Under the pieces are notes generated by a model. It had not been told where the DNA came from and made no database searches. It saw only the letters and a program-made list of their open reading frames with translations. Positions 1-51,113 of a DNA stretch of 51,113 nucleotides are shown here, piece by piece (positions within the stretch are counted from its first letter, which is position 1; each line of letters opens with the position of its first letter). This stretch comes from Candidatus Venteria ishoeyi. Lineage in GTDB: Bacteria > Pseudomonadota > Gammaproteobacteria > Beggiatoales > Beggiatoaceae. The position numbers and the translations under genes are program-made. The DNA lies in assembly GCF_030378065.1 (NCBI RefSeq), contig NZ_JAUCGJ010000018.1, forward strand, positions 1-51,113, read 5' to 3'.

Positions 1-2
1 GT

Positions 3-323
3 GCAGCAGCATTTTTATCTCTTATTATATGGTATTTGCCTTCAGATTGGCAGGTCATGAAAGCATCAGCATTGTTTGGAATCTTAATTTTTAGCATTAT
101 TTTATATAATAATCCAGCAACTAGATATATGAAATCATTTTGGGTTGTTCTTAGTATTTTTACTGTAATAAATATTTTTCCCTCTCTGGAACTCACTACT
201 AGATTAAACGATAAACTTTTCTTTAAATTTTTATCTCAAGGTCCAAATGCCATAATTAGTTCAATTGTAGGCATCATCATGATTGTGCTTTTAATCTTAG
301 ATTGGGTTGAGAGGCGCAAATAA
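3..323 (+). CDS. Small membrane protein, 5' end outside the window
   Basis: The reading frame is open from the first complete codon (position 3) to TAA at 321-323, so the true start lies upstream of the window; the in-frame TTG at 36 is not needed as a start. The visible part (about 106 residues) has four hydrophobic stretches: one at the left edge, one near ALFGILIFSIILY, one near FWVVLSIFTVINIF, and one near AIISSIVGIIMIVLLIL, followed by a basic end (VERRK). I see no catalytic motif and do not recognise the family. A membrane role is inferred from hydrophobicity only. Confidence 0.5.
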   Translation, partial: AAAFLSLIIWYLPSDWQVMKASALFGILIFSIILYNNPATRYMKSFWVVLSIFTVINIFPSLELTTRLNDKLFFKFLSQGPNAIISSIVGIIMIVLLILDWVERRK

Positions 324-381
324 TTTTTAAATAAATGATTGCTTACAAAAAAAATGCTCCCATCCCCGTGATTCAGAGCAC

Positions 382-479
382 CCAGGCGACACAAACATTC
401 CCGGATAGAATTTAACCTGCATCGAGTGTGAGCATTTTTTTCTGGAAGAAGTTGAACGCTGCAAATCAATGGATAATAA
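382..479 (+). pseudogene. Decayed coding fragment, copy 1 of a TA-flanking repeat
   Basis: This stretch is clearly related to 1183-1265. In the same frame both encode a peptide ending in FFLEEVERCK. Here it reads roughly GDTNIPG-stop-NLTCIECEH and then FFLEEVERCK, with TAG where copy 2 has Trp. Conservation is strongest in the coding frame, so this is probably the C-terminal end of a lost gene rather than a regulatory repeat. The parent family is not recognised. It lies directly upstream of the RHH antitoxin gene. Confidence 0.5.
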
Positions 480-515
480 GTAATGTTCAAAAAACAATTC
501 AATAGGACAACGACG

Positions 516-782
516 ATGACGCTTTCTATTCAACTACCGCCTGAAGAACAAGCTTTATTAGAAACGCTTGCCCAACGCACGGGGCGGCAACAAAGTGAAC
601 TGATGCGCCAAGCTGTGCGTGAGTTATGTCAAAAAATGCTTCGGGAACAAGCAGTGGCAACACCTTATGAATTGGGCAAAGATTTGTTTGGGGCAGGTCA
701 TTTAGCTTCAGCGCCCAGTGATCCGCTAAAACGCAAGATTTGGAAAAAGTTGCATGAAAAACACCAACGCAACTTGGGTTGA
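516..782 (+). CDS. Ribbon-helix-helix type antitoxin (VapB/CopG-like)
   Basis: Predicted 88-residue antitoxin of a type II toxin-antitoxin pair. The N-terminal part (MTLSIQLPPEEQALLETLAQ followed by a helix with SELMRQAVREL) has the beta-strand, helix, turn, helix pattern of RHH/CopG DNA-binding proteins, which bind their own operator as dimers. The C-terminal part (DPLKRKIWKKLHEK) would wrap the toxin. The ATG at 516 is preferred over the in-frame ATG at 483 because an AGGA lies 8 bases upstream and the protein then starts at the RHH strand. Its 3' end overlaps the PIN gene by 29 bases, implying translational coupling. Autoregulation is expected from the family but no operator was identified. 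Confidence 0.75.
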   Translation: MTLSIQLPPEEQALLETLAQRTGRQQSELMRQAVRELCQKMLREQAVATPYELGKDLFGAGHLASAPSDPLKRKIWKKLHEKHQRNLG

Positions 783-1173
783 TACGGGGTTTCTTGTCGC
801 CTTGTTTGCGCAAGATGATCCTTTTCATGATTCCGCAACCGAATATTTGCAGAGCTTGGCTCATATCAAACTCTATTCGATTTTACCTGTGGTGGTGGAA
901 GCCTGTTTTTTTCTGGATACACGCGGTAAAAGTGATTTGTTACGCTGGATAGAGCGTGGCGCAATGACTTTGTATGAGGTAACAGTAGATGATTTACCTG
1001 CCATACGCGCAATTTTGGAAAAATACAGCAATCTTGAACCTGATTTTACCGATGCGGCGTTGGTGGCATTGGCAGGAAAATACGACATCACAAAAATTCT
1101 AACTGTTGATCAACGTGATTTTTCGGTCTATCGCTTACCTAAAGGTCGTCAATTTGAGCGTTTGTGGGTGTGA
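754..1173 (+). CDS. PIN-domain ribonuclease toxin (VapC family)
   Basis: Predicted 139-residue PIN-domain endoribonuclease, the toxin partner of the overlapping RHH gene. PIN acidic residues are visible: Asp in WVDTGFLVAL near residue 10, Glu in VVVEACFF near 49, Asp in DFTDAALVALA near 98, and Asp in LTVDQRDF near 119. These bind Mg/Mn at the active site in VapC proteins, which cleave tRNA or rRNA. Length is normal for VapC. The gene begins inside the antitoxin reading frame (29-base overlap). All four acidic positions are present, so it looks intact. The exact RNA target cannot be read from sequence. Confidence 0.8.
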   Translation: MKNTNATWVDTGFLVALFAQDDPFHDSATEYLQSLAHIKLYSILPVVVEACFFLDTRGKSDLLRWIERGAMTLYEVTVDDLPAIRAILEKYSNLEPDFTDAALVALAGKYDITKILTVDQRDFSVYRLPKGRQFERLWV

Positions 1174-1182
1174 ATTTTCAGT

Positions 1183-1265
1183 GACGCAAACATCCCTGGC
1201 TGGCGTTTAACCTGCACCGAGCGCAAGCAGTTTTTCCTGGAAGAAGTGGAACGCTGCAAAATAGT
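1183..1265 (+). pseudogene. Decayed coding fragment, copy 2 of the TA-flanking repeat
   Basis: Related to 382-479. The frame reads SDANIPGWRLTCTERK, then QFFLEEVERCK, and remains open slightly further than copy 1, ending in a stop near 1280. The pair flanks the RHH/PIN module as direct repeats. The source gene is unknown. Confidence 0.5.
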
Positions 1266-1302
1266 GAACAATGCACAATAATCAATAACCAATTGAGAGC
1301 AT

Positions 1303-1338
1303 AAAATTTGGGAAAGGTTGCATGAAAATTGGCTTTAA
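1303..1338 (+). pseudogene. Remnant of an RHH antitoxin 3' end
   Basis: The frame reads KIWERLHENWL then TAA, matching the end of the intact antitoxin (KIWKKLHEKHQ, near 736-768) at both DNA and protein level. Together with the repeat at 1183-1265 it marks a second copy of the RHH/PIN cassette that has lost its middle. The next antitoxin gene starts 26 bases downstream. Confidence 0.55.
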
Positions 1339-1364
1339 CTAAAGTTTTTAACAAGGAGAACATC

Positions 1365-1574
1365 ATGGCAAACATATCCCCTTATCTAACTGAATTAGAA
1401 AACGAAATCCATCAAGTTCCAGCGGAGTTTTTACCGTTGCTCTTGTCTATCGTTAAATCCTACCGCCAAAGCCTACAACTGATGTCTGCTGAGGATAGCT
1501 TTAAGCAGGGTTGGCAGGAAACTAAACAGGGTGAAACTTACCCCCTGGCGGATTTATGGGAGGATATAGACTGA
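1365..1574 (+). CDS. Small antitoxin of a RelE-type module
   Basis: Predicted 69-residue partner of the RelE-like toxin 1 base downstream. It has an amphipathic helical first half (ELENEIHQVPAEFLPLLLSI) and an acidic, Trp-containing end (YPLADLWEDID) like many small antitoxins that cover a RelE-fold active site. The ATG at 1365 has a clear AAGGAG 6-7 bases upstream; the longer frame from 1329 would begin inside the decayed antitoxin remnant and is rejected. No DNA-binding motif can be named with confidence, so the antitoxin family is unassigned. The function is inferred mainly from gene order and size. Confidence 0.65.
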   Translation: MANISPYLTELENEIHQVPAEFLPLLLSIVKSYRQSLQLMSAEDSFKQGWQETKQGETYPLADLWEDID

Positions 1575-1575
1575 T

Positions 1576-1905
1576 ATGGTAGAAATTTTTTACACTGCTG
1601 AGTTTAAGCGTACTCTACGGCATCTAGCGAAAAAATATCGCAACATTCGTGCTGATTTAGAGCCATTACTGGAAAGTTTGCAAGCAGGTGAAACACCTGG
1701 CGATCAAGTACAGCATGTCCACTACACTGTGTATAAAGTCCGTTTGCCAAATCGTGATGCCAGACGAGGTAAAAGCGGTGGCTATCGGGTCATTTATTAT
1801 GCGCAAACTGCTGAACAGGTCATTCTGGTTACACTCTACTCAAAAAGTGAGCAGGGTGACATTACGCCAGAACAGATTCGGTCGATTCTCGAAGCACAAG
1901 CCTGA
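1576..1905 (+). CDS. RelE/ParE-superfamily toxin
   Basis: 109-residue basic protein with the RelE-fold signature: an N-terminal Tyr/Phe-rich strand (VEIFYTAEFKRTLRHLAKKY), a central helix, then KSGGYRVIYYAQ and a strand with VILVTLYSKSEQ. Family members are ribosome-dependent or free mRNA endonucleases. The KSGGYRVIYY segment is typical of the HigB/RelE type annotated as mRNA-degrading endonuclease. It lies 1 base after the antitoxin stop, so the two are one transcript. Residues 59-68 (RLPNRDARRG) give a basic RNA-facing loop. The gene appears complete. Confidence 0.75.
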   Translation: MVEIFYTAEFKRTLRHLAKKYRNIRADLEPLLESLQAGETPGDQVQHVHYTVYKVRLPNRDARRGKSGGYRVIYYAQTAEQVILVTLYSKSEQGDITPEQIRSILEAQA

Positions 1906-2038
1906 GTTTGGCGTAGCCAGGTATTAAGAGACTGAAATTAGCGGGAAAAGTGAGTATCCAGCTTATCTGATAACGCAACCCCCCTCAGGTGTCATAATTT
2001 GTAAGCCTTGAAATTCCAGCATTGCTGAATGAAGATCC

Positions 2039-3073
2039 TTAATCCCACAGATTAACAGTAATGCCCTTTTCCCGCAGTCCGTCAGCACGATTATGCAGAT
2101 AACGCTGAATATTTGTTTCTCGCTGATAAGCCCCAGAGCTGACATAGTCTAATAAGGATTGCACATGAAATGCCTTGAACATCGCGGCGATACGTAACAC
2201 TTCTTGTTGCTGATCAAACAAAACCAGGCTGGGCAGATAGTTAATCTGTAAGCTTTGCGCCCACTGGCGGGCGCTGCTGCGTTTGCCATCGGGGGTTATC
2301 AGTGGTGTATCGCTGTGCGGATCAAGGCGCACGACATAATAGGCGGCTAATTGTTTGCGGGTTGCGGCTTGGTTAAAGACCTGTGGATACAGATTTTGAC
2401 ATTCCAGGCAATCCGGGGTTTCAAACAATACCGCAAGTGGTTTATCACCACCATCCTGAGCGAGGTGATAGGGAGGCGAGGCAAAAAAATCCTTTGACAC
2501 GGATGCTTCGGGTATTGTTGCCTCAGCTTGCATTGTAGATTTTTGGTGCCGGAAATAGTTTAAAAAACTTTGTTTTGTGTATTGTTTATCAGCAACATAG
2601 GATAAGGCACTGAGAAATTTTTCCGGTGGATAATAACCATTAATGCGAAATACCAATTGCCCCTGTTTATCCAGGAAAAACAAGGTGGGTGTGGCCCAGA
2701 CCCGGTGTTTTTGGGAAAAAGTCTTTTCGGTTAAAACTGTCCCGTCCAGGTCGGTCAGCTCACGATCCCCCCATAGATTAATGCCAATCACTTCAAAATG
2801 TTGTTGCAAATAGGTGCGAATATTGTCTTGCCCGAGATTATCCTGGATGAGTTTTGCGCAATAGGGGCAACTGTCCTGATGAAACATTAACATCAGCATT
2901 TTGCCTGATGCCTGACTTTCAACCACGTCTTCCGGCAATTCCAGAAAAGAACTTTTAAACCAGTCCGGCAGTTCAAAATGCACGCCACCTTGCAAGGGGG
3001 CTTTTTCCGCCAGTGCCAGCGGGCTGCACAGCAGCAGGGAAAGTAACAGATAAAAACGGATGTAGTGCTGCAT
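2039..3073 (-). CDS. Periplasmic protein with two thioredoxin-like domains (second copy)
   Basis: 344 residues. A signal peptide (about residues 1-22, ending SPLALAEKA) exports it to the periplasm. Domain 1 carries the redox motif CPYC at residues 69-72 in the context MLMFHQDSCPYCAKL, and a cis-Pro loop (WATPTLFFLD, about 126-135). Domain 2 carries CLEC at 222-225 and a second cis-Pro loop (NYLPSLVLFD). This is SoxW/DsbD-gamma-like thioredoxin architecture repeated twice in one chain. It is paralogous to the next gene upstream, with only 1 base between them, and belongs to the operon Pal-AsmA-Trx-Trx. A likely role is periplasmic thiol reduction or disulfide handling; the substrate is unknown. 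Confidence 0.75.
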   Translation of the reverse strand: MQHYIRFYLLLSLLLCSPLALAEKAPLQGGVHFELPDWFKSSFLELPEDVVESQASGKMLMLMFHQDSCPYCAKLIQDNLGQDNIRTYLQQHFEVIGINLWGDRELTDLDGTVLTEKTFSQKHRVWATPTLFFLDKQGQLVFRINGYYPPEKFLSALSYVADKQYTKQSFLNYFRHQKSTMQAEATIPEASVSKDFFASPPYHLAQDGGDKPLAVLFETPDCLECQNLYPQVFNQAATRKQLAAYYVVRLDPHSDTPLITPDGKRSSARQWAQSLQINYLPSLVLFDQQQEVLRIAAMFKAFHVQSLLDYVSSGAYQRETNIQRYLHNRADGLREKGITVNLWD

Positions 3074-3074
3074 G

Positions 3075-4139
3075 TTATTCTCCTTGCTGTTGCCGCAGGC
3101 GGGTATGCCAACGCTGAAAATTGGGATAGGCTTGATAGGCCTTAGTCAACACGTATAACACCACTTTGCTTAGGCGGTATAAGCGCACGGTTGAGTCGAT
3201 ACGAATAATTTCTTCACCCTGTTCGTCAAAAAATAAAATCGTTGGGGTGTAAAACAGTTCCAGATCATCGGCCCATTTGCGTGCCGTGGTTTTTTTCCCC
3301 GCAGGCGTTATCACTGGCGTATCAGCCCAGATGCCCAGTTGTACCACTTCCATGTTAGCGAAACTTTTTAATAGGTCTTTATCATTAAGCGGCCCGGAAT
3401 GTAATACATCACAGGCGTGACACTTGCTCTGCTCGAAAAAAACGACCAAGGGGCGCGTGGCAGGTGTGCGCCGCTCCAGCAGATAAGGGGGGGCGGTGAA
3501 AATTGAACTGGGATTAAGCTCGTCTTCATCAAACACCAGCGGCGGATCGGCGCGCTCCAGATATTCACGGAAGTTTTCTTTTTGATAATAGCCACCGACA
3601 ACATAATCCAGTGCGGCGCGGAAACGATACGGCGGGTAATAACCACGCATCCGAAAAATCTCTTTACCCCAGGGGTTATAAAAAATCAAAGAGGGCGTGA
3701 ATTGGGTTCTGGCGATATTGGCGAATTGTTTTTCATTGCTATGCCGACCATCAGGCATGACCACGGGTAGATTGCCCCAGATATCTACCGCGACCACATC
3801 AAAAAAACGTTGTGTGTAACTGATAATATCAGTGCGTTTTTTGAAATTAATGTCTAATAATTGCACACAATAAGCACAGTTATCCTGCCCAAAATAGACA
3901 ATTAAACCGAGTTTTTTATCACGGCGCACGTCTTGCAAATCTTCCGGAAAATTTAAAAAACTGGATTTAAACCACTCAGGGTATTTTAAGTCCCGCGACA
4001 TGGGGTGATCATCAAAAACAAAAGGGTTGTGCTCACCAGGGAAAAGCAGGTGCTTATTGCTGGTTTCAGCTTTTACAGCAAAACTTAGCAGCAGCATCAC
4101 ACTTAAACAAAGAAATATAATATGAGTTTTTGTGTGCAT
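3075..4139 (-). CDS. Periplasmic protein with two thioredoxin-like domains (first copy)
   Basis: 354 residues from the ATG at 4139; the longer frame from 4190 would overlap the AsmA gene and put 17 charged residues before the signal peptide. Signal peptide: residues 1-24 (FLCLSVMLLLSFAVKAE). Domain 1 has CAYC at 88-91 and a FTPSLIFY cis-Pro loop near 147-154. Domain 2 has CHAC at 240-243 and a second loop (FYTPTILFFDEQG). It shares WFKSSFL-FPED, the RMRGYYPPYRF/RINGYYPPEKF block and the TPxGK block with its downstream neighbour, so the two arose by duplication. Both CXXC pairs are intact in both paralogues. Redox function is likely; the target is unknown. Confidence 0.75.
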   Translation of the reverse strand: MHTKTHIIFLCLSVMLLLSFAVKAETSNKHLLFPGEHNPFVFDDHPMSRDLKYPEWFKSSFLNFPEDLQDVRRDKKLGLIVYFGQDNCAYCVQLLDINFKKRTDIISYTQRFFDVVAVDIWGNLPVVMPDGRHSNEKQFANIARTQFTPSLIFYNPWGKEIFRMRGYYPPYRFRAALDYVVGGYYQKENFREYLERADPPLVFDEDELNPSSIFTAPPYLLERRTPATRPLVVFFEQSKCHACDVLHSGPLNDKDLLKSFANMEVVQLGIWADTPVITPAGKKTTARKWADDLELFYTPTILFFDEQGEEIIRIDSTVRLYRLSKVVLYVLTKAYQAYPNFQRWHTRLRQQQGE

Positions 4140-4152
4140 GGCTCCATCCAAA

Positions 4153-5637
4153 TCAATTTTTTTTGTAATAGTTATTTTCACTATGCACATTGAACAAAAC
4201 CTGTTGCATAGTCAAGCCCGAACTTTGCAGCTTGCCAACTTTTAATGTGCCCTGAATATCCAGGGCTTTGAGTTCATTAATGGGTAATTGCCAGGTGTTT
4301 GTGGATTTGGTTTTTTTATCAGGTGCTGGCTGTGGCAAATAAGCATCCATATTCAGTTGTGCCATTGCCAGGTCAAAACGAATGCGGGGTTTTTCCTGAT
4401 GACTGAGTGCCAGTTGTCCCTGTAAATGTTGCTCATCCAGCGTTAAATCAATGGATTGCAATTGTATTTTTTCCCTTGAACCTTGCAAAAGACTATGCAG
4501 ATTAAAAGCGGTCAATTTGCCAGGTGGCAGGGCTGGCATGGATAAACCAAATTTTGTTAAAAACTGGGCAAGATGCGGTATTTGTATTGCGATGCCACCT
4601 TGAAATGCTGCCTGGTCAAATAGTTGAGTGACTTGTAATGGCTGTGTTAATTGAAGTTTTAAATCCGCTGTCTGAAGTTCAAGTGCTTCAATGTGCAGTT
4701 TTTGTTGCACACTGTCAAATTTAAGCCGGGGCAGGCGTAATTGATGTTCAGCCAAATCCACAGACAGCTTTTCCATGTCTAAGATAAACGCTGTTGTTGT
4801 CCTGCGCTGTTGTAACATGAGTTGAGCTAAGCTCATATCCAGTTTCTGTTGCCCTGTGGCAAAAGCACTTAGCGTGGGAAATGCGCTTAATAGTGTAGAG
4901 AATTCAGGTGTATTGAGCTGTAATTTTAATCGGTTGTGAGCCAATAGCAGTTTTTGTTCAGCCTCATCAAACCATAGTTGTGTATGCAGTTGGAATGTTG
5001 TTGTCGTATGCTGATAATTGAACTGGCTGTCTAAGTGTATGGGAATAAGCTGGCGCGCTTGAATAGCACCGGTTGTCAGTTTGTTGATAAGAAACTGGCT
5101 GCGGATTTTATGCTGGGCATCATGCAGATGCACATGTGCGTTTGCAAGTTGTAGTGTATTGATACGCCAAGCCATAGGGGTGGTGTCGGTTTGCTGAGGT
5201 TTGGAGGGTGCAGTATTGTCAGTCGTTTTAGTTGCAACAAGCAAATCCTGCCAATTATTTTCCCCATTGGCTTTGGTTTCCAGAAAAAGCTGTAAGCCAC
5301 TGAGTTTGATATGTTCGATTTCAATCTGCTTGTGCAGCAAGGCGCTTAATTTGAGTTGTAGTTGTAATTGCTCAATTAAAGCAAAATATCTGGCTTGAAA
5401 TCCTGGTTTGTTACTGAGTTGAGTTTTTCCCAGTTGTAAGGCTAAACGCGGAAATAGTGACAACTGTATATCGCCGCTGATGATTAAATCCCGCCCTGTC
5501 AGTTGTTTAAACTGACCAATAATGCGTCCCTTGTAATCGTTGGAATTTATAAATTGCGGCAATAATAGAATTGCCGCAAGCAAGAGAAAAAAACCGGACG
5601 CTAACAGGGCAAGCAGTGCTTTTGTGAGCTTGCGCAT
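4153..5637 (-). CDS. AsmA-family envelope protein, C-terminally short
   Basis: 494 residues. An N-terminal membrane anchor (residues 5-28) is followed by the AsmA signature (QFKQLTGRDLIISGDIQLS, then FPRLALQLGKTQLSN). AsmA-like proteins are inner-membrane-anchored periplasmic bridge-like proteins linked to outer membrane lipid homeostasis. Family members commonly run to 600 residues or more. Here the protein ends at the LKVGKLQSSGLTMQQVLFNVHS block, the place where the conserved C-terminal AsmA region normally continues, and finishes with NNYYKKN. The thioredoxin gene follows 13 bases later, so about 100-200 residues seem to be missing. Its start overlaps the upstream lipoprotein stop by one base (TAATG). 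Confidence 0.8.
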   Translation of the reverse strand: MRKLTKALLALLASGFFLLLAAILLLPQFINSNDYKGRIIGQFKQLTGRDLIISGDIQLSLFPRLALQLGKTQLSNKPGFQARYFALIEQLQLQLKLSALLHKQIEIEHIKLSGLQLFLETKANGENNWQDLLVATKTTDNTAPSKPQQTDTTPMAWRINTLQLANAHVHLHDAQHKIRSQFLINKLTTGAIQARQLIPIHLDSQFNYQHTTTTFQLHTQLWFDEAEQKLLLAHNRLKLQLNTPEFSTLLSAFPTLSAFATGQQKLDMSLAQLMLQQRRTTTAFILDMEKLSVDLAEHQLRLPRLKFDSVQQKLHIEALELQTADLKLQLTQPLQVTQLFDQAAFQGGIAIQIPHLAQFLTKFGLSMPALPPGKLTAFNLHSLLQGSREKIQLQSIDLTLDEQHLQGQLALSHQEKPRIRFDLAMAQLNMDAYLPQPAPDKKTKSTNTWQLPINELKALDIQGTLKVGKLQSSGLTMQQVLFNVHSENNYYKKN

Positions 5638-6149
5638 TACTTCATATACAGCGTCACGTCCACGCGGCGATTGAGTTGCATCCCCCGTTCACTGGCATTG
5701 CTGGCAACGGGTTTGGTGTCACTGTAACCTTTGCTTTTCAGCAAATCAGCAGCAACGCCACGCTGAATCAAAGCCCTGCGCACACTGCTCGCACGACGCT
5801 CGGAAAGCCCCTGGTTATATTGGGTGGAGCCACGAATATCGGCATTGCCTTCCACCGCTACCCGGTAAGGCTGGTTATTTTTAATTGCCGCAGCGATTTT
5901 ATCCAATTTATTGTTTGCGCTACTGCGCAGGTTTGCTTTATCCGTATCAAAATAAATCGCTTCCAGATTAAAGGTTTCCGTACTCATGGAAGCCATTTGC
6001 ATGGGTGCGGGATCGCACTGGCAGTTTGTCGCGCTGAGCAGCGGCTGCATGGGTTGTGCATTCAGGTCAGAAACCGGCATGGCGGTGCCGCAACCGGATA
6101 ATAGATAAGCGCTGCTTAAACTAAATAAGATATAAATATAATTTTTCAT
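5637..6149 (-). CDS. OmpA-family (Pal-like) lipoprotein
   Basis: 170 residues. The lipobox LLSGC puts the acylated Cys at about residue 20. The C-terminal OmpA/MotB peptidoglycan-binding domain (about residues 63-168) starts at IYFDTDKANLR and includes VEGNADIRGSTQYNQGLSERRASSV and the closing LNRRVDVTLY. Such lipoproteins tether the outer membrane to peptidoglycan. There is no tolB or tolA beside it, so it is a Pal-like paralogue rather than certain Pal. It heads the operon with asmA (1-base overlap) and the two thioredoxin-like genes. Confidence 0.85.
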   Translation of the reverse strand: MKNYIYILFSLSSAYLLSGCGTAMPVSDLNAQPMQPLLSATNCQCDPAPMQMASMSTETFNLEAIYFDTDKANLRSSANNKLDKIAAAIKNNQPYRVAVEGNADIRGSTQYNQGLSERRASSVRRALIQRGVAADLLKSKGYSDTKPVASNASERGMQLNRRVDVTLYMK

Positions 6150-6256
6150 GTGTTTTATCTCTCTTGTCTTAATTTAATCTGAATTTGATGTAAGCTTTCC
6201 CAGATTAAAATAGTCGAAATCCAGCACATACTATCAAAAATTAGCATGATATTTTG

Positions 6257-6300
6257 GCGGTTTTCAGCGCGATCAGTGCTGAAAGAAGCCTAAATTGAAC
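6257..6300. repeat. Hairpin repeat family H, copy 1
   Basis: Stem TTTCAGC/GCTGAAA with a 9-base loop, flanked by GCGGT on the left and GAAGCC-TAA-ATTGAACTCAG on the right. Copies with compensated stem changes occur near 8311-8352 and 33158-33191, the last one interrupted by the small mobile element. It lies in the 156-base gap between two minus-strand genes. Confidence 0.6.
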
Positions 6301-6305
6301 TCAGA

Positions 6306-7178
6306 TTACTCGTAGCCGTTGTAACCATCCGACATTAGGCGCAGCATAATGTCGTGCAACTCCTGCATTTCCGCTGGGGTTTGTGGTGTCGCGGAGTCAG
6401 CGGCTGTTGTTGATGCAGATTCTGTTCCTGTTTGTTTTCCACCAGGTTTAAATGCGCCAGGGTGAACATTAGCTGTCGGTGACGGGGCGCTAACAGTTGT
6501 TTCATTGGGTGTTACGGCAACAGAAGAAGGTAATGGCGGTACCCCTGGTGGCATAATCACCGGTGCTAAATGACCCTCTGTTTTGTTTGCAGTGGGCTTG
6601 GTAACAGTGACGCTGGGTGCTGTGGCTGCTGGCACTGGTGGCATCAGACTAACGCTGGGTTTTGCGGTTGGTGCTGTTGCTGGTACTGGCGGTGGCAATT
6701 GTGGCATCAAACTCACCGTAGGTTTAGTAGTTTGCCCAGCCTCGGTTGTTGTCGGCATGGGGTAAGGTTTTACCACGACTTCAGGCGCTTTAGCCGCAGG
6801 CATTGGCTGCGGTAATTCTGGCATTAATACCACGCCCGGTGTTGTTGGCTGTGGTGAGGATTCAGACGTGCCGATTACCGGCTCTGGTATCTGAATTTCC
6901 ACAGCAGGCACAGTCTGTGTTGTCTCTTCAGTCGTTTGCGGTATTGCAATAGGAGCAAGTGGAATATCGGCTGTTTTATCCTGCACTGACTCAACAGTAT
7001 CGGGGGTGATTTGCGGTGGCTTGCTTGCAATGGGTGTGAAAATTTCTGCCAGTAAAGGCTGGGTGGGTTGCATCACGGCTTCTTCATTGACTTTCTGGTA
7101 ATAGTCTATACACCCACTTAGGGCCGCTAAAATAAAAAGTGTCAATAAAATGATGCGCAAATACTGGGTCATTTTCAT
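6306..7178 (-). CDS. Proline/threonine-rich lipoprotein
   Basis: 290 residues from the ATG at 7178, which has AAGG about 9 bases upstream and puts the lipobox (FILAALSGC, Cys about residue 23) in a normal position; the longer frame from 7271 overlaps the upstream gene. After the lipid anchor the chain is low-complexity, rich in Pro, Thr, Val and Ala, with repeats of the type VSLMPQLPPPVPA and KPSVSLMPPVPA. The end is a short non-repetitive helix (PAEMQELHDIMLRLMSDGYNGYE). It is probably an extended periplasmic or surface spacer. No enzyme domain is visible. It follows the coiled-coil gene in the same direction and is likely co-transcribed. Confidence 0.7.
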   Translation of the reverse strand: MKMTQYLRIILLTLFILAALSGCIDYYQKVNEEAVMQPTQPLLAEIFTPIASKPPQITPDTVESVQDKTADIPLAPIAIPQTTEETTQTVPAVEIQIPEPVIGTSESSPQPTTPGVVLMPELPQPMPAAKAPEVVVKPYPMPTTTEAGQTTKPTVSLMPQLPPPVPATAPTAKPSVSLMPPVPAATAPSVTVTKPTANKTEGHLAPVIMPPGVPPLPSSVAVTPNETTVSAPSPTANVHPGAFKPGGKQTGTESASTTAADSATPQTPAEMQELHDIMLRLMSDGYNGYE

Positions 7179-7203
7179 GCGTTTTAACCTTGTTTCTGGT
7201 TCC

Positions 7204-8178
7204 TCAATGGTGGGTGCTGGATTTAGCACCTGATAATTTTGCTTCCAAACGTTCCACCGCTTTTTTCTCACGCTCCAGCGCTCCTTCAGTTTTAATCATG
7301 CGGCTGCGCAAGGTCATTGTTTCAGATTTGTGTAAAGCAAGCTCCTGTTCTAATTTGGTCACCATATCACGGTGTACCGTACTCTGGGCATCTAATTGGG
7401 TGCTGAGCATAATACTTTTTTTCTCAAATTCAGCGCGGGACTTTTGCTCAGAATGCAATGATTCTTTTTGAAACTGGCATTCTGCCTTATTGTCTTGCAA
7501 CGCTTTTTCAATCTTTCTGGTATTATTACGATTTTCTTCCAGTACCGCTTCTGCTACTTTTGTTTTGCTAAATTCTATTTTCAGGCGTTCACGTAATTCT
7601 TCCGTTTCCTGTCCCAGGTTATGTGCCTGGTCTTGCAAACGATCCTTGAGCCGTGCAATGGAGGCCATTTCTTCCTGGCACTTATCCAGAGAATGCTGAC
7701 TTAAACTGCTTTGACGATTACATTCATCTAACTGTTTTTTTAAAAACTCGGCAGCTTCGCGCGCACGGGCGCTTTCTTCCAGCATATTTCGATTTTCATG
7801 TTCCTGCACTATTGCCTTTTCTTCCAGACGCCCGATATGTGCCTGGTTACTGGTAATTTCCCCCGTTTTTTGTTCCAGATCCACCTGCATTGCACGGTTT
7901 TCCTGCTGTTCAGCCGTCAATTCATGTTTTAAGGCAGTGATAATTTTATTCTGTTGATCACATTCAGCTTGCAATTTCTGATATTCATGCTGGTATTGCT
8001 GCTCTGCCTTATCATAGGTTTTTTGTAATTTAGTTAATTCCTGCTGTAATGTGTGATTGGCAAGCTGCCAGATAGAATACATGGCATCCGAGCCAATTTT
8101 TTGTATAGTTTCTGGGATATCCATTTCCCTAAAATCCTTATGTGCTAAATTTTCTGAAACGACAGAAGATTGTTTCAT
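7204..8178 (-). CDS. Long coiled-coil protein
   Basis: 324 residues, without signal peptide or membrane helix, so cytoplasmic. Residues about 38-318 form an almost continuous heptad-rich coiled coil of Glu, Gln, Lys and Leu (for example QKTYDKAEQQYQHEYQKLQ, QETEELRERLKIEFS, EREKKAVERLEAKL). The short N-terminal segment (ETIQKIGSDAMYSIWQLAN) may be a dimerisation or docking region. It resembles SMC-arm or KfrA-like proteins only in composition and cannot be assigned to a family. It lies between the pilus ATPases and the Pro-rich lipoprotein, all on the same strand, so a cell-pole or motility role is possible but unproven. Confidence 0.65.
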   Translation of the reverse strand: MKQSSVVSENLAHKDFREMDIPETIQKIGSDAMYSIWQLANHTLQQELTKLQKTYDKAEQQYQHEYQKLQAECDQQNKIITALKHELTAEQQENRAMQVDLEQKTGEITSNQAHIGRLEEKAIVQEHENRNMLEESARAREAAEFLKKQLDECNRQSSLSQHSLDKCQEEMASIARLKDRLQDQAHNLGQETEELRERLKIEFSKTKVAEAVLEENRNNTRKIEKALQDNKAECQFQKESLHSEQKSRAEFEKKSIMLSTQLDAQSTVHRDMVTKLEQELALHKSETMTLRSRMIKTEGALEREKKAVERLEAKLSGAKSSTHH

Positions 8179-8250
8179 GTGAAATAACCTGAGTGTGATA
8201 TAAATATTTTTACCTGAAAATGCCTAAAACCCAGTACGGATTATCAAGAG

Positions 8251-8369
8251 CTTACATCTAATTACCTGTTAATCATCCAATTATCAAGAGCCTAGCATTA
8301 GGTGGAAGCGGTTTTCAGCGTCTTTAGCGCTGAATGAAGCTTACATCTAATTACCTGTTAATTATCCAA
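8251..8369. repeat. 30-bp direct repeat plus hairpin repeat H copy 2
   Basis: CTTACATCTAATTACCTGTT and its continuation occur at 8251-8280 and 8340-8369 with one difference in 30 bases. The 10-mer TTATCAAGAG also occurs at 8241 and 8281. Between them lies hairpin family H (TTCAGCG/CGCTGAA at 8314-8334). The second 30-mer runs into the stop codon of the PilU-like gene. No promoter was recognised in this 183-base gap. Confidence 0.65.
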
Positions 8370-9420
8370 AGTTAATCTTGGCTTCAAGATTGGTGCGTGA
8401 ATCCGCATTATTCAGCGCTTCTTCCAGGGTGATTTTGCCTTCTTTGTATAAGTCGTGTAATGCCGTATCAAAGGTTTTCATGCCCTTGGCCCCGCTACTT
8501 TCCATGGCATCTTTAACTTCCTCTAATTCCCCTTTCATAATCAAGTTGGCAATATGCGGGGTATTAATCATCACCTCAATGGCTGCACAACGTTTACCAC
8601 GCACATCCGGTATCAATCGCTGTGACATTACAGCCCTGACGTTCAACGATAAGTCCATAAAAAGCTGTTTGTGCATGGCAATTGGAAACATGTTAATCAC
8701 GCGCTCCATTGCCTGGTTAGCATTATTGGCATGCATGGTAGAAACAGCCAAATGCCCGGTATTGGATAACTCCAGACCCGCTTCCATGGTTTCTCTATCC
8801 CGAATCTCACCAATTAAAATCACATCCGGGGCTTCGCGCAAGGAAGATTTCAGTGCTTTTGCATAAGAGCGACTGTCTTCTCCGACTTCACGCTGGTTGA
8901 CAATGCAACGGTGATGCGGATGATAAAACTCAACGGGATCTTCAATTGTCAGGATATGATCTGCGGTATTGCGATTACGATAATCGATCATCGCTGCCAA
9001 TGTGGTTGATTTGCCAGAACCTGTCCCCCCCACCATCAACACCATACCGCGTTTATGCATGATCAATTCAGTGAGGATCGGGGGTAAGTTCAAATCTTTT
9101 GCTGTCGGAATCTGGGCAGGAATCAAACGTAATACCATTGCAACATTGCCTTTCTGGAAAAAAGCATTAACCCGAAAACGACCACTGTCATCATCCATGG
9201 CAATGGCAAAATCCAGATCCCGGGTTTCTTCAAAGACTTCAATTTGCTCTTCAGTCATGATGCCATAAGCTGCCGCTTTTGCCAGTTCAGGCGTTAGTAC
9301 TGTTTTGCCAATTGATTTAAGCTTACCTTCCATTTTTACTTTGACGGGCACACCAACAGTGATGAAAAGATCAGAGCAATCTTTATCAATCATGAATTTA
9401 AGATAAGGGGTCAGATCCAT
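8362..9420 (-). CDS. pilU: PilU-like type IV pilus retraction ATPase (second copy)
   Basis: 352 residues, the normal length for PilT/PilU. These hexameric ATPases sit at the base of the type IV pilus and depolymerise pilin during twitching. An N-terminal PAS-like domain (about 1-100, with CSDLFITVGVPVKVKMEGKL) precedes the RecA-like core: Walker A GGTGSGKST near 131-139, Asp box (TIEDPVEF), Walker B (DVILIGEIRD) and the His box (STMHANNANQAMER). The CSDLFIT/MHANNANQA form is that of PilU rather than PilT, which has ASDLHLS and GTLHTSSAAKT. It lies 18 bases after a second PilU-like gene and is likely in the same operon. Confidence 0.85.
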   Translation of the reverse strand: MDLTPYLKFMIDKDCSDLFITVGVPVKVKMEGKLKSIGKTVLTPELAKAAAYGIMTEEQIEVFEETRDLDFAIAMDDDSGRFRVNAFFQKGNVAMVLRLIPAQIPTAKDLNLPPILTELIMHKRGMVLMVGGTGSGKSTTLAAMIDYRNRNTADHILTIEDPVEFYHPHHRCIVNQREVGEDSRSYAKALKSSLREAPDVILIGEIRDRETMEAGLELSNTGHLAVSTMHANNANQAMERVINMFPIAMHKQLFMDLSLNVRAVMSQRLIPDVRGKRCAAIEVMINTPHIANLIMKGELEEVKDAMESSGAKGMKTFDTALHDLYKEGKITLEEALNNADSRTNLEAKINFG

Positions 9421-9438
9421 ATTGTTATTGATTCTCGG

Positions 9439-10599
9439 TTAGCGAATAGCATTGTCATCTTCTTCTTCTTCAAATTGTAAATGTTCCAGATCAGCCAGCG
9501 GATCACGGCCTTTGGATTCTTTACTTTCCAGTTTGATTTTCAGGCGTAATTCATTGGCAGAATCGGCATTGGCCAAGGCTGTATCCAAATCAATGCGACC
9601 TTCTTCATACAGATCAAACAACGCCTGGTCAAAAGTCTGCATACCTATTTCACGTGATTTTGCCATGATCGGTTTAATGCCACCGACATCCTGGTTAATA
9701 ATTAACTCTTGAATCAAAGGTGAATTCAGCAGAATCTCAATCGCTGCGGCGCGCCCACCATCACGGGTTTTAATCAGTCTCTGGGAAATAATTGAGCGTA
9801 AATTCAGTGATAAATCAGCAAACAGTTTTTTCTGCTTTTCCACCGGAAAAAAGCTGACCACGCGATCCAATGCCTGGTTGGCATTGTTTGCATGTAAGGT
9901 TGCCATTGCCAAGTGTCCGGTCTGCGCCAGTTCCAAAGCAAACTCCATGGTTTCCTGACTACGAATTTCCCCCAGCAGAATCACGTCAGGGGCCTGCCGT
10001 AGCGTATTGTGCATCGCCTCCTCCCAACTGAAACTATCCACGCCGATTTCGCGTTGCATAATCACGCAGTTTTTATGCGGATGCACATATTCAATCGGAT
10101 CTTCCAGGGTAATGATATGTCCGTAACTATTGGCATTACGGTGATCAACCATGGCTGCCATACTGGTGGATTTACCGGAACCTGTACCACCCACCATGAT
10201 CACCAGACCATTTTTATACAGCATGATATCTTTTAATATGCCGGGGAGATTCAATTTATCCAGGTTTGGCACTTCACTGTTGATGGCGCGGGCAATCAGT
10301 CCCTGACAACCTTGCTGGACAAAGGCATTACAACGAAAACGCCCAATTCCTGGTGGTGCTACCGCAAAATTACACTCTTTGGTTTCTTCAAATTCTTTAA
10401 GCTGCTTGTCATTCATGATGCACTGGGTTAAACCCTTTGAGTCTTCCGAAGACAAGGCCTGCTTCATCACCGGCACCATTTTGCCTTTGACTTTCATTGC
10501 AGGCGGAAATCCGGCAGTAATAAACAAATCCGAACCGTCTTTTTTAATCATTAACATCAATAAATCGCGAATCAGTTTGGTCGCTTGGTCCCGTTCCAC
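9439..10599 (-). CDS. pilU: PilU-like type IV pilus retraction ATPase (first copy)
   Basis: 386 residues, about 30 longer than its neighbour because of an acidic tail (KGRDPLADLEHLQFEEEEDD). It has the same domain order: N-terminal GSDLFITAGFPPAMKVKGKM, Walker A GGTGSGKST, Asp box (TLEDPIEY), Walker B (DVILLGEIRS) and His box (ATLHANNANQALDR). All nucleotide-binding motifs are intact. In species studied, PilU works with PilT to supply retraction force; with two PilU-like genes here one may be specialised. The stop is 18 bases before the next pilU-like gene. The upstream 400-base gap containing a small mobile element separates it from pilT. Confidence 0.85.
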   Translation of the reverse strand: MERDQATKLIRDLLMLMIKKDGSDLFITAGFPPAMKVKGKMVPVMKQALSSEDSKGLTQCIMNDKQLKEFEETKECNFAVAPPGIGRFRCNAFVQQGCQGLIARAINSEVPNLDKLNLPGILKDIMLYKNGLVIMVGGTGSGKSTSMAAMVDHRNANSYGHIITLEDPIEYVHPHKNCVIMQREIGVDSFSWEEAMHNTLRQAPDVILLGEIRSQETMEFALELAQTGHLAMATLHANNANQALDRVVSFFPVEKQKKLFADLSLNLRSIISQRLIKTRDGGRAAAIEILLNSPLIQELIINQDVGGIKPIMAKSREIGMQTFDQALFDLYEEGRIDLDTALANADSANELRLKIKLESKESKGRDPLADLEHLQFEEEEDDNAIR

Positions 10600-10998
10600 C
10601 TTAAATATCCTTAAATTTTAATGATAAAGGAAAGTGTATGTTCACCACCCCTCTATCCCCTCTTACAAGGAGGGGGGCCAAAGACTTGCATTTACTGGCT
10701 TAAGTCAATGGTCATGAGACGCTGCCCTGCACTATATTAGGTAACTCGCAGCAAATAATACCCCCCATTTCGCTGCTCTTTTTACCCGTTTTCCGTGTTG
10801 TAAAAACCGTTACATAGTTCACTATGCGCCGGTTTTCACGCCTTGAAAATGGATAAAAATCCTGCGCGCTATGGGGGTGTTATTTCTTGCGAGTTACCTT
10901 AATCGTTGTTCTAAAATTACTTCTACTTTGTCATATTTTGGGAAGTCGTTATTACCCATTCTTGTATAGAATGCCCGAGATATTGTAACAAAGTAGAA
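10600..10998. other. 400-base intergenic region upstream of the pilU pair
   Basis: No gene is supported. It contains a C-rich/G-rich hairpin (CCCCTC...GAGGGG near 10651-10676), the small mobile element at 10737-10901, and an AT-rich stretch (10902-10998) adjoining the pilT stop. The promoter for the pilU pair presumably lies here, but no convincing -35/-10 pair was found. Confidence 0.5.
10737..10901. mobile_element. MITE-like element, copy A
   Basis: 165 bases including a TTA direct repeat at each end (10737-10739 and 10899-10901). The terminal inverted repeats are about 30 bases long, beginning GGTAACTCGCA on both inward strands and continuing into AAATAA and CCCCAT. The centre contains CATAG...CTATG flanked by ACCG/CGGT. 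It has no coding capacity. Same orientation as copy B; copies C and D are inverted. The 3-bp duplication and terminal repeats suggest trans-mobilisation by an unseen transposase. Confidence 0.75.
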
Positions 10999-12036
10999 TC
11001 ACATAAAGTTTTCTTTAATGGCTGCTTTTTCGCGTGCCGCCTCTTTGGTAATGACCTTGTTTTTCACCAGATCCTGAAGACACTGATCCAGGGTTTGCAT
11101 ACCGAATTTCTGCCCGGTCTGAATTGCGGAATACATCTGCGCAATTTTATTTTCACGAATCAGGTTACGAATGGCGGGTGTGCCTATCATGATCTCATGC
11201 GCCGCCACGCGACCACCGCCGACTTTCTTTAACAGCGTTTGGGAAATCACTGCTTTTAAGGATTCCGATAACATGGCGCGAATCATGTCTTTTTCCGCCG
11301 CCGGGAAAGCATCCACAACACGGTCAATGGTTTTTGCCGCCGAACTGGTATGTAAAGTGCCAAACACGGCATGACCGGTTTCCGCTGCGGACAAAGCCAG
11401 GCGAATGGTTTCCAGGTCACGCATTTCCCCCACCAGAATCACATCCGGATCCTGACGCAAGGCTGAACGCAGTGCCTCATTAAATCCCAAGGTATCGCGG
11501 TGAACTTCGCGCTGCGTCATCATACTTTTTTTGGTTTGATGCACAAATTCGATAGGATCTTCAATAGTGAGAATATGTCCGGCTTCATCTTCGTTGCGCT
11601 GATTCATCATGCCAGCCAATGTCGTGGATTTACCCGAACCCGTACCGCCTGTAATCAGGATAATACCACGCGGAAGCATGGCCAATTCATAAAATAACTT
11701 AGGCGAATTTAACTGTTCCAGGGTCAGAATTTCTGAAGGAATGGTACGAAATACCGCACCCGCGCCTCGATTTTGGTTTAAGGCATTAACCCGAAAACGT
11801 GCAAGTCCTGGAATTTCAAATGAGAAATCGGTTTCCAGATATTTTTCATATTCCTTGCGCTGTTTGTCATTCATGATGTCATACACCATGTCACGCACCT
11901 GACTATGCTCCAACGGCGGCAGGTTAATTTTTTTCATTTCCCCGCTGACGCGAATCATCGGTTGCACGCCTGCGGATAAATGCAGGTCAGATGCGCCGTT
12001 TTTTACGCCAAAAGCCAGTAACTCCCCAATATCCAT
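10999..12036 (-). CDS. pilT: PilT, type IV pilus retraction ATPase
   Basis: 345 residues, full length. PilT powers pilus retraction for twitching or gliding, DNA uptake and surface attachment. It starts with the canonical MDIGELLAFGVKNGASDLHL. Walker A is GGTGSGKST (about 128-136), the Asp box TIEDPIEF, Walker B DVILVGEMRD and the His box FGTLHTSSAAKTIDR. The C-terminal part includes the AIRNLIRE motif family members use for retraction. The start at 12036 has a purine-rich GGAGGAGGAGATAGAGG just upstream. The pilU-like pair lies downstream after a 400-base gap. No pilin or assembly ATPase genes are in the window. Confidence 0.93.
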   Translation of the reverse strand: MDIGELLAFGVKNGASDLHLSAGVQPMIRVSGEMKKINLPPLEHSQVRDMVYDIMNDKQRKEYEKYLETDFSFEIPGLARFRVNALNQNRGAGAVFRTIPSEILTLEQLNSPKLFYELAMLPRGIILITGGTGSGKSTTLAGMMNQRNEDEAGHILTIEDPIEFVHQTKKSMMTQREVHRDTLGFNEALRSALRQDPDVILVGEMRDLETIRLALSAAETGHAVFGTLHTSSAAKTIDRVVDAFPAAEKDMIRAMLSESLKAVISQTLLKKVGGGRVAAHEIMIGTPAIRNLIRENKIAQMYSAIQTGQKFGMQTLDQCLQDLVKNKVITKEAAREKAAIKENFM

Positions 12037-12115
12037 CCTCTATCTCCTCCTCCCTTTAAAGAAGGTACACAATACCACTAAATATCCGACAAAAAAACTA
12101 ACAGTATGCAGTAAT

Positions 12116-14608
12116 CTATAACCAGTTGCCAATCAATAAAAAAGGTGCCCAGAATGCGGGGTGGCGGAAACGGCGTTGTTTTAGCAGTTCAATTTGCGCT
12201 TGTTGCAGCGCCTGGGCTTTTGATTGCTGTGGATTTTCTACCAGATGGCGATAAAAACCACTGACTAAAGCGCCAGTGGCTTCATCATTAACAAACCATA
12301 AACTCGCCAAGGCACTACGCGCCCCGGCTTTAATCGCAACGCCCGCCAGCCCCAGCGCCGCGCGCTCATCGCCTACCGCCGTCTGACATGCGCTGAGGGT
12401 TAATAATTCCACAGCTTCTTCCCGGTAACGGTTTAAGCCCAATAATTGTTCCAGGCGGTTCATAGTGAGTTTATCATCATGAGTCAGAATAAAAGTTTCC
12501 TGGGGATCGGCGTTAAATTGTCCATGTGAGGCAATGTGAATAATCGGATAAGCCTGTTGTTGCAGTGCCTTACTGACTTGCTCAAGGGAAAAATCCTGAT
12601 TGAGTAATATGGTATGCCGGGGAAATAACTGACGTATGGTATCCAGTTCCTGCTCGACATTGGGTAATGGCGCAAATCCTGCGCGCGCTTCTGACAAACC
12701 ATCTAATAAAATACTCAATCCGCCGTTATCCATTGCATAAGATAAGGGCCGTGGCTGGGTCAGCTTTAGACCTGGCGTGGTTGCCAGTGCAAACTGCTGA
12801 ATTAAAAACTGCTTGCCATCATGTAATGCCGCCATTGGCACCATACGCAAAGCGCCATCAGGTACCGTAATTAAAGTATTGATTTGCTGCGCTTTCAAAT
12901 CTTCTAATATCGGGCTGATCAACCATTGATAGAGTTTACGGGATTGGCTGATAAAACGATAATGGCGAATGTTCTGCAAATGATGTTGTAACTGGCGCAA
13001 TGCCTGATTAATACTGGCTGCATCAATTTGTGTCGTAAACTGATGCAAGCCATCGGGCAGACTCAATAATAAAACCAGACGATCAGGCAAGATGATCGGA
13101 TATAACACAGCGGTATGCGCATCTAGTTTTTCCAGGCGACTGACTTTAGGCTGGGTTAAACAGGCATCCTGGAAATAATTATCCAGTTCTGCTGCTTTCA
13201 TGCGCTCCAGGGTATTTTGCGCCTGTTGCAGCCATTGTTTTTTTTGCGCAGGTACGGTGATTTTCTCAGCGCGTTGCAGTAATAAATCTGCCAGTCCGTA
13301 ATAAACCGGGCGAATGCGTTGATAAAACACCTCATGTGCATTGCGCTGAGTCAGCAGTGCCGCACGTATGGGTTGCAGGCTATCCAATGCTTTCCGGTAA
13401 GCGGCTACCGCTGCATCCATCCTGCCTTGCGCGTGCAACAGGCGTCCTTGCTGCCATTCCCATAAATAACGTGATTGTGGTTGTTCCTGAGAAAAAAACA
13501 AGGCTTGCTGGTTGAAATGCCGGGCGAGTTTAAGTTGGTGATTTTGCTCATAAAGCTGTGCCAGATATCCCAAGGCCCAGGATTGTTGCAAAGCCTGGTT
13601 TTTCCCTTTATCCAGCATTTGGGTTTGTTGCAACGCCATCTGTAAAATTTGCTGAGTCAGTGGCCTTAAAGATTTTAGAGCAGTTTTTTGTGCTGCACTG
13701 ATATTCAGTAGTAGCTGGCCTAAGCTGAGCAGTGCTGCACTTTGTTGAACTTTGGATAAGCTGCGAATCTGCTGGAAAAGTTGGGTGATGGCTTTGATAT
13801 CAGGTTGTTCCTGCAATTGCCAGCGGGTACGCAACTGATTTATCTGAATATCTAAAAACAGTGGCTCATGTTCAGGCCGTTGTTCATGCAGTCCCTGCGC
13901 CAGCAAGTATTGGCTTGCGCTAAGATAATCGAGCAGTGCCTGTTGATAATTTTCATGCGCATAATGCCAGTTTGCTCGCAGGTTACGCACTTGCGCCCGG
14001 ATTTTTGCATCTCCGCTGGTTTTTGCCGCAAGCTCAGCACGTTGTAAATAAGCGTGTGCTTGCGCCGGTCGTTGCAGACGTTGTAATACATCTGCCAATT
14101 GACTGAAAAATAATGCCTGACTTTCAGCAGGCGCAGTTTCCACCTGAGTTAAGACCTTTTGCAGTGTTTTCCAGGCCGTAGATAAGCGCCCTGATTCGAG
14201 ATAAGCCGCAGCAAGATGGCGATGTAAACGAATTGTTGAAATACCTGCTGGTGGGTTTTGACACAGGCTTCGCCAAAGCCCAATGGCCTGTGCGTAGCGT
14301 TGCTGCTCATAAGCCCTTATGCCCTGTTGCCAGCGTTGCAAGGCAGTTGCTGTTTGCGCCACCTGAGCCGGTTCCGGTAATGGCTGTAATAAGGCTTGGC
14401 AGTGTGCTTCAGACTGTGCGCTGCTGTAGACAGGCAGCAGCCAGAAAAGAAAACAGTAAATGGTGTTACGCAAAAGCTTCTTTTTCACAGATTTTGAAAG
14501 TTTGAAATGCGAAAAAACCGCTTTTGCTTCACGCTGGTTTTTATTTGCGCCTAGCCAAACGCTAATTTTCTGCAAAAAATAGTGACTGTGTAACATCAGA
14601 TTTAGCAC
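12116..14608 (-). CDS. Exported TPR-CHAT protein (caspase-like protease family)
   Basis: 830 residues from the first ATG. A GTG at codon 41 would give a cleaner signal peptide (KKLLRNTIYCFLFWLLPVYS) and may be the real start. Residues about 70-450 are degenerate TPR-like helices. The C-terminal CHAT domain (about 540-830) keeps the catalytic dyad: His695 in IHIASHGQF and Cys741 in LSACQTAVG, with the typical GLAGVAIKAGARSALASLW block. CHAT proteases are clan CD relatives of caspases and separase; TPR-CHAT proteins are common in filamentous and sulfur bacteria and some act in defence or signalling. Here an export signal argues for a periplasmic or surface role. It stands alone between pilT and a small exported protein. 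Confidence 0.85.
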   Translation of the reverse strand: MLNLMLHSHYFLQKISVWLGANKNQREAKAVFSHFKLSKSVKKKLLRNTIYCFLFWLLPVYSSAQSEAHCQALLQPLPEPAQVAQTATALQRWQQGIRAYEQQRYAQAIGLWRSLCQNPPAGISTIRLHRHLAAAYLESGRLSTAWKTLQKVLTQVETAPAESQALFFSQLADVLQRLQRPAQAHAYLQRAELAAKTSGDAKIRAQVRNLRANWHYAHENYQQALLDYLSASQYLLAQGLHEQRPEHEPLFLDIQINQLRTRWQLQEQPDIKAITQLFQQIRSLSKVQQSAALLSLGQLLLNISAAQKTALKSLRPLTQQILQMALQQTQMLDKGKNQALQQSWALGYLAQLYEQNHQLKLARHFNQQALFFSQEQPQSRYLWEWQQGRLLHAQGRMDAAVAAYRKALDSLQPIRAALLTQRNAHEVFYQRIRPVYYGLADLLLQRAEKITVPAQKKQWLQQAQNTLERMKAAELDNYFQDACLTQPKVSRLEKLDAHTAVLYPIILPDRLVLLLSLPDGLHQFTTQIDAASINQALRQLQHHLQNIRHYRFISQSRKLYQWLISPILEDLKAQQINTLITVPDGALRMVPMAALHDGKQFLIQQFALATTPGLKLTQPRPLSYAMDNGGLSILLDGLSEARAGFAPLPNVEQELDTIRQLFPRHTILLNQDFSLEQVSKALQQQAYPIIHIASHGQFNADPQETFILTHDDKLTMNRLEQLLGLNRYREEAVELLTLSACQTAVGDERAALGLAGVAIKAGARSALASLWFVNDEATGALVSGFYRHLVENPQQSKAQALQQAQIELLKQRRFRHPAFWAPFLLIGNWL

Positions 14609-14632
14609 TGGAAAGCTTACGCCAAACTCAGC

Positions 14633-14992
14633 TTAATACTTCACACCATTCCAGACATCTTTTAACCAGGGGCCGGATGCACCATTACGCCAGCGACCTT
14701 TAAAACTCTGACCATCAGGAGATAAGGTAAAACTAAATGTACCGCGCGCCCCATTGTCTTGCTGATACCAGGTTCCCATTAGTACATGACCCTGAACTTT
14801 ACCGCTAATATTGCCACCCTGATAGGTATAACTGCCATTGACGCTGCTATCACTCTGCTGCAAGATCATATTGCTTATTAAGGAACCCTTTCCCCAGGTT
14901 GTACTCCAGTTACCTGAAAAATCAGCCACCGCCTGAGCTGTCGTATTCATAAACAGGCTTAAGATAAAACTCATCGTGACTAAATAATGCAT
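14633..14992 (-). CDS. Small exported protein of unknown function
   Basis: 119 residues from the ATG at 14992, which has GAGG 9 bases upstream; a GTG 15 bases earlier is less likely. A signal peptide (about 1-21, ending TTAQA) precedes a beta-rich domain of about 97 residues with Trp/Gly motifs: FSGNWSTTWGKG, SYTYQGGNISGKVQGHVLMG and FKGRWRNGASGPW. This looks like a small lipocalin-like or beta-barrel fold that binds ligand or surface, but the family is not recognised. It lies 25 bases upstream of the CHAT gene on the same strand and 28 bases after tolC, so it may be co-transcribed with either. Confidence 0.65.
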   Translation of the reverse strand: MHYLVTMSFILSLFMNTTAQAVADFSGNWSTTWGKGSLISNMILQQSDSSVNGSYTYQGGNISGKVQGHVLMGTWYQQDNGARGTFSFTLSPDGQSFKGRWRNGASGPWLKDVWNGVKY

Positions 14993-15035
14993 AATAATTA
15001 TCCTCACAGTAGTTGAAAATTTATCTCATTATTCT

Positions 15036-16385
15036 TTACCATGCCTGCATTTTTTTATTCGCAATGGCGGCACTGGATTGATTGCTGTTTACCGTCTGAA
15101 ACCAGGTTTGCAGCGCTTCTAAATCTGCTTCGTTTAATAATCCGGCTGATTGTTTTAAGCGCAAGCTATTCAGGATGTAGGTATAACGGGAAAGTGCATA
15201 ATTTTTTTGGGCTTCTAACAAACGTTGCCGGGAATTAAGTACATCCACCGAGGTGCGAGTACCGACATCAAAGCCACTGAGCGTTGCCCGATATGCTGTT
15301 TCACTGGAAATTAAAGCTTGTTTGAAGGCCGCCACTTTACTGATGTCGGACATGACATTCAGATAGGCGCTACGGGTATTACGCTGCACCAAACGACGTT
15401 GTTGTTCCAGACGATCCAGAGACTGGGTGTATTGCAATTGTGCTTCACGGGTCTGGGCGCGAACATTGCCGCTGAGATCCAACGGTAATAACAGGCTCAA
15501 GTCAATACGGTTATCCATGCCATGTTGTTTGGATAAGGGGTTTTCACGATCAGAATAACTATTGCTGGCACCAACGCTGATGATGGGATAATGCCCGGAG
15601 CGTCTCAAATTAATGGCATCACGCGCAATTTCAACATCAAATTGAACAGCGGCAATTTGTGGGTTCTGGGTTAAGGCAGTATCAACCCATTGCTCAATAT
15701 CTTCTGGATCGGGGCTTGGCAGGCTGATGTCATCTTTGAGTAAATCCAGGTCTTTGCGATATTCACCGATGATTTCACGTAGTGCTTCATAGGCATTGTT
15801 TAATAAATTTTCAGCATCAATTTCATTAGCGACGGCTAAATCATAACCGGATTTTGATTCCTGCACATCGGTAATCGCAATCAAGCCCACTTCAAAACGT
15901 TGTTGGCTTTGTTCCAACTGCTTGTGCAGCGCTTGTTTGGATGCACGGGAAAATACCAGATTATCCACCGCGCCTAACACCTCAAAATAGCGTTCAGCGA
16001 CCCGTAAAATCAGATCAAATTCTGCGCTGATAAAGTTTGCCGATGATTTTTCAACCGCGTTGTCGGACTGCACGATCTGAATACCGCGACTGCGGTTGTA
16101 AATATCATAATCCAGCGAAAGCTTGTAACCGGAATTCGTCCCCGTATCCTTTGCATTTTTATCCCAGCCCTTATCCAGGCTGGAAGCCAAAGCAGCGCTG
16201 GGCAGCAACGCTGAGCGGGTTTGCTCTAAACGCGCTTTTGCAGCGTCACGTTCAGTATTGGCAATCTGGTATACGGGATCACTTTGCTTGGCTTGCTGGT
16301 AAAGTGTTAATACGCTGACCGCCTGGGCAGGGAGTGTCAGTGCCATTAATATTGCAATACTCAGGGTTTGACTCAGTTTGTTCAT
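15036..16385 (-). CDS. tolC: TolC-family outer membrane efflux/secretion channel
   Basis: 449 residues, typical TolC length. Signal peptide about 1-22 (ending LPAQA), then two OEP repeats of long helices: the first with LYQQAKQSDPVYQIANTERDAAKARLEQTRSALLPS, the second with DTALTQNPQIAAVQFDVEIARDAI and VGTRTSVDVLNSRQRLLEAQKNYALSRY near the end, the standard TolC markers. TolC trimers span the outer membrane and periplasm and serve tripartite efflux pumps and type I secretion. The gene follows pcm by 50 bases on the same strand, an order seen in many gammaproteobacteria. No inner membrane pump genes are present in the window. Confidence 0.92.
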   Translation of the reverse strand: MNKLSQTLSIAILMALTLPAQAVSVLTLYQQAKQSDPVYQIANTERDAAKARLEQTRSALLPSAALASSLDKGWDKNAKDTGTNSGYKLSLDYDIYNRSRGIQIVQSDNAVEKSSANFISAEFDLILRVAERYFEVLGAVDNLVFSRASKQALHKQLEQSQQRFEVGLIAITDVQESKSGYDLAVANEIDAENLLNNAYEALREIIGEYRKDLDLLKDDISLPSPDPEDIEQWVDTALTQNPQIAAVQFDVEIARDAINLRRSGHYPIISVGASNSYSDRENPLSKQHGMDNRIDLSLLLPLDLSGNVRAQTREAQLQYTQSLDRLEQQRRLVQRNTRSAYLNVMSDISKVAAFKQALISSETAYRATLSGFDVGTRTSVDVLNSRQRLLEAQKNYALSRYTYILNSLRLKQSAGLLNEADLEALQTWFQTVNSNQSSAAIANKKMQAW

Positions 16386-16435
16386 GGCATTTAATCCTGT
16401 TAATTAGCAATCCAACAAATTTCAAATTTTCTCGT

Positions 16436-17089
16436 CTAAAAAACAAATGCTTCAGGTTCTGGTGCGCCTTTTAGCATAGGAATATGGGTTTCAAATAAAT
16501 TTTCCGTTATCCAGGTTTCCGCGCTAGTGCGGGTAATACATTGCGCTTCCATTAACGGCGTGGAGCCTGTTACCACAAATAAACGTCCATTTATTTTTAA
16601 TAATTCCTGGAACAAGCTTGTAGATAAGGGTATGGAACCTGTTACCACAATCACATCATATTGTGTTTGTGATTGATAATTATCAAAAATATCCGCAGTT
16701 TCCAGGGTGACATTTTCAATACACAATTGATTGAGCTTGCTTTCTGCCTGTCGGGTAAAACTAATTTCCCTATCAATACTCCACACATGATGGCCTAACT
16801 TGGCAAGTAAAGCGGTTAACCAGGCACTGCCAGTGCCAATCTCAAGAATATCATCATTCTGGGAAATATTTAATGCTTGTAATAAACGTCCAATAATGCG
16901 CGGTTCTAACATCACCTCGTCATGCCCCAGTGGAATCTGGGTATCAGAAAAAGCCAGTTGCTTAAAGTTTTCCGGGACAAAAACCTCTCTGGGGATACTG
17001 CTCATGGCCTCCAGCACCGTAGGTTCCAGCACTTCCCAGGGACGTATTTGTTGTTCAATCATGTTAAAACGTGCTTGTTCAATATCCAT
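16436..17089 (-). CDS. pcm: Protein-L-isoaspartate O-methyltransferase family protein
   Basis: 217 residues. The PCMT fold uses SAM to methylate isoaspartyl residues in damaged proteins. The N-terminal block (ARFNMIEQQIRPWEVLEP, then REVFVPENFKQLAFSDTQIPL) is characteristic of the gammaproteobacterial tolC-linked form. The SAM-binding motif ILEIGTGSAWLTALLA lies near residues 81-96, followed by the acidic strand-2 end (VWSIDRE) and VIVVTGSIP. It is on the same strand immediately upstream of tolC. Because several tolC-linked members diverge from classical Pcm, the isoaspartate substrate is likely rather than certain. Confidence 0.85.
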   Translation of the reverse strand: MDIEQARFNMIEQQIRPWEVLEPTVLEAMSSIPREVFVPENFKQLAFSDTQIPLGHDEVMLEPRIIGRLLQALNISQNDDILEIGTGSAWLTALLAKLGHHVWSIDREISFTRQAESKLNQLCIENVTLETADIFDNYQSQTQYDVIVVTGSIPLSTSLFQELLKINGRLFVVTGSTPLMEAQCITRTSAETWITENLFETHIPMLKGAPEPEAFVF

Positions 17090-17100
17090 GCTTTTCTATC

Positions 17101-17577
17101 CTAAGTATCAGGTGTAGTCATTTTTTTTGCAGGTGTTTTTTGTTGAGGTGGCGGCTGACAATATTGTTCCGCCTGCTTACGAGCGCGTTCTATTTCAGCA
17201 CTACGATCTGCTTGTTTCAGCAATTGTATCTTATTATCATCACCTTGTATCGCAACCTTATCCCCTGATTCCAGTTGTTGCAGGTTTTTACGCGCAAGCG
17301 CGCAATTACGTTGATAAACCTGCGCTACGGTCATGTTATCAGTGAGTTCAGGGATTTCTATGGTTTCAGTTTCTGATTTTTTGTTCTTTTCTTCAGCTTC
17401 TTCGGCAGCAAAAGTTGATGCGCTTTCCAGCTCAATATTTTGCGTCTCCACATCCGCAGGCGGTGGTATCTGCGAGAAATGCATATTGCCTTCAGCATCA
17501 ACCCACTGGTAAACCTGCTCATCAGCAGATACCAGTGTTGCATGTAATAATAAAAAATAGATAATAAAGAATTTCAT
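17101..17577 (-). CDS. DUF4124-domain exported protein
   Basis: 158 residues. A signal peptide (1-18, ending LVSA) precedes a DUF4124 module, recognisable as VYQWVDAEGNMHFSQIPPP. A Glu/Lys-rich linker (AEEAEEKNKKSETETIEIPE) and a helical part (VAQVYQRNCALARKNLQQLES) follow, ending in a Pro/Lys-rich tail. DUF4124 proteins are small periplasmic proteins of gammaproteobacteria with no established biochemical role. It ends 12 bases before the pcm start, so pcm and tolC may be read from the same transcript. Confidence 0.8.
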   Translation of the reverse strand: MKFFIIYFLLLHATLVSADEQVYQWVDAEGNMHFSQIPPPADVETQNIELESASTFAAEEAEEKNKKSETETIEIPELTDNMTVAQVYQRNCALARKNLQQLESGDKVAIQGDDNKIQLLKQADRSAEIERARKQAEQYCQPPPQQKTPAKKMTTPDT

Positions 17578-17596
17578 TGCTAAGTATCCTGGCTCA

Positions 17597-17625
17597 GTAG
17601 AGACGTAGTATTGCTACGTCTCTAC
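17597..17625. terminator. Hairpin between pntB and the DUF4124 gene
   Basis: Perfect-stem hairpin with arms GTAGAGACGTAG and CTACGTCTCTAC around a short loop, just after the pntB stop on the minus strand. There is no strong T tract, so termination is inferred from position. A shortened relative is at 24661-24683. Confidence 0.55.
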
Positions 17626-17631
17626 AGTATG

Positions 17632-19014
17632 CTAAAACTCCTTAACACTCTGAATCAGTTCAGCGGCCATTTTCTGACCATCGCCAAACAGCATACGGGT
17701 ATTATCGGCAAAAAACAGTCCGTTTTCCACGCCGGAGAAACCCGCGCCACGTCCACGTTTAACGACAATCACGTTTTTCGCTTTATCGGCATCCAGAATC
17801 GGCATCCCATAAATCGGGCTGTCCGGGTCGGTACGGGCAACCGGGTTAACCACGTCATTGGCACCGATAACCAGGGCCACGTCGGCTTGTGGGAATTCAG
17901 CATTAATTTCATCCAGATCAGCAATGATGTCATAAGGCACGCCAGCTTCCGCCAGCAATACATTCATATGCCCCGGCATTCTGCCAGCCACCGGATGAAT
18001 GGCAAATTTAACATCAACACCGCGCTCTTGCAGTAATTTGGTGAGTTCCCAGATTTTATGCTGTGCCTGGGCTACGGCCATGCCATAACCGGGAATGATG
18101 ATCACTTTGCTGGCATAGGCCATCATAACGGCAACATCAGGCGCGTCTATGGGTTTCATATCGCCTTCAACTTCTGTACTGCTGCCGCTACTGCCGCCAA
18201 ACTTGCTGAACAATACATTGGTTAAAGAACGGTTCATGGCTTTTGCCATTAACTGTGTCAGCAAAGTACCGGCAGCACCCACCACGGTACCGGCAATAAT
18301 CATTGCGGCATTACCCAATACAAAACCTTCAAATGCCACTGCTAAACCGGTTAAGGCATTGTACAGGGAGATAACGACAGGCATATCCGCGCCACCAATC
18401 GGCAGGGTCATCATAATGCCAAAAGCAAAGGCCAGTACAAAAAAGACCAGTAACAAAAACAAACTGACTTCCGAGCCTTGCAAAATGGTGACTAAACCCA
18501 GCAAGATGATACTGACAAAAATACCCAGGTTGACGTAGTTCTGACCGGAAAACAACAGGGATTTGCGAATTAAACCCTGGAGTTTGGCAAAGGCGATAAT
18601 CGAACCGGATAAGGATACCGTGCCGATGATAGCACCTAATACAGCCAGGGTTAAAGCCACCAGACCAAAATCGGCATGTTCCATACCGGAGAGTTTAATC
18701 AGTTCCACAGCGGCAATTGCCGCCGCCGCGCCGCCGCCCATGCCGTTGTACAGGGCGATCATCTGTGGCATGTCCGCCATGGCGACTTTTTTTGCAGAAA
18801 CAAAGGCAATCGTGCTGCCAATGAGTATTGCCAGCATCATCAGACCATAGTTATGCAAATCCGGGGTGGCAAAGGTGGCAATGGTTGCCAGTATCATGCC
18901 CACGCCTGCCCAGAGTATGCCGCTTCTGGCAGTGACCGGCGAACTCATGCGCTGGAGTCCTAAAATAAACAGCACCGCAGCAAGAAAATAACTGCTTTCA
19001 ATCAACCAGCTCAT
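17632..19014 (-). CDS. pntB: NAD(P) transhydrogenase subunit beta
   Basis: 460 residues, normal for PntB. It is part of the proton-pumping transhydrogenase that transfers hydride from NADH to NADP+ using the proton motive force. The N-terminal two thirds has several transmembrane helices (including AIIGTVSLSGSIIAFAKLQG, IMMTLPIGGADMPVVISLYNALTGLAVAFEGF). The C-terminal domain III binds NADP(H): VIIIPGYGMAVAQAQHKIWEL, GRMPGHMNVLLAEAGVPYD, and VIGANDVVNPVAR...PIYGMPILDADKAKNVIVVKR. The start overlaps the pntAb stop by 4 bases (ATGA). The three pnt genes form one operon and the complex looks complete. Confidence 0.96.
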   Translation of the reverse strand: MSWLIESSYFLAAVLFILGLQRMSSPVTARSGILWAGVGMILATIATFATPDLHNYGLMMLAILIGSTIAFVSAKKVAMADMPQMIALYNGMGGGAAAAIAAVELIKLSGMEHADFGLVALTLAVLGAIIGTVSLSGSIIAFAKLQGLIRKSLLFSGQNYVNLGIFVSIILLGLVTILQGSEVSLFLLLVFFVLAFAFGIMMTLPIGGADMPVVISLYNALTGLAVAFEGFVLGNAAMIIAGTVVGAAGTLLTQLMAKAMNRSLTNVLFSKFGGSSGSSTEVEGDMKPIDAPDVAVMMAYASKVIIIPGYGMAVAQAQHKIWELTKLLQERGVDVKFAIHPVAGRMPGHMNVLLAEAGVPYDIIADLDEINAEFPQADVALVIGANDVVNPVARTDPDSPIYGMPILDADKAKNVIVVKRGRGAGFSGVENGLFFADNTRMLFGDGQKMAAELIQSVKEF

Positions 19015-19322
19015 GCTTTACCACCTCTTTTATCGCCTTGGCTGCTCTTAAACATTTCCAACATGCGTTCCGTGACCACATAACCACCCACGGCGTTACC
19101 CGCAGCCAGCACGATACCGATAAACCCAACACTAAGTTCCAGGGTGCCTTCGGCGTGTCCCATTGCCACCATTGCGCCCACCAGCACGATACCGTGCACG
19201 AAGTTGGAGCCGGACATCAGGGGGGTGTGTAAAATCACCGGTACTTTGGAAATGACGACATAACCGGTAAAAGCGGATAACATAAAAATATATACAGCGG
19301 TAAAACCGGTAAATCCATCCAT
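19011..19322 (-). CDS. pntAb: NAD(P) transhydrogenase subunit alpha, membrane part
   Basis: 103 residues with three hydrophobic helices (FTAVYIFMLSAFTGYVVISKVP, FVHGIVLVGAMVAMGHA, GFIGIVLAAGNAVGGYVV). This is the membrane portion of the alpha chain, encoded separately from the nucleotide-binding portion, as in the split-alpha transhydrogenases of many proteobacteria. It overlaps pntB by 4 bases and the upstream pntAa by 1 base, which ties synthesis of the three chains together. Confidence 0.95.
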   Translation of the reverse strand: MDGFTGFTAVYIFMLSAFTGYVVISKVPVILHTPLMSGSNFVHGIVLVGAMVAMGHAEGTLELSVGFIGIVLAAGNAVGGYVVTERMLEMFKSSQGDKRGGKA

Positions 19323-20449
19323 CAGGCGGCTCCTTCTAATAATTCGCGTGTAGCGGCGTGTTTGATTTCTCCATCATGGGTCAGCGCGCTACCGGTGATG
19401 ACTTCATCTTCCCAATCCAGTTTTAAATTACCTTCAGCTATCATCAGCGTCAGCAGGTTAAATAGGTTTTTGGAATACATTTCACTGGCATGTAATGGCA
19501 TCTGGCTGGCAACATCCAGTGGTGCATGAATTTTTACACCGCCATGCTCAATGGTTTCACCCGGCTGGGTGAGTTCGCAGTTGCCGCCGCCTTCTGCGGC
19601 TAAGTCAACGATGACGGAACCGGGACGCATGCGCGCTACCATATTTTGCAGAATGATTTTTGGTGAAGCGCGTCCTGGAATTGCCGCTGTGGTAATCACC
19701 ACATGGGCTTTAGCGATATGATCGGCGAGTACATCACGCTGCTGCTGTTTTTCTGCTTCAGTCAATTCACGCGCGTAACCGCCTTCACCTTCGGCTTTTA
19801 CGTCCATATCAATGAATTTTGCACCCAGTGATTCGCATTGTTCTTTGGTGGCTGCGCGCACATCATAGGCTTCAACTACAGCACCCAAACGACGTGCGGT
19901 GGCGATGGCCTGCAATCCAGCTACACCTGCACCGATAACCAAAACACTGGCAGGACGAATGGTACCCGCTGCCGTGGTCAGCATGGGGAAAAAGACCGGG
20001 GCCATGTCTGCGCCCATTAATACCGCTTTATAACCGGCAATAGAGGCCTGTGATGACAAGGCATCAATCGCCTGCGCACGGGAAATACGCGGTACCAGTT
20101 CCATTGCCAAGGCAGTAATTTTTTTCTGCTGGAGTTTTTTGACCAGTTCCGGTTGTTTGTGCGCTGCCATAAAACCAATTAAAATACAGCCATCGGGCAT
20201 TTTTTCAACATCTTCAAGCGTGGCCTGCACGCTTAATATGATATCCGCCTTGTCATATAAGGCCGCGCTATCCTGTGCAAGACTAACATCATCACCATAG
20301 TCTTCATCATGAAAAAAAGCGCTGCCGCCCATGTCTTTTTCAATACGGATTTCTGCCCCCAAAGCTTTCAGTCGTCGGGCAACATCCGGCACCAGGGCAA
20401 CTCGATGCTCTCCGGCAACCTGCCCTTTTGGTACTACAATTACTGGCAT
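19322..20449 (-). CDS. pntAa: NAD(P) transhydrogenase subunit alpha, NAD-binding part
   Basis: 375 residues. Domain I of transhydrogenase binds NAD(H) in the cytoplasm. The alanine dehydrogenase/PNT fold is visible: PKGQVAGEHRVALVPDVARRL at the start, the Rossmann motif VLVIGAGVAGLQAIATARRLGAVVEAYD near residues 169-196, and VDLAAEGGGNCELTQPGE near 287-304. It is first in the pntAa-pntAb-pntB operon, reading away from the divergent lpxB. A 103-base gap separates the two and must hold both promoters; no boxes were convincing. Confidence 0.96.
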   Translation of the reverse strand: MPVIVVPKGQVAGEHRVALVPDVARRLKALGAEIRIEKDMGGSAFFHDEDYGDDVSLAQDSAALYDKADIILSVQATLEDVEKMPDGCILIGFMAAHKQPELVKKLQQKKITALAMELVPRISRAQAIDALSSQASIAGYKAVLMGADMAPVFFPMLTTAAGTIRPASVLVIGAGVAGLQAIATARRLGAVVEAYDVRAATKEQCESLGAKFIDMDVKAEGEGGYARELTEAEKQQQRDVLADHIAKAHVVITTAAIPGRASPKIILQNMVARMRPGSVIVDLAAEGGGNCELTQPGETIEHGGVKIHAPLDVASQMPLHASEMYSKNLFNLLTLMIAEGNLKLDWEDEVITGSALTHDGEIKHAATRELLEGAA

Positions 20450-20552
20450 GTTCTTTATTCTCCAAAATTCTAAGCCGAATCAAAATTGCAACATGATACT
20501 ATAGCTCAGACGATTTCTGTTAAAGAAAATATGTGATGGGTTTTTATTGGAA

Positions 20553-21701
20553 ATGAAAATTGCAATTGTGGCAGGTGAGCTATCCGGGGATATGATCGGT
20601 GCGGGTTTGGTGCGTGAACTCAAGCAACACTTTCCTGATGCTGTTTTTTCTGGTATTGGTGGACCACAGATTCAGGCAGCAGCGGGGGAATTTAATGTGG
20701 TGTGTCCGCTGGAATTGTTATCGGTAATGGGCCTGGTTGATGTGTTGAAACGCTACCCGGCGCTACGCCGCTGTTTTAAGCGTTTAAGCCAGACTTTTCT
20801 GGATAATCCCCCCGATATTTTTATCGGCGTTGATGCCCCGGATTTTAATCTGCGCCTGGAACGGGTACTAAAACAGGCGGGTATTCCAACGCTGCATTAT
20901 GTCAGCCCCACCGTCTGGGCCTGGCGCGAATATCGGATGAAAAAAATTATTGCATCCTGTGACTGGATGTTGACCCTGTTTCCTTTTGAAGCGTCTTATT
21001 ATGAAAAACAAGGGCATCCTGTGACCTTTACCGGGCATCCACTGGCACAACAAATCCCCTTGCGCAATCCGCCGGAACCTGCGCGGGAAAGTTTGGGCCT
21101 GCCGTTGCAAGGCCAATATATTGCTTTATTGCCAGGTAGTCGCCAGGGTGAGGTTAGCCGTTTAACCCGTCCTTTCCTGGAAACAGCCTTACTTTTACTT
21201 AAACAAAAACCAAACTTGCGCTTTTTAGTGCCGCTGGCAAATGCTAAGATGCGCCAGATTTTTCAGGAACAGGCGGGTGACTTATTGACAAAGTTACCCT
21301 TAGAACTGCTCGATGGGCAAGCGCGAACTGCAATGACAGCAGCAGATGCCATATTGCTGGCATCTGGCACTGCAACGCTGGAAGCGGCTTTGATTAAGCG
21401 TCCTATGGTGATTGCTTATAAACTGTCAGCACTGACCTGGCTACTTGCCAGCCGTTTGGTTAAGGTGCCCTGGGTTGGGCAGCCAAATTTATTGGCTGGA
21501 AAAAAAATTGTACCGGAGTTTTTACAAAAAGAAGCCACAGCCGAAAATATGAGTGCTGCTTTGCTGGCCTATTTTACCCAGCCTGAAACTGCAACGCTAC
21601 TCACTGCACATTTTGATGCCATTCATCAGCAACTAAAACAACCCGCTGATGAACGCGCAGCCACCGCCGTATTACAATTGCTTGCACAGTATTCCAAGTA
21701 A
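20553..21701 (+). CDS. lpxB: Lipid-A-disaccharide synthase
   Basis: 382 residues. This GT19 glycosyltransferase joins UDP-2,3-diacylglucosamine and lipid X to make the lipid A disaccharide at the inner membrane, which shows that the organism makes lipopolysaccharide. Motifs: IAIVAGELSGDMIGAGLVREL at the start, the FSGIGGPQIQAAG-type loop, VSPTVWAWREYRMKKI near 120-135, FTGHPLAQQIPL and LLPGSRQGEVSRL. The ATG at 20553 is preferred over a TTG two codons upstream. The gene stands apart from lpxA, lpxD and fabZ, which usually surround it. Length is normal. Confidence 0.95.
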   Translation: MKIAIVAGELSGDMIGAGLVRELKQHFPDAVFSGIGGPQIQAAAGEFNVVCPLELLSVMGLVDVLKRYPALRRCFKRLSQTFLDNPPDIFIGVDAPDFNLRLERVLKQAGIPTLHYVSPTVWAWREYRMKKIIASCDWMLTLFPFEASYYEKQGHPVTFTGHPLAQQIPLRNPPEPARESLGLPLQGQYIALLPGSRQGEVSRLTRPFLETALLLLKQKPNLRFLVPLANAKMRQIFQEQAGDLLTKLPLELLDGQARTAMTAADAILLASGTATLEAALIKRPMVIAYKLSALTWLLASRLVKVPWVGQPNLLAGKKIVPEFLQKEATAENMSAALLAYFTQPETATLLTAHFDAIHQQLKQPADERAATAVLQLLAQYSK

Positions 21702-21754
21702 TCATTATTCCTGAATACGTGCGTATTACTTATCCAAGAGATATTCAAATTAAC

Positions 21755-24658
21755 ATGTTGCAACGTTTAAAACACCTTTTCTCCACTTCAATACGTTTTC
21801 GTTTGACGCTGGGTATCGCGCTTATCCAAATATTGACGATGAGTTTGTTCGCCCTGAGTATTACCTGGTATCAGCACCACTTTCTGGAACTGAGTCATGA
21901 ACTGACTCATGCCACCTATCTGCAATTACTGGAAAAAATGGCCGGTGGTATCTTGTTATTTATCCTTGTCACCGTGCTGATTGGTACCGGTCTGGTTGCC
22001 ATGTTTTCCCATCATTTAACGGTGCGCTTATCTTATTTATTGGATGCCATGCAGGAGATTCGTGGAGGGCAACGTCATTTACGGGTGGATGCCAGCGGTA
22101 AAGATGAAATCGCGCAGTTAGGTGATAGCTTTAACCTGATGATTGATACCTTGAGCATACGGGAAGTGGAATTACAAAATACCCGTGAGCGTTTAATGCT
22201 GGCAATGCGTGGCTCTAATGATGGTTTATGGGATTGGGACTTACAAACCGGCAGGGTGTTTTATTCCACGCGCTGGAAACGTATGCTGGGGTATCGGGAT
22301 TATGAAATTCACGATACGCTGGATGAGTGGCGCAAGCGTATCCATCCCGAAGATCGGGAGCTTGCACAGCAGAATTTAGACTGGCATTTGCAAGGTGAAA
22401 GTCTACAATACGAAAGTATCTATCGTCTGCATCACAAAGCCGGACATTATCTTTGGGTTTTATCCCGTGGTGTGGCTTTACGTGATGAGGAAAGCAATGC
22501 AATTCGCATGGTCGGCACTCATACCGACATCAGCCAGCTTAAAGAAACGGAAGCACAGCTCAGCGCAACCAATTCCCGTCTGGGTAAACTGATAGAAAGT
22601 ATGCACGATGGTATTCTGGTTGAGGATGAAAATCAGCAGATCATTTTGGTGAATCAAAATTTTTGTGATCATCTGGGCCTGGACAGCCCGGCTGCCGAAC
22701 TGGTTGGGCAGTCGCATGAACAGGTGCTGGAACAGATTGCCTGTCGTGAAATGGATGCTTTTATGCATCGCATTAAACAATTGGAAGCTGAAAAAGCAGC
22801 CTGTTTTGGTGAGGTTTTCAGCCTGAGAAATGGGCGTATTCTGGAGCGTGATTATATTCCTATTGTGGTTGCCGGACAGTTTCGGGGGCAAATGTGGCAA
22901 TATGGCGATATAACCCAGCGCAAGCAAATGGAGGTGGAGTTATTTAATCAGAAAGAACGCTTACTGGTGACCTTGGATTCCATTAATGAGGGGGTTATCG
23001 CCACTGATGATAAAAGCCGCATTGAGTATCTCAATCCAGTTGCTGAGCAATTAACCGGCTGGCAGGAAAGTCATGCCCGTTTGCAGCATTTGAGTCGTGT
23101 TTTCCCCATTATTGATGAAGACAAGCAACAGGCACTACCTGATTTCTCCAGACAAATACTGGAGGCAACGCAGGCCTTCCATCAACAGCGCCATATTGCG
23201 CTGGTCAATGCTGCCAAGCAACAATATTCGATAGAAATTTCCGCTGCACCAATTTGTGATCACACCGGAAAACGGACTGGCAGTGTGATTGTATTTCGTG
23301 ATGTCAGCAAAGCGCGTGAAATGGAAACCCAGATGCGCTGGCAAGCCACGCACGATGTCTTAACGGGGCTGGCTAATCGCCGTCAATTTGAAAATACCTT
23401 AAATAAATTATTGGAAGATGCCAAGCTGCATCAGCATCAACACATTTTACTGTATCTGGATCTGGATCAATTTAAAATCATTAACGATACCAGCGGACAC
23501 CGCGCAGGTGATGCCTTATTAACCCAGTTAGCAACCTTGTTACAGGCGCAGATTCAGGAAAACGATTTGCTCGCACGTTTAGGCGGTGATGAATTTGGGG
23601 TTTTATTACATGATCAGGACTTAAATAGTGCTTATGAGATTGCTGAGCGCCTGCGCAGCGTGGTCAGCAGTCTGCGTTTTGACTGGCAGGGAAAAATTTA
23701 TACCATTGGTGTCAGTATTGGCATGACCCAAATTCACACCTTGTCCGGCGCACCTGAAGATGTCATGAGCATGGCGGATATTGCCTGCTATGCGGCTAAA
23801 GAGCAGGGGCGTAACCGAATTCATATTCACGAAGCCAATGATCAAAAGGTATTGCAACATCAGGGTGAAATGCGCTGGACTAACCGTATACGTCATGCCC
23901 TGGAAGCTCAGCAATTTGAGCTTTACGCACAGGCGATTAAACCTTTAACAAGCAGTGTCACAACAACAGAAACAGCCGGTTTGCATGTTGAAATCTTATT
24001 GCGTCTACATGATGAGACAGACGGTATTATCTGCCCGGATACTTTTATTCCTGCCGCAGAGCGTTACAACCTGATGCATTTGATTGATCGTTGGGTACTC
24101 AACAGCGTGTTTAAGCAATTAAGCCCTTTTTGCAAAATGAATGCTACACATCCCGTGCTGGATGTTTGTGCGATTAATCTTTCCGGTGATTCTCTGGGAG
24201 ATGAAAACCTGCTGTCATATATTCAGGAACTCTTTACCCTGTACTCCTTACCCCCCGAAAAAATCTGTTTTGAAATCACCGAAACCGTTGCCGTCAGTAA
24301 TCTTGTCAAGGCGACACATTTTATTACAAAATTGCGGGAAATGGGTTGTCGTTTTGCGCTGGATGATTTTGGCACCGGCTTATCCTCTTTTGCCTATCTG
24401 AAACAACTTCCCGTAGACTACTTAAAAATTGACGGCAGTTTTGTGCAGGATATTCTTAAAGATGAAAGTGACCACGCCATTGTTGAGGCCATTAATGACA
24501 TTGGTCAGACTTTGGGTCTGAAAACCATTGCCGAGTTTGTTGAAAGCCCGGAAATTGAAGCCCGTTTACAGGCAATGGGGCTGGATTATGCGCAAGGTTA
24601 TGGCATTGAGCGTCCCATGGCATTATCAACATGGCTGAAGAAAAATTTTCCTTCCTGA
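21755..24658 (+). CDS. Membrane-bound PAS-GGDEF-EAL cyclic-di-GMP enzyme
   Basis: About 967 residues from the ATG at 21755; a GTG twelve codons earlier is the alternative. Order: two transmembrane helices (about 18-40 and 60-85) with only a short periplasmic loop; HAMP (about 85-137); three PAS units (DGLWDWDLQTGRVFYSTRWK, then ESMHDGILVEDENQQIILVN, then DSINEGVIATDDKSRIEYLN); GGDEF with intact RLGGDEF near 607-613; EAL with EILLRL near 745, NLSGDSL, FEITET, DDFGTG near 869 and LKIDGSFV. Both active sites look functional. The RxxD product-inhibition site is QEND here, so feedback by c-di-GMP is probably absent. It follows lpxB by 53 bases and may share its transcript. Confidence 0.93.
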   Translation: MLQRLKHLFSTSIRFRLTLGIALIQILTMSLFALSITWYQHHFLELSHELTHATYLQLLEKMAGGILLFILVTVLIGTGLVAMFSHHLTVRLSYLLDAMQEIRGGQRHLRVDASGKDEIAQLGDSFNLMIDTLSIREVELQNTRERLMLAMRGSNDGLWDWDLQTGRVFYSTRWKRMLGYRDYEIHDTLDEWRKRIHPEDRELAQQNLDWHLQGESLQYESIYRLHHKAGHYLWVLSRGVALRDEESNAIRMVGTHTDISQLKETEAQLSATNSRLGKLIESMHDGILVEDENQQIILVNQNFCDHLGLDSPAAELVGQSHEQVLEQIACREMDAFMHRIKQLEAEKAACFGEVFSLRNGRILERDYIPIVVAGQFRGQMWQYGDITQRKQMEVELFNQKERLLVTLDSINEGVIATDDKSRIEYLNPVAEQLTGWQESHARLQHLSRVFPIIDEDKQQALPDFSRQILEATQAFHQQRHIALVNAAKQQYSIEISAAPICDHTGKRTGSVIVFRDVSKAREMETQMRWQATHDVLTGLANRRQFENTLNKLLEDAKLHQHQHILLYLDLDQFKIINDTSGHRAGDALLTQLATLLQAQIQENDLLARLGGDEFGVLLHDQDLNSAYEIAERLRSVVSSLRFDWQGKIYTIGVSIGMTQIHTLSGAPEDVMSMADIACYAAKEQGRNRIHIHEANDQKVLQHQGEMRWTNRIRHALEAQQFELYAQAIKPLTSSVTTTETAGLHVEILLRLHDETDGIICPDTFIPAAERYNLMHLIDRWVLNSVFKQLSPFCKMNATHPVLDVCAINLSGDSLGDENLLSYIQELFTLYSLPPEKICFEITETVAVSNLVKATHFITKLREMGCRFALDDFGTGLSSFAYLKQLPVDYLKIDGSFVQDILKDESDHAIVEAINDIGQTLGLKTIAEFVESPEIEARLQAMGLDYAQGYGIERPMALSTWLKKNFPS

Positions 24659-24660
24659 TA

Positions 24661-24683
24661 GCGACGTAGCATTGCTACGTCGC
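24661..24683. terminator. Hairpin between the GGDEF-EAL gene and hypD
   Basis: Arms GCGACGTAGC and GCTACGTCGC, 2 bases after the GGDEF-EAL stop. It is related to the hairpin at 17597-17625 but with a GCGACG outer stem instead of GAGACG, changed on both arms. No T tract, so a terminator role is inferred from location. Confidence 0.45.
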
Positions 24684-24702
24684 CACATAATTTAGAGATC
24701 TC

Positions 24703-25830
24703 ATGTCAAATAGCACATTAGATAGCAACAAGCAGGCTAAATATTGGCTGCAACGTATTCATGAACTGGATTTACAACAGCCTGTCCGCATCATGAATGT
24801 GTGTGGTGGGCATGAGCGCGCCATTACTATGGCAGGATTGCGCAGTGCCTTGCCCAAAGCAGTTGAACTGATTCCAGGGCCGGGTTGTCCGGTGTGCATC
24901 TGTCCTGAAGAAGATATTTACGAAGCTATACAAATCAGCTTGCAGGAAAATGTAATTTTAGTGGCCTTTGGCGACATGCTGCGAGTACCGGTGAATGTTC
25001 ATCATGGTGAAGTGCGCACGCTGGATCAGGCCAAAGGCGCAGGTGCGGATATTCGTCCCATCGCCTCACCGCAGGAAGCGATAGACATTGCCAGACAGCA
25101 CCCGCAAACAACCGTGGTGTTTTTTGCCGCAGGTTTTGAAACCACGATGGCTCCCGTTGCCGCGATGATAGCGCAAGGTGCACCTGATAATCTGTGCCTA
25201 TTGTTATCCGGGCGTTTAACCTGGCCAGCAGTCGCCATGTTGCTGGAATCCGGCAGCCCTGGTTTTGATTGTCTGGTTGCACCGGGTCATGTGGCAACGG
25301 TCATGGGCGCGGAAGAATGGACATTTGTGGTAAAACAATACAGCCTGCCAACGGCAGTGGCGGGTTTTTACAGTGAAAGCCTGCTGGCTGCATTTTATTC
25401 AGTGCTACGCCAAAAAATTGAGCAGCGCCTGTTTCTGGATAATTGTTATCCAGAGTTGGTGCAGCAGCAGGGCAATCCTTCTGCCCGTAAGCAACTGCAA
25501 CAGGTATTTAATATTATTGATGCCAATTGGCGCGGCATTGGTACGATTCCCGCCTCAGGCTATGCCTTAAACGACCAATACGCAGCGCATGATGCTCGCC
25601 AGCGTTACCCCGATTATCGTGATATGGCGCGCAAACGCGCAGGTCAGATGCCGCCGGGTTGTGACTGTGCCAAGGTGGTATTAGGTAAAATTTATCCAGA
25701 CCAATGCCGTCTCTATGGCAAGGCCTGCACACCGCGCAATCCGGTGGGGCCTTGCATGGTATCTGATGAAGGCGCTTGCCGTATCTGGTGGGCTGGCGGT
25801 GTTCGGCAGTCACGCTCAAAAATAGCGTAG
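24703..25830 (+). CDS. hypD: HypD, NiFe-hydrogenase maturation factor
   Basis: 375 residues, normal HypD length. With HypC, HypD holds the Fe(CN)2CO moiety while the NiFe-hydrogenase cofactor is built. The iron-binding Cys34 lies in MNVCGGHERAI, and the redox pair is in ELIPGPGCPVCICPEED (Cys62, Cys65 and Cys67). The C-terminal [4Fe-4S] cysteines are visible in PPGCDCAKV, PDQCRLYGKACTP and GPCMVSDEGAC. The usual HypD sequence is CGGHTHAI; here it is CGGHERAI. No hypC, hypE or hydrogenase genes are in the window, so the rest must lie elsewhere, or this paralogue has another role. Confidence 0.9.
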   Translation: MSNSTLDSNKQAKYWLQRIHELDLQQPVRIMNVCGGHERAITMAGLRSALPKAVELIPGPGCPVCICPEEDIYEAIQISLQENVILVAFGDMLRVPVNVHHGEVRTLDQAKGAGADIRPIASPQEAIDIARQHPQTTVVFFAAGFETTMAPVAAMIAQGAPDNLCLLLSGRLTWPAVAMLLESGSPGFDCLVAPGHVATVMGAEEWTFVVKQYSLPTAVAGFYSESLLAAFYSVLRQKIEQRLFLDNCYPELVQQQGNPSARKQLQQVFNIIDANWRGIGTIPASGYALNDQYAAHDARQRYPDYRDMARKRAGQMPPGCDCAKVVLGKIYPDQCRLYGKACTPRNPVGPCMVSDEGACRIWWAGGVRQSRSKIA

Positions 25831-25857
25831 GTGTATTTGAAACAGTGGAGTAGAAAT

Positions 25858-25884
25858 GGTGGAATACGCTATCGCTATTTCACC
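25858..25884. terminator. Imperfect hairpin between convergent hypD and the GT-like gene
   Basis: GGTGGAATACGC and GCTATTTCACC pair imperfectly around TATC. It sits midway in the 81-base gap between convergent genes, where a shared terminator would be expected. No T tract on either side. Confidence 0.35.
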
Positions 25885-25911
25885 CTACAAGGTTAACAAT
25901 AACCCGGATAT

Positions 25912-27726
25912 TCACTCGAATATTGCCTGCCAGTTATCACGATCCTCACGATAAGTCTGTATCGCCGCCAGCATCTGACTGCGGCGCTGTTGTTGATTTT
26001 TAACATCTTTAATCTGTTGATAGGCTTTCCCCTGTGCACCAAAATTGTAGCTCATGTTATCGATAAAATCCTGCAACTGCATTTTTGCCGTTTCCAGACC
26101 GGATAACTGATTCCACCACGCATCAGGCTGCTTAAACAGTGCTTTCAGCAAGGCTAAACGCTCAATAATCAGTTGATGTTTTGTTTCATACTTTTGATGC
26201 AGGTCTTGCTCAATCTGCTCAAGCGTCTGTTTAATTAAATCCGCTGTGGGTATGTGCCTGGGATATCCCATATTGGTGAGTTTTTCAATACTGAATAACA
26301 TCACATCCCCAAAAAACTGGCGTTCAAATTCAGCGCTGAGATCAATACGTTTTGCCTGTTTTTTTATACCGGGTCGAAACTCTGATTGACCGGTGGCTTC
26401 AAGGGTGCGTGTATGCAACATAGGCAAATTGGCAGACAAAAAACGCTCACCAATTTCTGCTTTGATTAAACGCCCTAATACCGGGCCAGCCATACGCAGC
26501 TTTAAGGCCGCAAAAGGAATAAAATAAGCCAGTCCTTCCGCTTTGAAAATATAATTTCCCGTGTAAATCGTGCGCGCGGGTTTAAGGCTGGCAAGTGCTG
26601 CTTCATAGCAATAATGGGTTTTTCGGGTTGCATGTTCGCCATCAAAAAAACGTTGAACCTGATTGGCAAAATCTATCAAACATTGACGGTGATCATGCGC
26701 GCCTGGTAACGGGCAGGGATAGGGATAATAACCGTCATCGGCTTTTGCCGTGAAGCCAAATAAATCCGCCATATCATGATAAGCCGCATCATCAGCTTTT
26801 TTGGTATTTTTTTTATGAAACTGGCAATCTTGAGCGGCATCCAGATTTGCAATTTCAGTTAAAAAACCCAGCACATCCTCCAGAAAATTACCCGCCATAA
26901 CTGCCGGTGAAACCGGCGGATCACCAACCACTTTGCCCGTTACGATTTGGGCATCGGTTTTTGAGAAAATTTGATCCAGATGGTAAAAAAAATTAATGGG
27001 CTGTTCATTGTGCGTATTCGCTGCAACCATGAGATCAAATGTCTGATCACTGTCAATAAAATAAAACAGTGTTTTAGCTTGTTGCCGAGTACGCTGATTT
27101 AATTGCAAATAGCTGATATTACGCATGATGGATGCGCCTTTATGATAAAAGGCAGTGGTATCAGTTTCACCCAGTACAGAGCGTAATTGCTGGCGTTGTT
27201 CCTCGCTGAGCTGTGCAAGTTGTTGTAGTTGTTCTGTTTGGCCAAAATATTCCGTGATTAAGCCCAATTCGGTGAAGTGCGCAGCCAGCATTTGGTTTTT
27301 CTGGATATTATTTTTTTCTTTGCTGTCATCAGCAATCAACACCGAGACTTTTTGATAAACACCATTTTTCTGCCCACCATAGTAAAAACGTGAGCATAAT
27401 TGCAGCAGGCTGTGCAAGCAATCCTGTAAATGCCGGGGGCGATCTGCAACCGGAATCACCATCACAAAATGATGACGCTCATCCTTTGCCGTATTGGTGA
27501 TATGTGATTCTAATTCATGGAACAATAAATGATGTTCGCCCCATAAAGCCTTATCTTCCGGTGCTTTCCATAATTGTGCTTCAATCTGGGGAATGGCTTG
27601 TTCATAAAGCGTAAGCAACTGCTCGGTGTCTGTTGTGCAACTCAGTGCAGATAGACGGTTTTGCAGTGTCTGAATATCAGCATAGTGCTGGTAGTGATTT
27701 AAAAATTGCGCAAGTATAGCGGACAT
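25912..27726 (-). CDS. GT-A-like glycosyltransferase-family protein
   Basis: 604 residues from the ATG at 27726; a start at 27765 would overlap cysC. After a helical N-terminal region (about 1-80), the block HHFVMVIPVADRPRHLQDCLHSLLQL looks like the first strand and helix of a family-2-type GT-A fold. It is followed by VSVLIADDSKE and, near residue 230, the acidic FYFIDSDQTFDLM, which resembles a DxD metal/nucleotide-sugar site. Later come TIYTGNYIFKAEGLAYFIPFAALKLRMAGPVLGRL and a long helical tail. No signal peptide. It starts 13 bases after cysC, so sulfate activation and this enzyme are linked, perhaps for making a sulfated glycan. The family call is moderate. Confidence 0.6.
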   Translation of the reverse strand: MSAILAQFLNHYQHYADIQTLQNRLSALSCTTDTEQLLTLYEQAIPQIEAQLWKAPEDKALWGEHHLLFHELESHITNTAKDERHHFVMVIPVADRPRHLQDCLHSLLQLCSRFYYGGQKNGVYQKVSVLIADDSKEKNNIQKNQMLAAHFTELGLITEYFGQTEQLQQLAQLSEEQRQQLRSVLGETDTTAFYHKGASIMRNISYLQLNQRTRQQAKTLFYFIDSDQTFDLMVAANTHNEQPINFFYHLDQIFSKTDAQIVTGKVVGDPPVSPAVMAGNFLEDVLGFLTEIANLDAAQDCQFHKKNTKKADDAAYHDMADLFGFTAKADDGYYPYPCPLPGAHDHRQCLIDFANQVQRFFDGEHATRKTHYCYEAALASLKPARTIYTGNYIFKAEGLAYFIPFAALKLRMAGPVLGRLIKAEIGERFLSANLPMLHTRTLEATGQSEFRPGIKKQAKRIDLSAEFERQFFGDVMLFSIEKLTNMGYPRHIPTADLIKQTLEQIEQDLHQKYETKHQLIIERLALLKALFKQPDAWWNQLSGLETAKMQLQDFIDNMSYNFGAQGKAYQQIKDVKNQQQRRSQMLAAIQTYREDRDNWQAIFE

Positions 27727-27739
27727 ATTGGTTATTGCT

Positions 27740-28378
27740 CTAAGCGATTTCCTGCGTGTTTTCAATATTATTTTGCGCTTCCGGGAATAAACCTTGCGCT
27801 TCCAGGTAAGTCATCACTTGTTGCACGCTGTCGGCAATACTCAACTGATCGGTTTTCACGACCAGTTCAGGTTGTGTGGGTTCCTCATAAGGTGAAGAAA
27901 TCCCGGTGAAATGCTTAATTTCTCCAGCCCTGGCCAGCTTATATAAGCCCTTAACATCACGTTCTTCACAAGTATCCAGCGAACAATGACAATACACTTC
28001 AATAAAATTGTTTTCACCCAGTAATTTGCGCACAATTCTGCGATCTGAGCGGAACGGTGAGATAAATGCAGTTAATACAATTACCCCCGCTTCCAGAAAC
28101 AGTTTACTGAGTTCTCCCACGCGCCGAATATTTTCCACCCTATCGGTATCAGAAAAACCCAAATCACCGCATAAGCCGTGACGTACATTATCACCATCCA
28201 ATACAAAAGTGCGTCCACCACGGCGATATAATTGTTCTTCCAGGGCATGAGCCAAGGTTGATTTACCCGAGCCGGATAAGCCGGTAAACCAAAGTACCAC
28301 GCTGCGATGCTGATTTTGTTGCGCCCGGCGCTTACGGGTCACGGTTGCACGATGCCAGATGACATTATCACTTTGCAT
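27740..28378 (-). CDS. cysC: Adenylylsulfate (APS) kinase
   Basis: 212 residues. It phosphorylates APS to PAPS in the cytoplasm. The P-loop GLSGSGKST is at residues 33-41, followed by the APS-kinase motifs [38 protein letters not shown] and FISPFRSDR, plus the lid [24 protein letters not shown]. It stands alone, without sulfurylase (cysDN) or PAPS reductase, and is followed by the GT-A-like gene. PAPS may therefore feed a sulfotransferase rather than assimilation; none is seen in the window. The 383-base upstream gap contains mobile element copy B. Confidence 0.95.
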
Positions 28379-28437
28379 ATTTGTTTTACACCTAATTTGA
28401 TTTTAAAAAATACCGTACAATAACCTAAATCTCACGC

Positions 28438-28601
28438 TAAGGAGCGAGAATTTTATAACTTCAGCAACTTGGCTGGTCTTTTTCTCCATTTTCTGCGTTC
28501 CGAAAACAGTTACATAGCTTGCTATGCGCCTGTTTTCACGCCTTGAAAATGAATAAAAATCCTGCGCCCAGTTTCTGTATTTATTTTATCCTCACTCCTA
28601 A
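28438..28601. mobile_element. MITE-like element, copy B
   Basis: 164 bases with TAA at both ends (28438-28440 and 28599-28601). Termini are GGAGCGAGAATTTTATAA and, on the right, TTATTTTATCCTCACTCC, which are inverted partners. The centre is ACAG-TTA-CATAGCTTGCTATG-CGC-CTGT, flanked by TTTTC/GAAAA. Same orientation as copy A. The remaining gap (28602-28761) contains CTTACATCGAATTCAGG and the upstream region of the symporter gene. Confidence 0.75.
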
Positions 28602-28761
28602 GTTCTTGATAGCGTGTACTGGGTTTGACTGCTTTTTCCTGAAAAAACCTTACATCGAATTCAGGTTACAATATAAAATTGTTCAAAGCCGCTGAGTATA
28701 CAATAATCCTGTCGCTATTAGGAATGACCCGACAACAACTTAGGAACAAGGACCGCTGATT

Positions 28762-30099
28762 ATGCAAAAAAACCATAACAAAAAAATGAGTCTGACGATG
28801 CAAATCATGATTGCCATGATAAGCGGTGGTTTGCTGGGACTTGCGCTCAATCTTTGGTTTGCAGAAAATAGTTTTATCCAGAATTTTATAATTAATGGCC
28901 TGTTTAACGTGGTGGGCACCATTTTTGTCAGTTCCTTAAAAATGATGGTGGTGCCACTGGTGATGGTTTCCCTGATTACTGGCGTTACCAGCCTGGGCGA
29001 CATCAACGCTTTAGGCAGAATCGGGGGTAAGGCGCTGTTGTTGTATTTACTCACCACTGCCGTTGCCATCACGCTGGCGCTGTCCATTGCCGTGACTTTT
29101 GATCCGGGTGCCGGTTTTGAAATGGAAAATGCGCAAACTGAATTTGCAGCAGGAGAACCGCCAGCGCTGAGCAAAGTCCTGATTGATATGGTGCCAACCA
29201 ACCCTATCAGCGCAATGGCTGAAGGCAGTATGCTGCAAATTATTGTATTTGCCTTGTTGTTTGGCATTGCAATTACCTTAACCGGGGAAAAAGGCCGCCA
29301 TGTACTCAACTTTTTTAATGATCTCAATGTGGTGATTATGAAAATGGTTGAAATACTCATGAAACTGGCCCCTTTCGGGGTGTTTTGCCTGATTGCCAAA
29401 ACCTTTGCCGGACAAGGTCTGGAGCTACTGGCACCGCTGGCAAAATACTTCCTGGTCATGGTTGCCGCGCTGGGTTTACACGCTATCGGTACTTTCAGCT
29501 TGTTATTGTCTTTAGTGGGACGTTTAAGCCCCTGGTTATTTTTTAATAAAATCCGTGCAATTTTAGCCTTTGCTTTCAGCACCGCCAGCAGCAATGCCAC
29601 CATTCCGATTACCTTGCGCACCGTGGAATCCCGTTTAGGCGCTAACAACTCCGTGGCTTCTTTTACCGTACCGCTGGGTGCGACCATTAATATGGATGGC
29701 ACGGCAATCATGCAGGGGGTTGCCACCGTATTTATCGCCAGCGTTTATGGCGTTGATCTGAGCATGAATGATTATCTCACCGTGATACTGACGGCAACCC
29801 TGGCTTCTATCGGCACGGCTGGCGTACCTGGCGTGGGGCTGATTATGCTGGCAATGGTCTTGGGTGAAGTGGGACTGCCAACCGAAGGCATCGCCTTGAT
29901 TATCGGCGTGGACAGGTTGCTGGATATGATTCGCACTGCGGTGAATGTCACTGGTGATGCCACTGTCACCTGTTTGATTGCAAAAAGTGAAAATGCACTG
30001 GATGAGACGATATTTAACGATCCACAAGCGGGTTTACTGGAAAATGAGGCTGAGGACGTTGATGCGGAACAAAACAGCTTGCTGGATAATGAAAAATGA
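28762..30099 (+). CDS. Dicarboxylate/amino acid:cation symporter (DAACS family)
   Basis: 445 residues, about eight membrane helices plus two re-entrant hairpins as in the GltPh/GltP/DctA family. Family signatures: the serine-rich tip FAFSTASSNATIPIT near 270-285, the NMDGTA motif near 310, and RLLDMIRTAVNVTGDA near 383-398 in helix 8. The latter has Arg/Thr and Asp positions used for binding acidic substrates (glutamate, aspartate or C4-dicarboxylates) with Na+ or H+. The C-terminus is an acidic tail (ENEAEDVDAEQNS). An AGGA lies about 9 bases before the ATG. It overlaps the next gene by 4 bases (ATGA). Confidence 0.92.
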   Translation: MQKNHNKKMSLTMQIMIAMISGGLLGLALNLWFAENSFIQNFIINGLFNVVGTIFVSSLKMMVVPLVMVSLITGVTSLGDINALGRIGGKALLLYLLTTAVAITLALSIAVTFDPGAGFEMENAQTEFAAGEPPALSKVLIDMVPTNPISAMAEGSMLQIIVFALLFGIAITLTGEKGRHVLNFFNDLNVVIMKMVEILMKLAPFGVFCLIAKTFAGQGLELLAPLAKYFLVMVAALGLHAIGTFSLLLSLVGRLSPWLFFNKIRAILAFAFSTASSNATIPITLRTVESRLGANNSVASFTVPLGATINMDGTAIMQGVATVFIASVYGVDLSMNDYLTVILTATLASIGTAGVPGVGLIMLAMVLGEVGLPTEGIALIIGVDRLLDMIRTAVNVTGDATVTCLIAKSENALDETIFNDPQAGLLENEAEDVDAEQNSLLDNEK

Positions 30100-32048
30100 A
30101 AACCTTTTTATTTTTGTTGGGTCTGTTTTATCTGCTGCCTGCCGCAGCGCGGGATGTGGTGTTGCTGGATGCGCCTGGAACACTGGGTACGCAGCATTCT
30201 GTACATGCTCAACAACTGGATTGGGTCAGCCGCTTTTATGGTCTGGAGGTGACAGCACCCAATCTGGATGAACAACTATTGCCGACCCTGGCAAGCCAGC
30301 TCAGCCAAAATAAAACCATTGCTGTTGTCATCACCCCGGCGGCGGCTGAACAACTGGATGCACAACAGATATTAAAGCTTATGCAGGGCAGCCAGAGCAA
30401 TACGCCGCTGTTATTACTGGGCGTGAGTTCACAAACCGCCCACATCAGCAACTGGTCAGGGGGTGCGGTGACGGAAGTTAAAGAAAACCAGTTCAGTGGT
30501 GATTATCAGTTTGCAGAAATAGCAATAACCCAACAACTGGCAGGGCAGGCGATACGCCTACCCAATAAACAACTCAGTCACTTACTACTGAACCCGGATG
30601 CATCCAGTCAGGTTATTATTCAGCCTGCAAACACACAAGCCAGTCCCTCGGAATCTGCGTTTTTCATACAAAGTCAGGTGAATGGACAAAAAGTTTATAT
30701 ACAAGCGGCGCTACCCAGCAGCTTAACGCCTGAAAAAGTCTGGCGCTTAAACCCGCAGCGTTTTACTGAAATTGCGCCTTTAATGCTGGTATTGCGTGAG
30801 CATTGCGCTGATTATTGCTGGCATTCCAAAACCCATTATGCCAATTTCACCATTGATGATCCCTGGTTGACCCAACCTTATGGCTTGCTGGATTATCAGG
30901 CCTTATTAAAAGCAATGAAAAAAACCGGATTTCACACCAGTATTGGTTTTATTCCCTGGAATTATGATCGCAGTGAGTGGGATGCCGTGCATATTTTTCG
31001 CCAAAATCCTGAATATTACAGCCTGGTGGTACATGGCAATAATCACGATCACCGTGAGTTTTATAAATACCAGACCAGCAGCGATGATCCCTGGCCTGCC
31101 AAGCCCCTGGCCTTGCAGGATTTTAATTTACGCCAGGCTTTGGCGCGCATGGAAAAATTCAAGGCACTCAGCAAACTGGATTATGAGCGGGTGATGATTT
31201 TCCCGCATAATATTGCCCCGGCAGAAACCTTAAAGCTGTTGAAACGCTATAATTTCCTGTCCACATTTAATGCCGAGAATATTCCTTTAGGCAGTCAAGC
31301 ACCGGAAGATCCCCTTTTTTACTTCCGCGTGGCCTCGCAGCAGTTTAGCAATTTCACCAGTTTCAATCGTATAGAACCAGAAGACTACGATGCGGCGCAT
31401 ATTGCCATGAATCTGTTTCTGGATAATCCTCTGCTGTTTTTTGAACATGTCTTATTTTTTGCCGATGGTACCCAGGCATTTAATAAAACCGCACAATTGG
31501 TTAATCAGATGCAACCGGATATTCGCTGGGGCAGTCTGGGCAGAATTACTGAAAAAATGTACCTGCAACGCCAGCGTGAAGATGGGCATTATGACGTGCA
31601 GATTTTCAGCCCTACGGTGCGTATTGAAAATAAACATGAAGAGCCGCGTTTTTATTATCTGCAAAAAGCGGAATCACTAACGCCGGATAGCGTAATATTT
31701 GATCATGAGCCGCTGGCTTATCAACTCAATGACGGGATATTGCAGGCCAAGGTTGAAATCCCCGGTGATGCCATCAGCACCCTGGAAATTACTTATAAGA
31801 ATGATTTAGCAGAAAAACCTGTAGATATCAGCAGAGACAGTTTCAATGCAGCGCGTCTGCGTTATTTATCGGATTTCCGTGATATTCATCTGACCTCTAT
31901 TGAAGCCGGACGCTGGTTTATTCGTAATTATTACGGCTCAGGGGCTTATCAATCAAAAACGCCGCTGATGTTATTATTACTGGCAATATTTTTGGTATTT
32001 TTGGCTATGGTATGGGGGCTTTACCGCTGGCTGCGCAAGCCATCATGA
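30096..32048 (+). CDS. Exported, membrane-anchored polysaccharide deacetylase-like protein
   Basis: 650 residues. Signal peptide about 1-18 (ending LPAAARD). The N-terminal 220 residues resemble a flavodoxin/GATase-like sensor region. A NodB-like region follows, with the metal-binding Asp-Asp in ANFTIDDPWL near residue 250 and VVHGNNHDH near 312, as in DUF2334-type carbohydrate deacetylases. A beta-rich part and one C-terminal helix (LMLLLLAIFLVFLAMVWGLY) anchor it, leaving a basic cytoplasmic tail (RWLRKPS). It overlaps the symporter gene by 4 bases, so the two are coupled. Substrate and activity are inferred. Confidence 0.65.
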   Translation: MKTFLFLLGLFYLLPAAARDVVLLDAPGTLGTQHSVHAQQLDWVSRFYGLEVTAPNLDEQLLPTLASQLSQNKTIAVVITPAAAEQLDAQQILKLMQGSQSNTPLLLLGVSSQTAHISNWSGGAVTEVKENQFSGDYQFAEIAITQQLAGQAIRLPNKQLSHLLLNPDASSQVIIQPANTQASPSESAFFIQSQVNGQKVYIQAALPSSLTPEKVWRLNPQRFTEIAPLMLVLREHCADYCWHSKTHYANFTIDDPWLTQPYGLLDYQALLKAMKKTGFHTSIGFIPWNYDRSEWDAVHIFRQNPEYYSLVVHGNNHDHREFYKYQTSSDDPWPAKPLALQDFNLRQALARMEKFKALSKLDYERVMIFPHNIAPAETLKLLKRYNFLSTFNAENIPLGSQAPEDPLFYFRVASQQFSNFTSFNRIEPEDYDAAHIAMNLFLDNPLLFFEHVLFFADGTQAFNKTAQLVNQMQPDIRWGSLGRITEKMYLQRQREDGHYDVQIFSPTVRIENKHEEPRFYYLQKAESLTPDSVIFDHEPLAYQLNDGILQAKVEIPGDAISTLEITYKNDLAEKPVDISRDSFNAARLRYLSDFRDIHLTSIEAGRWFIRNYYGSGAYQSKTPLMLLLLAIFLVFLAMVWGLYRWLRKPS

Positions 32049-32080
32049 AATAAGGATATCGAGTTCTCCTGCCGTGACCC

Positions 32081-32108
32081 GATAACACCCCTTTTAAGGG
32101 GTGTTATC
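32081..32108. terminator. Hairpin between convergent genes
   Basis: GATAACACCCC and GGGGTGTTATC pair perfectly around TTTTAA, 32 bases after the deacetylase-like gene and 10 bases before the convergent YkgJ-type gene ends. Nearly the same hairpin occurs at 45109-45138. There is no T tract, so it may be a repeat used as a bidirectional terminator. Confidence 0.55.
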
Positions 32109-32118
32109 CGTGAAACGA

Positions 32119-33054
32119 TTAATTTTCGCACATGGTATACATGTCGGAATTATCATCAGGAGAAGGCTGATCCGGATCAACCGGGTTGGCTTCTGCTTTT
32201 GCCGCATCACGTTCTTTTTTCGCCGCAGCGCGGGTTTCAGTAATGCCATCTTTCACATCAATGCTGCTCTCACCAAACAACACCTGGCGCAACAGACGGA
32301 AACCAAAATGCAGCAAGGCAATATCATCTGTCTGGATTTGCTCAAATTCCGCATCACCCATCTGGAAGCTTTCTTTGAAACCGGAACTGGTGACAAACAG
32401 GCGGAAACGATCCAGGTCGTAACACGCCATGAAAAATAATTGCAGGCTTTGTTTGGTTAAGGTGCCGATACCCGGCCCGGAGGATTTACGTTTCAGAATC
32501 AACTGCCGCCAGCCGCGATCAATTTCATCGTATTCTTCCACGCCCTGTTGCTTGCGGTATTCATCAATGGTCATTTTATTGTCTTCATTATGACCCAGAC
32601 AATGTTCTTCCTTGACCAGCGCATAAGCCTGACGATCCACATATTCATCCTGCTTGCGCATGGACAGCAAACCTATAGGATAATAACGGCAGGAAGTTGG
32701 GCGGTCTTCGTAAACCGTGCAGCCTTCTTCGCTCAGCAGTTGACAGGCAGTGCCATTTTCCACCGGCAAAAAGCGTACACCCGCCATGCCGTCTTTTTCC
32801 ATTTCATAAGGTACGGTATATTTTTTCAAAAAATCAGAAGAAGTCATGCCCAAATGTTTTTTCAAACGGATAATATCGTAAGGCGTGAGGGTAATATCGC
32901 TGTTTTTGCAGCAGGCATTAAAGCAGCCAATATCTTTATGGCAACGAAATGAGATGACATGCTCGCCATCATAAGTGGTAGGGATAACCGGGCTATCCGG
33001 TATTGGGGAATCTTTAATCAGATCCGCAACGTCATTATTGTCCTGATCAGCCAT
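32119..33054 (-). CDS. YkgJ-family cysteine-cluster protein
   Basis: 311 residues from the ATG at 33054, which has AGAGG 8 bases upstream; the frame extends upstream without support. The CxCxxCC-type cluster is visible as FRCHKDIGCFNACCKNSDITL. Further cysteines in GTACQLLSEEGCTVYEDRPTSCRYYPIG and EEHCLGHNE complete the metal site proposed for the family (zinc or an Fe-S cluster). The C-terminal third is charged (RAAAKKERDAAKAE) and longer than in short YkgJ proteins. The cellular role of the family is not established. A hairpin at 32081-32108 follows its stop. Confidence 0.8.
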   Translation of the reverse strand: MADQDNNDVADLIKDSPIPDSPVIPTTYDGEHVISFRCHKDIGCFNACCKNSDITLTPYDIIRLKKHLGMTSSDFLKKYTVPYEMEKDGMAGVRFLPVENGTACQLLSEEGCTVYEDRPTSCRYYPIGLLSMRKQDEYVDRQAYALVKEEHCLGHNEDNKMTIDEYRKQQGVEEYDEIDRGWRQLILKRKSSGPGIGTLTKQSLQLFFMACYDLDRFRLFVTSSGFKESFQMGDAEFEQIQTDDIALLHFGFRLLRQVLFGESSIDVKDGITETRAAAKKERDAAKAEANPVDPDQPSPDDNSDMYTMCEN

Positions 33055-33126
33055 TGAGGCCACCTCTGCAAGTAGACCTGAACCCAACGTAAGATTTTTA
33101 AGGAAAAAGCCATAAAATTCTACCAC

Positions 33127-33458
33127 GCTCTATCAAATATCAGCGTGAGATGTCAGTGGTTTTCAGTGTTTTTAGCACTGAAAGGCACTTAGGAACGAGG
33201 ATGAAATAAGAACCGAAATCAGGCACAGGATTTTTGTTCATTTTCAAGGCATGAAAACAGGCGCATAGCAAGCTATGTAACTGTTTTTATAACGCAGAAA
33301 ATGGAGAAAAAGGCCAGCCTGGTTTCGGGAATTATAAAATCCTCGTTCCTTACATCGAACTCAGGTGAATAAGTTTGAATCGACACAATATGATGTCGGT
33401 ATAGGTATTTTTCAAGCAAAAAGCAGTGGCTATGCTGTTTTTTAATCTTATCCAGGCA
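33127..33458. other. Intergenic region with two nested repeat families
   Basis: No gene. It holds hairpin family H (33158-33183), mobile element copy C inserted directly after it (33189-33352), the continuation of the H repeat (CATCGAACTCAGG, 33353-33365), and about 90 AT-rich bases before the decayed hsdM-like fragment. Confidence 0.6.
33189..33352. mobile_element. MITE-like element, copy C
   Basis: 164 bases with TTA at both ends (33189-33191 and 33350-33352). Termini GGAACGAGG and CCTCGTTCC are perfect partners, continuing into ATGAAATAA and TTATAAAAT. The central palindrome is CATAGCAAGCTATG with AAAACAG and CTGTTTT. It is inverted relative to copies A and B. It interrupts hairpin repeat H, so the empty site can be inferred from the other H copies. 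Confidence 0.8.
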
Positions 33459-33619
33459 TCAATAATATGTCTTAACATAAGCATAAGCCCGCTCGAACAA
33501 GGCCTGATCTTTATGCAGTTGGTATTTCAATGCGGAAAGATGTATTGTTTGTAATCGCCAGTGTCAATCGTACTGTGCAAAGCCGTGGCTGCACCCCAGA
33601 GATATTTTTTGAGTTGTTG
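33459..33619 (-). pseudogene. Fragment of a type I restriction methylase (hsdM) 5' end, fused to an unknown 3' end
   Basis: From 33619 to 33533 one frame reads QQLKKYLWGAATALHS then TIDTGDYKQYIFP. This is the conserved beginning of many HsdM subunits, without a start codon. A second frame then carries on as ALKYQLHKDQALFERAYAYVKTYY before TGA at 33459-33461; its origin is unknown. The two frames look fused after a deletion. The fragment lies directly downstream (minus strand) of the MNT/HEPN pair. A second hsdM start lies at 34477-34506. Confidence 0.6.
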
Positions 33620-33644
33620 TTAGGTAACCGTTCAGCCCCTCATT

Positions 33645-33740
33645 GTAGATTTTGCCACGGAATTCGCTGAAATACGCGAAATGGATTAACTTTAGGTTCT
33701 TTTCTGTGTTTTCCGCGTATTCTGTGGCAAAAAATAATTG
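33645..33740. repeat. Imperfect inverted repeat
   Basis: TTTTGCCACGGAAT with ATACGCG on the left and CGCGTAT with CTGTGGCAAAAA on the right form an imperfect stem about 95 bases across. It looks like a dispersed hairpin repeat. No coding content. Confidence 0.45.
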
Positions 33741-33787
33741 GGGTCTGGATAGTTACGTTGTTGGTTCATAACCGTTCTTTAATGCTG

Positions 33788-34126
33788 TTACAGTTTTTCA
33801 AAAATATGCTCAATTTTTTCTTTTAACTCAGGTATATTTATTTCGAGTGTATCAATAATGATTTCTGGAGAAACCCCCAGATAATCATGTGCGATCACAT
33901 TTCTAAGCGCTGTTGCCAATGAAACAGGTAAAACTTCACAATAAGACGGTGTTGTTATTTTTCCCATTGTTTCACCGATTTGTAAACAACACATCATCAA
34001 AGCATGAAAACCTTCTCTGTCAGCCATTGCTGAGCGAACCCCACCATGCCGGTGGGCAATTTCTTCGGAATCATCAATCATCTGGAGAATAAACTCCAAC
34101 CGTGCCTAATCAGATTTAAGAGACAT
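33788..34126 (-). pseudogene. HEPN (DUF86-type) toxin with an early stop codon
   Basis: The expected start is the ATG at 34126, which overlaps the end of the MNT gene by 11 bases, as usual for this module. The frame reads MSLKSD, then TAG, then ARLEFILQMIDDSEEIAHRHGG and onwards. The rest is a typical HEPN protein, with the RNase motif RNVIAHDYLG (R-x4-H) and a normal C-terminus. Codon 7 is therefore a nonsense mutation. The 103-residue frame downstream could still be translated from the TTG at 34099. In intact modules HEPN is an RNase toxin controlled by MNT-mediated AMPylation of its Tyr. Here it may be inactive or expressed weakly. Confidence 0.7.
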
Positions 34127-34427
34127 TAATTAGCTCCGATAAAATATATTTTTTACCTATTTTATTGAGCGCCCGTTGATCAGCGAGATCAACCGGTTTT
34201 CCTAATTCTTGCTCAAGTGCTATTTTTATTTTGTTATAATAACTGAAAAATTCCCATCCTCGGTATTTCTTTAGTATCTTATCACTGCAACGGTATAATA
34301 TATCTATATCACTATGTGCAGTTTCTTCATTGCGGGCATAAGAACCAAAAATACCAACAATAATAAAACCTTCTGGAGCATATTTTCTTTTTAAGAGACT
34401 TAGCTTATGCAACAATTTAGGTGTCAT
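34116..34427 (-). CDS. MNT-type minimal nucleotidyltransferase antitoxin
   Basis: 103 residues. Minimal nucleotidyltransferases of this family AMPylate their HEPN partner and thereby neutralise it. The signature GSYARNEETAHSDIDILYR (G-S-x10-DxD) is at about residues 28-46, and the third acidic position is in KPVDLADQRAL. The start has GGAG about 8 bases upstream. It is the first gene of the MNT/HEPN pair and looks intact, although the partner carries a nonsense codon. The pair is bracketed by two fragments of the start of hsdM. Confidence 0.85.
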   Translation of the reverse strand: MTPKLLHKLSLLKRKYAPEGFIIVGIFGSYARNEETAHSDIDILYRCSDKILKKYRGWEFFSYYNKIKIALEQELGKPVDLADQRALNKIGKKYILSELINVS

Positions 34428-34476
34428 TGTAAAGTTCTCCAGTTACCAAGGGTGAGATAGGTTACGAATCTATCAA

Positions 34477-34506
34477 GAGGTATTTTTTGAGTTGTTGTTG
34501 GTTCAT
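34477..34506 (-). pseudogene. Second hsdM 5' remnant
   Basis: Reads MNQQQLKKYL and then leaves the family sequence, with a stop four codons later. The DNA GAGGTATTTTTTGAGTTGTT matches 33599 onward with one mismatch, so the two form direct repeats of about 23 bases around the MNT/HEPN pair. This copy keeps the start codon that the other lacks. Confidence 0.55.
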
Positions 34507-34524
34507 CAGCGTAATAGCTGGATT

Positions 34525-34623
34525 TTAATATCCAGCTCCAGAAATCAGCGCATCATCCAAAGCTTGCGTAACTTTGTTCACGCCCGTTTCATTATGCAGT
34601 AGCACCAGCACTGCTAAGGCATC
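34525..34623 (-). pseudogene. In-frame continuation after the stop of the next gene
   Basis: Immediately after the TAA of the gene at 34624-35400, the same frame stays open for 32 codons (DALAVLVLLHNETGVNKV and then TQALDDALISGAGY) before another TAA. It may be the original C-terminus cut off by a nonsense change, or the 3' end of a different lost gene. Not recognised. Confidence 0.3.
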
Positions 34624-35400
34624 TTAATAGTGGCATTTTTTACAGGATTTAAGCATGTTGTGATGCAAGTTACAAGGCTCCAGCGTGGCTTTGTTCTCTT
34701 CCCAGCGTTGCAGTATGGCAACTTGTTGTCGCATACGTAATTCAATGCTATCGGCATTGGCTGCGGCAATACGTTGTTCCTGCAATAGCAGAATTTCAGC
34801 CTTAAACGGCGTTCCCGGCTCGGCAAATTGGTCTAATAATTGGCTTAATACCGCGTCATAATCTGCATAACGCTCATCCAGACAGATTTGAGCAAGCCAT
34901 TGGAAAGCCTGTTTTTTATCATCATCCCTGAGTTGTTGTTGCCAACAGGCTTGAAACAACTCACTGATCAAAGTGGCAAGTATCCCAATTTCATTAGCGG
35001 CTGCCTCCATTTTATCCGTCAGCGTTGGCAGGCTTTCATAAATGCAACAGGCAATTACAAAAGCTTCTTCCGGTTTATCTGTCAGCATGTCATGGGCGGT
35101 GGCTAATAATGCCCGTAAGTCATCAATCAGCCAATGACCTTGTAGCGTATCAATATGCCCCTGCTTAGTGTAATGAGCGATAATATCCCGAATAAGCTGC
35201 TGATATTTTGCCATGCCGGGTTGTAGCGCGCTGGTTGTGGATAAATTCCCGTATTGCTCCAGGAACTGCTCGCGCAGACGACTATCTTGTAATAATAGTG
35301 ATAACAGGTGGTTTTTGGCTTCAGTCTCGGAAAGCTGAGCCAGGGTTGTTTGTAATAATTTTTTACTATTTTCAGGGGGAAAGTCATCTGCTTGTGTCAT
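34624..35400 (-). CDS. Uncharacterised helical protein
   Basis: 258 residues, no signal peptide or membrane helix. Almost entirely alpha-helical by eye, with Leu/Gln/Ala-rich helices: ETEAKNHLLSLLLQDSRLREQFLEQYGN, YQQLIRDIIAHYTKQGHID, EEAFVIACCIYESLPTL. A Cys/His-containing end (EPCNLHHNMLKSCKKCHY) could be a metal site. It resembles the helical regions associated with SWIM zinc-finger proteins but carries no SWIM motif, so no family is assigned. GGAG lies 9 bases before the ATG. The frame continues openly beyond the stop for 32 codons, so it may be shortened. Confidence 0.55.
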   Translation of the reverse strand: MTQADDFPPENSKKLLQTTLAQLSETEAKNHLLSLLLQDSRLREQFLEQYGNLSTTSALQPGMAKYQQLIRDIIAHYTKQGHIDTLQGHWLIDDLRALLATAHDMLTDKPEEAFVIACCIYESLPTLTDKMEAAANEIGILATLISELFQACWQQQLRDDDKKQAFQWLAQICLDERYADYDAVLSQLLDQFAEPGTPFKAEILLLQEQRIAAANADSIELRMRQQVAILQRWEENKATLEPCNLHHNMLKSCKKCHY

Positions 35401-35498
35401 GTTATTTATCTCCAGGAAAGAGGATGAAATAAATAGTGTTATCTGCCATTTTGGTATCCGATGTGGTGCATAGCGCTAAGCTTATACACCCTACCGCG

Positions 35499-36359
35499 CT
35501 ATTTATCGATAATATCTCCTACAGGGGACAAATCCGCAGGCTCCTCCCAACCGTATACATTGGCGGCAGTGACTGGAAATGCGGAGGGCTTAAGTTCCAT
35601 CAGCGCGGTGGCAATTTCCTTGTTCAAGGCAGGATCTGTACCTTTGGTTGCGCCAAAAATCCAAAATGGCAAAATAGGCCCATTATGTTGAAATGGAAAA
35701 TCGTCCTGTTCCGGTTTAATAACCATGAATTCAGAAATATCTGTTTTTTCCTTTTTGGCGAACCATTGTAAAAAACCGGTTCGTACAAAGCCTACATCTG
35801 CCTTACCGTATTTAACTGCTTGGGCAACATTGAACAAGCTTCCGGTAAAGTACAGCGCGTAGTCTTTTTCCACTTCCAGACCTTTTTCCTGTAATACATG
35901 AGATGGCAGGCGATATCCCATGAGTGCATTTTTTTGCGCGGCTGCAACTTTTTTTCCTTTCAGGTCTGCAAATGTCTGGATACCACTATCTGCACGAGTA
36001 AAAATCACCGCACCAAAACCATGCAAGGGCTTGTTTTGGTAGACCCCGATGAGTGAGGCCAGAGGAATGGCATCATATTTTTTCCTGGCATCATAGAAGA
36101 CGGCAGGATTGCATAGCAGGAATTCCATTTTTTTGCTGGCAAGGGCATTATCATATGACTTGAAAGTTACTGGAATAAGGTTGAACTTTTTTCCTGTTTT
36201 TTGTTGTAAATAATCCACCGTGGGTTGCCATTCCTTTTTTGCGATGGACACACCCTTGGGTGATAATACCGCAAGATCATATATATCTTTTGCGTTGACA
36301 TTGAATGTGCATACAAGAAAAAAAACACATACACAAGACCAATATTTTTTTTGTAACAT
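35499..36359 (-). CDS. PhnD/TtrS-like periplasmic binding protein
   Basis: 286 residues. A signal peptide (about 1-23, ending FNVNA) precedes a two-lobed phosphate/phosphonate-type binding domain with LAVLSPKGVSIAKKEWQPTVDYLQQKTG, FLLCNPAVFYDARKKYDAIPLAS, FADLKGKKVAAAQKNALMGY and VKYGKADVGFVRTGFLQ. Proteins of this kind serve ABC transporters or form the sensor half of kinases such as TtrS. It has no transporter or kinase neighbour, so its partner is unknown. The upstream gap contains mobile element copy D 18 bases before the start codon, which may carry or displace its promoter. Confidence 0.8.
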   Translation of the reverse strand: MLQKKYWSCVCVFFLVCTFNVNAKDIYDLAVLSPKGVSIAKKEWQPTVDYLQQKTGKKFNLIPVTFKSYDNALASKKMEFLLCNPAVFYDARKKYDAIPLASLIGVYQNKPLHGFGAVIFTRADSGIQTFADLKGKKVAAAQKNALMGYRLPSHVLQEKGLEVEKDYALYFTGSLFNVAQAVKYGKADVGFVRTGFLQWFAKKEKTDISEFMVIKPEQDDFPFQHNGPILPFWIFGATKGTDPALNKEIATALMELKPSAFPVTAANVYGWEEPADLSPVGDIIDK

Positions 36360-36377
36360 TATTTATCCTCTTCCTCC

Positions 36378-36541
36378 TAAGGCGTGAGGATAAAATAAAT
36401 GCAGAAACCGGGCGCAGGATTTTTATTCATTTTCAAGGTGTGAAAACAGGCGCATAGCAAGCCATGTAAGGGTTTTCATAAGGCAGAAAATGGAGAAAAA
36501 GACCAGCCAGGTTGCTGAAGTTATAAAATTCTCACGCCTAA
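36378..36541. mobile_element. MITE-like element, copy D
   Basis: 164 bases with TAA at both ends (36378-36380 and 36539-36541). Termini GGCGTGAGGATAAAATAA and TTATAAAATTCTCACGCC are partners. Same orientation as copy C. The central stem is less perfect (AAAACAG/GGGTTTT). It sits immediately upstream of the PhnD-like gene start. Confidence 0.75.
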
Positions 36542-36806
36542 CTTAACCCACTGATAAGCAATCAGTAAATCAAGCTTATTTCAAATTCGATTTCGTGTTA
36601 ACGAAACCACGCTAATCGTCCCTGAAAATACCTTCTTCCCTTTGCTCACCATTATGACCCGGATACTGGATATTTCATAAATATATTCAAGTCCTCGTTT
36701 GCCCTAACAGTTTACGCTTAATGTGAAATAGAAACTGCATACTATTCATGCACATTTATTTAAGATACCCTAATACAGGTTTTAGTTCAGAAAAGGAGAA
36801 ATGAAT
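36542..36806. other. 265-base gap upstream of a small exported protein
   Basis: AT-rich, no ORF supported. It must contain the promoter for the plus-strand gene at 36807; CATACTATT near 36738 could serve as a -10 region, but no matching -35 is clear. Confidence 0.3.
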
Positions 36807-37244
36807 ATGAACTTTCTATGGGTAGGTATTTCAGTTGTTTTTATCAGCTTAAGCAGCAATGTTCTGGCTGCGCCACCAGCACCCTGGTTAGCGGTGGCTG
36901 AAGGCAGTCACAGTTTGTCCGGCACCTCAGCCTGCGCCAGTACGGCGGCAGGTGTTTTACGCAAGCAAGGTTTTGCGCGCGTCAGTCATACCGGCAGCAC
37001 AGTGATGGGCGCTTATCGTGGCGGCAGTGATTATGAATTCAAGGCAGTGATTAAATGCCAATCAAAATCAGCCGTCGCTTTTGTCGTCACCACACTATCT
37101 GGACAGGGCTTAAATAAGGCGAATAGTTTAATCGCCGGACTGCGCGGCAGGGGTGGCAGAATCGCTGATGATAGCGGCAGTTCCACAGCAGAACCAGAAG
37201 AAGAGGAAGTCTATGACGATGAAGAAGAATATTATGATGAGTAA
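36807..37244 (+). CDS. Small exported protein with an acidic tail
   Basis: 145 residues from the ATG at 36807, preferred because AAGGAG lies 8 bases upstream; the ATG at 36801 is too close to it. Signal peptide ends at VLAAP. The middle (GTSACASTAAGVLRKQGF, STVMGAYRGGSDYEFKAVIKC) has two cysteines that could pair, and the end is extremely acidic (EPEEEEVYDDEEEYYDE). No family recognised. The acidic tail might bind cations or a basic surface; that is inference. It is monocistronic by position. Confidence 0.6.
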   Translation: MNFLWVGISVVFISLSSNVLAAPPAPWLAVAEGSHSLSGTSACASTAAGVLRKQGFARVSHTGSTVMGAYRGGSDYEFKAVIKCQSKSAVAFVVTTLSGQGLNKANSLIAGLRGRGGRIADDSGSSTAEPEEEEVYDDEEEYYDE

Positions 37245-37365
37245 TTTTAGGAACAAAGAAGCATCAGGCAGCTTCGATTGGATGTTTGGATAGCGAGCAA
37301 TCGAACACACCTGCAAACCCTCACTCAAGCTTTCGCAATATGAATTAGGATGCTGAATTTCTGTG

Positions 37366-37506
37366 TCAGCCCCATAGACAGTCAGCGCCCATGCCATGAC
37401 TCTGTACCAGAACCCGCTCTTGTCCCAGTGGCGGCAAGGGGGCGCTGATGTTGTCGGCGAATGCGCCGAATAAGATTTCGAGGCGATTGCTGGTGTGGAC
37501 GATCAT
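37366..37506 (-). pseudogene. recC: recC 5' fragment
   Basis: The ATG at 37506 opens a 46-codon frame, MIVHTSNRLEILFGAFAD then PLPPLGQERVLVQSHGM. This matches the conserved start of RecC, the Chi-recognising subunit of the RecBCD helicase-nuclease (E. coli RecC has SNRLDVL and ILVQSTGMAQWL at the same places). After SHGM the similarity ends and a stop follows 7 codons later. The rest of recC (over 1000 residues) is absent. It lies just upstream of the stop of the membrane protein gene in the same strand order, so this may be a breakpoint. Confidence 0.65.
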
Positions 37507-37512
37507 AGTTTT

Positions 37513-39111
<1,599 letters not shown>

Positions 39112-39419
39112 TTATAATTCCAGTCTTTTATATTTATTATTCTTGTGCGGTTTCCTATCATTTTTTAATCCATAACAATGCTTTTAAATCCACAAATTTT
39201 GATTGTTTTCATCATAATCAATCCTGATAATTTTGTTAAGCCTGAACTAAATGAAATTTGATTTGGTACAAAATGACACAGCATTTTGCCCAGCATATCC
39301 CCAATCTGGCGATAATGGTGGCATAATAGACCCATTGTACTCAGTCATATTTCATTCTCGCTCCTAAATAAACCATTAACAAAACATATTAGATTTGATA
39401 ATGGAGCATAAAGATAACC
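39112..39419. other. 308-base divergent upstream region
   Basis: AT-rich gap between the minus-strand membrane protein and the plus-strand KAP NTPase. It includes a short imperfect hairpin (GATTG...CAATC near 39202-39223) and a CCTGATAATTTTGTTAAGCC segment like dispersed repeats in related genomes. Both promoters must be here, but no convincing boxes were recognised. No RNA gene seen. Confidence 0.35.
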
Positions 39420-40838
39420 ATGCCAACCAACAAACTCAGTCATAATGACGCGCCTGTGGTGGAAGATGCTTTTCAACAAAAAGCCTTTATTCAGCGCATT
39501 TGCAAGGTCGTGAAAGAATGCAGGCCGCCCAAAGGCATTGCAATTAACGGTTATTGGGGAACGGGTAAGACCAGTGCCTTGATGCAGGTGTATTACCAGC
39601 TCAGCGGCAAACACCCCTATAATGGCGAACGCCCCAATAATGATGAAAAGAATGCAGGCCCATCAGAATTGAGTAAAAATATCGTCCCGGTATGGTTTGA
39701 AGCATGGCGTTATCAGCATGAAGCCTTGCCTATCGTGGCCTTATTAAATGAAATCCGCGAACAACTGGACTTGTGGGAAAAATTCAAAGGCGAAACCGAA
39801 AAACTCAGTGGCGTTGCTTGGCTGGGTACATTGAGTGTCTTTGATGAAGTGATTAAAGCCGCAAGCGGTGGTTTATTTTCACCTAAAATGGGCAATCTAC
39901 AAAAGGCGGGCAACAACTGGGAAGCCCAGCACTACAGTCAACCCTTACCCACCCAGAAAATTCACAACTTGTTTGAAGAAGCCGTGCGCCAAAGTTTAGG
40001 GGGTAAAAGCAAACGCCTGGTCATTTTTGTTGATGATTTAGATCGCTGCACGCCTGCCGCTGCCTTGCGATTGCTCGAAGGCATCAAGGTGTATCTCAAC
40101 CTGGAAAGCTGCGTGGTGATTTTTGGCATGGATCAGCGCCAGATTGAACGTGCGCTGAAAAAAGCCCTGGATCTCAATGATACGGCAGAATATTCTGATG
40201 ACAATCAGGCGCGGGAATACCTGGAAAAAATCTGTCAGGACATTTATCACCTGCCCCTACCCGATCAGGCCGCCAAAAGCAGCTATTTCATGAAACTGTT
40301 AAGCACGCTCCATGTGGGTAAAAACGAGAAACATTATCAACGCTGCCTGCAACAAGTGCTGAAACATTACGACTGTCTCCCCGCCAATCCGCGCAAAATA
40401 AAAGCTCTGGTGAACCGCACCAGCACCGTGCTGAGTGCATTGTATTTGGGGGATGGGCGCGATAATCTGGTTAAAATGGGTGCTGCAAACAAGGAAGAGG
40501 AAAAGCTTCTCATTAGTCGTAAATACGTGCTGTTGATGGCGTTGACGATTATTTATTGTTTTCATCGCCAACTCAATGAACAACTGGAAAAAGACCCCAG
40601 TTATATCGATAAAGTCATTACCTATGCCAAAGACCTGGACCCCACAGAACTGGTAGAAACCCATTCGATTTACCGTCCCTTTCAGACCATTTTACCTGCC
40701 ATGAACGGTGATACTAAACTTCCAGCCAATCCCAGTGACAGCAATGTGTTTCGCTTGCATGACGTGTTCAGAGACTTTGATGCCAGCTTGGGCAACTGCG
40801 ACCGGGAAATTGCCGCTTTTTATGCGATAAAATCATGA
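39420..40838 (+). CDS. KAP-family P-loop NTPase
   Basis: 472 residues. KAP NTPases are STAND-like P-loop proteins, several linked to membrane signalling or phage exclusion (for example PifA of plasmid F). Walker A GYWGTGKTS is at residues 44-52, the KAP-specific VWFEAWRYQH at 91-100, Walker B LVIFVDDLDRC at 200-210, and IFGMDQRQIERAL just after it, a sensor segment typical of the family. The usual transmembrane insertion is weak or absent. The C-terminal half is helical. It overlaps the NACHT-LRR gene by 4 bases (ATGA), so the two products are probably made together and act as one system. Confidence 0.88.
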   Translation: MPTNKLSHNDAPVVEDAFQQKAFIQRICKVVKECRPPKGIAINGYWGTGKTSALMQVYYQLSGKHPYNGERPNNDEKNAGPSELSKNIVPVWFEAWRYQHEALPIVALLNEIREQLDLWEKFKGETEKLSGVAWLGTLSVFDEVIKAASGGLFSPKMGNLQKAGNNWEAQHYSQPLPTQKIHNLFEEAVRQSLGGKSKRLVIFVDDLDRCTPAAALRLLEGIKVYLNLESCVVIFGMDQRQIERALKKALDLNDTAEYSDDNQAREYLEKICQDIYHLPLPDQAAKSSYFMKLLSTLHVGKNEKHYQRCLQQVLKHYDCLPANPRKIKALVNRTSTVLSALYLGDGRDNLVKMGAANKEEEKLLISRKYVLLMALTIIYCFHRQLNEQLEKDPSYIDKVITYAKDLDPTELVETHSIYRPFQTILPAMNGDTKLPANPSDSNVFRLHDVFRDFDASLGNCDREIAAFYAIKS

Positions 40839-43492
40839 AAACACCAGATACACTCTCTCAATTGCTACCCCAGGCACTACCCGCTGACAAAAAGGCTTTT
40901 GTTGATCTGCGCAACACTGGCAGTCTGGCGCATTATTTACGTCAGGTTTACCACCAATTCATGTACGCCAACAACTTCGGCCTGGCGATTGATGATGAAG
41001 ACAACGGCAGCGAAGGCAAGGCGGTCTTTTTACAAAATCTTTTTGTCACCCCGCAACTGGGCAAAGACCATCTTCTGCCGGAACAACTGATTCGCGCAGA
41101 AATTGACAACAAACTGCCGTCCCGCCAGACCATTATTGAGAGTTTGCAACAACATACCCGCTTATTTATTCTCGGCGACCCCGGCTGCGGCAAGTCCACC
41201 CTGATAAACTGGTTAATGCTGGCATTCAGCAACAGCGGCGAGAATGTCACCAAACTGGCACTGGGGAACTGCGTGCCTTTTGCCCTGATTCTGCGTGAAC
41301 TCAATTTGAGTAAAGCCCGGAACTGGGATGATGTGTGGCAGATATATCTTAAAAGCAATGCCAAATTGACGCTGGCCCTGCCCAAAGACCCTGAGGCGTT
41401 GGAACAGGTGTTTAACAGCGGTCAGGCTTTATTTTTACTCGATGGGCTGGACGAAATCACCCACCCGGATTTGCGCCGCCGTTTGGGGCTGGCGGTATTG
41501 GAAGCCATGCAGCGTTATCCACGCTGCCGGTTTGTGATCAGCTCGCGGCTGGTGGGGTTTAACCAGCAACACTGGTTTGGGTTGGAATCTACTGCCAGCG
41601 AAGCAGACGAACATCTGCGCATGGCAAAATCTGTGGATACGGAACTGCTGCCCACGCTGTATTTATCCCCCTTTGACCAACAACAGGCGGAACGCTTCAG
41701 CCACAACTGGTACAAACAATACGTGCCGGACAGCAGCCAACATGCGGGACAGGTGCGCGGTCTGGTGGAGCGCATCGGGCATAATGACGGGCTGGGACGC
41801 TTGGCGCGGATTCCGGTGCTGCTGAACATGATTTGTTTTATCCATGCGCGGCGTGGACGGCTGCCCGATGGACGCGCCGAACTCTATCAAAGCATTGCCA
41901 AAACTTATTTAACCGGATTGGATCGGGCGCGGAATCTCCAGTTTCTCGGACGTGCGTTTAATTTTGATTATTTTGACCTCAGCGAATGGCTGGGTACCTT
42001 GGCCCTGCGTATGCAGAACCAACGCAGCGAAGACGATACCGCGATTCTCATCAGCGAAGGCGAAGTGCGCACGTTTATCGTGGAAAAATTGGAGGAAAAA
42101 GGTTTTGGTGCGGCGGAGGCAAAAGCGGACAGTATTTTTATTCTGAAGTACTTATCCCAACGCAGCGGCATGTTTATCCCACGGGGTCAAAACGAAGCAG
42201 GACAGGAACAATACGCCTTCTCCCATCTCAGTTTTATGGAATACTTCGCCGCCGCTGAGCTTAAAGTCCGCTTACAATTTGGTGATGCCGAGGAATTTGC
42301 TGAGTTAGCTAAAAAAATCCAGCAGCCGTGGTGGAAAGAATGTTGCGTGTTGTTGTTTGAGCAACTGGAAAACACCCGCCTGGCGGAACAAATGTTCCGG
42401 CGTTTGTTTGTGGATACGCCCTTGTCCCAGGATAAAGAGGCCGCGCCTGCCTGGGCGGTGCTGGCGGAAGTGATTATGGACAGCGGGGTGCGTTTGTCTT
42501 CTAAACTGCGCCAGGAGTGGATTAAAAAAAGTTGGGGGTTTTATTTGCGACACCCTTATTTTGATAACCCAGATTATCCAACCGAGAGTTTTTACAGTCT
42601 GAATGCCGCTTTGTGGGCGGAACAGTTTGAGGCTTTGGAGCATTTTAGTCAGGTTGCTGAAGCGATGGATTTGACTCAACTAAGCCTGAGGGGTTGTAAA
42701 AACCTGAACAGCCTTGAGCGGATTGTCAAACTAAAGGGCTTGCAGTTGCTTGTTTTGAGTGATACCGGCGTGACGAATTTGAGTCCACTGGCGACTTGCA
42801 CTGCTTTGGAAATGCTTGGTTTAAGCAATACCGAAGTGACGGATGTGAGTCCACTGGCGGCTTGCAGTGCTTTGAAAAGACTTGATTTAAGTAATACCGG
42901 TGTGACGGATGTGAATCCGTTGGCGGCTTGCAGTACTTTGGAATGGCTTGATTTAACTAATACCGGTGTGACGGATGTGAATCCGTTGGCGGCTTACAGT
43001 ACTTTGGAATGGCTTGATTTAAGTAATACTAGGGTGAGAAATGTGAGTCCACTGGCGGCTTACAGTGCTTTGGAGCAGCTTTTATTAAGCAATACCGGCG
43101 TGACGGATGTGAGTCCGCTGGCTGCTTGCAGTGCTTTGAAAGTTCTTAGTTTAAACAATACCGGAGTGACGGATGTGAGTCCGCTGGCAGCTTGCAGTGC
43201 TTTGGAAATACTTTTATTAGGCAATACCAGCGTGACAGATGTGAGTCCACTGGCAGCTTGCAGTGCTTTGGAAATGCTTTTCTTAAACGATACTGGTGTG
43301 ACGGATGTGAGTCCACTGGCGACTTGCAGTGCTTTGGAAATACTTGATTTAAGTAATACTGGAGTGACGGATGTGAGTCCACTGGCGACTTGCACTGCTT
43401 TGGAAATGCTTGGTTTAAGCAATACCGGAGTAACGGATGTGAGCATGTTACAGCGTGAAGGTTTAACTATTGATGGTATGAAGGAGGAATAA
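40835..43492 (+). CDS. NACHT NTPase with C-terminal leucine-rich repeats (bacterial NLR-like)
   Basis: 885 residues. After a short N-terminal region (about 1-105) with no recognised effector domain comes a NACHT module: Walker A GDPGCGKST at 114-122, Walker B with the NACHT acidic run LFLLDGLDEI at 199-208, sensor-like RFVISSRLVGF, and ARIPVLLNMICFIHARRGRLP. A helical middle follows (FSHLSFMEYFAAAEL). Residues about 620-870 are eleven LRR units of 22 residues, consensus SPLAACSALEILDLSNTGVTDV. Such proteins act as pattern-recognition ATPases that oligomerise on a ligand; bacterial NACHT proteins include anti-phage defence genes. An effector is not visible here, so KAP or the divergent membrane protein may provide it. 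Confidence 0.9.
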   Translation: MKTPDTLSQLLPQALPADKKAFVDLRNTGSLAHYLRQVYHQFMYANNFGLAIDDEDNGSEGKAVFLQNLFVTPQLGKDHLLPEQLIRAEIDNKLPSRQTIIESLQQHTRLFILGDPGCGKSTLINWLMLAFSNSGENVTKLALGNCVPFALILRELNLSKARNWDDVWQIYLKSNAKLTLALPKDPEALEQVFNSGQALFLLDGLDEITHPDLRRRLGLAVLEAMQRYPRCRFVISSRLVGFNQQHWFGLESTASEADEHLRMAKSVDTELLPTLYLSPFDQQQAERFSHNWYKQYVPDSSQHAGQVRGLVERIGHNDGLGRLARIPVLLNMICFIHARRGRLPDGRAELYQSIAKTYLTGLDRARNLQFLGRAFNFDYFDLSEWLGTLALRMQNQRSEDDTAILISEGEVRTFIVEKLEEKGFGAAEAKADSIFILKYLSQRSGMFIPRGQNEAGQEQYAFSHLSFMEYFAAAELKVRLQFGDAEEFAELAKKIQQPWWKECCVLLFEQLENTRLAEQMFRRLFVDTPLSQDKEAAPAWAVLAEVIMDSGVRLSSKLRQEWIKKSWGFYLRHPYFDNPDYPTESFYSLNAALWAEQFEALEHFSQVAEAMDLTQLSLRGCKNLNSLERIVKLKGLQLLVLSDTGVTNLSPLATCTALEMLGLSNTEVTDVSPLAACSALKRLDLSNTGVTDVNPLAACSTLEWLDLTNTGVTDVNPLAAYSTLEWLDLSNTRVRNVSPLAAYSALEQLLLSNTGVTDVSPLAACSALKVLSLNNTGVTDVSPLAACSALEILLLGNTSVTDVSPLAACSALEMLFLNDTGVTDVSPLATCSALEILDLSNTGVTDVSPLATCTALEMLGLSNTGVTDVSMLQREGLTIDGMKEE
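42733..43446 (+). repeat. Tandem 66-bp LRR repeat array
   Basis: Ten to eleven units of 66 bases, nearly identical in the framework (AGTCCACTGGCGGCTTGCAG; AATACCGGTGTGACGGATGT) but different around codons for EMLGL, KRLDL, EWLDL, EQLLL, KVLSL, EILLL and EMLFL. The pattern suggests recent unequal crossing over combined with diversification of the beta-strand face. Confidence 0.9.
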
Positions 43493-43536
43493 GCTTGCTT
43501 GTTCCCAAGCTCCAAAGCTGTCAGATTTGATACAGA

Positions 43537-44451
43537 TTATTTTAATCTATTGGGTTGCAGGTTTCTTGCCTGCTGTTTAAGTGTCAGCAATTGTTGCTGA
43601 TGCTGGCTGCCGGTATCAATGGTGCCCTGCGTCATGGCCTGTTGCAGCACTTGCAAAGCTTGCCAGGGCTGTTGCAGATATTGACTGAGTTGTATCAGTT
43701 GCTCAATATCTGTGCTTTCAGTAATACCCGCGCGGTGTGCCAGCCATAAACAAGCCAGGGCTGCTGCATAATTTTTTTGCTGCAAATACGCATTGCTTAA
43801 TTGTCGCCAATAAATTATTTGTGCGGGATTGTTACCAACTAAATCTTGCAGGTGTTGCAGTGGATTTTGGGTTGTTTCGGATACCCCTGTTTTTATCTGC
43901 AATAATAAAAGCTTTTCGGTCCAGGCTGGCTCAGGATTGGGGCTTTGTGCAATGAGCTGTGCCAGATGCTTACTGGCTTTTTGGTATTGTTGGTTTTCTT
44001 CATAGGCTTTGCTTGCCAGCAGGTGATCTCGGATGCTTATCGTATCGACTTGTTTCATCCAGCGTTGCAAATTTTTCAGGCCACTTTGGTAGTGGCCTAG
44101 CCGGATTTCCACTTCTGCTAATAGACGGCGTAGTTCCAAACGGACTTCCAGCGCCAGACTTTGGTTTTTAACGGTTATTTTTAATAATTTCAGTGCTGTT
44201 TGTAATTTATTTTTGCCCAGCCAAGTGTATATCAACGCTTGTTCCATCCGCCCTTTGGCGCAACGGCTGAGTTTTTGTTGGGACAAGGGTTTTAGTAATT
44301 TAAGTGCTTTATCCCATTGCTGTTGAGAGATGGCGGTCTGTGCTGTTGTTATTTTTTTATGCAGGCCAGGGGCAACTTCACAGTTTGCAGCGAATAGTGA
44401 AGAGGCTGGTGTGATAAACAGTATTGCAATAAAGTAAGCTTTAAGGGACAT
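43537..44451 (-). CDS. Exported TPR-like helical protein
   Basis: 304 residues from the ATG at 44451; an upstream extension to 44634 would run through a dispersed palindromic repeat and is rejected. Signal peptide about 1-22 (FIAILFITPASSLFAANC). The mature part consists of TPR-like helix pairs, for example QQWDKALKLLKPLSQQKLS, GKNKLQTALKLLKITVKNQ, GHYQSGLKNLQRWMKQVD and QQKNYAAALACLWLAHRAG. TPR solenoids are protein-binding scaffolds; the partner is unknown. It converges with the NACHT-LRR gene, 44 bases away, with no clear terminator between. Confidence 0.7.
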   Translation of the reverse strand: MSLKAYFIAILFITPASSLFAANCEVAPGLHKKITTAQTAISQQQWDKALKLLKPLSQQKLSRCAKGRMEQALIYTWLGKNKLQTALKLLKITVKNQSLALEVRLELRRLLAEVEIRLGHYQSGLKNLQRWMKQVDTISIRDHLLASKAYEENQQYQKASKHLAQLIAQSPNPEPAWTEKLLLLQIKTGVSETTQNPLQHLQDLVGNNPAQIIYWRQLSNAYLQQKNYAAALACLWLAHRAGITESTDIEQLIQLSQYLQQPWQALQVLQQAMTQGTIDTGSQHQQQLLTLKQQARNLQPNRLK

Positions 44452-44517
44452 GATTCTTGGCAATAAGTAACTGAATGAATAAGCTAAACCCCGTCTAAGT
44501 AGAAAACCGCAGTTTTT

Positions 44518-44587
44518 GTCATTCCCGTGTAGACGGGAATCCAGCCCTCGTGAACAGCGATTGGATACCTGCCTGCGCAGGTATGAC
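44518..44587. repeat. dRS3-like inverted repeat element
   Basis: The sequence starts GTCATTCCC and ends in GTATGAC, with ATTCCC-N8-GGGAAT at 44521-44540 and CCTGCCTGCGCAGG near 44568-44581. The ATTCCC-N8-GGGAAT pattern is that of the dRS3 repeats described in Neisseria. Related repeats are widespread in proteobacteria. It lies upstream of the TPR gene. Confidence 0.65.
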
Positions 44588-44730
44588 ATTAATAGAATGT
44601 TTTTGTCGATTTCAAAGTGGATGGGGTTTATCAATTTTATTTTCCATGCACAAGGTTAAAACCTTCGCCTTTCAGGCGAATAGATTTATCTCTAATGTTT
44701 AACGGTAAAACTTAAAATATGGGTTTTAGC

Positions 44731-44930
44731 ACTAACACCCCAAAGGGGTATTTTAATATAGCTTGGGGCAACGCCCCAAGGTAGAGAATGATATGTTTAC
44801 GCCCTGAAAGGGCAGGTTAAAATGATTGCAATATTTTAATTTGCCCTTTCAGGGCGTGAATGGCACGGATACAATTCCAGGGGTGTTACCCCTGGCTATA
44901 TTAATGCGCCCCGTTGGGGCTAAACAACAA
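44731..44930. repeat. Two-armed inverted repeat, about 95 bp per arm, with nested hairpins
   Basis: The left arm (44731-44823) and right arm (44837-44930) are imperfect inverted partners around GATTGCAAT. Each arm contains three hairpins: CCCC/GGGG, TTGGGGC/GCCCCAA (right arm CCAGGGG/CCCCTGG) and GCCCT/AGGGC. Many differences between the arms preserve the individual hairpin stems. Confidence 0.75.
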
Positions 44931-44975
44931 GGCTTGTCCGCCCTGTATCCCGGCTTTCAGCCACCAAATGCTCTA

Positions 44976-45000
44976 ACCCACCCGTCTTTTAGCGGGTGGT
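44976..45000 (+). terminator. Terminator-like hairpin
   Basis: ACCCACCCG and CGGGTGGT pair around TCTTTTAG and are followed by TTGTTTAGTTT on the plus strand. No plus-strand gene ends nearby, so it may be part of the repeat field. Confidence 0.45.
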
Positions 45001-45020
45001 TGTTTAGTTTGATGGAATTT

Positions 45021-45056
45021 AGACCTTCCAGGTTTTAAAAACCTGGAAGGTCTTTT
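45021..45056. terminator. Strong intrinsic-terminator-like hairpin
   Basis: AGACCTTCCAGGTTTT and AAAACCTGGAAGGTCT form a long perfect stem followed by TTTT on the plus strand. It lies about 115 bases beyond the torD stop on the minus strand, where the other arm gives AAAAGACC. The same sequence occurs as a dispersed repeat in many bacteria. Confidence 0.6.
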
Positions 45057-45108
45057 AAGTAAATCCCCGTCATTATAATGTTGGCGATGCAATTGGTAAA
45101 TGCTTTAC

Positions 45109-45138
45109 GGATAACACCCCTTCGCAGGGGTGTTATCC
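45109..45138. terminator. Hairpin downstream of torD
   Basis: GGATAACACCCCT and AGGGGTGTTATCC pair around TCGC, 34 bases after the torD-like stop on the minus strand. It matches the hairpin at 32081-32108 except in the loop. Confidence 0.5.
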
Positions 45139-45171
45139 GTTGGCTTTCCAGGAAATTAATTATCTGAAAAA

Positions 45172-45888
45172 CTATAGATTTGCTTCACAGCTTTGAATAT
45201 TGACATTATGCGCCTGTTCCGGCTTAGGTTCAGGCACGCTGCGCGGCATGTCTAACAAAGCTTCCAACACATCGCGCAGTTGTTCGAGGTAAGAGGCTGT
45301 CAGCAAGGCCAGCCCGGCGTAATAGGCGGTTGCCGCACGTTGACTGACGCGACTGGCAAAATCTTTAATCCAAAGCAGCAGATGTTCATCCAGAAATTGT
45401 GCAATCTGGCGCAGATTTTCTGTTGCATCATCCTGGCTCAATAAATAACTGATAAATTGTAGCTGACAGACCAGATGATCATCGGGTCTTAGACGCCAAT
45501 TTTCGACCTGCAAACCATATTGTTTATACCAGTCTCTGACCTGGAACATCGGTTGCTGACGCATCAGCCCTTCTTCATCCAGCCACACCGACTCACAGGG
45601 CGATGCCTGAATCGCGTGGTTAAGATAAATAGCGGCAAAATCTGCGGCTAACTCATCAAGTTGATTTTGTGTTACGGGCTGTTTCAACTCAGCCAGCGCC
45701 TCCGCCATAAAATCCAGACATTGATGCTGGGTTTTATCTACAAATTGCAAACCTAAGTGATGTGGAAAAGAAAATTGCTGCAATGATTTAAGTAAATCTG
45801 CTTTAGGCTCACTATCATGCAGTAAGACCAGCAAATTCACATCCGCCAGAATACTGTCCCGCCATTGTTTTGTTTGCATATTAGTCAT
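45172..45888 (-). CDS. TorD/DmsD-family chaperone
   Basis: 238 residues. TorD-family proteins bind the TAT signal of molybdoenzymes and help cofactor insertion in the cytoplasm. The ATG at 45888 has AAGGA 7 bases upstream and overlaps the ferredoxin stop; a longer frame from 45921 lies inside that gene. Family features: all-helical, the region QLDELAADFAAIYLNHAIQASPCESVWLDEEGLMRQQPMFQVRDWY with the PxxSVWLDExGL signature, then RPDDHLVCQLQFISYLL. It is the last gene of the molybdoenzyme operon. A substrate-specific chaperone for the enzyme at 46600-49149 is the obvious role. Confidence 0.85.
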   Translation of the reverse strand: MTNMQTKQWRDSILADVNLLVLLHDSEPKADLLKSLQQFSFPHHLGLQFVDKTQHQCLDFMAEALAELKQPVTQNQLDELAADFAAIYLNHAIQASPCESVWLDEEGLMRQQPMFQVRDWYKQYGLQVENWRLRPDDHLVCQLQFISYLLSQDDATENLRQIAQFLDEHLLLWIKDFASRVSQRAATAYYAGLALLTASYLEQLRDVLEALLDMPRSVPEPKPEQAHNVNIQSCEANL

Positions 45889-46585
45889 CCACACGTCCTT
45901 TGGCATGAGGCACAAAGACAATTGAAGGATTGGTCAATTCCGGGCTGGCCATATTTTTGACCTGACGTACCGGTTTGTCCCCCGGCCCTAAGGCTTTGGT
46001 GGGAAAATTGCCTTCCCGCAATTTATCTATCGGGCCAATATCCAGCACCCGCATCATGCAGGCCATCACGCAATAAGGATGACGTCCGGCTTCCAGTTCG
46101 TCAATACATAAGTTACATTTTTTCACCAGACCGTCTTCCGGGTCAAACTGCGGCGCGCCATAAGGACAAGCCGCTTCACAGCGGCGACAGCCAATGCACA
46201 GCGTGGAATCAATATCCACCACACCATTATCCTGACGTTTAAAAATAGCCCCGGTCGGACAAGTTGGCAGACAGGCCGGTTCCGCGCAGTGATTGCAGGA
46301 CATATTAACCTTGTATGCAAACACATCAGGGAAGCTGCCACCTTCCACATACATGACGCGGCGAAAACGTGGCCCTGCGTTCAACCCGTTTTTGTCTTTA
46401 CAGGCAATTTCACAGGCTCTACAGCCAATACAGTCTACATTATTATGAATAAACCCCACCTGCATTTCAGCTTGCACCGGCGTATAGTTGACCCGCTCGC
46501 GTTTGGTGGTTTTAATCGCTTGTTTAACCCGCTCCGCATCTTCTGCCGTTTGTACGTTGGGGTTATTTTTGGGAATTGTTGCCAT
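45881..46585 (-). CDS. Four-cluster ferredoxin subunit of the molybdoenzyme (DmsB-like)
   Basis: 234 residues. Sixteen cysteines form four [4Fe-4S] motifs: CIGCRACEIAC, CNHCAEPACLPTC, CIGCRRCEAAC, and CNLCIDELEAGRHPYCVMAC. This is the DmsB/NrfC/PhsB type electron-transfer subunit that passes electrons between the catalytic subunit and a quinone-linked or haem partner. The ATG at 46585 has AGGAG 8 bases upstream; the GTG just before it is less likely. There is no TAT signal, so it would be exported bound to the catalytic subunit. It overlaps torD and follows the catalytic gene by 14 bases. Confidence 0.92.
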   Translation of the reverse strand: MATIPKNNPNVQTAEDAERVKQAIKTTKRERVNYTPVQAEMQVGFIHNNVDCIGCRACEIACKDKNGLNAGPRFRRVMYVEGGSFPDVFAYKVNMSCNHCAEPACLPTCPTGAIFKRQDNGVVDIDSTLCIGCRRCEAACPYGAPQFDPEDGLVKKCNLCIDELEAGRHPYCVMACMMRVLDIGPIDKLREGNFPTKALGPGDKPVRQVKNMASPELTNPSIVFVPHAKGRVDD

Positions 46586-46599
46586 CACTTAATCTCCTG

Positions 46600-49149
46600 T
46601 TAATAATCCCTTCTGAACACATGGCTGCGCGCAGTTTTTTGTTTGTCCCAACCGGGTCGGTGGGTGCGACCATTGGTGGCTTTGCGCAGGTTGACCAGAA
46701 TCGTGTTATAAGCAAAGCCTCCTGCCGGACTGGGTTCATCCAGCGTCAGAAAATCGGGATTGCCAGCGCGATCCCAACCGTCCTCGTCCAGGTCCATCCA
46801 GGCCCCTTCATAGACAATAACAACACCGGGCATACAACGTTCGGTGGTAAAAGCCGGTAAGACAATGCCGCCGCGATCATTCCACACTTCCAGAGTATCG
46901 CCGGTTTTAATGCCCAGGCGTTTGGCATCGGAGGCGTTGAGGGTAATTTCCTGAGTATAAGTTTCCCGCAACCAGGGAATGTTGTGGAAAATGGAATGGG
47001 TACGCCAGCGCGGATGCGGCGTAATCATGTGGAAAGGGAATTTCTGGGTTTTGGGACTATTTAAGGATTCCCACGGCTCAATCCATTTGGGAATTGCCGG
47101 GATATAATAGCCATATTGAGTCTTAGTCCAGTCTTTAGTTTGCGCCAGGGTACTGGAGAAAATTTCAATTTTGCCAGAGGGTGTGCTCCAGGCCACGCCT
47201 TTTTCGATATTATCCTGGAAAGCGACATGCGGACGCGGCAGCTTGAATTTATACACACCACGTTTTTTGAACTCTTCCCAGGGCATGGTGACATGCTGGT
47301 GATGCATGACCTTATTCACCCACCATTCGCGTAAATAGCTTTCATCCACAGCATCGTTATGATGGAAATAATTGCGGTTGGCTTTGGGATTAAAACGCTC
47401 GCCAAAACCCAGACGATAAGCCAGTTCGGTAAAGACCTGAAGGTCGGTTTTAGATTCCCCCAAAGGTTCAATAACCTTGGGCCGGTGAATGTAATAATGC
47501 CCTTTATACCAGGGCAGCGCGACATCATGACGCTCGAAATGGGTGGCAATCGGCAGCAGCACGTCCGCCCATAATCCTGATGGGGTGATGGTGGAATCCA
47601 TGCACACCACCATATCGAGTTTTTTGATGGCAGCAATTTCTTTATTGATATTGGTCAACTGGTTAAACCAGTCAGAACCCTGCCAGAAAATGCCACGAAT
47701 ATTTGGTGGTACGCCATCACGTTCATCATTGCGCGGCCATAAGCCGATCTCTTCACGTTTTACATTGGGATAATTTAAGACACAGTGCGCCCAGCGGTCA
47801 GACTTGATAGAGGCGTACCAGACATTGGCAAATTCATCATAAGGATAGGCAATGCCTTCCGCGTGCCAAGCCTTACCCACGCCTTCCGCGCAACCGCCAA
47901 GTTTGCCGATATTACCGGTCATGGCCTGCAATGCCGCCGCCATGCGGTTATATTGCTCGCCATAAGCATTACGTCCCGGTGCCCAGGAGGCTTTTAATGC
48001 CGCTGGTTTGGTGGTCGCGTACATATGCGCGAGCTTGATAATATCTTTGGCAGGCACGCCGCAAATATCTGCGGCCCATTCCGGGGTTTTTGCTACGCCA
48101 TCAGAGCGCCCGGAAATATAATCTTTGAAACTTTCCTGACCATGCGCCCAATGCGGCATGGTGCCGGGGTCCATGCCCTGTACAAAACGGTTAATAAATT
48201 GCTGGTCTTGCAGATTGTTGGCAAAAATATAATACGCCATTCCCGCCATCATTGCGGCATCGGTATTGGGCCGAATGGGAATCCACCAGGCATCATAACT
48301 TGAAGCAGAATCGGTGTGCTGTGGATCAATCACCACAAATTTACAGCCCTTTTGCTTAGCCATGCGCATGTAATAGAAGGTATTACCGCCGTGGAAAGTA
48401 TAAGCCGGGTTCCAGCCCCACATAATAATCAGTTTGGAATGGGCAAAGGTATCATCTTCATTACCATCTTCAATGGTGCCGAAGGTGGTGCGGGAACTGA
48501 ATGTGGTTGCCTGATACGAGGGGACTGACCAGGAATTGGTGCGGCAGCCATACATGCCCAGGAAACGCCCCAGCAAGCCTTCAATCTGGTCAGACTTGTG
48601 CAACACGCCATAAGAAGCGCCAGCATAACTTTGATCCAATAAGGCCGTCGGGCCGTATTTTGCTTTTAATTCTTCCATACGCTGCGCAACCATGCCCAAC
48701 GCCTCATCCCAGGAAGCGCGCTTGAACTTGCCTTCACCACGCGCGCCCACCCGTATCATGGGATATAACAGGCGCTCGGCGGAATACAGTCGGGAACGAT
48801 AAGAACGCCCGCGCAAACAGGCGCGCAGTTGCGGCTCTTCAAAGGTGTCCTTGCCAAAAGCGCCACCTTGTTGATAACGCCCGTCATCAGAAGACAGGCG
48901 TACAATCACATCCCCTTTTTTATGCGCAACCAGCATATGACGCGAGCCACAGTTATGCGCGCAACTGGTCACCACCGTTTCCAACTCATCATCACGGGGA
49001 TAGGGTTCGTATGCAAAGGCTTTGGCGGGTTCCGGTTTCAAGCCTAAACTCACCGCCGCGCCAGCGGCTGCTGAGGTTTTTAAAAAGTCACGTCGATTAA
49101 TATTTAAGCTGTCTTGCAGCAATGCTAATTTTTCATTGGAAAAACTCAT
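46600..49149 (-). CDS. DMSO-reductase-family molybdopterin oxidoreductase, catalytic subunit
   Basis: 849 residues. TAT signal NINRRDFLKTSAAAGAAVS near residues 17-35, so it acts in the periplasm. The FS0 iron-sulfur motif is SCAHNCGSRHMLVAH: Cys63, Cys67, then His71 where DmsA has its third Cys, and the fourth Cys at 111 in LRACLRGRS. Molybdopterin binding follows as MWGWNPAYTFHGGNTF, VVIDPQHTDSAS, FWQGSDWFNQL and the C-terminal HMITPHPRWRTHSIFHN. The family includes DMSO, selenate, tetrathionate and related reductases and dehydrogenases; the substrate cannot be assigned. A pentaheme cytochrome lies upstream, a ferredoxin and TorD chaperone downstream. Confidence 0.9.
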   Translation of the reverse strand: MSFSNEKLALLQDSLNINRRDFLKTSAAAGAAVSLGLKPEPAKAFAYEPYPRDDELETVVTSCAHNCGSRHMLVAHKKGDVIVRLSSDDGRYQQGGAFGKDTFEEPQLRACLRGRSYRSRLYSAERLLYPMIRVGARGEGKFKRASWDEALGMVAQRMEELKAKYGPTALLDQSYAGASYGVLHKSDQIEGLLGRFLGMYGCRTNSWSVPSYQATTFSSRTTFGTIEDGNEDDTFAHSKLIIMWGWNPAYTFHGGNTFYYMRMAKQKGCKFVVIDPQHTDSASSYDAWWIPIRPNTDAAMMAGMAYYIFANNLQDQQFINRFVQGMDPGTMPHWAHGQESFKDYISGRSDGVAKTPEWAADICGVPAKDIIKLAHMYATTKPAALKASWAPGRNAYGEQYNRMAAALQAMTGNIGKLGGCAEGVGKAWHAEGIAYPYDEFANVWYASIKSDRWAHCVLNYPNVKREEIGLWPRNDERDGVPPNIRGIFWQGSDWFNQLTNINKEIAAIKKLDMVVCMDSTITPSGLWADVLLPIATHFERHDVALPWYKGHYYIHRPKVIEPLGESKTDLQVFTELAYRLGFGERFNPKANRNYFHHNDAVDESYLREWWVNKVMHHQHVTMPWEEFKKRGVYKFKLPRPHVAFQDNIEKGVAWSTPSGKIEIFSSTLAQTKDWTKTQYGYYIPAIPKWIEPWESLNSPKTQKFPFHMITPHPRWRTHSIFHNIPWLRETYTQEITLNASDAKRLGIKTGDTLEVWNDRGGIVLPAFTTERCMPGVVIVYEGAWMDLDEDGWDRAGNPDFLTLDEPSPAGGFAYNTILVNLRKATNGRTHRPGWDKQKTARSHVFRRDY

Positions 49150-49187
49150 GCCGGGATTCCTTTATTCTTGGAGTTGCGTAACATCAG

Positions 49188-49964
49188 TTATTTTGCCGCA
49201 GTCTGCTTAGGCAGGCGAAAACGCGGTTCAGACTCAGTTGGACGATTTTTTGCCCACTCCGGCACTTCAGCACCGACACCGGGCCAAGCATGGCGCGGAT
49301 AAGGGTAGGCAACCCGATACCAGGCACGTCCACCATGACAACCATAACAGGCATCTGGACTTTCTTTTGCCGCAGCTTCAATGGCCTCTGCATTTAAGTA
49401 ATTGACCTGATGGCGCACAGAGCGAATCACTGTGTGACAAGTCATACAGGTTGTAAACAGTTTATGAGATTCTGGCCAGGGAGAAGGCAATCCCATGACC
49501 TGGTAATTCATCTGTCCGTGACATTTTAAGCAGGTGGTCTCTGGATTGACTGTTTTTCGTAAACTAAAACCCGCATTAGAATTTGTTGGGGGAACCGGGG
49601 CTGCTTCACGGGGATCATGACCCTGATGACAGGTATTGCACTTCAGGTTCATCAATTTTTTAGCTAAGGGCGTAACTAGATGACGGCGGTGAAAGGTTTC
49701 CTGCTCACCTTGATAAACTTCCAGGGTTTGATACCAGGCCAGGCTATCTTTTGCTTTAACGCCTGCGGGGGATTCAGGTTTGACTTTGGATTCAATAATT
49801 TCCTGGTGGCAAGCCAGACATTGTTCATCTTTGGCAGTATCAATAGCGGGTTTGAAATGGATGGGATGCCAACGCGCACTTTCATAATCCATATCCTGTG
49901 CATAAACATTCCAGCCTAAACTTTGGCAAACCAGCACTGCCCAGACAGTAAAAGATTTTTGCAT
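49188..49964 (-). CDS. Pentaheme cytochrome c, periplasmic
   Basis: 258 residues. Signal peptide about 1-22 (ending WNVYAQ). Five CxxCH haem sites: CLACH at 49, CNTCH at 109, CLKCH at 145, CMTCH at 173 and CYGCH at 206. The spacing is irregular, unlike NapB, NrfB or cytochrome c3, so the class is not named. It is encoded directly upstream of the molybdoenzyme with AAGGAGAA before its start, and most likely is the periplasmic electron partner linking that enzyme to the respiratory chain. No membrane-anchor subunit (DmsC/NrfD-like) occurs in the operon as far as the window shows. Confidence 0.88.
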   Translation of the reverse strand: MQKSFTVWAVLVCQSLGWNVYAQDMDYESARWHPIHFKPAIDTAKDEQCLACHQEIIESKVKPESPAGVKAKDSLAWYQTLEVYQGEQETFHRRHLVTPLAKKLMNLKCNTCHQGHDPREAAPVPPTNSNAGFSLRKTVNPETTCLKCHGQMNYQVMGLPSPWPESHKLFTTCMTCHTVIRSVRHQVNYLNAEAIEAAAKESPDACYGCHGGRAWYRVAYPYPRHAWPGVGAEVPEWAKNRPTESEPRFRLPKQTAAK

Positions 49965-49991
49965 ATTTATTCTCCTTGGCTGGGTAAAACA

Positions 49992-50056
49992 GCGCTTCCT
50001 TATAAGAAGGAGCCTGGAGGAAGCGCAAAAGGCTTGCAGGTGAGCAAACCTGCAAG
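49992..50056 (-). terminator. Two hairpins between the Met/Gly gene and the cytochrome gene
   Basis: A perfect 9-bp stem CTTGCAGGT/ACCTGCAAG (50033-50056) is followed on the minus strand by CCTTTTGCGC, then a second perfect 9-bp stem GCGCTTCCT/AGGAAGCGC (49992-50026). Both lie 75-140 bases past the stop of the repeat protein and just upstream of the cytochrome gene, so they could attenuate or process the transcript. Confidence 0.55.
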
Positions 50057-50130
50057 TTAGACAGGAGCCGGAACGAGAACCTTATAAAACAAGTTATTGC
50101 ATTGTTTTAGATCCCCGTCCCTGGCTTGTT

Positions 50131-51113
50131 TTATTTCATGCCGGACATACCGCTCATGCCGCCCATACCGGACATTCCACTCATGCCGCCCATGCCGGAC
50201 ATTCCGCTCATGCCACCCATGCCGGACATTCCGCCCATACCGGACATTCCACTCATGCCGCCCATGCCGGACATTCCGCTCATGCCGCCCATGCCAGACA
50301 TTCCGCCCATGCCGGACATACCGCTCATGCCGCCCATGCCGCCCATGCCGGACATTCCACTCATGCCGCCCATGCCGGACATTCCGCCCATGCCGGACAT
50401 GCCACTCATGCCTGTAGGAGGTCTCCAGTAGTAACCGCCCATGCCACCCATGCCGCCCATGCCGGACATGCCATGCATACCGGACATGCCGCCCATGCCA
50501 CCCATACCGGACATACCGCCCATGCCACCCATACCGGACATGCCACCCATGCCGCCCATACCGGACATGCCACCCATACCACCCATACCGCTCATGCCAG
50601 ACATATTACCGCTATAGACATAAGTTGTTGCCGGATAGAAATACATGTGACCATCAGGCGTAATATGGAAATAAGCGCGAGAGCTTGCAACACCACCACC
50701 GCCATAACCAGACATACCACTCATGCCGCCCATGCCAGACATACCGCCCATGCCGGACATACCGTGCATACCAGACATACCGCCCATGCCGGACATACCG
50801 CCCATGCCGGACATACCGCCCATGCCGGACATACCGCCCATGCCGGACATACCGCCCATGCCGTGCATACCGGACATGCCGTGCATACCAGACATACCGC
50901 CCATGCCACCCATGCCGGACATACCGCCCATACCACCCATGCCGGACATGCCACCCATGCCGCACATACCACTCATGCCGCCCATGCCGGACATACCACC
51001 CATGCCACCCATGCCGGACATACCACCCATGCCGCCCATACCGGACATGCCACCCATACCACCCATACCGCTCATGCCAGACATATTACCGCGATAGACA
51101 TAAGTTGTTGCCG
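50131..51113 (-). CDS. Met/Gly-repeat protein, 5' end outside the window
   Basis: The frame is open from the right edge of the window to TAA at 50131, so it is partial; codons before the ATG at 51084 read TTYVYRGN, matching an internal spacer. At least 325 residues of MSGMGGMGG-type repeats, roughly one Met every three residues. They are broken by one GYYWRPPTG and one spacer with SSRAYFHITPDGHMYFYP followed by ATTYVYSGN. The spacer recurs at the edge, so the protein is built of large blocks of at least 470 bases. Whether a signal peptide exists cannot be seen. Met-rich chains can bind Cu(I) or Ag(I) or scavenge oxidants; that is speculation. Confidence 0.7.
   Translation of the reverse strand, partial: ATTYVYRGNMSGMSGMGGMGGMSGMGGMGGMSGMGGMGGMSGMGGMSGMCGMGGMSGMGGMGGMSGMGGMGGMSGMHGMSGMHGMGGMSGMGGMSGMGGMSGMGGMSGMGGMSGMHGMSGMGGMSGMGGMSGMSGYGGGGVASSRAYFHITPDGHMYFYPATTYVYSGNMSGMSGMGGMGGMSGMGGMGGMSGMGGMGGMSGMGGMGGMSGMHGMSGMGGMGGMGGYYWRPPTGMSGMSGMGGMSGMGGMSGMSGMGGMGGMSGMSGMGGMSGMGGMSGMSGMGGMSGMSGMGGMSGMGGMSGMSGMGGMSGMSGMGGMSGMSGMK
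50137..51084. repeat. 9-bp based minisatellite (CATGCCGCC/CATACCGGA units)
   Basis: The coding region for the Met/Gly protein consists of 9-base units, CATGCCGCC, CATGCCGGA, CATTCCGCT, CATACCGCC and CATACCACC on the plus strand, arranged in higher-order blocks. About 125 bases at 50597-50720 interrupt the units. Every unit is three codons, so length changes keep frame. Confidence 0.9.

Follow-up and report, generated by a model that had tools for sequence, protein, structure and literature searches.

The stretch of DNA analysed here (the window: 51,113 nt, the first 51,113 bases of a 78,943-nt contig of Candidatus Venteria ishoeyi) encodes part of a protein made of Met-x-Gly triplets (MxG), next to a pentahaem c-type cytochrome and a molybdoenzyme (MoA) with DMSO-reductase superfamily domains. 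The triplet repeat is confirmed and the protein is real; judged from its sequence, it looks exported. The locus was shown to recur across alpha-, beta- and gammaproteobacteria. We tentatively propose, with a confidence that stops just short of even, that it may be a periplasmic, rechargeable thioether oxidant sink, in which MoA would re-reduce oxidised MxG with cytochrome electrons.

The C-terminal 326 residues of MxG are encoded at 50131..51111 on the minus strand, and the gene runs past the window, across a 100-N scaffold gap (contig 51114-51213) whose start is the window edge, to an ATG at contig position 51736. Within the 326-residue frame, 93 Met, 140 Gly and 48 Ser together account for 86% of the residues, and the spacing from one Met to the next is exactly 3 in 89 of 92 cases, confirming the original prediction of Met at about every third position over more than 325 residues. 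The three exceptional spacings (23, 14 and 11) fall at non-repeat islands. The longest runs with this period of three comprise 42, 30 and 19 units, compared to at most 4 in the rest of the window's six frames. TRF reported periods of 18, 27 and 45 bp for the array. One island between repeat tracts, YGGGGVASSRAYFHITPDGHMYFYPATTYVYSGN (50605..50706, minus strand), has an equivalent in Thiorhodococcus that was modelled as two short strands (a hairpin). A second, aromatic and Pro-containing island, YYWRPPTG, lies at 50410..50433 on the minus strand. The island HITPDGHMYFYP is present in one whole copy in the window. Another copy is broken by the gap, and only its end, ATTYVYRGN (51085..51111, minus strand), falls inside the window.

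Upstream of the gap, MxG continues for 174 residues, including 44 Met, and starts with MYFNKIALTVAVATLLASPLSIAAEDAKQKGMSG. By eye this start, MYFNKIALTVAVATLLASPLSIAAEDAKQKG, which lies in the flanking sequence beyond the window, is signal-peptide-like, and the ribosome-binding site GGAGG precedes the ATG. The host protein has at least 500 residues and at least 137 Met, both lower bounds since the scaffold gap interrupts the array. Lack of a signal peptide and random frameshifts in homologues had been named as findings that would count against the prediction. The start found here is signal-peptide-like, and the frame is open in G002, the Ruthturnera chromosome CP125320 and the plasmid pEJ01, three records given as complete or single-contig.

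Codons and composition were surveyed in 25 MxG proteins, one from each of 25 loci, and Met accounts for 26-36% of their repeat regions. The x position is occupied mainly by Ser (911) and Gly (601), followed by Asn, Tyr, Arg, Gln, Asp and Ala, and metal-binding side chains are rare there (7 His, no Cys). Gly is encoded by 1116 GGC, 462 GGT, 195 GGA and 98 GGG codons, and Ser by 727 TCN and 184 AGY codons. As units were tallied as M-x-G, invariance within a unit is built in, and the informative features are the unbroken spacing and the synonymous spread. The DNA is variable while Met and Gly stay constant, which argues against mere expansion of a DNA repeat. Related islands also recur between the repeat tracts (YFxITPxGxIFFYP, GWVCTQWT, WVWVPSG and YYWxPPTG).

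AlphaFold2 modelling of an MxG monomer (A2, 5 rows) gave a mean pLDDT of 44 and a pTM of 0.19. For the island YFxITPxGxIFFYP the model shows two short strands (block pLDDT 85 and 73); almost the whole of the remaining mature chain stays below a pLDDT of 50, with the repeats as low-confidence coil. Such a coil might suit an accessible substrate, a low-confidence model being no proof of disorder. The Pfam search with the window protein gave no match at E≤0.001, and the Pfam Collagen model matched the N-terminal part of MxG at E=0.32. In NCBIfam the matches were mainly to collagen-like adhesin models far under their cut-offs: the window protein scored 25.5 of 500 and 20.9 of 325 bits, and the best homologue 101.4 bits against a cut-off of 325. 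The MXKDX-repeat model gave no NCBIfam match at E≤10 for eight MxG homologues. A text search of the open-access literature with the repeat letters found no paper, and one with Met/Gly-rich wording returned no description of MxG among the matches listed. The view that the protein belongs to no characterised family is therefore supported within Pfam, NCBIfam and the open-access literature searched, and among the matches listed in that literature neither protein nor module has been reported. A search for viral relatives yielded 272 stretches with a match to a peptide pattern, none of them confirmed.

MxG lies upstream of the multihaem cytochrome and the molybdoenzyme in the same direction, as had been predicted. 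The cytochrome (49188..49964, minus strand) has a signal-peptide-like start and five CxxCH motifs, at residues 49, 109, 145, 173 and 206. It is followed on the minus strand by MoA (46600..49149; Tat signal, PF00384, PF01568), a DmsB-like 4Fe-4S electron-transfer subunit (45881..46588) and a TorD/DmsD-like Tat proofreading chaperone (45172..45921). Across loci, the usual order is a divergent sensor kinase, a small exported protein, MxG, the pentahaem cytochrome, MoA, the Fe-S subunit and the TorD-like chaperone. This order varies: the small protein comes after MxG in L121 and after TorD in L175, some loci (L200, L036) have more than one MxG open reading frame (ORF), and in the host an extra ORF of 253 residues with no Pfam match is found between the small protein and MxG. 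The small exported protein has no Pfam match; 20 columns are invariant over 16 sequences, and AlphaFold2 modelled it (A1, 16 rows) with a mean pLDDT of 61 and a pTM of 0.35. Neither a copper/silver or other metal gene was recognised among the recurrent operon members, some of whose ORFs have no Pfam match, nor a DmsC-like anchor in the operon.

CxxCH is retained in 24 of 25 sensor-kinase rows, a set that includes two duplicate pairs. At 11 of 28 loci, the 300 nt before the small-protein gene contain a sigma-54-like site, compared to 0.1 expected from mononucleotide shuffles; the other 17 loci have none. Five of 49 M-x-G rows, which include a few spurious frames, have a sigma-54-like site of their own (0.19 expected). 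That of the host MxG, TGGCACAAGCCTTGC, is 127 nt before the ATG.

MoA carries the DMSO-reductase superfamily domains PF00384 and PF01568 over cut-off. Its best-scoring curated model, TIGR02166 (DMSO/selenate reductase A), gave 606.2 bits, below the cut-off of 777.7. The 41 MoA rows, which include two same-organism pairs, form their own clade apart from E. coli DmsA, YnfE and YnfF with support of 100/100. After two short rows were left out of the motif alignment, all 41 have the FS0 motif C-x3-C-x3-H...C, the third position of which is Cys in the three E. coli proteins. By sequence, then, MoA is not DmsA, either by cut-off or by cluster motif, and the 41 rows delimit a clade of molybdoenzymes whose FS0 cluster has an unusual His. 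Ser211 of MoA aligns with Ser147 of DMSO reductase (DorA), the Mo ligand, and this Ser is conserved in 41/41 rows. The DorA motif SYGW is SYAG or AYAG in MoA; in the same alignment, E. coli DmsA is also without SYGW. MoA scores higher against Ser-ligated S/N-oxide reductases than against thiosulfate/polysulfide reductase.

Elsewhere in the window, on the plus strand at 39420-43492, a gene for a P-loop NTPase similar to the PADLOC PDC-S20/QatA/PifA models adjoins one for an 885-residue NTPase-like protein that ends in about 10 leucine-rich 66-bp repeats (83% match). From their sequences, the two genes are a candidate NLR-like defence pair. Near them, on the minus strand, the gene at 37513-39111 encodes a probable membrane protein of 532 residues and contains 30 copies of a hexamer (38353-38535), which specify an (AVAVAF)-like stretch.

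We examined the association of MxG with the cytochrome in genomes picked solely by the cytochrome next to it (15 of 57 relatives, 15 of 369 genomes of the class and 5 of 398 of the phylum). The three sets overlap, and their union is 29 distinct genomes, host included. An MxG ORF was present upstream of the cytochrome on the same strand in 28 of the 29, at a distance of 99-1,024 nt. In the wider of these gaps no other gene was recognised, and in L184, L194 and L199 the space is largely an N-terminal extension of the cytochrome ORF. Where the contig breaks off within the array, as it does in several genomes, only a stub of the MxG ORF is seen; those of G026 and G005 have about 20 residues. The sole exception, G163, has MoA before the cytochrome on a 6.7-kb contig. 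An exported EF-hand-like small protein with an MSGMDG tail was seen in this cytochrome-positive genome without an adjacent MxG (L219). When 36 genomes of the host family were searched for both the cytochrome and seven M-x-G units, 12 had both, one had the cytochrome alone, two had the pattern alone and 21 had neither. The genome with the cytochrome and no sevenfold pattern (G020) nonetheless has an adjacent Met-rich array.

MoA was found (E≤1e-220) in 16 of the 369 class genomes: the 15 cytochrome-positive ones and G171, in which the contig ends inside MoA. Second copies of MoA occur in G002 and G026; each is preceded by a Met-rich ORF (15-18% Met), and the stretch examined around it shows no pentahaem gene. 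At these second loci (L206:3389-6959 and L208), the upstream Met-rich ORF shares YP-G-LYP islands, and L206 has two monohaem cytochrome genes in place of the pentahaem one. A second MoA in G021 (L225) has no M-x-G ORF in the 9 kb examined.

Scanning the collection for eight M-x-G codon triplets matched at least 118 stretches, so the named hosts are a sample. GroEL tails, SRP54 tails and unrelated low-complexity ORFs among the pattern matches were set aside by eye, and operon genes beside MxG, whole or partial, were located by tblastn with the host operon proteins. Hosts with MxG and operon genes included Thiothrix caldifontis (L066), Thiofilum flexile (L108), Thiodiazotropha (L034, L047), Ruthturnera (L086, L109), a Lamellibrachia symbiont (L046), Thiorhodococcus (L131), Thiobacillus (L126), Hyphomicrobium (L036, L117), Marimonas (L091), Rhodobacterales/Rhodobacteraceae MAGs (L029, L030, L049, L124) and a betaproteobacterial MAG (L121). 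In Azospirillum halopraeferens (L128) only the small protein was found, with MxG close to the edge of the stretch examined. Three M-x-G ORFs are present in Hyphomicrobium L036, and the start of one is lipobox-like. Among the matches listed, 33 named loci were judged to be exported MxG arrays, and 27 of these have at least one operon gene. Three of the 33 (L053, L100, L103) are cut off at the array, with no operon gene in the visible flank, and in Sedimenticola L102, Thiodiazotropha endolucinida L106 and Thiolinea L114 no operon gene was found with both flanks or the informative flank in view. The pattern-scan and cytochrome-picked sets overlap (by the MoA tree, L108 = G343 and L086 = G265), and their counts are not to be summed. 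In Rhodobacter xanthinilyticus the complete module, together with its histidine kinase and a sigma-54 regulator, is borne by the conjugative plasmid pEJ01, which was the sole match to a plasmid record. This indicates that the module can probably move as a unit.

The T. endolucinida gene has a different neighbour. Here (L106:268-2326), MxG lies tail to tail with a 384-residue MsrA-MsrB fusion about 290 nt away, which matches Pfam PMSR and SelR and, with a lipobox-like signal at its start (by eye), is exported-looking. MsrA/MsrB is the classical repair enzyme for methionine sulfoxide (MetO). A redoxin-family gene is found 1.3 kb behind the MxG start, and the MoA module is absent from the 8 kb examined. 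Of the 25 MsrA/MsrB loci examined from 14 MxG genomes, L106 alone has an M-x-G ORF nearby (within about 1.5 kb); the other 24, among them the two closest MsrAB orthologues, in Thiodiazotropha, have none. The neighbourhood fits the prediction of a MetO cycle, but it is a single case.

M-x-G sequences were also seen in other contexts (G006, G033, G277, and the EF-hand-like protein of G163). An ORF of Paracoccus sanguinis (L069:2579-4816) has a start like that of a quinoprotein alcohol dehydrogenase (by eye) and, in the same frame, an M-x-G run, with 24 MxxM in 746 residues. Exported-looking MKGMEG or MAGMEG repeat proteins (L149/L204 in G006, L202 in G023) lie outside the MoA context and are possibly charged cousins of Met-rich peptides.

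In the proposed oxidant sink, exposed Met of the flexible MxG chain would react with oxidants (peroxide, hypohalous acids, and the reactive sulfur and oxygen species formed where sulfide meets oxygen) to give MetO. MoA would reduce the sulfoxides of MxG with electrons passed from the cytochrome c pool to the pentahaem protein and Fe-S subunit and on to MoA, and the CxxCH-bearing sensor kinase and sigma-54 regulator would switch the operon on. Overall, this would be a peroxidase-like cycle with a protein as the substrate. An oxidation sink had already been suggested as one use of a dense Met surface, and that suggestion gains support from the co-location with a Ser-ligated enzyme of the DMSO-reductase family. 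The tie between an enzyme of the Ser-ligated S-oxide-reductase type and an exported protein of about 30% Met suggests that MxG is the substrate of MoA. Consistent with this, MxG adjoins the cytochrome in 28/29 genomes and MoA tracks the cytochrome (the same 15, plus one, among 369), the second MoA copies of G002 and G026 keep an upstream Met-rich ORF despite having no pentahaem gene in view, and the Mo-ligand-aligned Ser is found in 41/41 MoA rows, with DMSO/selenate reductase A as the best curated model. The Met/Gly constraint acts at the protein level over 25 proteins and the repeats were modelled as low-confidence coil; CxxCH in 24/25 kinase rows and sigma-54-like sites at 11/28 loci fit the proposed control, the exported-looking MsrA-MsrB fusion beside MxG in L106 fits the proposed chemistry, and there is precedent for a Met-rich peptide and a molybdenum MetO reductase acting against hypochlorite.

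Whether an enzyme like MoA could act on such a chain is addressed by work on related enzymes. According to one study, protein-bound MetO is a substrate of the periplasmic DMSO reductase DorA, also in disordered casein, where up to 2 of 6 MetO were reduced, and two periplasmic proteins were reduced only partly; free MetO was reduced by both DmsA and DorA, and BisC and TorZ/MtsZ were reported without activity on protein-bound MetO (PMC7402097). The inactivity of BisC and TorZ/MtsZ and the partial action of DorA, as given there, count against the sink, as does the fact that the substrate is unreadable from sequence, with SYGW of DorA replaced by SYAG/AYAG in MoA (E. coli DmsA lacks SYGW as well). 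MsrP is a further difficulty: it coexists with the module in 19 of 30 module-bearing genomes, and the host has an MsrP-like gene on another contig (contig 96). A role of MoA as a simple replacement of MsrP was rejected on this count. MsrP is known to reduce protein-bound MetO in the periplasm, so MoA would not be required if repair of MetO were the sole task. One MoA copy (G021, L225) is without MxG, and the MxG genes of L102, L106 and L114 are without operon genes in the visible flanks. The MsrAB neighbourhood of L106, a single case, and these three module-free genes pull in opposite directions, so they did not shift our estimate for the sink.

The enrichment of SoxY fits a role in sulfur metabolism equally well. 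Among the class genomes, 14 of the 15 with the cytochrome have SoxY, as do 176 of the 354 without it (Fisher p=5.8e-4, ignoring kinship), and the host sox genes (named by eye, SoxY confirmed by Pfam) are about 7-10 kb from MxG. We consider it unlikely, yet deserving of attention, that MxG is a sulfur-handling scaffold, a thioether-lined, Gly-rich chain that would coat or bind periplasmic S8 or polysulfide in the manner of sulfur-globule envelope proteins, with MoA oxidising or reducing a sulfur compound presented on it. Many of the named hosts in which operon genes were found are reputed sulfur oxidisers (Thiothrix, Thiofilum, Thiodiazotropha, Ruthturnera, the Lamellibrachia symbiont, Thiorhodococcus and Thiobacillus). 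However, SoxY is common (190/369) and related genomes are not independent, 21 of 36 host-family genomes have neither the cytochrome nor the sevenfold pattern, and operon genes occur in Hyphomicrobium, Rhodobacterales and Azospirillum, which are not typical globule formers. The scores that place MoA nearer to Ser-ligated S/N-oxide reductases than to thiosulfate/polysulfide reductase also speak against this scaffold.

Another reading, which we hold to be distinctly unlikely, makes MxG a rechargeable periplasmic redox capacitor: some 100-140 thioethers per chain would be oxidised to sulfoxides while oxygen is available, and once it is exhausted the cell would use them, through the cytochromes and MoA, as an electron acceptor of its own that does not diffuse away. 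If true, this would be a solid-state protein form of DMSO respiration, suited to bacteria shuttling between sulfide and oxygen.

Soft-metal binding and the formation of condensates or fibres had also been suggested for the dense Met surface. Two further explanations along such lines are, in our view, improbable. The MxxM spacing resembles Met-rich copper motifs, and the Met of MxG could bind Cu(I)/Ag(I) as a soft-metal chaperone or sponge, perhaps protecting or supplying a periplasmic enzyme. Beyond the gap the host MxG contains 4 Cys, and in the window its x positions include 4 His and 1 Cys; two other pattern matches are, by eye, efflux-adaptor-like Met-rich proteins (L120, L132); against this, the recurrent operon members include no recognised copper/silver gene, the x position in the 25 homologues is Ser or Gly (911 and 601) far more than His (7) and never Cys, and MxG is paired with a molybdoenzyme instead of a copper enzyme. 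To about the same small degree, we credit a structural matrix, in which the Gly-every-third chain would form a triple-helical, poly-Gly-II-like or cross-beta fibre that organises a cytochrome/enzyme complex at the cell surface. The strict Gly period of three, the weak likeness to collagen-like models, and the multiple MxG ORFs at L200 and L036 (one in L036 with a lipobox-like start) would suit such a fibre, but Pro is nearly absent from the triplets, the best collagen-model score was 101 against 325 bits, the low-confidence AlphaFold2 model, of a monomer, gives no sign of such an assembly, and the strict retention of Met is left unexplained. A functionless, selfish expansion of the 9-bp array, or an assembly artefact, is barely credible despite the low complexity and the many assemblies that break or carry N runs at the array, and chance or artefact was rejected, as the same array recurs at the same locus in three proteobacterial classes, also in complete records, in an open frame with a signal-like start in which Met and Gly are kept amid synonymous variation.

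If the oxidant sink, or the related capacitor, is true, many sulfur-oxidising bacteria, including symbionts of marine animals, carry an unrecognised oxidant-handling or electron-storage system, and an exceptionally methionine-dense natural protein would become a test case for reversible methionine oxidation. Even with another function, the pairing of a Met-x-Gly protein with the MoA clade demands explanation, and the question of the substrate is directly testable.

Several known proteins resemble parts of the locus. Sulfur-globule envelope proteins resemble MxG in being exported, Gly-rich repeat proteins of sulfur bacteria. The Gly-Gly-Met tails of GroEL and the Met-rich tails of SRP54 share M-x-G runs and made up many of the pattern matches (by eye); in contrast to MxG, they are cytosolic and sit on folded proteins of known function, mostly with 8-15 MxxM, the longest among the matches listed being a Prochlorococcus SRP54-like tail with 29 (L129). 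Compared to DmsABC/YnfEFGH of E. coli, MoA, the Fe-S subunit and the TorD-like protein are homologous to the A and B subunits and the chaperone, with the Mo-ligand Ser aligned, whereas MoA is a separate clade (100/100) with His for the third FS0 Cys and the module adds the pentahaem cytochrome and MxG. In two papers, dmsAB is reported in Beggiatoaceae and lucinid symbionts (PMC5728499, PMC11237559), and members of the MoA clade may already be present in published genomes, annotated as dmsAB or DMSO reductase.

The closest functional parallel is with MrpX and YedYZ and with BcrXQP, in which, as reported, a Met-rich peptide and a molybdenum MetO reductase counter hypochlorite; both systems and ours place a low-complexity, Met-rich exported protein beside a periplasmic molybdenum oxidoreductase, with a Met/MetO cycle proposed (PMC4623255, PMC8315932). 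The repeat unit differs, being MXKDX in MrpX/BcrX and M-x-G with x mostly Ser or Gly in MxG. The partner of MrpX is MsrPQ/YedYZ, whereas the neighbour of MxG is a PF00384/PF01568 enzyme of the DMSO-reductase superfamily, unlike MsrP, a sulfite-oxidase-type enzyme. The MxG module has a pentahaem cytochrome and an Fe-S protein where the MrpX system has MsrQ, and its control looks like that of a kinase with sigma-54 in place of an ECF sigma/anti-sigma pair. The MxG module may work like MrpX/MsrPQ without belonging to that family, from unrelated parts.
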